Positions 1-22,273 of a stretch of 22,273 nt of DNA are shown in pieces. The notes below the pieces were generated by a model that ran no database searches, had not been told where the DNA came from, and worked only from the letters and a program-made list of their open reading frames with translations. Position numbers and translations under genes: made by a program. The number at the start of each line of letters is the position of its first letter. Positions within the stretch are counted from its first letter, which is position 1. The stretch spans positions 1-22,273 of the IMG/VR virus record IMGVR_UViG_3300035703_000427. One strand, given 5' to 3'. This stretch comes from a virus.

Positions 1-53
1 CAAAAGTCTTCCGCCTATCGCGCAGGGCTACGCTAGAGGAAAACGAAAGAGTC

Positions 54-434
54 ATGCAGTACAGCTTGCCTGTGATCTTGGATTACGATGGGAGGAAAAG
101 AATTGCAACCATGGGACCATTTGAGCGAAGCATGGAGCGGGAATTCTCATTGGCTGTCAACAAGAAAGCCATTGATGAATGCACCGATCTCAAGCAGCTC
201 AAGGAAGTGGCGACTAACTTGCTCGTCGGTTGGAGCAATATGCAGGGCGCCGTAGGCGAGCTAATCAAAGAAAACATGAACCTGCGTCATGCCATCGGCC
301 TGCGAGAGGCTGATTTACAGGCAGCAGAAGAGCTGATGAACCAGGCAGCTAGCCTTCTGGAGAAGCAAGCTGTTGATCGAACCAGCAAGCCTTCCCGATC
401 TTCTCAATCCAAGTGGCGTCTGTGGCCGTGGTAG
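54..434 (+). CDS. hypothetical coiled-coil protein, 126 aa
   Basis: I do not recognise a named family, although the middle part (DLKQLKEVATNLL, then an alpha-helical stretch to about residue 105) looks like small helical proteins I associate with picocyanobacteria and cyanophages. Residues 65-105 are rich in Leu, Glu and Ala and could form a coiled coil. The last 20 residues are Ser/Lys/Trp-rich and probably disordered. The ATG is preceded by a GAGGAAA purine run, one of the few ribosome-binding-site-like sequences in the window. Its 3' end overlaps the opposing nuclease gene by 86 bp, so one of the two tails may be over-called. Function unknown. Confidence 0.6.
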   Translation: MQYSLPVILDYDGRKRIATMGPFERSMEREFSLAVNKKAIDECTDLKQLKEVATNLLVGWSNMQGAVGELIKENMNLRHAIGLREADLQAAEELMNQAASLLEKQAVDRTSKPSRSSQSKWRLWPW

Positions 435-735
435 ACGTGAGCAGGAATACTTTCCAGCCACCCATCATGGCCAGATTGTATTTCCTTGCGTCGCGGTCAT
501 ATCCAGATCCTGATACATGGCGGCCCCGCATATAGGTGCCGCCTTGTATCTCAATCAACGAGCGGCTTTCAACGTGAGCAAAGTCTGCTCTGTAACGCTT
601 GGATCGTTTGCTTTTGGCGTAGCGCTCTTGATAATCAGACTCCCAAGTAGGCACATCACTGAACTCGCGAACAAGCTCTAATTGTGGCCATTGGACTTTC
701 CACTGATCGTGGAATTTATCCTCAAGAGCGCTCAC
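349..735 (-). CDS. VSR/PD-(D/E)XK-like endonuclease
   Basis: The 128-aa protein carries the compact VSR-like nuclease signature: RADFAH with Asp51, then LIEIQGG with Glu62 and Gln64, a His at 73, and the KYN...GGWKVFLLTS strand-helix block at residues 85-101. Such phage proteins are thought to act as nicking or junction-cleaving enzymes in recombination; the exact substrate cannot be read from sequence. The start is GTG (733-735), four bases after the stop of the dCTP-deaminase homologue, so it is the last gene of the minus-strand recombination operon. Alternatives are a DUF559-like nuclease or a mismatch endonuclease relative. The fold assignment is fairly secure, the role is inferred. Confidence 0.7.
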   Translation of the reverse strand: MSALEDKFHDQWKVQWPQLELVREFSDVPTWESDYQERYAKSKRSKRYRADFAHVESRSLIEIQGGTYMRGRHVSGSGYDRDARKYNLAMMGGWKVFLLTSTTATDATWIEKIGKACWFDQQLASPEG

Positions 736-739
736 AAGA

Positions 740-1309
740 TCATACTTTCGCAGCAGTTACGCTAGCGCCTTGATCTTGATACTTCCCTTCATAGGGCTTG
801 CTCACTTCGCCGCAGCGGAATAGCACCACTTGGGCAATGCCCTCGTTGGCGTACACGCGGATGTAGCGGTCGGTGGGATTGGTGAGGCTCATGGTTAGGT
901 AGCCGCACCAGCCAGGTTCGATGGGAGTGATGTTGGCGATGAGACCAGCGCGTGCGTAGGTAGATTTGCCCCAGCACAGGCCCATTACGTCGTTCGGCAT
1001 GTTGAACCGTTCGACGCTCACGCCAAGACCAATGGCATGCGGAGGAATGATGAAGAACGAGCCCTTCTCATCCTGCACGAGGCCAGTCGTGATGCCTTCA
1101 GGGGCATCTTTCACATCGAAGGTGGACGTGGCCTGCGGCGATGCATACACGATGAATTCCTTGGAAGACAGGCGAATGTCATAGCCGCTTTGGCTTAGGC
1201 CAAAACTCAGGGCAGGCTTGCCATCAACAATCTTTGTCTTCTCGCCCACGTAGGGCATGAAGATGTCGTTTTCAGCAAGCTTGCTGATCTCGATGTCGTT
1301 AAGGAGCAT
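740..1309 (-). CDS. dcd: dCTP deaminase homologue, catalytic Glu replaced by Ser
   Basis: The 189-aa protein has the length and motifs of homotrimeric dCTP deaminase: GYDIRL (42-47), GKSTYAR (114-120, phosphate and base binding), EPGW (131-134), YANEGIAQVV (153-162) and the C-terminal YEGKYQDQ lid (173-180). Active family members normally read PGxxGxxTxE after this, and that Glu performs deamination (Glu138 in the E. coli enzyme). Here the segment reads PGWCGYLTMSLTN, putting Ser141 in its place. By family knowledge that change should abolish or alter deamination. It may retain nucleotide binding or act as a triphosphatase or regulator. It lies downstream of the small SSB-tail protein behind a short hairpin, in the minus-strand operon. 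Confidence 0.85.
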   Translation of the reverse strand: MLLNDIEISKLAENDIFMPYVGEKTKIVDGKPALSFGLSQSGYDIRLSSKEFIVYASPQATSTFDVKDAPEGITTGLVQDEKGSFFIIPPHAIGLGVSVERFNMPNDVMGLCWGKSTYARAGLIANITPIEPGWCGYLTMSLTNPTDRYIRVYANEGIAQVVLFRCGEVSKPYEGKYQDQGASVTAAKV

Positions 1310-1316
1310 TGTGAAA

Positions 1317-1335
1317 GGGGCGCTCTAGGCGCCCC
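1317..1335 (-). terminator. hairpin between the SSB-tail gene and dcd homologue
   Basis: A perfect 7-bp stem (GGGGCGC with GCGCCCC, 5-nt loop) ends 7 nt before the dcd-like start codon. Read on the minus strand it is followed by TTTCAC, so it may terminate or attenuate part of the transcription entering the last two genes. Confidence 0.5.
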
Positions 1336-1362
1336 CGTAAGGATCAGAAGAAAAGACCCAGT

Positions 1363-1635
1363 TCAGAACAAGTCGTCGGAAGCAGCTTTCTTGCCGCCAC
1401 CAGCCTTGCCAGAGTTGTCCCACATGGAGGCATAACCCTTAGCACCATCGATCTTGCCCTTCACTTGCACTTGGCCAGTGAAGCTGGGCTGAGAGTCGTT
1501 GGTTTTGCGGTCGTTGGTCCACAACGATGCAGCAAGGCTGTACATGCCACGGTCGTTAGGGCCAGCTTCCTTGGCCTCGCGGAACACGTCTGCGGGGATG
1601 TCGATGGCGACTTTGTAGAGAGGCTGAGAAGCCAT
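1363..1635 (-). CDS. small protein with SSB-like acidic tail, 90 aa
   Basis: Start chosen at the internal Met of MASQPLYKV, whose ATG follows a CTTTTTCAACC leader; the frame is open 8 codons further upstream. The protein is mostly beta-prone and polar, with a Lys/Gly-rich segment near residues 60-82 and an end of ASDDLF. A short acidic tip ending in Phe is the hallmark by which single-stranded-DNA-binding proteins recruit partners. Position between the exonuclease and nucleotide genes of a recombination operon also fits an ssDNA-binding role. I see no convincing OB-fold signature, so function is inferred from tail and context. Confidence 0.6.
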   Translation of the reverse strand: MASQPLYKVAIDIPADVFREAKEAGPNDRGMYSLAASLWTNDRKTNDSQPSFTGQVQVKGKIDGAKGYASMWDNSGKAGGGKKAASDDLF

Positions 1636-1670
1636 GGTTGAAAAAGAAGAACGGAACAAGAGTAGCGACT

Positions 1671-1700
1671 ATGGACGGGGGATCAAGCCCCCTTGTCCAT
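1671..1700 (-). other. long hairpin across the exonuclease stop codon
   Basis: ATGGACGGGGG (1671-1681) pairs with CCCCC-TT-GTCCAT (1688-1700) through 11 base pairs with a 2-nt bulge and a 6-nt loop. It spans the last codons and stop of the exonuclease. There is no U-tract, so mRNA protection, processing or attenuation is more likely than termination. Confidence 0.45.
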
Positions 1701-2444
1701 AGAAATTGTGAAGGGCACACGACCGGGGTAGTGGTCGAAGAAGAACTGTTGAGTCTTCTGTGTCATCACGCCGGCTTGCGCTACAAGCTCACCGGCATCC
1801 AGGCTCACAATTTGAGCCTGTTCGCCCTTTCCAGTGTCGGGATCGTAAATGGCAATGGCGCAGTGCGCCTCATTGATTTCGATGTCATACATCTGCTCAA
1901 TGGCCTGCACATAGGCTCCAAGCTGCATGCGGTAGTCCGCAAGCATCGAGTCGCTCTTGTGCTTGTAACTGGTTTTCCAATCGAGCAGCGCATAGGCGCC
2001 GCTCTTCATGGTGGCGAGCATATCGAAGGTGCCCGCGTAACCAATTTCCCTGGAAGGGCAGTACCACGAGATGGCGCTTTCGACGAGCTGTGGCTCGTCT
2101 ATCTGGTCCAGGAAATCCTGAATGCTCTCGTAGTAAGGGAAGAATTGAGGCGCATTATCAAAATGCGTCTCAATGTCCTCCCCATTGAAGAGATCTTCCA
2201 ATACTCCATGGAGCCAGTTGCCACGTTCGACGGCATTGCGCGTGCGGCGATTTGCTTCGGCATCTCCTACACGCTTACGCCAGTTGATCAAGGCCATGGT
2301 CTTGCCGATGGGGGCGGTGGCCGAGGCGATTGTTGTAACGGAAGGAAGCACGATGCCTGCTGGGACATTGGGGAGATCCTCCGAAACGTAGTAGCGTTTC
2401 TTGTTAATTTGGAGCCTGTTTGGCTCGTAGCGTGGGAATTTCAT
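1683..2444 (-). CDS. PD-(D/E)XK exonuclease (RecB/MGME1-like)
   Basis: The 253-aa protein has the RecB-type nuclease core: RGNWLHG with His79, Glu122 in the helix before the sheet, GYAGTFDML with Asp141, LLDWKTS with Asp155 and Lys157, and RMQLGAYVQA (Gln174, Tyr178) as the QxxxY motif. Its expected role is 5'-3' or ssDNA exonuclease in phage recombination, making 3' single strands for the annealing protein encoded upstream in the same operon. The ATG overlaps the TGA of the preceding small gene (ATGA), indicating translational coupling. The assignment is strong at fold level; polarity and substrate are inferred from the neighbouring annealase. Confidence 0.85.
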   Translation of the reverse strand: MKFPRYEPNRLQINKKRYYVSEDLPNVPAGIVLPSVTTIASATAPIGKTMALINWRKRVGDAEANRRTRNAVERGNWLHGVLEDLFNGEDIETHFDNAPQFFPYYESIQDFLDQIDEPQLVESAISWYCPSREIGYAGTFDMLATMKSGAYALLDWKTSYKHKSDSMLADYRMQLGAYVQAIEQMYDIEINEAHCAIAIYDPDTGKGEQAQIVSLDAGELVAQAGVMTQKTQQFFFDHYPGRVPFTISMDKGA

Positions 2445-2632
2445 CGTGGTTTAACGCAGTAAGAACCAGATGTGTAGTAGCCCATAGGGCAATTACTTCC
2501 CTGCTTCTCGATGGCATTAGTTGCGCTACGAGAGGGCACGCAATAGGCACCGGAAGTGAAATAGCCCATGGGGCAGCCACCCACGCGAGGGAGAGGCTGC
2601 GCAAGTTGAGCCATGATGAGGATGGAAATCAT
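2441..2632 (-). CDS. small protein with two CPMGY..SG.YC repeats
   Basis: The 63-aa product contains two near-identical cysteine modules, CPMGYFTSGAYC and CPMGYYTSGSYC, separated by 18 residues. I recall similar CPxGYxxSGxYC repeats in small cyanobacterial proteins of unknown role. The start at 2632 forms ATGA with the upstream gene's stop, and its own TGA overlaps the exonuclease ATG, so it sits inside a tightly coupled run. The short hydrophobic N-terminus (MISILIMAQLAQ) is too short to call a signal peptide. Four cysteines could form disulfides or bind metal. Confidence 0.65.
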   Translation of the reverse strand: MISILIMAQLAQPLPRVGGCPMGYFTSGAYCVPSRSATNAIEKQGSNCPMGYYTSGSYCVKPR

Positions 2633-2994
2633 TTTTCGTTCACATCCCAGAAGTATTCGCAACCTTCGTCGGTGCATGGAGGCGCCGCGAATTGCGATTG
2701 ATACCTGTCTGGAGGTGCCAGATAACGCCAGCAGTTTTCCTTAACAGGGCATCCATCCCCCGTACACATTGCAATGTCAGGCATGAGATGTCGATTAATA
2801 AACGGCTTAAGAAACGCAGGGTCAAGAAGACCAGCATCCATAACGGAAGCAAGCAAAGCTGCCACACGTTTCGGACTATCAATGAGATCGTCTGGAAAGC
2901 TCCAATAGGCCTCATTCGCCTTCTCCCACCATGGTTTGTCCAAGGCGCTTTCCTGAGTCGATAAGGGCTTGGCGATGGTCGCTGATGTAGTCAT
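2629..2994 (-). CDS. hypothetical phage protein with Cys-rich C-terminus
   Basis: Start taken at MTTSATIAK, since the frame runs 12 codons further. The 121-aa protein has a helical N-terminal half (WWEKANEAYWSF, LLASVMDAGLLDPAF) and a C-terminal cluster CTGDGCPVKENC...CTDEGCEYF. The C-x4-C-x4-C plus C-x4-C spacing suggests a small metal-binding knuckle of a type I recall from phage proteins of unknown function. It overlaps the upstream gene by 83 bp and couples to the next by ATGA. Being between the annealing protein and the exonuclease suggests an accessory role in recombination; this is inference. Confidence 0.6.
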   Translation of the reverse strand: MTTSATIAKPLSTQESALDKPWWEKANEAYWSFPDDLIDSPKRVAALLASVMDAGLLDPAFLKPFINRHLMPDIAMCTGDGCPVKENCWRYLAPPDRYQSQFAAPPCTDEGCEYFWDVNEK

Positions 2995-3175
2995 CGAAAG
3001 CTTCAATGATGGTGCTCTGGAAGAAGCCACAGCCCATGAGGTAGCAGGCGAAATCTTCTACAAGTTCCGGGGCTGCCTCCTTGTACGAAGTGAAGCTCAC
3101 TTCAAAACAAGGAGCGCCAAAGCGATCAAGAAAAGTGTGGTTCCACTTATGTGGCTGTGCAGCTAGGTGGTCCAT
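2912..3175 (-). CDS. hypothetical protein, 87 aa
   Basis: Not recognised. The 87 residues hold a mixed N-terminal half and a helical C-terminal half (VEDFACYLMGCGFFQSTIIEAF, then DHRQALIDSGKRLG). It lies directly downstream of the annealing-protein gene after an 82-bp gap holding two hairpins, and its 3' end overlaps the next gene by 83 bp. Both frames are open over that overlap, so the next gene's start could lie later. Confidence 0.5.
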   Translation of the reverse strand: MDHLAAQPHKWNHTFLDRFGAPCFEVSFTSYKEAAPELVEDFACYLMGCGFFQSTIIEAFDDYISDHRQALIDSGKRLGQTMVGEGE

Positions 3176-3198
3176 AGTGATTCAGTGAGAGGATTGTC

Positions 3199-3247
3199 GT
3201 CTGCATCGGTGCAGACTGTTCCAGCGAAGGCCCTCGCCAAGAGGGCC
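3199..3247 (-). other. two hairpins downstream of the annealing-protein gene
   Basis: Two perfect 7-bp stems sit in the 82-bp gap after the annealing-protein gene: GGCCCTC/GAGGGCC (3229-3247) and GTCTGCA/TGCAGAC (3199-3216). Neither has a U-tract on the minus strand, so partial attenuation or mRNA stabilisation is more likely than full termination. Confidence 0.45.
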
Positions 3248-3257
3248 GCCGCCAGGT

Positions 3258-4193
3258 CTACTTTTTTGCCTCCACAAACGCCTTTACGGCCCCAATCGCG
3301 TCTTGTGTGCTGACAGCAGCACCACGGATGGCATCCAACTCTTTGGTCATGGCAGCCTTGGTGATCTTGATGCCCTGCTCCTTAGTCCAGGAAGACACGA
3401 GAGTGGTGATCACATTGCCAAAGTCGCCGATGGTCTTCACGTTGGCGCCAGTGTTAAGGCCAACAGTATCCAGGGCGTTCTTGACTGCCATTTGGCATGC
3501 TCTCACATCTGCAAGTCCAAGGGGATTGGCTTCGCAGAATTCAACGAGGGCTTGCTTTCCATCGAAGGCAAGAGCCCACGCTTCTCCAAGATGAGCATTG
3601 CCTCCATCAGCAGGCGCCTGCTCCTGTTTTGATGCCGGAGCTTGCTTCGGAGCATCCTGTTGGAGCGCGATCCGGGGCGATCCTTTTTGGTCATCTTCTT
3701 TAGGGATGTCTTCGCCTGCGTAGAGACGCAGGCCGAGGCCGGTGAAGGTGGCGATGCACTTAACGGCAGCACGCTGACAGTTGTCGCTGATGGCGCGACC
3801 ATCTAGATCTTTGATGGCATTGTGCTTCCGATCCATCACGGGGAAGATCAGAGCAACAGTGCGACGGATGCCGTCAGTGAGATAAGGGCGAAGGTAGTAA
3901 TAGCCAGGGCCACCAAAGACCACTTCACCAATGGTTTTCTCTTCAAACGCGACGAAGAGCGTGGGGAAGTGTTCCTTGAGATAACGGTAAGCGAAGGGCC
4001 AGGAGAGATAGGAGAGACCTTTGTAGTCCTTCTCAATGTGAGGACCAATGTCAGGGGTGTCGTATGCAGCCTTGAAAGCTTCGGCACTGATTTCCAGGGG
4101 AGAGAACACGCCGTTGTAACGGTCGAGCATGGATTGCTGAGCTGGGTCAGAAGACATGAGGGAAGGATCGTAAAGAGTGAAGGAATGCTTCAT
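3258..4193 (-). CDS. Sak/DUF1071-like single-strand annealing protein
   Basis: Residues 60-163 match the DUF1071/Sak type of phage recombinase: GLSYLSWPFAYRYLKEHFP, then YLRPYLTDGIRRTVALIFPVMD, and finally AISDNCQRAAVKCIATFTGLGLRLY followed by AGEDIP. Family members resemble Rad52, coat ssDNA and anneal complementary strands without ATP. A Pro/Gln/Ala-rich linker (about 170-200) joins this core to a helical C-terminal region (200-311) that may contact partners. The gene overlaps the upstream ORF as TAATG. With the downstream exonuclease it forms a Red-like pair. Total length 311 aa is somewhat long for the family owing to the C-terminal extension. Confidence 0.75.
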   Translation of the reverse strand: MKHSFTLYDPSLMSSDPAQQSMLDRYNGVFSPLEISAEAFKAAYDTPDIGPHIEKDYKGLSYLSWPFAYRYLKEHFPTLFVAFEEKTIGEVVFGGPGYYYLRPYLTDGIRRTVALIFPVMDRKHNAIKDLDGRAISDNCQRAAVKCIATFTGLGLRLYAGEDIPKEDDQKGSPRIALQQDAPKQAPASKQEQAPADGGNAHLGEAWALAFDGKQALVEFCEANPLGLADVRACQMAVKNALDTVGLNTGANVKTIGDFGNVITTLVSSWTKEQGIKITKAAMTKELDAIRGAAVSTQDAIGAVKAFVEAKK

Positions 4194-4489
4194 TAGAGAG
4201 TCATTCCAGGGGTGTAGCCAAAGCTGCGCTTGTAGCCAGAGCGCTTGTTCTCGTCAGAGGAGTCGTAGAAGATGACGAGATACTTGCCTGGCTGCTCCGC
4301 ATCGCCAATAACAATGCTTTCACCAGGAAGAGGCCAGTCATTTACCGAGCGGATGTCAGTGATGACTTCAGCGGAATGTTCATCGAACACATCGTCATAA
4401 ACAACGCTTTCGCAGAACAGCTTGATTTCGCAGTCTTCATGAGTGCGCAGGTAACCATCAAGATGGTCGCGGAGTTCAGAGGCTTTCAT
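4193..4489 (-). CDS. hypothetical acidic protein, 98 aa
   Basis: Not recognised. It begins MKASELRDHLDGYL and is rich in Asp, Glu and beta-prone segments (DCEIKLFCESVVYDD, KYLVIFYD). Its stop overlaps the annealing-protein start (TAATG) and its start overlaps the regulator's 3' end by 14 bp, so it is translated as part of the recombination operon. No membrane segment or clear metal site is visible. Confidence 0.55.
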   Translation of the reverse strand: MKASELRDHLDGYLRTHEDCEIKLFCESVVYDDVFDEHSAEVITDIRSVNDWPLPGESIVIGDAEQPGKYLVIFYDSSDENKRSGYKRSFGYTPGMTL

Positions 4490-4724
4490 CGGGGAAAGGG
4501 GATGATGGGTCTACCGACTCTTGCGTGTGGTCGAAGCATTGCTCCCACGCGCTGTCCGCGAGGGTGGCACTTCCTTCCCATACGGGAGTGGAGCGAATGA
4601 GACGCTCCAGCGTCTCACTGTTGGACTTTCTTGCTTCATGGGCAATGTTTCCCAGGTGAGTAAAAGCGGTGTCGGTGAGGGTGACGTGGCGGCGCTTTTT
4701 AAGTTCGCCATGAGCATTCGGCAC
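4476..4724 (-). CDS. ribbon-helix-helix type regulator (GTG start)
   Basis: From a GTG at 4722-4724 the protein is 82 aa. Residues 11-45 (RRHVTLTDTAFTHLGNIA, then HEARKSNSETLERLIR) fit the ribbon-helix-helix pattern: a short beta strand with alternating residues, helix A, a turn with Ser-Asn-Ser, and helix B. Such proteins bind palindromic operators as dimers. It is first in the minus-strand operon, next to a divergent control region with two perfect palindromes, so autoregulation and control of the primase-helicase are plausible. The frame remains open upstream to a GTG at 4826; that extension (MCKVCRAALPDG...) is possible but less convincing. Confidence 0.6.
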   Translation of the reverse strand: MPNAHGELKKRRHVTLTDTAFTHLGNIAHEARKSNSETLERLIRSTPVWEGSATLADSAWEQCFDHTQESVDPSSPFPDESL

Positions 4725-4858
4725 AGTAATCAAAGGTGGGTGAGCAGGAAATAGGCCAAAACGAAAGAAATAATGAAGACCAGGAGAAGCTCCATCGGGA
4801 AGCGCGGCTCGACACACCTTACACACCTTTTTCGATGGTGCAACCCCCTAATCCTCCG

Positions 4859-4892
4859 AGTCTCATGAGACTGCTTCTGAATGCTTAAGCAT
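4859..4892. promoter_or_regulatory. paired palindromes in the divergent control region
   Basis: AGTCTCATGAGACT (4859-4872) and ATGCTTAAGCAT (4881-4892) are perfect palindromes 8 bp apart, followed by an imperfect GCATGCATTAAG extension. They lie between the divergent regulator operon and the primase-helicase promoter, where operators are expected. Confidence 0.5.
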
Positions 4893-4914
4893 GCATTAAG
4901 ACCGCCTCAAGTCG

Positions 4915-4942
4915 TTGCAGCGCCTGAAAAATCTGCTACAAC
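4915..4942 (+). promoter_or_regulatory. promoter of the primase-helicase gene
   Basis: TTGCAG (4915-4920), a 16-bp spacer and TACAAC (4937-4942) resemble a sigma-70 promoter. The predicted start near 4949 leaves a leader of about 15 nt before the ATG at 4964, with no Shine-Dalgarno sequence. Confidence 0.55.
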
Positions 4943-4963
4943 AGCTCTGACTCACCCCCGCTC

Positions 4964-6952
4964 ATGGCCTTCAACATCCTTGACCACGAAGCCAAGCTGG
5001 AGCCTTCCAAGGAAGCAGGGAAATATAAGTGTCCGGCCTGCGGCGGCAACAACCTCAGCCTCGACCGGAACAATGGTTCCTATAACTGCTGGAACGATCC
5101 ATCGCCCAAACACCGCGCTGAAATTCGCAACATTCTTGCCCCATTGAAGCGCTGGGAGAGGCCGCCCAGGGAGAGCGGCTCCTACCGTTTCCCTTACGAA
5201 AACCGTGATGGGCACAAGGTTTTAGACGTTGTTCGCCGTGATAACGATGGCAAAAAGCAAATCTTCCAGGAATATCCTGAAGTAGCCCCTGATGCACCAC
5301 AGCGCAAGAAGATCATTGATGATCTGCGCTCCCAGGTGCTGCCATATCGATATAACGAAGCTGTTGAAGCTTCCAAGGCGCTGCGCCTGCCCATCTTTGT
5401 CGTTGAAGGTGAGCTGTGCTGCGATGCCGTATGGCAAATCGGCTTACCGTCCGTCACATTCCTCGGTGGTAGCAAGCAATACCGAAGCAATGGAGACTAC
5501 TCATCGCTGTTCAAAAACGTCCGTCTCGTTCTGTGTCCCGACCGAGATGAGCCAGGCGTGGCTCTCATGCGAGAGGTGGCCGTCGATAACCCTGGCGCTC
5601 AGTGGCTCTATGCAGATCCCGAAAGTTTTGAATGGGACTCGCTCCCGCAAAACAACGGTTTTGACATTTCCGACTGGATTGAGGAAGGTGCAGACCAGGA
5701 ACTCATCCTCGGCTCCATCGTTTCCCAGGATCGCCACGAAGGTCACGATGGCCTTCCCTCTTATGAAGAGATTATTGGCGCCCTGGAGACCATGGTCGGC
5801 CTTTATGGCAATGACGCCCGCGTGTTGTTTGAAGCACGCCAATGGATGACAAACCACGGGCTCAAGCTTGTCACCAGCGAGCTTGAAAAGCTCCTGGCCG
5901 AAGCTAAGACCCGCGTGGATGGCAAGGAAGAAATCGAAGTGTTAGACGCCAAAGCTATTGCGCTTTCCAACGAGGTGAGGCGCTGGACCATTGCTGGCAT
6001 CCTTCCCGAGAGCAGCGTGATGCTGCTGGCCGCTGCTCCAGGCAGCGGCAAATCCACTCTCATTTACAACTGGGCGTTACATGTTGCAACTGGTACGCAG
6101 TGGAGCGGCAGGCGTTGCGCTAAGGGCAAGAGCTTGATCATCCAGTGCGACGAGCCCGTGGTCGATGCAGCGGAAAAGATGCAGGTGATTGGCTACGACC
6201 GCGACGACCTCAACCCCCAAGACATTGGCTTTGTTGAGCGCTGGCGCTTCTCCAACATTGGCTGGCTTGCTGACCGCATCAAGCGTGATCGCCCGCAATT
6301 CGTAGCCATTGATAGCCTTACGGCGTGCCTTGCCGGCATGGATGTTGATCTCATCAGAAGCGATGCAGGCAACGTCATCTATGAACTGCGCGACATTGCC
6401 AACACCTATGGCTGCAGCATTGTCATCCTCCACCACTTGAATAAAACTGGCGGCATCCGAGATAGCTCCAGCTTTGAAGCCAATGTCTCGGAAGTGGTGA
6501 AGCTCTATCGCTCAGAGAACAATCCCGTTCCCAACGAATTCCTTTTGGAATGGACAAAAAGTCGTTCAGGGCTGTCTGGTAAGCACTATTTGGTGCGGGA
6601 GCCTGGCAGTTATGGCTGGTTCTACAGGGGGCCAGTGGATGGCGACCCCGAAGGGCTAATGAGAGTGAGCAATGCAGTGAACAACAGAGGCATGGAGCGT
6701 TTTGATGCTCATCAGGTGAGCACCATGCTTGGAATGTTCGACACTGCTGCAGCCCGCCGCATGCTGGAGCAGGGCAGACGCCAGGGCCTCATCTCTTCAT
6801 CATGGAAACTTGGCCCCACTGGTGAGCGGGACCGCATGTATCACTCTTTTGATTATGTGGAACCAGAACTGTCGGACTTTGCGGAGGAGAAACCAGCTAT
6901 TGAGAACGCCCTTGAGGAAGTGCCAGATTTTGATGATGGCATTCCGTTCTAA
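4964..6952 (+). CDS. bifunctional DNA primase-helicase
   Basis: The 662-aa protein has a zinc-binding start (CPACGG at 23-28, Cys43 and His50 nearby), a TOPRIM primase core (VVEGE with Glu149; LCPDRDEPG with Asp193 and Asp195) and a RecA-like ATPase (Walker A AAPGSGKST about 357-365; Walker B FVAID at 446-450; ILHHLNK near 488-494). It should prime and unwind DNA at the replication fork. The C-terminus, after a helical region that may be a winged helix, ends DFDDGIPF, strikingly like the tip of bacterial SSB. It is transcribed away from the recombination operon from its own promoter and ends before a strong terminator. Confidence 0.88.
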   Translation: MAFNILDHEAKLEPSKEAGKYKCPACGGNNLSLDRNNGSYNCWNDPSPKHRAEIRNILAPLKRWERPPRESGSYRFPYENRDGHKVLDVVRRDNDGKKQIFQEYPEVAPDAPQRKKIIDDLRSQVLPYRYNEAVEASKALRLPIFVVEGELCCDAVWQIGLPSVTFLGGSKQYRSNGDYSSLFKNVRLVLCPDRDEPGVALMREVAVDNPGAQWLYADPESFEWDSLPQNNGFDISDWIEEGADQELILGSIVSQDRHEGHDGLPSYEEIIGALETMVGLYGNDARVLFEARQWMTNHGLKLVTSELEKLLAEAKTRVDGKEEIEVLDAKAIALSNEVRRWTIAGILPESSVMLLAAAPGSGKSTLIYNWALHVATGTQWSGRRCAKGKSLIIQCDEPVVDAAEKMQVIGYDRDDLNPQDIGFVERWRFSNIGWLADRIKRDRPQFVAIDSLTACLAGMDVDLIRSDAGNVIYELRDIANTYGCSIVILHHLNKTGGIRDSSSFEANVSEVVKLYRSENNPVPNEFLLEWTKSRSGLSGKHYLVREPGSYGWFYRGPVDGDPEGLMRVSNAVNNRGMERFDAHQVSTMLGMFDTAAARRMLEQGRRQGLISSSWKLGPTGERDRMYHSFDYVEPELSDFAEEKPAIENALEEVPDFDDGIPF

Positions 6953-6983
6953 ATAGAGGGAGACTGTTTAGCGGCGTCTCCCC

Positions 6984-7014
6984 GCCCGCCCGACGCTACG
7001 AGGCGGGCTTTTTT
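6984..7014 (+). terminator. intrinsic terminator after primase-helicase
   Basis: GCCCGCC (6984-6990) pairs with GGCGGGC (7002-7008) over an 11-nt loop, followed by six T residues. Confidence 0.85.
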
Positions 7015-7023
7015 AATGCTAAC

Positions 7024-7029
7024 TAATAT
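7024..7029 (+). promoter_or_regulatory. -10 box for the candidate ncRNA
   Basis: TAATAT lies 7 nt before the first hairpin of the structured region and just after the preceding terminator. No -35 match is present, as at the other promoters in this window. Confidence 0.4.
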
Positions 7030-7035
7030 TCGTTC

Positions 7036-7202
7036 CACCCCTTTCGGGGGTGAAACCACTTTCATCGTGAGTGGCATGGTAACCTTGGCGTGGCTTTGTC
7101 ATTTGAGCCATTGAGCAGTTGGCATGGCTGCTCATCTGGGTGTGCGGCCGATCACGCCCATCCACGTATCGCCTTCTAGTTGGCGCTGGAAGGCGATTTT
7201 TA
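7036..7202 (+). ncRNA. candidate structured small RNA, about 167 nt
   Basis: This gene-free segment folds into six consecutive hairpins. H1: CACCCC/GGGGTG (7036-7052). H2: CCACT/AGTGG (7056-7074). H3: TGGCT/AGCCA (7091-7110). H4: TGAGCAG/CTGCTCA (7112-7134). H5: TGGGTGTG/CACGCCCA with one G-U (7137-7160). H6: ATCGCCTTC/GAAGGCGAT (7168-7197), followed by TTTATT, a terminator-like end. A -10 box lies just upstream and a separate terminator before that, so it looks like its own transcription unit. It has no tRNA T-loop or tmRNA features and no convincing ORF. No known family is recognised. Confidence 0.5.
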
Positions 7203-7248
7203 TTGCTTATTTGGATTCCCAGTAAACGGCGTTTATTAAGAATGCAGC

Positions 7249-7270
7249 TAACATAATAAAGATTATGTTA
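7249..7270. repeat. AT-rich 9-bp inverted repeat
   Basis: TAACATAAT and ATTATGTTA flank AAAG, directly followed by the palindrome GGCCGCGGCC (7272-7281). The pair sits 12-44 bp before the 62-aa gene and could be an operator or mRNA leader structure. Confidence 0.45.
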
Positions 7271-7292
7271 TGGCCGCGGCCTAGTAATTGCA

Positions 7293-7481
7293 ATGGCTTT
7301 CGCTCACCATCCTGGCCTCGCGGCCCTGCATCAAGCAATCACTAACGGGCAAACTGAGCCCACTCCCATTGCAGAAACTGTTGCAGCGCAAGTTGAGAAG
7401 AAGGTAGAAATCGAGGAAATCACCAAAGAGCTGCAGGACGATGCCCGCCTGGAGCGCCCGAAATGGAAGGGATTTGGCTGA
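7293..7481 (+). CDS. hypothetical protein, 62 aa
   Basis: Not recognised. It begins MAFAHHPGLAALHQAI and has a charged helical second half (VEKKVEIEEITKELQDDARLE). Codon use resembles neighbouring genes and it fills the space between two regulatory-looking segments. No motif gives a function. Confidence 0.45.
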   Translation: MAFAHHPGLAALHQAITNGQTEPTPIAETVAAQVEKKVEIEEITKELQDDARLERPKWKGFG

Positions 7482-7506
7482 TTTCTAGGTGTTTTGAGGG
7501 TCGTGC

Positions 7507-7512
7507 TACAGT
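7507..7512 (+). promoter_or_regulatory. -10 box and leader of the 125-aa gene
   Basis: TACAGT is followed by about 60 nt of leader containing the inverted repeat CAGTTC-CA-GAACTG (7537-7550). A TACAGT box also precedes the T5orf172-like gene. No clear -35. Confidence 0.35.
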
Positions 7513-7575
7513 GGTCACGGAAAGTCCCGAGCGCAACCAGTTCCAGAACTGACGAGCCCTAGACTCCCTCCAGGC

Positions 7576-7953
7576 ATGGCCTTCCAGCACCAGCGAAGCC
7601 CCCCAAAGGGGCGGAGCGGGAGTCGGCACCCAGGCCAAGATCCCTTGGAAAAACCAAAACGTGTCTTCCAAGGCAAAAAGGAAGATAACATTGCAAGGCA
7701 AAATAATCCTGCAATGCTGAATCCTCCGCAGCCTGTCGAAAGCCTCCCTTCGCTGGAGCACAATGGGGTGGAAATTGTTTGTCGTATTCACCACGGCTTC
7801 TCCACGCCATCGAAAGGGCCAATGCCAGCACCACGCTATTTGTATGGTGCCGTGAGCCCCGAAGGCGAACGGCACTGGCGGCGCAGTCTTAATGACATTC
7901 AAGCCCTCATTGATGCAGGCTTTAAGCTGAATGCTGCAGCAGCAAAAGCGTGA
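7576..7953 (+). CDS. hypothetical protein, 125 aa
   Basis: Not recognised. The first 50 residues are basic, Pro/Gln/Ser-rich and probably disordered. The second half looks folded (VEIVCRIHHGFSTP, PRYLYGAVSPEGERHW and a C-terminal helix DIQALIDAGFKLNAAAAKA). Its stop overlaps the GTG start of the next gene, so the two are probably cotranslated. Confidence 0.55.
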   Translation: MAFQHQRSPPKGRSGSRHPGQDPLEKPKRVFQGKKEDNIARQNNPAMLNPPQPVESLPSLEHNGVEIVCRIHHGFSTPSKGPMPAPRYLYGAVSPEGERHWRRSLNDIQALIDAGFKLNAAAAKA

Positions 7954-8141
7954 CGCACAATAATCGTTTGTCTGATTCCGAATGGAATGAGATGAACTCG
8001 ATACGGAGGGCCATTAAGGATGGCCCTCCTAGTGTCGCCGCACAGAAGATGGAACGGTTCACTGAGCTATTCGTGCGAACGCTTCCATATGAAGGCGATA
8101 CAATTGCGCCAACAGTGGAATTTACAGATGGCTCAGCCTGA
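7950..8141 (+). CDS. hypothetical protein, 63 aa (GTG start)
   Basis: The GTG at 7950 overlaps the previous stop as GTGA. The protein starts MTHNNRLSDSEWNEMNSIRRAI, is short and helical, and its 3' end overlaps the start of the DNA-binding gene by 14 bp. It is a small linker gene in the same transcription unit; function unknown. Confidence 0.5.
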   Translation: MTHNNRLSDSEWNEMNSIRRAIKDGPPSVAAQKMERFTELFVRTLPYEGDTIAPTVEFTDGSA

Positions 8142-8859
8142 AATTGTCTTTAAAGATAAAGAAGAAGGCTTGCGCTATGCATTGAAGATCCTCACGGATG
8201 CTGGTCTCACGCCAGAGGAGATCGAGCGCGTTCGTGCCAAGAATAAGCCTGGCGTGAACATGGCCAAGGATTTGATTGGCCTGCGTCGATACATGGTGCA
8301 GGAGCTATTGGCTGCCAACATGAGCAACCGGCAAATTGCTGATGCATTGCAGCTCAGCAAGGAAACAGTTAATGCTGATCGCCACCACGCTCGCCAGCTT
8401 TATACGGAAAAGCTTCTGCAGAGCGCAGACGTGCATCGAGCACGTCTGCTCAAGGAGCAAATGGACTTGAAAGACAAGGCCATGGAAGCGTTTGAGCACA
8501 GCAAACGCAAGAAAGTCACCACCATCCAGGATGGTGACGATGGTAAGGGCGGCACCATGATCAAAGTGGAAGAGAGCGCTGGTGAACATGGCTTCCTAAA
8601 CGTGGCCAAGAATGCTCTGGTGGAGCAGGCCAAGCTCCTGGGTCTGCATGAACTCAAGCGTGAAGAACAGCAAGACAAGACTTATCAACAATTCCTTAAG
8701 GATTTGACAGTCACCATCGATAAGGAGAAAAAGCTCAGCGAAGATACTGCGATGAAGGAAGGCGCAGTGGAAGTTGAGGCTGTAGACGCAAATGAGAATG
8801 ATGAGGAGCGTGATGTAGCAGAGCGCACGCGATTCCTGCAAAGTTCAGAAAGTCTTTAG
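8128..8859 (+). CDS. HTH DNA-binding protein, terminase-small-subunit-like
   Basis: Start taken at MAQPEIVFK (ATG 8128), inside the end of the preceding ORF. The 243-aa protein has a helix-turn-helix (LLAANMSNRQIADALQLS followed by KETVNADRHHARQLY, about residues 56-90), then a long charged helical region. A later block (GEHGFLNVAKNALVEQAKLL, then GL) resembles phage small terminase subunits, which bind packaging sites and feed the large subunit. The C-terminal 50 residues are Glu/Asp-rich. No large terminase gene follows, which weakens the packaging call; a phage transcription regulator is the alternative. Confidence 0.5.
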   Translation: MAQPEIVFKDKEEGLRYALKILTDAGLTPEEIERVRAKNKPGVNMAKDLIGLRRYMVQELLAANMSNRQIADALQLSKETVNADRHHARQLYTEKLLQSADVHRARLLKEQMDLKDKAMEAFEHSKRKKVTTIQDGDDGKGGTMIKVEESAGEHGFLNVAKNALVEQAKLLGLHELKREEQQDKTYQQFLKDLTVTIDKEKKLSEDTAMKEGAVEVEAVDANENDEERDVAERTRFLQSSESL

Positions 8860-8868
8860 CCCCGGTAG

Positions 8869-8898
8869 TTGACGCGCTTCGTTATCGTCGGCAAGATA
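8869..8898 (+). promoter_or_regulatory. possible promoter before the 145-aa gene
   Basis: TTGACG (8869-8874), an 18-bp gap and AAGATA (8893-8898) give a weak sigma-70-like match, with a short leader to the TTG start at 8918. Confidence 0.35.
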
Positions 8899-8917
8899 CA
8901 AGCGTTGCCATTTCCCA

Positions 8918-9355
8918 TTGTCTTTCTCTTTCAACAGCGTCGACGACTTCCTGCGAAAAGCTAGTGAAGCCAAGAGTGAGCAACGGGCAGAAGCCAATGC
9001 CTGGGCTCAAGATTTCCTTAATGATCCCCATACCATTGGCGTGCCAGTGGAGATGGCCGACACCATCGGCGCCCTCCTAGAGAAGCATGGCGATGAGCCA
9101 CTAAGGCAAATCGCCCTCTTCTGTCTTGGTAAGTGGTATGGCATCCACACTGGCGTCATTCAAGAAATGATCGTCATGGAAGACACCGCTGCCTCCATCG
9201 CTGGGGCGATGGACGCCGCTCGCGTTAGCAGTGCTATTCAGCTCCTGGAAGGTGTGGGCAGTTTTGGTGGTGACGATTCCTGGCGAGAGATGCTTAAAGA
9301 AGGCATCATCTCCGAAGTGGATGAATACAAAGCCAGGGAGCAGGGCGATGGTTGA
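8918..9355 (+). CDS. hypothetical helical protein, 145 aa (TTG start)
   Basis: No ATG is available near the 5' end of the frame; TTG at 8918 gives MSFSFNSVDDFLRKA. The protein is acidic, alpha-helical and Ala-rich (ADTIGALLEKHGDEPLRQIA, ASIAGAMDAARVSSAIQLL). I do not recognise it. Its end overlaps the next gene (ATGGTTGA), suggesting coupling. Confidence 0.5.
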   Translation: MSFSFNSVDDFLRKASEAKSEQRAEANAWAQDFLNDPHTIGVPVEMADTIGALLEKHGDEPLRQIALFCLGKWYGIHTGVIQEMIVMEDTAASIAGAMDAARVSSAIQLLEGVGSFGGDDSWREMLKEGIISEVDEYKAREQGDG

Positions 9356-9536
9356 TATGCCAAATGCCATGAATGCCTATCTCATCACCACAAGTCGTGA
9401 CGAGATGATTTCCCTCATGGCACCAAACGAATGGCTAGCTCGCCAGCTATTCGCAACGCACTTCCCACGTAAACGCATTTCAACAGTGACGGAATGGCCT
9501 TCTGACATTCCCTGCACTGTTCCCACCATCGAATGA
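9348..9536 (+). CDS. hypothetical protein, 62 aa
   Basis: The ATG lies within the end of the preceding gene, and the TGA overlaps the next ATG as ATGA. The sequence MNAYLITTSRDEMISLMAPN, then EWLARQLFATHFPRKRIS and a WPSDIPC end, looks like a compact folded domain. Function unknown. Confidence 0.5.
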   Translation: MVDMPNAMNAYLITTSRDEMISLMAPNEWLARQLFATHFPRKRISTVTEWPSDIPCTVPTIE

Positions 9537-9709
9537 TCTTTCCTACATTCCGACTCACCACCAGCCATGCAGGAGGTATCTTCCAGCTCGGTCCTGTCAC
9601 CATCGAATGGGCCAACACCATCCCAGAAGGCAGTCAGCTCATGGGGCAGCCCTGTTGGGGCTGGACAACAATCTTATTCCCAAATGACGTTTGGTTTTTC
9701 GGAAAATAA
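9533..9709 (+). CDS. hypothetical protein, 58 aa
   Basis: This short gene starts MIFPTFRLTTSHAGGIF with an ATGA overlap on the preceding stop and ends VWFFGK before TAA. The product is rich in Trp, Phe and Gly (GQPCWGWTTILFPNDVWFF). The spacing, coupled start and sensible composition favour it over the alternative frame open across the same DNA. It overlaps the next gene's chosen start by 26 bp. Confidence 0.5.
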   Translation: MIFPTFRLTTSHAGGIFQLGPVTIEWANTIPEGSQLMGQPCWGWTTILFPNDVWFFGK

Positions 9710-10121
9710 GCTTGTTGCCCAGCGCCAAGCATATATATGCATTCCGCCTGCCCTGGCGCAGGAAGTGATGGCCAAGAGCCAAGAAAGCCCACCGCCACAT
9801 CCAGTGTGGGCCAGCGTGCAGCAGCGCAACCGCTACTTCGTGGTGACAGCCACATCTCTCGATGATCTGACCGAGATTGCGGACTTTGCCCGCGTGGAGC
9901 TTGAAGAACCAGAAGAGCCGCTCACTAAGGTGAGGCGCAATGCCTTCCAAACCTTGCTTGGCCGCGCCCATCGCTACGCAGTGCTAGAGCCATTAGGTGA
10001 GTGTCACTGTGTTGCCATCGCCTGGCGTGAGCAGCCTTTACGTAGCAACAAGGCATCATCGAAGATTGTGCGTGAGCTGCGTGAAGCAAAACGCAACAGG
10101 GGCTTGACACTGTATTGCTGA
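9684..10121 (+). CDS. hypothetical protein, 145 aa
   Basis: The frame is open from 9567, but the Ser/Pro-rich stretch before 9684 is out of frame with the 58-aa gene and looks non-native, so the ATG at 9684 (MTFGFSENKLVAQRQ) is chosen. The remainder appears folded: AYICIPPALAQEVMAKS, YFVVTATSLDDLTEIADFAR, FQTLLGRAHRYAVLEP, and a basic C-terminal helix. No family recognised. Confidence 0.55.
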   Translation: MTFGFSENKLVAQRQAYICIPPALAQEVMAKSQESPPPHPVWASVQQRNRYFVVTATSLDDLTEIADFARVELEEPEEPLTKVRRNAFQTLLGRAHRYAVLEPLGECHCVAIAWREQPLRSNKASSKIVRELREAKRNRGLTLYC

Positions 10122-10141
10122 TGCGGCACCATGCCGTGCAT

Positions 10142-10155
10142 GGGACGCGAGTCCC
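10142..10155 (+). other. short hairpin between genes
   Basis: GGGAC-GCGA-GTCCC is a 5-bp stem closed by a GNRA tetraloop, followed by TTCCATT. A CGGCA/TGCCG stem lies just upstream. Possibly an mRNA leader or weak terminator; no -10 box is clear. Confidence 0.3.
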
Positions 10156-10173
10156 TTCCATTGCTTCTTAATC

Positions 10174-10569
10174 ATGCATAGCAAAGTGGTTGCCGTGTCA
10201 GGCCACACCAGTGACCGTGGCATGTCCGTGTTTGCCAGGAATGTTCTTGGTAATACAGTGCCAGTGATGTTTAGTGGTGAGCCTGTCGTTGAAGGCGTGT
10301 TTCGCGTGGATGAACTGCTCCGCGCTTGCCAGTCCCTTGAAACTGCTCTCTGCGCCCTGGAGGGCCAACGCTCAGACGTTGGCCCGTCCGCAATGCTGGA
10401 CAATGCCATCAACGATTTGAACTACCTGCAAATTCGCTTGGATGCATTGGTACGTGATAGTGCCGTGATGCACGGTTCAGTGGTTGAATGCATGGCCGTG
10501 GAAAAGCCTGATCTAATGCAGGCCTATCTCAGTGCCTTTGCAAAAGCAGTTGGCCAAGGAGAAGTGTGA
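10174..10569 (+). CDS. hypothetical protein, 131 aa
   Basis: Not recognised. A beta-prone N-terminal third (KVVAVSGHTSDRGMSVFARN) precedes a helical region (VDELLRACQSLETALCALEG, LDNAINDLNYLQIRLDALV) that could form a coiled coil. It is followed after 2 nt by the 51-aa gene, so the two form one short unit that ends at the 10731 terminator. Confidence 0.5.
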   Translation: MHSKVVAVSGHTSDRGMSVFARNVLGNTVPVMFSGEPVVEGVFRVDELLRACQSLETALCALEGQRSDVGPSAMLDNAINDLNYLQIRLDALVRDSAVMHGSVVECMAVEKPDLMQAYLSAFAKAVGQGEV

Positions 10570-10571
10570 CA

Positions 10572-10727
10572 ATGGATAGAGAACTAATGGAATGGACAAT
10601 GAAGCCTTCTGAATTCTTTGAAGAGATGGCCTACCGCATGCGACGCTTGGAGAAGCGTCTGGCGAAGCTAAAGAAGACTGAAGAAGAGCTTATTTTGGAA
10701 CGCTACCGACAAGCGACTTCTGTCTAA
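10572..10727 (+). CDS. small coiled-coil protein, 51 aa
   Basis: MDRELMEWTMKPSEFFEEMA is followed by a strongly charged helix (RMRRLEKRLAKLKKTEEELI) typical of a short coiled coil. It starts 2 nt after the preceding stop and ends just before an intrinsic terminator. Its stop codon overlaps the end of the opposing HNH gene. Confidence 0.55.
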   Translation: MDRELMEWTMKPSEFFEEMAYRMRRLEKRLAKLKKTEEELILERYRQATSV

Positions 10728-11242
10728 TCCAAGGCCCCATCAGGGGCCTTTTCTTTTGCCTGCGCCCAGGTGGAATCATTTGGTAGCGGCTCGGTGCGAA
10801 GCAATCTCCATACGTGGGTCTGGCTGCATCCCGCGATCTGTGCAATTTCCCTTTGACTCTTTCCATCTTCTCTCAAGGAGCTGATTTTATCGATATCACT
10901 CGACGATAATTTCTGGTGTGGATAGTGGCCATATCGCTCCATAAATGCTTGCATGTTTTCGGAATGCGAACACCATTCAAGATTGGACGCGTGATTATTT
11001 GTTTTGTCATGGTCTATATGATTGACGCAGTTCCCATCGCCCTTCGTTAGCCAAGTTTCCGCAACGGCTCTATGCACGTAGTAACTAGCCCTGCTGCGGC
11101 CAGGCTTGAACATCAAATAACCATTGCCAGGGTTTTTGTACAACTTGAGCAGTCGACGAGGCCCCCTTACTTGCCCGCAAGCCGAAACAAAATACCCAGG
11201 GCAATTATTTATTGCCTGAAATTCAATATCCATTTCAATCAT
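10724..11242 (-). CDS. HNH homing endonuclease (NUMOD4-HNH-HTH)
   Basis: From ATG 11242, preceded by AGGAA, the 172-aa protein shows a NUMOD4-like start (residues 5-30, GYFVSACGQVRG), the HNH_3 core (VHRAVAETW, then CVNHIDHDKTNNHASNLEW at 72-90 with the His-Asp-His and Asn residues) and a C-terminal helix-turn-helix (SQREIAQIAGCSQTHVWRLL) for DNA recognition. This is the usual order of free-standing phage homing endonucleases, which nick a target and spread the gene. Its start overlaps the 51-aa minus gene by 8 bp and its last codons run through the opposing terminator. Confidence 0.85.
   Translation of the reverse strand: MIEMDIEFQAINNCPGYFVSACGQVRGPRRLLKLYKNPGNGYLMFKPGRSRASYYVHRAVAETWLTKGDGNCVNHIDHDKTNNHASNLEWCSHSENMQAFMERYGHYPHQKLSSSDIDKISSLREDGKSQREIAQIAGCSQTHVWRLLRTEPLPNDSTWAQAKEKAPDGALD
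10731..10757 (+). terminator. intrinsic terminator
   Basis: AAGGCCCC (10731-10738) pairs with GGGGCCTT (10743-10750) over a 4-nt loop and runs into TTCTTTT. It ends the 10174-10727 unit and lies inside the 3' end of the opposing HNH ORF. Confidence 0.8.
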
Positions 11243-11390
11243 TTTCCTGCTTCCAAGTAATGTCCCCTGGTATCGGTTCCATGCCAACTTCCCACGTGTC
11301 GTAATCCTCTTCATTGCGCGGGTCGTACACCACGCCGTGGCGCAACCATTGCGCAAGACGTTCCTTTTCCTGCTCTGGTGAAAGCTTCAT
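11235..11390 (-). CDS. hypothetical protein, 51 aa
   Basis: MKLSPEQEKERLAQWLRHGV, then VYDPRNEEDYDTWEVGMEPI and PGDITWKQEND, form a small acidic protein with a helical start. It has a good promoter upstream (TTGATA-17-TATACA) and a short leader. Its TGA overlaps the HNH start, so the endonuclease is probably translated from its mRNA. Function unknown. Confidence 0.6.
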   Translation of the reverse strand: MKLSPEQEKERLAQWLRHGVVYDPRNEEDYDTWEVGMEPIPGDITWKQEND

Positions 11391-11408
11391 GCCGGGTCCG
11401 GCCAATGC

Positions 11409-11437
11409 TGTATAGAGCCTAGCTAGGTATGTATCAA
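11409..11437 (-). promoter_or_regulatory. promoter with palindromic spacer
   Basis: On the minus strand TTGATA (11437-11432), a 17-bp spacer and TATACA (11414-11409) make the best sigma-70 match in the window. The spacer contains the palindrome CCTAGCTAGG (11418-11427), a likely repressor site. The segment 11422-11436, GCTAGG-TAT-GTATCA, resembles the core of the 21-bp repeats at 16743-16828. Confidence 0.65.
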
Positions 11438-11441
11438 TGAA

Positions 11442-11467
11442 AAAGGCGGGCTTTGAGGCCCGCCTTT
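11442..11467 (-). terminator. bidirectional terminator hairpin
   Basis: AAAGGCGGGC (11442-11451) pairs with GCCCGCCTTT (11458-11467) over 6 nt. The minus-strand product ends in five T residues, making it the expected end of the candidate ncRNA from 11664. Towards the plus strand it is followed by CTTAATGG. Confidence 0.8.
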
Positions 11468-11664
11468 CTTAATGGTTGTGGCCTCCGATGAGCAATTTTA
11501 CCTACAGGAGCAAAGCTCAACCATAGGGACAGTGCGCTCCTGAGGCCCATGCGATGCCTCGACTCACTCCGTCACGAAGATCGTCCACACTGTCTCGCCC
11601 GTCCACCCTTACGGCTCGCCAAGCGAATGACGAGGGAAGCGATTAAGCCCCCAGGACCGACCAC
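11442..11664 (-). ncRNA. candidate structured RNA, about 220 nt, minus strand
   Basis: The 11468-11740 stretch has no convincing ORF but holds long-range pairings. GGGACAGTG (11526-11534) pairs with CACTGTCTC (11588-11596, one G-U), enclosing GAGGC/GCCTC (11542-11560) and ACGA/TCGT (11574-11584). ATGGTTG (11472-11478) pairs with CAACCAT (11518-11524). The domain ends in the strong terminator at 11467-11442 in the minus direction, and a TACTAT -10-like box lies at 11676-11671. It resembles neither RNase P, SRP, tmRNA nor 6S RNA by the signatures I can recall. Strand is inferred from the terminator. Confidence 0.4.
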
Positions 11665-11745
11665 TCGGAAATAGTAGCACCAGCAACACCAAGCTGCTCC
11701 CCGCATCAATCCTTAAGAAATTCGCAGGCCAGGCGAAAAATAGGG

Positions 11746-11777
11746 CACAATAGTGGGACTGCAAAGCCGGCGACGGC
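11746..11777 (+). promoter_or_regulatory. -10 box and GNRA leader hairpin of the RlpA-like gene
   Basis: CACAATAGT (11746-11754) supplies a -10 box. Eleven nt later GCCG-GCGA-CGGC (11766-11777) forms a 4-bp stem with a GCGA tetraloop. The hairpin lies 31 nt before the ATG, farther than in its relatives. Confidence 0.55.
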
Positions 11778-11808
11778 CTGCAGCTCCTGGAGCTACTCCC
11801 CCATTCTG

Positions 11809-12165
11809 ATGCTTCGATTTCTGTCTTCTCTCCTGCTGCTGGGCACCATTGCACCATCCGCCCAGGCAGCAGCGTTTCAATGCGGCCAAGCAAGCCACTA
11901 CGGCATTGGCGATGGCTACCACGGGCAGCGGACTGCCTCTGGCCAACGCTTCGATGCCTATGGCATGACCGCCGCCCATCCATCGCTGCCACTGGGCTCT
12001 CGCGTGGTTGTAAAGAACCGTGACAATGGTCGCACCGTGTTGGTGACCATTAATGATCGCGGTCCTTACGCTGGTGGCCGCGTGCTTGATCTGTCCTACG
12101 GCAGCTTCTCTCGCATTGCTTCGCCCGGTCAGGGCGTAGCCAACGTCTGCATCTCCCGAGCCTGA
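11809..12165 (+). CDS. RlpA-like double-psi beta-barrel protein, secreted
   Basis: The 118-aa protein has a signal peptide (MLRFLSSLLLLGTIAPSAQA, cleavage expected after AQA at residue 20) and one RlpA-like barrel: ASHYGIGDGYHGQRTASGQRF, AAHPSLPLGSRVVVKN, NGRTVLVTINDRGPYAGGR and VLDLS. His57 and Asp83 are at the positions of the conserved His and Asp of RlpA. RlpA enzymes cleave denuded peptidoglycan glycan strands. No SPOR domain is present, and Cys25 and Cys114 could form a disulfide. In this context it may remodel the cell wall or be a host-derived cargo gene. It shares an operon with a small membrane protein. Confidence 0.8.
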   Translation: MLRFLSSLLLLGTIAPSAQAAAFQCGQASHYGIGDGYHGQRTASGQRFDAYGMTAAHPSLPLGSRVVVKNRDNGRTVLVTINDRGPYAGGRVLDLSYGSFSRIASPGQGVANVCISRA

Positions 12166-12189
12166 TTAGCTCACCCACCTCCTGGAACC

Positions 12190-12369
12190 ATGCTTGACCG
12201 CCTCGCTTCTCTCAGCTTCCTGCTCACCGTTTGTAGCCTGGGCGTCTTTGTCCTGATTGCTGCTCCACAGGTGCAGCCCAATCACGAAGGCCTGGCCAAA
12301 TGCCAGGAGCTTCATCCCGTTCGCTATTGCCGAATTGCGAATGGCTTCCCCGTGGAGCCCCTGCGCTGA
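12190..12369 (+). CDS. small membrane-anchored two-cysteine protein, 59 aa
   Basis: MLDRLASLSFLLTVCSLGVF plus VLIAA form one N-terminal hydrophobic segment, followed by a short exported tail with KCQELHPVRYC and RIANG. The two cysteines are 8 residues apart. The protein encoded at 17489 has the same plan (hydrophobic start, Cys-x8-Cys, then an xxG end). It is 24 nt downstream of the RlpA-like gene and ends before a strong terminator, so the pair forms an envelope-directed operon. Function unknown. Confidence 0.6.
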   Translation: MLDRLASLSFLLTVCSLGVFVLIAAPQVQPNHEGLAKCQELHPVRYCRIANGFPVEPLR

Positions 12370-12390
12370 TACGCTGCCCCTGGAATGTTC

Positions 12391-12414
12391 GCCCCCGCTT
12401 GACGGGGGCTTTTT
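12391..12414 (+). terminator. intrinsic terminator
   Basis: GCCCCCG (12391-12397) pairs with CGGGGGC (12403-12409) over 5 nt, followed by five T residues. It separates the RlpA-like operon from the SWIM gene promoter. Confidence 0.88.
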
Positions 12415-12421
12415 CATGCTC

Positions 12422-12447
12422 TAATATTCCCGCAAGCCCGAGAGGGT
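12422..12447 (+). promoter_or_regulatory. -10 box and GNRA leader hairpin of the SWIM gene
   Basis: TAATAT (12422-12427) is followed 8 nt later by GCCC-GAGA-GGGT (12436-12447), a 4-bp stem (one G-U) with a GAGA tetraloop. The start codon is 18 nt further on and lacks a Shine-Dalgarno sequence. Confidence 0.6.
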
Positions 12448-12465
12448 GATCCTTCTTCAACCACC

Positions 12466-12861
12466 ATGACCGTCTCTTCTCATTTCCGCGTCAGCAAGAA
12501 AGCCCAAACTGCCCTGGGCATCACCGTGCTGAACGTGCTGCAGCATTGCGTAGTCATCCGCACCGAGCGTGGCCCTCGCTTTATGAGTCGTAAGGTGTTT
12601 GATTCCTGGGAGGCTAAGCAGCGTGCCCATAAGGCACGCGGGTGCCATGCCCGCTACATCGCCAACAATGTGTGGATGGTGCTTGATCCCACCACTCCCA
12701 CTGATGCTCACACTGTCATCCGCACTGGCGCCTATGCCAAAGGCATTGAAGGCAAGTGGAGCTGCACCTGCACTGATGCCCATTTCATGATGGAGCGTGG
12801 CCAGGAGCCCTGCTGCAAGCATATCCTTGCAGCTCACATGCAACTCAACATCGGCTCATGA
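12466..12861 (+). CDS. SWIM zinc-finger protein, 131 aa
   Basis: The C-terminal part contains WSCTCTDAHF...EPCCKHILAAH: Cys100-x-Cys102, about 14 residues, Cys117-x-His119, the SWIM zinc-finger pattern. SWIM domains bind DNA or proteins and occur in recombination factors. The N-terminal 95 residues (LNVLQHCVVIRTERGPRFMS, CHARYIANNVWMVLDP) resemble no named domain that I know. It opens an ATGA-coupled run of five genes (12466-13834) with its own promoter and leader hairpin. Confidence 0.7.
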   Translation: MTVSSHFRVSKKAQTALGITVLNVLQHCVVIRTERGPRFMSRKVFDSWEAKQRAHKARGCHARYIANNVWMVLDPTTPTDAHTVIRTGAYAKGIEGKWSCTCTDAHFMMERGQEPCCKHILAAHMQLNIGS

Positions 12862-13055
12862 ACGATCTTTATTACCCTTCATTGGACTCCCTGGAAGATC
12901 GCCTGGGTGATGCACTTGGCCTTGCCCTGGGCATCATCCGCGATCCTGAGGGCAAGGCTCTCACCAATCAAAACATGGCCATCATTGAAAAGGCATTCAA
13001 GGAATGGTGTGACAAGCAAATTGATGAGCTGGCAAATGAAAAAAACAGCTTCTGA
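12858..13055 (+). CDS. hypothetical helical protein, 65 aa
   Basis: The ATGA start overlaps the SWIM gene stop. The protein begins MNDLYYPSLDSLEDRLG, then a hydrophobic helix (DALGLALGIIRDPEG) and an amphipathic helix (IEKAFKEWCDKQIDELA). No family recognised. It overlaps the next gene's start by 20 bp. Confidence 0.55.
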   Translation: MNDLYYPSLDSLEDRLGDALGLALGIIRDPEGKALTNQNMAIIEKAFKEWCDKQIDELANEKNSF

Positions 13056-13293
13056 CGCTGGTTTTGATGGGGCTAGGGGCATTCGACTGAATAATCCCCT
13101 CATGAAAGATGGAGGTATTTATCAGCTCCGTCGTGGCACCACCGATCCCAGGCGGCTTGACATTGATTGCCGAGAGCAATTGATTTGGTATATGCCCGAA
13201 GGCCAGGATCCTGAACTCTGGTGGTGCAATGCCAACAATGAATGGTTCCTGCTTTCATTTGAGCCGATGATGCCCGTCCACATTGCTGCATGA
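13036..13293 (+). CDS. hypothetical protein, 85 aa
   Basis: ATG 13036 gives MKKTASDAGFDGARGIRL; a later ATG at 13102 (MKDGGIYQL) is an alternative that would avoid the overlap. The body is beta-rich with many Trp and Asp (REQLIWYMPEGQDPELWWCN, EWFLLSFEP). It couples to the following gene through ATGA. Function unknown. Confidence 0.5.
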   Translation: MKKTASDAGFDGARGIRLNNPLMKDGGIYQLRRGTTDPRRLDIDCREQLIWYMPEGQDPELWWCNANNEWFLLSFEPMMPVHIAA

Positions 13294-13619
13294 CAATGAC
13301 ACAGCAACATCCCATCACCCCACCGCCAGAGCTGATGGAGCAGTGGATGCAAGTTCACACCACCAAGTACGACCTGGCCCGTCAAGCCGCCCAATGGGGC
13401 GCAGATCAGGAGCTGGAGGCGTGCTGTGAGTGGTTTCAATCGAATGGCTATCACGAGTTCCTGCCAGACAAACTCCGCGCCGCCCGCCGCCCCAAGCCGC
13501 CGAGCTTGAAGGAGCAGGCGCTAGAGGATCTGCACATTGCTTTTGACACGGGCTGTTTCAGCGAACGACAGGCCGACACCATCCGCCGCGCCCTTGAACA
13601 GCTTCCCGACGACGCATGA
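13290..13619 (+). CDS. conserved cyanobacterial/cyanophage protein, 109 aa
   Basis: The sequence AAQWGADQELEACCEWF, then ARRPKPPSLKEQALEDL and IRRALEQLPDD, matches my memory of a family widespread in picocyanobacteria and their phages, with no known function. It is helical and acidic, with no membrane segment or metal site beyond a Cys-Cys pair. The ATG overlaps the previous stop (ATGA) and the next gene starts the same way. This is one of the better markers of a picocyanobacterial association. Confidence 0.65.
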   Translation: MTMTQQHPITPPPELMEQWMQVHTTKYDLARQAAQWGADQELEACCEWFQSNGYHEFLPDKLRAARRPKPPSLKEQALEDLHIAFDTGCFSERQADTIRRALEQLPDDA

Positions 13620-13834
13620 TTGAAGAATACAAGCGCTCTTGTAAATTCACCGCTCTGAAGCCCTTCGACTACTTCGCTAAAGAGGGCCATTTCATGGAAC
13701 TCTCGGAGTGGTACAACGGAGAGGGCTTCGACCTTCACGTCGAATCAAGCAATGGCGCACAACGCCTTTCCCTCTCCTGGGGAGAATGGAAGGCCATGCA
13801 AGCCCTGGTGGGAAATGATGAAGATGAGGACTAA
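13616..13834 (+). CDS. hypothetical protein, 72 aa
   Basis: ATGA-coupled to the preceding gene. The product (MIEEYKRSCKFTALKPFDYF, FMELSEWYNGEGFDLHVESS, LSLSWGEWKAMQALV) looks like a small alpha/beta domain with an acidic tail (GNDEDED). It is the last gene of the SWIM unit. No family recognised. Confidence 0.55.
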   Translation: MIEEYKRSCKFTALKPFDYFAKEGHFMELSEWYNGEGFDLHVESSNGAQRLSLSWGEWKAMQALVGNDEDED

Positions 13835-13891
13835 GGCCGCCATTCAGGGGCGGCCCCGCCTGAGACAGACCAGGCTTCACGAGGCCTGGTC
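13835..13891 (+). terminator. two hairpins ending the SWIM unit
   Basis: GGCCGCC/GGCGGCC (13835-13855) and GACCAGGC/GCCTGGTC (13868-13891) are perfect 7- and 8-bp stems. Neither has a U-tract, so termination may be partial. Confidence 0.5.
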
Positions 13892-13955
13892 GTAACGACG
13901 CTCTATCGCCGGTAACGCCCCATGAAGAAATCAATGGGCTCCATCACCATAGTCA

Positions 13956-14168
13956 ATGGCTAAGTTTCCCGTAGGCGCCATCGTCGATCTCTACGACTTC
14001 GGCTTCCATCAATGGCGAGGCGAATATATCGTCATCAAAATCCCAGAGGGCGAGCGCCCTCTCTACAGAATCCGCAACACCAAGACCAATAGCCAACAAT
14101 GGGTGAAGGAGACTGCCCTGCGCGTTGGCCGCCTGGGGCCGTTCCGCATTGAAAGCTTGCAGCCCTGA
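13956..14168 (+). CDS. small SH3-like protein, 70 aa
   Basis: MAKFPVGAIVDLYDFGFHQW, then RGEYIVIKIPEGERPLYRIR and WVKETALRVG, reads as a short beta-barrel resembling SH3 or KOW-like modules, judged only from the strand pattern. The ATG is immersed in a 13-codon reading frame (13922-13963) whose TAA overlaps it; a leader peptide is possible but unsupported. Function unknown. Confidence 0.5.
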   Translation: MAKFPVGAIVDLYDFGFHQWRGEYIVIKIPEGERPLYRIRNTKTNSQQWVKETALRVGRLGPFRIESLQP

Positions 14169-14179
14169 GCGCCATGGTG

Positions 14180-14213
14180 TAGGATTCTGGGCATCGGAGC
14201 CGGAGACGGTTCC
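14180..14213 (+). promoter_or_regulatory. -10 box and GNRA leader hairpin of the zinc-finger gene
   Basis: TAGGAT (14180-14185) precedes GGAGCCG-GAGA-CGGTTCC (14196-14213), a 7-bp stem with one G-U and a GAGA tetraloop. The ATG lies 16 nt downstream with no Shine-Dalgarno sequence. Confidence 0.65.
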
Positions 14214-14229
14214 TCAAGCCTGAACCACC

Positions 14230-14595
14230 ATGATCACCACCTTCAAAACCACCTGCGTTTGCCCCAACTGCGACGGCAAGGGCAAGCTGCCTCACTACAG
14301 CCACATCGCTAACGGCGACTGCTTTGCCTGCGGCGGCACCGGCACCCTCAAGATCACTGAATTCATCGGCGACAACTCCGACGTGATCCTGGAAGTGAGC
14401 ACCCGCAATGGCCAGTTTGATAATGCTTGCCTGCGCTGCCGTACCTGGAAGAACGACCGTGCTGGTGACGGCAAGACCTATCACACCTGGGGCAAGGACA
14501 AGTGGTGCCGTGAAATTGTCGATGCCAATGAGGCTCGTGAGCTGTGGCGCAATGCCAAAGCCAACGGCATCAAGACAAGCCTCTGGGAATATTGA
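14230..14595 (+). CDS. DnaJ-type zinc-finger protein, 121 aa
   Basis: Residues 8-40 contain CVCPNCDGKGKL...CFACGGTGTL, two CxxCxGxG knuckles of the DnaJ cysteine-rich type that should bind one zinc. A second Cys pair (CLRC) and WCREIVDANEAREL follow. I recall similar small zinc-finger proteins in cyanophages. There is no J domain, so it is not a co-chaperone; protein-protein or nucleic-acid binding is plausible. It is a single-gene cassette with its own promoter, leader hairpin and downstream hairpin. Confidence 0.65.
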   Translation: MITTFKTTCVCPNCDGKGKLPHYSHIANGDCFACGGTGTLKITEFIGDNSDVILEVSTRNGQFDNACLRCRTWKNDRAGDGKTYHTWGKDKWCREIVDANEARELWRNAKANGIKTSLWEY

Positions 14596-14609
14596 GCTTT
14601 GTTAAGCAG

Positions 14610-14635
14610 GAGCAGGGCCACCAAGGCCCCTGCTC
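14610..14635 (+). terminator. terminator-like hairpin after the zinc-finger gene
   Basis: GAGCAGGG (14610-14617) pairs with CCCTGCTC (14628-14635) over 10 nt; the T-tract is weak (TTGCT). The next -10 box starts 10 nt later. Confidence 0.6.
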
Positions 14636-14644
14636 TTGCTGGTG

Positions 14645-14672
14645 TATAGTTCTCTCACGGCCGGCGACGGTC
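14645..14672 (+). promoter_or_regulatory. -10 box and GNRA leader hairpin of the 71-aa gene
   Basis: TATAGT (14645-14650) in the context GGTGTATAGTTCT is followed by GGCCG-GCGA-CGGTC (14659-14672), a 5-bp stem (one G-U) with a GCGA tetraloop. The ATG is 18 nt downstream. Confidence 0.65.
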
Positions 14673-14690
14673 CCATTCGCAACCATCGAA

Positions 14691-14906
14691 ATGACTCTGA
14701 CCGAGAAGGAGCAACTGCTCTACGCTTCCATTCAAGACGGCATGGATGAGCCTGGCTGTGGCTGGCTCCACGAGCTTGATCCTTTTAATGACAGCCATGT
14801 GTGTGCAGGTGTGCTAGGAGCACTAATCACTAAGGGGCTAGTACATTCATACCAAGATGAAGATTTCCCCGATTGCTATTGGGTGACCCTCCTGGAGCAG
14901 GGCTGA
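14691..14906 (+). CDS. small winged-helix-like protein, 71 aa
   Basis: MTLTEKEQLLYASIQDGMDE, then a WLHELDPFND and AGVLGALITKGLVHSYQDED pattern, resembles a compact winged helix in which the last helix and wing read LxxLxxKGLV. DNA binding is a reasonable guess, not shown. The stop TGA overlaps the next ATG (TGATG). Confidence 0.5.
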   Translation: MTLTEKEQLLYASIQDGMDEPGCGWLHELDPFNDSHVCAGVLGALITKGLVHSYQDEDFPDCYWVTLLEQG

Positions 14907-15127
14907 TGAAACACTATCCCTCTTATGAAGCGCGCCTGGAGGCTGACCGCCAGGCGCAAAACAGCGGCTACGGCATTCAGCAATACCTTTGTTCTGATGG
15001 CTCCCGCAAGTGGGAAGCTTATGGCTGGGAGCGCATCACTGAACTGCAGCTCCACTACACCAGCTACGGCATTTTTGACCACAAGTGGCAAGCTGAGCGT
15101 TATTTCAACAACATCATCCATTCCTGA
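14906..15127 (+). CDS. hypothetical protein, 73 aa
   Basis: The ATG is shared with the previous stop (TGATG). The product starts MKHYPSYEARLEADRQAQNS and is Tyr/Gln/Trp-rich (GYGIQQYLCSDGSRKWEAYG, LHYTSYGIFDHKWQAERYF), suggesting a small mixed alpha/beta domain. Function unknown. The next gene begins 3 nt later. Confidence 0.55.
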   Translation: MKHYPSYEARLEADRQAQNSGYGIQQYLCSDGSRKWEAYGWERITELQLHYTSYGIFDHKWQAERYFNNIIHS

Positions 15128-15130
15128 GCC

Positions 15131-15409
15131 ATGAGCCTCCGCACTGTCCACGGCTTCACCGTGCCCTCCGTCCATCTCAACGGCACTGGCGCCACTACGC
15201 TCCGCGAGGAATACGCCGCTGCCTACGAAGCCCTCAACAAGGCCGTAGAAGCCTTCGTGAATACCACCTGCAATGCCCGTGATTTCTACGTGCAGGACCA
15301 AGGAGCCTTTGATAAGGCCCGCCACGAGCGGGCCGAGGCCCTGGAGCAGCTCAGGAAAAGCCAGCACTACGTTGGCTCAGTGCTGATGGGCATTTGTGAC
15401 CAAATGTGA
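15131..15409 (+). CDS. conserved phage protein, 92 aa
   Basis: The signature VPSVHLNGTGATTLREEYAA, then a helix, an RDFYVQDQGAFDKARHERAE stretch and a C-terminal helix, matches a small protein family common in many phages (I...HLNGTS...L..., NGRDYY). Its role is unknown to me. It is the last gene of the three-gene unit starting at 14645 and is followed by a strong terminator. Confidence 0.65.
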   Translation: MSLRTVHGFTVPSVHLNGTGATTLREEYAAAYEALNKAVEAFVNTTCNARDFYVQDQGAFDKARHERAEALEQLRKSQHYVGSVLMGICDQM

Positions 15410-15414
15410 ACACT

Positions 15415-15444
15415 GAAAGCGGGGCTCCCAAGGCCCCGCTTTTT
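15415..15444 (+). terminator. intrinsic terminator
   Basis: AAAGCGGGGC pairs with GCCCCGCTTT over a 7-nt loop and is followed by TTC. The next -10 box begins at 15452, so termination and re-initiation are only about 10 nt apart. Confidence 0.88.
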
Positions 15445-15451
15445 CATGGTG

Positions 15452-15482
15452 TATAGTTCTGTCATCGGGCCGGCGACGGTCC
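15452..15482 (+). promoter_or_regulatory. -10 box and GNRA leader hairpin of the ssb-like gene
   Basis: TATAGT (15452-15457), again in GGTGTATAGTTCT, precedes GGGCCG-GCGA-CGGTCC (15467-15482), a 6-bp stem (one G-U) with a GCGA tetraloop. The ATG is 17 nt downstream. Confidence 0.7.
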
Positions 15483-15499
15483 ACCACCCCTGGAGCATC

Positions 15500-15760
15500 A
15501 TGACTGTCAATTCCATCACCCTCGTTGGCCGCAACAGCGAAGTGGCCCTGAGCCGCACTGAAAGCGGCTCCGCTTTCGCCTCTTTCTCCATCGTCATCAA
15601 GCGTGGCGAGCAGACTGCCACCATCCCTTGCGAAGCCTGGGGCAAGCTTGCCGAAAAGGCCGCAACCATGGAAAAGGGCATGCTGATTGGCCTGATTGGC
15701 CCTCTCACCAAGGACAAGAAGGTGCGCCTGGATTGCCTGGAGATCCTGGCCGGAGCGTGA
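15500..15760 (+). CDS. ssb: SSB-like OB-fold protein without acidic tail
   Basis: The 86-aa protein follows the SSB OB-fold order: VNSITLVGR (strand 1), ASFSIVIKRG, TIPCEAWGKLAEKAATMEKG (the typical W-G-K-L-A-E block) and MLIGLIGPLT...VRLDCLEIL. It should bind single-stranded DNA during replication or recombination. It is about half the usual SSB length and lacks the Gly/Pro-rich linker and the acidic DDIPF-type tip, so it probably cannot recruit SSB partners itself; the primase-helicase ends in such a tip instead. It is a single-gene cassette between two terminators. Confidence 0.8.
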   Translation: MTVNSITLVGRNSEVALSRTESGSAFASFSIVIKRGEQTATIPCEAWGKLAEKAATMEKGMLIGLIGPLTKDKKVRLDCLEILAGA

Positions 15761-15768
15761 GTCCTGCG

Positions 15769-15787
15769 GGGCCGCCTCAAGCGGCCC
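15769..15787 (+). terminator. intrinsic terminator after ssb-like gene
   Basis: GGGCCGC (15769-15775) pairs with GCGGCCC (15781-15787) over CTCAA, then TTATCCTTATCTTTG. Confidence 0.75.
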
Positions 15788-15819
15788 TTATCCTTATCTT
15801 TGTTCTTCTCAATGTGATC

Positions 15820-16056
15820 ATGAGCTTTATGGGTTTAATCGCGGTCGAGCATCCTTGGTGTGTTGGCTGCGACGCTGGGATTCACGAGGATTTTCTCCCA
15901 ACAGAATTTGGTGAGGATGTGCAATGTCCAATCGAAAGCACTGCCTACAAATGTCCGCACTGCGGCCTTGAAATGAGCATAGAAAGTCACGGTAATGGCA
16001 TGTTCAATGTCTACCCAGACGAGGATACACTCCCAGGGAGAGACGAATTCTTTTGA
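15820..16056 (+). CDS. small zinc-ribbon protein, 78 aa
   Basis: ATG 15820 (MSFMGLIAVEHPWCVGC) is taken as the start; MGLIAVE at 15829 is an alternative. Two CxxC knuckles, CVGC and CPHC, with a further VQCP, suggest a zinc ribbon or rubredoxin-like fold. The C-terminal part is acidic (YPDEDTLPGRDEFF). The role is unknown; short metal-binding proteins like this occur among phage early genes. Confidence 0.55.
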   Translation: MSFMGLIAVEHPWCVGCDAGIHEDFLPTEFGEDVQCPIESTAYKCPHCGLEMSIESHGNGMFNVYPDEDTLPGRDEFF

Positions 16057-16088
16057 TATATATCCTTTCCCCATCGATATATCCGAGA
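16055..16088 (+). promoter_or_regulatory. AT-rich leader with repeated GATATAT
   Basis: GATATATATC (16055-16064, a palindrome) and CGATATATCC (about 16075) repeat within 34 bp just before the 61-aa gene. They provide -10-like TATAT boxes and may also be operator half-sites. Confidence 0.35.
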
Positions 16089-16091
16089 ACC

Positions 16092-16277
16092 ATGCAAGAC
16101 GCCATCAACATCATTGCCATCTCTAAAAAGGGCAAGTCCCGCATTGGCACCAAGCTCACCACTGCCATTGTTGAACAGGATCACCACGATAAAATCTTCG
16201 TTGTGTTTCCTGAGCTAAATCAATGCAGGTGGATTCGCAAAGACAACGATCCTGACTTTTCTATTGTTGATTTCTGA
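16092..16277 (+). CDS. hypothetical protein, 61 aa
   Basis: ATG 16092 gives MQDAINIIAISKKGKSRIGT followed by beta-prone segments (KIFVVFPELNQCRWIRKDND). It is basic at the start and acidic at the end; no family recognised. The next gene begins 4 nt after its stop. Confidence 0.5.
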   Translation: MQDAINIIAISKKGKSRIGTKLTTAIVEQDHHDKIFVVFPELNQCRWIRKDNDPDFSIVDF

Positions 16278-16281
16278 AACC

Positions 16282-16587
16282 ATGCGCTACGTCTGCAACT
16301 ACAACGATCACGGTCCCTATTTCAGCGCTACGCAAGGGCAATATCAAGCAGCTCGCCTCAAAGAGCTGCTGATGCACGTGCGAGTGTGCATGGAAGACGC
16401 AGATCAGGCCATTGGCGTGTTTGACGATGATTCAGAATGCATTGGCATGTGGCTTGATGAAGCAGAGCCCGTCGATGACGGGGAAGGTGGCATGGTGTTG
16501 GGCAAACCGTGCTATCAGCTCTATCGCCCAGGCGACATGAGCGCCGGATTGTGGAACATGCACCTTCGCCATTTCAACAGGCCATGA
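16282..16587 (+). CDS. hypothetical protein, 101 aa
   Basis: ATG 16282 is preferred to an upstream in-frame TTG because it follows the previous stop directly. The product reads MRYVCNYNDHGPYFSATQGQ, then AARLKELLMHVRVCMEDADQ and an acidic segment. It may be a small regulator but nothing specific is recognised. It ends ATGA-coupled to the 52-aa gene. Confidence 0.55.
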   Translation: MRYVCNYNDHGPYFSATQGQYQAARLKELLMHVRVCMEDADQAIGVFDDDSECIGMWLDEAEPVDDGEGGMVLGKPCYQLYRPGDMSAGLWNMHLRHFNRP

Positions 16588-16742
16588 TTCTCATCGATTT
16601 CTTCTCTGAAGCCGCCTGCAAGGGCACCGAACTGATTGAAGGATGGTATTTCTACGCTGATGATGATGATTCTGTCATTGGTGGACCTTTTCCTGATGAG
16701 GAAGCCGCCCTCAAGGCGGCTTTCGATGGGCATTCTTGGTGA
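16584..16742 (+). CDS. hypothetical acidic protein, 52 aa
   Basis: The start overlaps the previous stop (ATGA). The product MILIDFFSEAACKGTELIEG, then WYFYADDDDSVIGGPFPDEE and AALKAAFDGHSW, has a run of four Asp and the look of small phage or cyanobacterial proteins. It is the last gene before the repeat arrays. Confidence 0.55.
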   Translation: MILIDFFSEAACKGTELIEGWYFYADDDDSVIGGPFPDEEAALKAAFDGHSW

Positions 16743-16828
16743 GACCCGGCCAGGTGTGTATTGGACCCGGCTAGATGCGTATTTAGGAACCGGCTAGGGT
16801 CGTATCAGACCCGGCTAGAGTTGTATCA
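16743..16828. repeat. four tandem 21-23-bp repeats
   Basis: Copies start at 16743, 16764, 16787 and 16808. The consensus is GACCCGGCTAG followed by RGTYGTATCA. Twenty-one bp is two helical turns, so a protein could bind all copies on one DNA face. Directly adjoining an AT-rich block, the array looks like iterons or a partition/operator site. Confidence 0.75.
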
Positions 16829-16890
16829 TTGTTTATTCTTATTATTTTTCAGTTGTTAATTATAATTACTTTTTCAATTTGTTATTCTTA
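16829..16890. other. AT-rich segment between the two repeat arrays
   Basis: About 62 bp of very AT-rich DNA contains the palindrome TAATTATAATTA (16858-16869) and one of two copies of TTATTCTTATTATT (16833 and 16882). It could be the unwinding element of an origin. Confidence 0.5.
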
Positions 16891-17113
16891 TTATTAATTA
16901 ATTGCAATTCTCGGCAATAACAATAAAGAATTAATCACACTTTTTGGCAGTTATTAATAACAATTAATTGCACCTTGAGGCTATAAAGAATAAAGAATTA
17001 ATTGCACTTTGTCGTTGTTAACAATAAAGAATTGATTGCATCTTGCGAGTATAAAGAATAAAGAATTAATCCGCCTTTGAAAGTATAAAGAATAAAGAAT
17101 TGTGTGCCAATCC
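16891..17113. repeat. seven-copy 33-34-bp periodic repeat array
   Basis: Copies of a degenerate unit, best form TAAAGAATTAATTGCACTTT, begin at 16891, 16924, 16957, 16991, 17025, 17059 and 17093, with spacing 33, 33, 34, 34, 34 and 34. Three copies carry an extra upstream ATAAAGA, giving ATAAAGAATAAAGAAT. The strict register shows real tandem organisation. The array is AT-rich and may be an origin or centromere-like site. It is not a CRISPR, because the spacers are not unique and the repeats vary. Confidence 0.75.
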
Positions 17114-17440
17114 GGCCTGCTGTCACAGCGGCCCTTTTGTCTGTATCCGTTGCTACATTCTGGCCCTTTGTAAGGTTTCGCAATATTTGCGCCGTTTGCC
17201 CCTGGCCGTGCTAACGGCCCCGACCCTTTGCCCCCGCTTGTGCCAATCGACGGCCTGGCCTGCCGCTGGGTTGACGCGGGGGCCTGCCATGCGGTACGCG
17301 CGGGCGCGATCGTCTTGCTTTGCTTTGGCACGGACCAGCAGTCAGCGGCCCCCTACCATCGCTGGCCGCCCAAAGCCCCTAGCTAGTGGGCCACCTTTGG
17401 CTCTGGCCTAGTTGCCCTGGGCTTTGCCCCTTGTGCTTGG
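17114..17440. other. GC-rich non-coding segment
   Basis: About 330 bp without a credible gene. Composition switches abruptly here from AT-rich repeats to GC-rich DNA. Open frames exist but encode Cys/Arg/Pro-rich shadow sequences. A CTAGCTAG octamer occurs near 17378. Nothing else is supportable. Confidence 0.5.
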
Positions 17441-17469
17441 CAATATTTGGGGGCGCCCGAGAGGGTGCC
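17441..17469 (+). promoter_or_regulatory. -10 box and GNRA leader hairpin before the 54-aa gene
   Basis: CAATAT (17441-17446) precedes GGCGCCC-GAGA-GGGTGCC (17452-17469), a 7-bp stem (one G-U) with a GAGA tetraloop. The ATG lies 19 nt downstream. Confidence 0.65.
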
Positions 17470-17488
17470 GATTCCTGCAAATTCAGCC

Positions 17489-17653
17489 ATGCCCGCTCTC
17501 ACCCTGACTGCAAAGCTTGCCGCTGTGTTCGGCGGTTCTCTCCTAGCCCTTTTCACGGCCTCGCTTGCCGTAGAGGATCAACGGCACTTCATCGCTTGCC
17601 GCGCCACGGGCGCCAGTGCCGACGCTTGCCTGCTGCAGATCAGCGGCCGCTGA
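17489..17653 (+). CDS. small membrane-anchored two-cysteine protein, 54 aa
   Basis: MPALTLTAKLAAVFGGSLLA plus LFTASLA forms one N-terminal hydrophobic segment, followed by EDQRHFIACRATGASADACL and LQISGR. The Cys-x8-Cys pair and short exported tail mirror the 59-aa protein at 12190. The segment encoding ACLLQI is nearly identical to one in the neighbouring GP88-like gene. It is first in the GC-rich operon, behind the leader hairpin. Function unknown. Confidence 0.6.
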   Translation: MPALTLTAKLAAVFGGSLLALFTASLAVEDQRHFIACRATGASADACLLQISGR

Positions 17654-17696
17654 TCCTGCCCCTTTTCACACCGTCAACCACACACCACCCAAAGCC

Positions 17697-19301
17697 ATGC
17701 CCGCCACCACCGTTCCCGCCACCGCCGCCGATTATCTGGGCCACGTGAGCCAGGGCACTTGTAAGGATGCCGGCCTCAAGCGGCCCACCTTTGCAAGCGT
17801 GAGCCAGGCCGCCAAAGCCCTGGCCCTGCCCGCTTCCATCGCCACTACCTCCCACGGCTACAGCGTCAACCACGCCGCCGGCCCTGACCTTTGTCGCAAC
17901 CTGGCCGACGTGGCCGCTTGCCTGCTGCAGATCCACCACACTCAGTGGCGCGTGAGCCCTGCAGGCAAAGCCAGCGCCGCTGCCCGTTTGCGTGCCCGTG
18001 CTGCAAAGGGCAAGCCAGCCCTGGCCCCCCACGTGGCCGCCGCTTTGGGCTGCAGCCCTGCCCCTGCAGCCCCTGCCCCTGTCAGCCCTGCCGAGCGTGT
18101 GGCCGATGAGATGCTGGCCGCTTTGGCAGATCTGAGCCGCAAGTGGGAGGCTGAGCCCGCAAGCTTTGCCCCGATCGTGCCCGCTGGCCCTGCTGCCCGC
18201 AAGACGGCCCCCGCCGCTGTGCCCGCTGACGTGAAGGCGCACCTGGCCCGCTTTGGCCTGGCCGTTGACGGCCTGCTGACCGTAGGGGCCTCCAATGCCA
18301 AGCTGGCAAAGGGCAAAGCCCTGGCCTGGCCCGTCATCCTCCATCACCTGCCCGCCAAAGCCCTGGCCCAGGCCGTGGCCGGCCCCAAAGCCGGCCCAAC
18401 GGCCCCACGCTCCCGGATCGAGGGCCTGGCCGAACTGGCCAAAGCCACCAACACCTACAGCCTGGCCCTGGCCCATAATGGCTGCCCCTGGGCCTCTGCT
18501 GGCTGTGCTGCTGGCTGCCTGGCCTGGGCTGGCCATGGTGGAATGTCAACCACAGTGGCCGCTGCCCGTGCCCGCCGCACCCTGGCCATGCTTGCCGATG
18601 GCCGCACCTACGCTCGGGCCGTGCTTTGGGCCATCGCTCGAGCCTACCGGCAGGCCCAGGCCAAAGGGCTGCCCCTGGCCGTCAGACTGCGCGGCACAGA
18701 CGACAGCCCCGTCCACCTTTGGCGCTTTGACGTGAGCGCAGCAGAGGCCCAAAGCCTGGCTCGCCGTTACGGCCTGCCCGTGGCCCCTGGCCAGGGCCTG
18801 ACGCTGCCAGAGGCCCTGGCCCTGGCCCCTGCCGGTGCTGTGCACTTTTATGAGTACAGCAAAGCCCCCGCCTATGGCCCGCTGGGCCTGCAGGCCCAGG
18901 CCAGCGCTGGCTTTGACGTGACAGCCTCGCTAGCAGCAGACCGGCCAGACGGGCTCAGTCAGGCCCTGCAGGCCATGACCGCTGGGTTCCGCCTGGCCGT
19001 GCCCGCTGGCTTTGCAAAAGGCCAGGCCCTGCCCCCTGTGCTGCTGCTGCGCGTTCACCCGGAGGCCCCCGCCTGGCGGTTGCTTTGCATCGATGGCGAC
19101 ACCACCGATCACCGCTGGGCCGACCCTGCAGGGCCTCAGCCTGGGGGCTTTGATGGCGTGGCCGTGCTGCTGCGCACAAAGCGCAGCAGGGGCAAAGGGC
19201 CAGAGGCCGACGCATTCAGCCTGGCCCCTACCATCGGCGAATGGCAGCCCCTGGCCGGTGGTGGCCAGGCAGCATTCAGCACCACGCAATGGGAGGCCTG
19301 A
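17697..19301 (+). CDS. GP88-like protein, Ala-rich, 534 aa
   Basis: Start at MPATTVPATAADYLG. Residues 1-240 are Ala/Pro-rich with low complexity. Residues 245-400 resemble the phage GP88 family: TYSLALAHNGCPWASAGCAA and GCLAW (Cys263, 270, 274), a helix of RAR-type repeats, VRLRGTDDSPVHLW in place of the usual VRIHDSGDF, and VHFYEYSKA (383-390). The C-terminal part continues as mixed alpha/beta with LLLRVHPEAP and MTAGFRLAVPAG. The family's biochemical role is not known to me; the Cys cluster suggests metal binding. DNA here reaches about 80% GC locally, unlike neighbouring genes, suggesting separate ancestry. Confidence 0.6.
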   Translation: MPATTVPATAADYLGHVSQGTCKDAGLKRPTFASVSQAAKALALPASIATTSHGYSVNHAAGPDLCRNLADVAACLLQIHHTQWRVSPAGKASAAARLRARAAKGKPALAPHVAAALGCSPAPAAPAPVSPAERVADEMLAALADLSRKWEAEPASFAPIVPAGPAARKTAPAAVPADVKAHLARFGLAVDGLLTVGASNAKLAKGKALAWPVILHHLPAKALAQAVAGPKAGPTAPRSRIEGLAELAKATNTYSLALAHNGCPWASAGCAAGCLAWAGHGGMSTTVAAARARRTLAMLADGRTYARAVLWAIARAYRQAQAKGLPLAVRLRGTDDSPVHLWRFDVSAAEAQSLARRYGLPVAPGQGLTLPEALALAPAGAVHFYEYSKAPAYGPLGLQAQASAGFDVTASLAADRPDGLSQALQAMTAGFRLAVPAGFAKGQALPPVLLLRVHPEAPAWRLLCIDGDTTDHRWADPAGPQPGGFDGVAVLLRTKRSRGKGPEADAFSLAPTIGEWQPLAGGGQAAFSTTQWEA

Positions 19302-19304
19302 TCA

Positions 19305-19436
19305 ATGCTGCCCCTACAGCCCCCGGCATGGCTTGAACGCGAGGCCGAGCGGGCCGAATGGTTGGAAGCCCAGGGCCTGCCAGAGGATTGGCAGCCCGAC
19401 CCTGAAGACCTAGAACCATGGTGGGAGATTGACTGA
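19305..19436 (+). CDS. small Trp/Glu-rich protein, 43 aa
   Basis: MLPLQPPAWLEREAERAEWL, then EAQGLPEDWQPDPEDLEPWW and EID, starts 3 nt after the GP88-like stop in the same GC-rich style. It is acidic with five Trp. It is probably cotranscribed with the larger gene and ends just before a terminator. Function unknown. Confidence 0.5.
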   Translation: MLPLQPPAWLEREAERAEWLEAQGLPEDWQPDPEDLEPWWEID

Positions 19437-19453
19437 CAGCCCCTACCCTCTCC

Positions 19454-19486
19454 AGCCCCCAGGCAGCCCCTGGGGGCTTTGCTTTG
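19454..19486 (+). terminator. intrinsic terminator of the GC-rich operon
   Basis: AGCCCCCAG (19454-19462) pairs with CTGGGGGCT (19470-19478) over 7 nt, then TTGCTTTG. Confidence 0.75.
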
Positions 19487-19847
19487 CCTGCCGGCCCCTG
19501 CCATGCCTGGCCCCCGCTTTGGCCCTGCTGCTGGCCCATAGGCTGCCCGCTGACGCTGCCCCCGCTTTGCCTGCTGCTGACTGAGCTTGAGAGGCTGAGG
19601 GTATCAGCCACCACTAGAACACGTGTTCTACAGTCTGGATCACACCTTTGCCATTCCGTCAACCCCTTGCCCTATCAGGAATTCTGATCGTTCAATGCTT
19701 GCCAAACGGGCAGGGGCCGTGAGAGGATAGCGGAGCGATGGTTGACACAGCGCGGTAACGTGGGGGCTAGCGCAGAGAGGCGGCGGGCTACCCCTCCGAA
19801 AAGTGGCCCCATTTTCTATCTAGTTTTTTCCTATATGCATACCCGCA
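19487..19847. other. non-coding stretch with a 16-bp palindrome
   Basis: About 360 bp without a gene. It contains the perfect palindrome TAGAACACGTGTTCTA (19615-19630), an isolated TTGACA at 19742 lacking a matching -10, and GGGGCTAGC pairing with GCTACCCC (about 19764-19796). GC content falls from the GC-rich island towards the HNH gene. Confidence 0.5.
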
Positions 19848-20360
19848 TCACTCTTTGTCAATGGCAAGCTGCATTTTCAATTGAGCAATTCGGCGTCCCA
19901 TTTCGATGAGTTCCATTTCCGAGGCATTGTTTTTAATTGAATTGGCGCGATGGGAGACAATTGCGACATTTCCCTTCACGTAGCCCCTAGAGCTATCAAT
20001 TCTGTCTATGGATGGGCTGCAAGGGTGAGGACTTCGGGGTCCGCAGTTAACTTTTGCTTCCCAATGAAACTTTGTTCCCAAATAGGGGCAGCATTCTGGA
20101 AGAATTTCGCGTAAGTAACTCAAATCAAGATCATGGTTTACACTTGCCCGTTTTGCCCTAACTTTACTGTCTTCAATAAGTCTTCTCAGCTTCCATTCGA
20201 TCAGATCATTTTCAGCGCAAGACTGCTTATATGCTTGGCTTCGTTTCGCGTTGCAAGCACGGCAACTTGCCCGCACGCCAGACTTGACACTGCGATCAGT
20301 AGAGAATTCTGAAAGCGGTTTCGTTTCACCGCATTTAGAGCAATCCTTAGTTCCTTCCAT
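19848..20360 (-). CDS. HNH endonuclease with N-terminal zinc ribbon
   Basis: The 170-aa protein begins with CSKCGETKPLSEFS...CRACNAKRS (Cys7, 10, 33, 36), a zinc ribbon common in phage HNH proteins. The core lies at 90-145: CCPYLGTKF, SPSIDRIDSSRGYVKGNVAI and VSHRANSIKNNAS, with the Asp, Asn and Lys residues of the mobile HNH/endonuclease-VII-like group. It probably nicks DNA and spreads as a selfish gene. It is alone and opposite to its neighbours, as expected for an inserted homing endonuclease. The start codon sits in the palindrome CCTTCCATGGAAGG. Confidence 0.8.
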   Translation of the reverse strand: MEGTKDCSKCGETKPLSEFSTDRSVKSGVRASCRACNAKRSQAYKQSCAENDLIEWKLRRLIEDSKVRAKRASVNHDLDLSYLREILPECCPYLGTKFHWEAKVNCGPRSPHPCSPSIDRIDSSRGYVKGNVAIVSHRANSIKNNASEMELIEMGRRIAQLKMQLAIDKE

Positions 20361-20419
20361 GGAAGGTAATTAACTGGGCAAAGCATAGCCATGGCTTTTG
20401 AAAACATAGTGTTGCTATG
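20352..20419 (-). promoter_or_regulatory. palindromic upstream region of the HNH gene
   Basis: CCTTCCATGGAAGG (a perfect 14-bp palindrome around the start codon), AGCCATGGCT near 20388-20397, and CATAGC...GCTATG flanking arms lie within 70 bp. They could be regulatory or the footprint of insertion. Confidence 0.4.
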
Positions 20420-20429
20420 GCGAATCAAG

Positions 20430-20890
20430 GCCCCCAAGGGCCGCAGATGAGCCATATGGCGAAGCTTCGTTCAGAAAGTTAACCATCCCGCTCCTTCCAT
20501 TGTCATTTCCAGCACAAGGGCGGCCCTCAAAGGCCGCCCGTCTTGATGCTGACATTGTTTTCAACGGCTTTTTGCTTATTCCTGGTCGTTGCACGCATTT
20601 TTCCCTTGCATTTACCAAGCGTCCTGGAGCGACGCCGCTTTTAGGGCGGCGTCTCAGCGCTGGAAGGACATTTGCCAGTCCTAGAAGGCTTGTGAGGGGC
20701 TTTGGCGTCGAGAGCTTTTTGGTTGCTCTGAAGCGCTCGTTGGCCGCTTTGGGGCGGCCCCTCGCTTAGTGCTGAATCACTGGTGAGGCGTCGCTCGTCA
20801 GTGTCGCTTGTCAGAAGGCAGGCGTTGCACTATGCATCCAGCATAACGCAAGCTGAAAGGAGCCGTTTCTGTCCTTTTACTCCCTATTGA
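20430..20890. other. hairpin-rich non-coding region
   Basis: No convincing gene in about 460 bp. It holds strong stems GGGCGGCC/GGCCGCCC (20518-20539), GACGCCGC/GCGGCGTC (20631-20653) and GGCCGC/GCGGCC near 20742-20757. It also has tandem 13-bp repeats GTCGCTCGTCAGT and GTCGCTTGTCAGA (20790-20815). The stems look like terminators but lack good T-tracts; a structured RNA or decayed gene remnants are possible. Confidence 0.45.
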
Positions 20891-20892
20891 GG

Positions 20893-20898
20893 TACAGT
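20893..20898 (+). promoter_or_regulatory. -10 box of the T5orf172-like gene
   Basis: TACAGT lies 22 nt before the ATG at 20921. The in-frame GTG at 20897 overlaps this box, which argues for the later ATG start. Confidence 0.4.
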
Positions 20899-20920
20899 GC
20901 GGGGAGTTGGGCTTGTTTCC

Positions 20921-21622
20921 ATGGTCAAGCAGAGGCCTTTGCAGCGCAAAACTGACGGATGGGTGTATTTCGTGCAATGGTCGTCGATGCCGTGGATAGT
21001 CAAGATTGGCTTCACCACATCGCCACAAGACCGTTTTGCATCGTTTCTCACTTGTTCAGCGGACACGCTGGTGGTGCTGAAGATTTTTCAGGCTCCGCGT
21101 GAAATGGAGAAGGATTTGCATGATCGTTTTGATGCAGCAAGAGAGAGGAGAGAGTGGTTTCGCCTGTCTGCAGCGATCAAGAGGTATTTGCAGGAGGAAG
21201 CACCCTGCCAAACGCTTGAAGCCAAGGTGAAATTTGGCAAAGGCATGGAAGACGACGTGAAATGGGTGCCCATGAGGCAAAACACGTCTGTGCTGCTAGA
21301 GGCGATGAAACAGGAGCAGCGCATCCCAGGGTTTATCAAGAATGCAAGGCTCTATACGCTTTGGGCCATTGATGATCTTGATACGTGCGATTATTTCGTC
21401 ACATCGAATGCCATCATTCATCACGAAGCAAATCGTGACATCTACAAAGCGAAAACTATTTACAACCAGTTGATGGATTTAGAAGAGGAGAAGCTTATTG
21501 CAAAAAAGAAGGACAAAACATTTTCTGTCACAGAAGAGGGCAAATTGGAACTAGAGAATGCGGAGCTTGATCACGCAAAAGCGAAACCAAGAAAAAGTGC
21601 GAAAAGCTTAAGACTTAGTTAA
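20921..21622 (+). CDS. T5orf172/Mug113-type (GIY-YIG-like) protein with winged helix
   Basis: The 233-aa protein opens with GWVYFVQWSSMPWIVKIGFT, then DRFASFLT, LKIFQAPREMEKDLHDRFD and REWFRLSAAIKRYL (residues 13-90), the T5orf172/Mug113 domain related to GIY-YIG nucleases and found in many phages. Residues 155-215 (IYNQLMDLEEEKLIAKKKDK, then TFSVTEEGKLELE) look like a winged helix. The combination suggests a DNA-binding regulator or nuclease. The C-terminus is basic. It stands alone with its own -10 box; the next gene follows after about 80 bp. Confidence 0.7.
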   Translation: MVKQRPLQRKTDGWVYFVQWSSMPWIVKIGFTTSPQDRFASFLTCSADTLVVLKIFQAPREMEKDLHDRFDAARERREWFRLSAAIKRYLQEEAPCQTLEAKVKFGKGMEDDVKWVPMRQNTSVLLEAMKQEQRIPGFIKNARLYTLWAIDDLDTCDYFVTSNAIIHHEANRDIYKAKTIYNQLMDLEEEKLIAKKKDKTFSVTEEGKLELENAELDHAKAKPRKSAKSLRLS

Positions 21623-21701
21623 TGCTTCCGCACATTGTGTTAATGACTACTTCCCCTCCATCGTTCTCTCTCTAGCGTGAAGAGATACAGCGGAGACCAC
21701 C

Positions 21702-21890
21702 ATGTGGGACGATCTGCCGGAGCCCTTTATGGTCGGCTCAATCAAGCTATGGCCCGCCCATAGTCGCCCTGGCTATACGTGGTTCATTGCCTACGAAGGT
21801 AGGCCTTATTACTTTCGGAGCAAGAGCGAAGCCATGCTTTTTGCAAAGGACCGGCAGTCCGTCGAAGACCCGGAAATGCTGTGTGACTAA
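21702..21890 (+). CDS. hypothetical protein, 62 aa
   Basis: MWDDLPEPFMVGSIKLWPAH, then GYTWFIAYEGRPYYFRSKSE and AMLFAKDRQS, has a small alpha/beta look with many aromatic residues. A weak -10-like TACAGC lies about 10 nt upstream. A terminator follows its stop. No family recognised. Confidence 0.55.
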   Translation: MWDDLPEPFMVGSIKLWPAHSRPGYTWFIAYEGRPYYFRSKSEAMLFAKDRQSVEDPEMLCD

Positions 21891-21940
21891 CGGAAGATTT
21901 GGTTAAGGGGCCAGTGGCCGTAGCTAAGCTGGTTCCGTTC

Positions 21941-21967
21941 AAGAGCCGCCTTTGAGGGCGGCTCTTT
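21941..21967 (+). terminator. intrinsic terminator before the reductase
   Basis: AAGAGCCGCC (21941-21950) pairs with GGCGGCTCTT (21957-21966) over TTTGAG, then TCG. The reductase ATG is only 14 nt downstream, leaving little room for a leader. Confidence 0.75.
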
Positions 21968-21980
21968 CGTCTCAATTACA

Positions 21981-22273
21981 ATGACAATGGCGGAGAAGAT
22001 TGCCCGCACCGGACGGGTGCAGAGTTGGATGGATGATGCTGACGGGCGCCTTCCCGTTAGCTGCACTGTATTCAACGTGCTTGATTCAATGGAGGGCGAG
22101 GATGGCATTGAAGCTTCCTGGCGTTTTGTATCCCACGGGCTACGGAATGGTGCGGGCGTGGCCGTGCATTTGTCTGATTTGCGGCCCAAGGGCGCTGAAA
22201 ACGGCAAAGGGCTAGTAGCAAGTGGCCCTGTGAGCTTTGGCAAAATCTATTCCACATTGAATGAAATTCTGCG
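21981..22273 (+). CDS. ribonucleotide reductase, N-terminal part (cut by window edge)
   Basis: The visible 97 residues read MTMAEKIARTGRVQSWMDDA, then LPVSCTVFNVLDSMEG, WRFVSHGLRNGAGVAVHLSD, LRPKG and ASGPVSFGKIYSTLNEIL. This matches the early part of the ribonucleotide reductase catalytic barrel: a redox Cys (Cys28, SCTV), DSMEG, GGxGV-like and LRPKG...ASGPVSF, most like class II (B12-dependent) enzymes. Such enzymes make dNTPs for phage replication. Most reductases have well over 100 residues before this Cys, so the protein is either a compact phage type or N-terminally truncated. The frame is open at the right edge. Confidence 0.65.
   Translation, partial: MTMAEKIARTGRVQSWMDDADGRLPVSCTVFNVLDSMEGEDGIEASWRFVSHGLRNGAGVAVHLSDLRPKGAENGKGLVASGPVSFGKIYSTLNEIL

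Follow-up and report, generated by a model that had tools for sequence, protein, structure and literature searches.

In the 5'-terminal stabilising stem-loops of ompA and papA, any stable hairpin serves. Hairpins at the 5' end impede RppH and stabilise the mRNA (PMC3997798). Lambdoid boxB is a small leader hairpin of about 5 bp with a GNRA-type fold, found near a phage promoter at a few early operons, and N peptide-boxB complexes are read through such loops (PMC12550061). In the T4/RB69 gene 43 operator hairpin, a single autoregulatory site about 40 nt upstream, the loop, UAAC, is the conserved part and is read by protein (PMC3014915). Repeated phage leader elements are also known already: the Start-Associated Sequences (SAS/ESAS) of cluster K mycobacteriophages, with similar motifs in Microbacterium phages, precede many unrelated non-structural genes in one genome region and are missing from most other phages (PMC3203893, PMC7302621). 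SAS is a fixed 13-bp Shine-Dalgarno-like sequence at the start codon; the inverted-repeat consensus of SAS/ESAS differs between subclusters, and the idea that ESAS folds into hairpins in the mRNA is reported to have little support (PMC3203893, PMC7302621).

We analysed a 22,273-nt stretch of viral DNA (IMGVR_UViG_3300035703_000427; hereafter the window), which comes from a relative of the Synechococcus siphovirus S-CBS4. The structural reading of a hairpin at the predicted mRNA 5' ends of S-CBS4-like siphoviruses of aquatic cyanobacteria is supported by the comparisons below. The element consists of a host-type -10 box, a gap of usually 8-9 nt, a hairpin with a G+C-rich stem of 4-7 bp and a GCGA or GAGA loop (GMGA), a G-poor leader in which a Shine-Dalgarno sequence is usually absent, and the ATG. 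Its placement at the mRNA 5' end is deduced from the predicted -10 boxes, past which the hairpin commonly starts at 8-9 nt. Like SAS/ESAS, the element recurs within one genome region ahead of many non-structural genes that are unrelated to each other, and is absent from most other phages, but it differs in having a fixed loop, a covarying stem and mostly no Shine-Dalgarno sequence, and it is not a fixed sequence at the start codon. It lies at the predicted 5' end as the ompA/papA stem-loops do, yet its loop is not indifferent: only GCGA and GAGA occur above chance, before tens of gene families in one phage group. It resembles boxB in anatomy but stands at many small units, and like the gene 43 operator it keeps its loop, here GMGA before many genes. 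The case combines stem changes that are clearly compensated with a strict loop and tens of unrelated genes.

The sites in the window, all on the + strand, are as follows.

10127-10132, +, -10-like CACCAT of hairpin 7
10142-10155, +, hairpin 7 (additional), GGGAC-GCGA-GTCCC, 28.6 bits, 18 nt before ATG 10174
11746-11754, +, -10-like CACAAT / AATAGT of site 1, read from sequence, kept in relatives
11766-11777, +, hairpin 1, GCCG-GCGA-CGGC, 31 nt before ATG 11809
12422-12427, +, -10 TAATAT of site 2, downstream of a terminator-like hairpin at 12391-12409
12436-12447, +, hairpin 2, GCCC-GAGA-GGGT, 18 nt before ATG 12466
14180-14185, +, -10 TAGGAT of site 3, read from sequence
14196-14213, +, hairpin 3, GGAGCCG-GAGA-CGGTTCC, 16 nt before ATG 14230 (121 aa protein)
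14645-14650, +, -10 TATAGT of site 4, read from sequence
14659-14672, +, hairpin 4, GGCCG-GCGA-CGGTC, 18 nt before ATG 14691 (71 aa)
15452-15457, +, -10 TATAGT of site 5, just past a GC-rich inverted repeat and T run near 15418-15445
15467-15482, +, hairpin 5, GGGCCG-GCGA-CGGTCC, 17 nt before ATG 15500 (SSB-like protein)
17441-17446, +, weak -10-like CAATAT of site 6, 5 nt from hairpin 6
17452-17469, +, hairpin 6, GGCGCCC-GAGA-GGGTGCC, 19 nt before ATG 17489 (54 aa)

An earlier sequence-only reading had drawn hairpins 1 to 6, and all are present as the sole window matches of GCCSGMGASGGY (at 11766, 12436, 14199, 14660, 15469 and 17455, + strand; 0.07 matches in shuffled sequence). Its set was real but incomplete, having overlooked hairpin 7, which precedes a 131-aa ORF with an S-CBS4 orthologue at 63695. 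The gene at ATG 11809 encodes a rare lipoprotein A / DPBB protein, and the 131-aa product of the ORF at 12466 weakly matches a SWIM zinc-finger. That reading placed every hairpin 8-13 nt after a -10 box, which is borne out at sites 2-5 (8, 10, 8 and 9 nt), fails at site 6 (5 nt, CAATAT being the sole candidate) and at site 1 is right from AATAGT (11 nt) and wrong from CACAAT (14 nt). It correctly put five hairpins 16-19 nt upstream of an ATG; the remaining one, site 1, has a linker of 29-31 nt in most orthologues. Predicted folding returned the drawn hairpin for 6 of the 7 window leaders, with ordinary folding energies (z-scores +0.4 to -1.4) that give the hairpins no support.

S-CBS4 itself carries seven hairpin sites, clustered at 63.6-68.8 kb (63662, 64828, 65501, 66675, 67137, 67590 and 68728), and uncultivated relatives carry the element at 205 sites with a -10-like box. 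The sites concentrate in one region of each genome, 37 loci bear three or more, and the downstream proteins fall into at least 47 unrelated families. One small hairpin, constant in its loop and free in its stem, placed before so many unrelated genes points to what may be an undescribed mode of phage mRNA control. Coupling to the promoter was examined without bias, in contigs retrieved with nothing but the promoter string, at 51 distinct places: a GMGA hairpin came next at 17 of them, and a hairpin with any tetraloop at 1 of the remaining 34.

The sequence-only reading had staked itself on covariation and on related sites in relatives, and both were found. The orthologue test was built on hairpin 3, with 18 orthologous leaders aligned by sequence alone. 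All five stem pairs showed two-sided changes, and 97.8% of cells were paired, vs 34-57% when the alignment was slid; RNAalifold, unprompted, drew the identical hairpin from the same leaders. In 56 diverse sites selected for comparison there were 106 two-sided changes, and orthologues of several gene families showed compensated stem change with a constant loop. Stem pair 4 was G-U 19 times and A-C once, as expected of sense-strand RNA. The compensatory changes that had been claimed for the window are strong among relatives and modest inside it (C-G/G-C at one pair). Stems were also more alike within a genome than between genomes (54% vs 45%; 0 of 300 shuffles), so cassette copying accounts for part of the similarity.

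The loop was examined by counting, for these phages, all 256 tetraloops in hairpins 10-30 nt before ORFs. Clear enrichment was confined to GCGA (p=1e-32) and GAGA (p=8e-13). The other GNRA loops, GAAA, GCAA and GTGA among them, showed no enrichment, nor did UUCG, so the 'GNRA tetraloop' originally described is of the right type and the actual rule is narrower. The reverse-complement loops TCGC and TCTC were not enriched before ORFs either, which makes the loop strand-specific. GMGA was likewise not enriched in control viral contigs fetched by the broad DNA pattern TATANT...GCCSGNGASGGT, a scan that gave mostly chance matches and was set aside as evidence. The GGA in the loop that marks CsrA/RsmA sites is not the rule here, the loop being GCGA at 110 of 162 sites. 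Judged from these patterns, the data show a cis-acting hairpin on which selection acts as single-stranded sense-strand nucleic acid, of which mRNA would be the simplest case.

SD-like 4-mers preceded 4 of 56 hairpin ORFs vs 97 of 430 other ORFs, and leader G content was 12% vs 23%. The lack of a Shine-Dalgarno sequence in hairpin genes is relative: a 4-mer is present at two of the seven S-CBS4 hairpin genes and at window site 5, where GGAG lies 4 nt before the ATG; another GGAG occurs at site 1, a long way upstream. The earlier statement that no clear Shine-Dalgarno exists therefore does not hold strictly for all. The leaders are C-rich, with no sequence common to all of them. Two loci, L243 and L244, are 87-95% identical in most aligned stretches, and after the same promoter one has a Shine-Dalgarno leader and the other a gene that carries both the GMGA hairpin and a terminator of its own.

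What the GMGA hairpin does we infer from these comparisons; the sequence-only reading had suggested that it might stabilise the mRNA, position the ribosome or bind a factor. The best overall explanation, to which we give a probability of about one half, is that these are hairpin-first mRNAs whose GMGA loop is read by a specific partner, making up one post-transcriptionally controlled gene set. Host RNA polymerase would initiate at a position that leaves the hairpin as the leading structure of the mRNA. The loop would be recognised by a phage or host RNA-binding protein, or by part of the 30S ribosome, and recognition would promote ribosome loading of these mostly Shine-Dalgarno-less mRNAs and/or protect them from decay; the hairpin genes would thereby form one set. 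The stem would merely present the loop, so that its sequence drifts. More tentatively, a dedicated partner might read the 5' GMGA tetraloop across a phage-wide regulon, permitting Shine-Dalgarno-independent translation or stability and replacing the usual ribosome-binding site. The linker between hairpin and ATG is constant within each gene family and differs among families (mostly 14-20 nt, some 5-7 or 29-31), which is unexpected for a fixed ribosome-placing role. Among proteins common to S-CBS4 and all element-bearing genomes, none resembled an RNA-binding regulator. As candidate partners, a 92-aa protein encoded at 15131-15409 of the window and the SSB-like protein were rejected: they co-occur with the element, though not in all genomes.

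Much of this layout would also suit a plain protector of the ompA/papA type, in which the hairpin hides the 5' end from pyrophosphohydrolase and RNase E and the loop just caps the stem. Most hairpins lie at the predicted 5' end, at an almost unvarying distance from the -10 box, and linker length varies between gene families. A stability cap should, however, also use GAAA, GCAA, GTGA or UUCG, none of which is enriched, and the linker is fixed per family. That the loop is fixed as GMGA speaks for a factor that recognises it rather than for protection of the 5' end alone, and we favour loop-specific recognition over pure stabilisation, which we consider rather unlikely. Antitermination, in which an N-like phage protein bound to a boxB-like hairpin would let RNA polymerase pass terminators between small transcription units, draws on the same anatomy (a stem of about 5 bp, GNRA-type fold, early leader) and on terminator-like hairpins within 95 nt upstream of 24 of 114 sites vs 37 of 600 other ORFs. 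It appears improbable: leaders inspected by eye shared no boxA-like sequence, the proteins common to element-bearing genomes included no N-like protein (small basic proteins would escape this comparison), and with many units having their own promoter, read-through would be partly redundant.

The constant position relative to the -10 box and the likeness of stems within one genome could instead reflect DNA: immediately past the promoter, a phage transcription regulator would bind the hairpin sequence as an operator with dyad symmetry or as a cruciform. An operator would keep its sequence, but across relatives the stem sequence is free and the pairing is kept; the loop is enriched on one strand only, and G-U is accepted where A-C is not. 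Covariation and loop asymmetry largely refute this reading, which we regard as very improbable. Least probable of all is a functionless promoter-leader cassette copied round the genome and then inherited. Swapping is indeed seen in L243/L244, yet copies decay, and these stems change by compensation while the loop stays constant, which refutes an inert repeat for the hairpin itself. Should a protein or the ribosome indeed read the loop, as in the favoured explanation, this would show how some cyanophages translate or protect mostly Shine-Dalgarno-less genes, and would offer a small RNA tag for cyanobacterial engineering. A cultivated phage and host (S-CBS4 on Synechococcus CB0101) make the question directly testable.

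The view that no described element has this layout holds within the scope covered: Rfam (release 15) gave no window match at or above gathering score, a permissive search of 10001-17600 gave sub-threshold matches only, and the literature search found no paper. Among named phages, tblastn found the early proteins that were tried (the 131-aa, 121-aa and 10174 ORF proteins) in S-CBS4 only. A 66 kb virus record (G010), related through several of its genes, is essentially without the element, and no other hairpin family was seen in its place. The element family was absent from five other cyanosiphoviruses, S-CBS1, S-CBS3 and KBS-S-2A (first 30 kb of each), S-LBS1 and S-CBS2; the first four gave no significant model match and S-CBS2 gave weak ones (E 0.009-0.04). 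One S-CBS2 match is terminator-like, and another, at 34687, proved to be a genuine hairpin with a GAGA loop, lying 7 nt upstream of an ORF.

The window is a virus contig of 22,273 bases. Pattern GCCSGMGASGGY matched it six times, on one strand only, where 0.07 matches were expected, and these are the six hairpins located by the sequence-only reading. A seventh hairpin, with a stem unlike the other six, scored 28.6 bits in a covariance model of which it is itself one of the 56 training rows.

10142-10155, + strand: seventh hairpin, GGGAC-GCGA-GTCCC, upstream of the ATG at 10174
11766, 12436, 14196, 14659, 15467 and 17452 (starts), + strand: hairpins 1 to 6
11809-12165: DPBB protein gene (rare lipoprotein A / lytic transglycosylase-like), downstream of hairpin 1
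17697-19301: GP88-like ORF, within a high-G+C stretch (17500-19300, ~69% against about 52-55% across most of the window)

A -10 box had been proposed 8-13 nt before each hairpin; -10-like boxes were found 8-10 nt before hairpins 2-5, 11 or 14 nt before hairpin 1 and only 5 nt before hairpin 6, the last falling outside the proposed range.

The closest named relative is S-CBS4, a cultivated Synechococcus siphovirus (host CB0101), with 92% identity to window 11269-14672 over the matching part and 96.5% in the RecA-family ATPase. For the early proteins tested (131-aa, 121-aa, 10174 ORF) it was the sole match among 50,697 phage records. It carries seven hairpin sites, all within 63.6-68.8 kb; two further small matches (21516, 4427) lie outside this region and misfit the layout.

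We next consider relatives, sampled as ~40 contigs of uncultivated phages retrieved with two window proteins. Orthologous genes carried the hairpin upstream, always with a GCGA or GAGA loop (GMGA) and with very different stems (GAGGC/GCCTC, GGGCA/TGCCC, GAGCG/CGCTC, GTCC/GGAC, CTGA/TCAG, GGGGGA/TCCCCC). Among orthologues not selected for pairing, a GMGA hairpin lay at most 50 nt from the start in 17 of 19 for gene 14230 (18 of 19 if a G-U closing pair in one contig is counted) and in 16 of 18 for gene 12466. The covariance model matched 11 of 12 larger relatives, including records whose common ground found by search was one SSB-like protein, 36% identical. It gave no significant family of sites in S-CBS1, S-CBS2, S-CBS3, S-LBS1 or KBS-S-2A (first 30 kb for S-CBS1, S-CBS3 and KBS-S-2A). 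The family was also essentially absent from G010 (L203-L206), a 66-kb relative sharing several S-CBS4 genes and a useful natural comparison. Stems were more similar within one genome than between genomes, as expected from cassette copying or co-evolution with a partner.

The claim of compensated stem changes was borne out. In an 18-row orthologue alignment, made by sequence alone, RNAalifold returned the same five-pair hairpin with two-sided changes at all five pairs, and 97.8% of cells were paired, against 34-57% with one arm slid by 1-3 columns. A set of 56 diverse sites, picked for pairing, showed two-sided change in 106 cells and 18 extra pair types. At wobble-tolerant pair 4, G-U occurred 19 times and A-C once across 63 sites, a skew that fits sense-strand RNA and that column composition explains in part. 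Since folding energies of single leaders were ordinary, the structural case rests on comparison, not folding.

A census of every tetraloop hairpin with at least four pairs in the window, S-CBS4 and relatives narrowed the supposed GNRA-type loop to two members. GCGA (79 near, that is 10-30 nt before an ATG ORF, and 91 elsewhere, p=1e-32) and GAGA (38 and 63, p=8e-13) were the sole loops clearly enriched; redundancy among relatives inflates these p-values, and the contrast between loops is independent of it. In the same sequences near-ORF enrichment was absent for GAAA, GCAA, GGAA, GTAA, GGGA, GTGA and UUCG and likewise for TCGC and TCTC, the complements of the two enriched loops; S-CBS2 and 119 unrelated viral contigs gave no enrichment.

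Across 162 distinct sites a -10 box was present at 75%, against 15% of random positions, and at 72 of the 121 sites with a clear box it stood 8 or 9 nt from the hairpin. The linker from hairpin to ATG peaked at 16-18 nt, and each gene family had its characteristic length, such as 7, 14, 17-18 or 29-31 nt; the DPBB gene is retained in relatives with an equally long linker. Leaders after the hairpin were C-rich and G-poor, and Shine-Dalgarno-like 4-mers preceded 4 of 56 hairpin ORFs against 97 of 430 others. The downstream proteins fell into 47 families. Terminator-like hairpins were commoner upstream of these sites (24/114) than of other ORFs (37/600), which gives the units the look of small genes that stand on their own.

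Comparison shows a hairpin that is conserved, sense-strand specific, loop-restricted and placed between promoter and start codon, where it would form the first element of the mRNA. The strict loop argues against 5'-end protection alone, which accounts for it poorly because any stable loop would then serve. Where other phage leader hairpins are known to have a restricted loop, proteins bind them, as N peptide binds boxB (PMC12550061) and as in the T4 gene 43 operator (PMC3014915). The scarce Shine-Dalgarno sequences and family-specific linkers point to a possible role in translation or mRNA fate. The hairpin is a new element of a broad kind, the phage leader hairpin, already known: window and permissive searches of Rfam gave no matching family, and literature searches found no description of it. 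The nearest precedent, the Start-Associated Sequences (SAS/ESAS) of mycobacteriophages, with similar motifs in Microbacterium phages (PMC3203893, PMC7302621), is alike in distribution but different in form, and its authors found mRNA hairpins little supported.

As an unbiased check, contigs were retrieved by promoter string GSTGTATAGTTCTNTCA only. A GMGA hairpin directly followed it at 17 of 51 distinct places, and a tetraloop hairpin of any kind at 1 of the remaining 34. Several of the latter had a GGCG-GAGGA-CGCC leader immediately 5' of the ATG, whose pentaloop contains a Shine-Dalgarno; its carriers (L209, L212, L215, L228, L241, L243) belong to a different group of uncultivated phages. 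Two close relatives, L243 and L244, match at 87-95% in most of the stretches that align, yet not at this locus: one has the Shine-Dalgarno leader and its gene, the other a GMGA hairpin, a different gene and its terminator. The hairpin therefore moves with the gene cassette, not with the promoter, and this single case hints that hairpin and Shine-Dalgarno may replace each other.

Elsewhere in the window, four GACCCGGCTAGA..GTAT-like repeats (16743-16826) precede a set of AT-rich ones (16828-17094; AATAAAGAATTAATTGCAC, spaced at 34 nt), an arrangement that looks like an iteron array adjoining an AT-rich replication origin.

Follow-up and report, generated by a model that had tools for sequence, protein, structure and literature searches.

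An exchangeable tandem-repeat cassette in S-CBS4-like Synechococcus phages, a candidate decoy for host regulators

Two tandem repeat arrays separated by AT-rich DNA in a phage genome raise the question of which protein they are meant for, and whether they serve replication, partition or another purpose. Such a locus is present in the window, i.e. the whole analysed stretch of 22,273 bases, a virus record that covers part of the genome of an S-CBS4-like Synechococcus siphophage and shares about 90% identity with Synechococcus phage S-CBS4 across most of its first 14.7 kb. A previous sequence-only reading of this DNA had described two different arrays around an AT-rich core and proposed a candidate origin or partition site. 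The following features are referred to throughout:

11395..11436, + strand: two array-1-like motifs, before an intrinsic-terminator-like hairpin and upstream of an RlpA-like gene
16509..16742, + strand: o16509, a small conserved ORF that borders the cassette upstream in relatives
16743..16826, + strand: array 1, four direct repeats GRYCCGGCTAGnnnnGTAT, directly behind the o16509 stop codon
16827..16895, no strand: AT-rich spacer, 85% A+T over 16827-16891 (65 bp)
16896..17102, + strand: array 2, six units of a 33-34-bp repeat and part of a seventh, the replaceable cassette
17117..17139, + strand: weak terminator-like hairpin with a T-rich tail, from a pattern scan, at the downstream edge of the cassette
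17616..19301, + strand: GP88-family gene (PF17338), about 70% GC

The arrays themselves are real, as the top tandem-repeat score of the region was 193 compared to at most 54 in 200 dinucleotide shuffles, and they are the only arrays with a score of at least 70 in the window. The four repeats of 21-23 bp that had been described were recovered as array 1, with cores starting at 16743, 16764, 16787 and 16808 and a spacing of 21, 23 and 21. The AT-rich segment, previously estimated at 60 bp, was confirmed at the slightly greater length given above, with the correction that two imperfect 28-bp repeats are located within this core (16828-16855 and 16877-16904). Array 2 has the consensus TAAASAATAAASAATTRATYGCAYYTTG, and its AATTRATY anchors are located at 16896, 16929, 16962, 16996, 17030 and 17064 (spacing 33, 33, 34, 34 and 34); thus the claimed register of 33-34 bp holds, while the claimed seven repeats are six full units followed by a partial one with a degenerate anchor at 17098. 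The local GC content drops to 25% at a window mean of 55%, and an island of 70% GC adjoins, in agreement with the compositional contrast noted earlier. The pattern-scan match of the downstream hairpin was not clearly above chance expectation. Sites similar to the array-1-like motifs near the RlpA-like gene were found in S-CBS4 and several relatives. No Rfam family and no tRNA was detected in the window, and a reading of the locus as an RNA element or tRNA was therefore rejected.

With regard to the flanking genes, o16509 had no family match, and the downstream gene product belongs to the GP88 family (39.7 bits against PF17338, curated Pfam cut-off 24.4). Its C-terminal domain, which carries invariant cysteines, is kept among relatives and its N-terminal part is variable; the GC content of the gene stands clearly above the window mean, and no match to the GP88 of the window was obtained among phage or plasmid records. 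GP88 was also considered as a DNA-binding initiator; its predicted fold (pLDDT 82.5) gave only weak TIM-barrel-like matches with a best Z of about 5, some of them to radical-SAM enzymes. A short ORF located before the GP88 gene (17489-17653) resembles a signal peptide or membrane peptide. S-CBS4 is the nearest isolate, and its "complete genome" record (NC_016766.1) ends at about window position 16489, inside an ORF, and starts at window position 21676. The 5.2-kb region missing from this record (window 16490-21675) holds the arrays and the GC-rich GP88 gene, and its absence is probably due to an assembly or cloning gap; the cassette is known here only from uncultured-phage sequences.

For the comparison with relatives, 33 IMG/VR loci were retrieved by a protein search with GP88. 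The gene order o16053, o16264, o16509, array, GP88, o21702 and rnr was widely conserved in these loci. Array 1 recurs in most relatives, as one cluster of 3-5 copies in most genomes examined, and 44 copies were gathered from the cassettes of the window and its relatives; a diverged form is present in L026-L028 and L031. The DNA behind array 1 varies, with periods of 34, 25, 40, 11/38, 16 or 55 bp and other units. When the window is compared with the relative G001, the two flanks show 77% and 86% identity and no alignment is obtained for positions 16829-17101. In a tree of the neighbouring rnr gene, more than one kind of array is found among the close, nearly identical phages L071, L010, L008 and L005, and the 34-bp type and the Pho-box type (see below) must each have changed at least twice to satisfy the well supported branches. 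A similar number of changes is needed with shuffled labels, so that the tree documents repeated change and not its rate. The GP88 gene is itself swapped in some relatives for a diverged GP88 or a DUF7227 gene. Six other distinct loci carry the 34-bp unit of the window at this position; the neighbouring gene is GP88, a diverged GP88 (27% identical) or DUF7227, and all contigs with at least two 34-bp units in the IMG/VR scan lie at this locus. Array 2 is thus a cassette that is replaced wholesale even between close relatives. The sequence-only reading had named absence of the array from otherwise similar, independently replicating relatives, together with a lack of skew change or replication signal, as evidence against an origin, and array 2 is indeed absent there, with unrelated arrays in its place.

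Several further observations were made on the cassettes and their surroundings. An HNH-endonuclease-like gene is inserted between o16509 and array 1 in L008, L013, L014, L033, L071, L076 and L104. The 25-bp array of L019 (1734-1987) has the conserved core CCGTAGAATATACTCTACC, and the 40-bp array of L022 (1617-1879) the conserved core GAACCGTTGTATC..TACA with GTAn8TAC in six units. The cassettes L004, L013, L014, L025, L027, L028, L031 and L034 are rich in dyads of the TATGCGCATA type and in TGATCA palindromes.

The arrays of the relatives were compared with published binding sites, namely the cyanobacterial LexA consensus AGTACWNWTGTACT (PMC3091678), the SphR Pho box CTTAACCT, which occurs in tandem with 3-bp linkers (PMC1906773), and the classical Fur box GATAATGATAATCATTATC. 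The cyanobacterial Zur consensus has nearly the same core as the latter (PMC9337993), so that Fur and Zur boxes are not distinguishable. Boxes were counted in 23 cassettes (11 kb, including that of the window) and, for comparison, in 494 kb from elsewhere in seven genomes; the cassettes had been delimited manually once inspected, unlike the published motifs, which were not set in this way. The cassettes contained 19 LexA sites, 13 Fur/Zur sites and 38 tandem Pho boxes, compared to 1, 1 and 0 elsewhere, although these counts are not independent trials because the cassettes were delimited manually and some of them are related. After permutation of the motif letters, no more than 5, 1 and 12 matches were obtained, compared to 33 for LexA (scored as a plain dyad in this control), 13 for Fur and 38 for Pho. 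De novo, AGTACn4GTACT was the commonest dyad, being present in 10 of 19 cassettes, and TATGCn8GCATA was present in 7 of 19; the shuffles gave 2-3. The boxes of the relatives hence match the published LexA, Fur/Zur and Pho consensuses far above background, and it is well supported by these sequence comparisons that the cassette consists of host-regulator box arrays in many relatives. An assignment of the 40-bp array of L022 to NtcA is suggestive only, as the six-base box is kept in six units together with conserved flanks.

The viral-collection scans covered 2.9 million contigs (IMG/VR). Three tandem Pho boxes were found in 30 stretches, and all 11 contigs with at least six tandem Pho-box pairs carry them at this locus. 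The double-LexA pattern was found in at least 22 loci with the marker genes of this locus, among the matches listed, and also in many loci without these marker genes; this locus is thus not the only one with LexA pairs.

Taken with the exchange of arrays, these boxes suggest that the locus may be an exchangeable tandem-site cassette for a predicted host DNA-binding regulator which acts by titration, a reading that is favoured tentatively and somewhat short of an even chance. The cassettes of the relatives would offer arrays for LexA, Fur/Zur or SphR (Pho), and possibly NtcA. As the phage genome multiplies, the many strong sites would titrate the host global regulator, and the SOS, iron, phosphate or nitrogen response of the host would be altered. 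We infer that host proteins bind the arrays, that a host factor exists for the 34-bp unit, and that titration prevails over local control. Titration would account for the number of boxes, the mixture of repressors and activators, and the swapping. Titrated repressors and activators would have opposite effects, and no single benefit to the phage follows from it.

A close rival to titration is a stress- or nutrient-responsive control region, in which bound host regulators would activate, or release, transcription of the GP88/DUF7227 gene or operon behind the array; it is regarded as possible, on the doubtful side. The position of the boxes points to it and against a decoy: they lie upstream of GP88/DUF7227 and within 2.5 kb in 34 of the 37 loci having such a gene, as a control region would, and the Pho boxes share the orientation of the downstream genes in 15 of 17 loci. 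This applies to each of the 14 S-CBS4-like loci, which are partly related, and a pure decoy would not require such an orientation. Moreover, host PhoB and NtcA sites are known at single cyanophage promoters, and binding of PhoB to some cyanophage Pho boxes was demonstrated by gel shift (PMC10976474, PMC3037559). However, up to 27 box pairs were counted per locus, which far exceeds promoter usage and speaks for a decoy, the boxes are located hundreds of bases from the gene, no uniform -10 element was seen behind the last box, and repressor (LexA, Fur) and activator (Pho) arrays interchange before the same gene.

The initially proposed origin has to be weighed against the same comparison. Lambda ori comprises four iterons beside AT-rich DNA, and the window likewise has tandem direct repeats beside an AT-rich segment, as iteron-type theta origins do. 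According to this explanation, array 1 would bind a phage initiator, the AT-rich DNA would melt, and array 2 would be a variable auxiliary part. Array 1 is indeed conserved in most relatives. The GC-skew inflection that had been suggested as a check was sought in five long relatives, of which G002 is the sole circular genome, and the outcome was mixed: for G001, G002 and G006 the minimum of the detrended cumulative GC skew was placed 2.4-3.6 kb downstream of the array, and for G003 and G005 its distance from the array was 10-12 kb. Since the main genes to either side share one strand, the skew switch is not a simple gene-direction effect. On the other hand, the wholesale exchange of array 2 among close relatives departs from iteron origins, no cognate initiator was found among the ORFs considered, and many of the replacement arrays match regulator boxes. 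Several relatives lack a strongly AT-rich cassette, and array-1-like motifs also occur near the RlpA gene. An origin or replication control at the locus is therefore considered unlikely, and if an origin is located nearby, array 1 is a more plausible part of it than array 2. For array 2, a reading other than iterons with an AT-rich core is preferable, and the 34-bp repeats would more likely serve to attract or sequester a host regulator than to act as a replication origin.

Repeat arrays serve packaging or partition roles in other phages and plasmids, and the sequence of the S-CBS4 record stops 254 bp upstream of array 1, which might fit a pac/cos site. However, the break inside an ORF and the resumption 5.2 kb further on look like an assembly gap, and the S-CBS4 terminase gene is several kilobases away on the other strand. 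The partition site of the sequence-only reading found no counterpart either, since no ParA/ParM/TubZ-type family was detected among the flanking ORFs of this fragment in scans with Pfam and PHROGs. LexA, Fur or Pho boxes are not accounted for by either role, and a packaging or partition site is thus considered very improbable.

Returning to titration as the preferred function, the identity of the 34-bp unit of the window was addressed. In the literature search the unit had no match to published boxes, and its motif strings retrieved unrelated papers only. A search of a genome collection with a single strict pattern, which is weak evidence, gave four matches, none of them cyanobacterial, and did not yield a host copy of the unit. 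An IHF site was dismissed, as judged by eye, because only a minority of the units, those with a G at the respective position, bear a resemblance to YAAn4TTGATW. In an iteron origin served by GP88 or the T5orf172-wHTH protein, the array would be expected to vary with the respective allele. Array type follows neither of the two, and both proteins were rejected as cognate binders: L005 has a GP88 with 89% identity and L009 an identical T5orf172-wHTH protein, yet each carries another array, and 34-bp arrays are also present next to a GP88 of 27% identity or next to DUF7227. A search for a Rep, ParA/ParB or iteron-binding protein whose allele changes with the array type gave no candidate. Based on the position of the locus, its exchangeability and the neighbouring arrays in L069, where LexA and Fur boxes adjoin a 34-bp array, and not on the motif, we infer that the 34-bp unit of the window is one allele of the cassette series.

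Phage DNA with boxes for host regulators is known from cyanophage promoters, namely the Pho boxes of S-PM2d and P-SSM2 and the NtcA promoters of T4-like cyanophages. These sites belong to individual promoters, whereas the cassette consists of dense tandem arrays at a fixed hypervariable locus, with boxes for several regulators across relatives. Titration has been proposed for the natural chromosomal DnaA boxes of E. coli (PMC12371093), which concern one cellular protein and its own chromosome and not a phage locus with exchangeable arrays and different putative regulators. Repeated boxes are also reported to titrate a regulator in synthetic decoy arrays in E. coli (PMC7826281); those arrays are engineered and the cassette is natural. 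No earlier description of such a repeat cassette was found in a literature search with thin coverage of subscription papers. With more reserve than for the locus alone, it is proposed that this cyanophage family may possess a dedicated and rapidly exchanged decoy locus, which would titrate whichever host global regulator suits the niche (SOS, iron, phosphate, nitrogen or the factor for the 34-bp unit) and would thus reprogram the host by DNA only, free of protein. If so, phages would compete for host regulators by DNA alone and could switch from one target to another by exchange of the cassette; the 34-bp, 25-bp and 40-bp arrays would then hint at host regulators with still undescribed boxes, and the host stress responses of importance in a given setting could be read from the arrays of environmental phages.

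Among cyanopodovirus isolates with DUF7227, no upstream box arrays were found in P-SSP7, P-GSP1 and S-SRP01, and P-SSP2 has a single LexA-like dyad. In the cultured Synechococcus phage DSL-LC03 (OR003938.1), which belongs to another family, several DnaA-box-like sites of the forms TTTTCCACA and TGTGGAAAA, part of them in tandem, are located upstream of DUF7227 (L314, 1738-2196).
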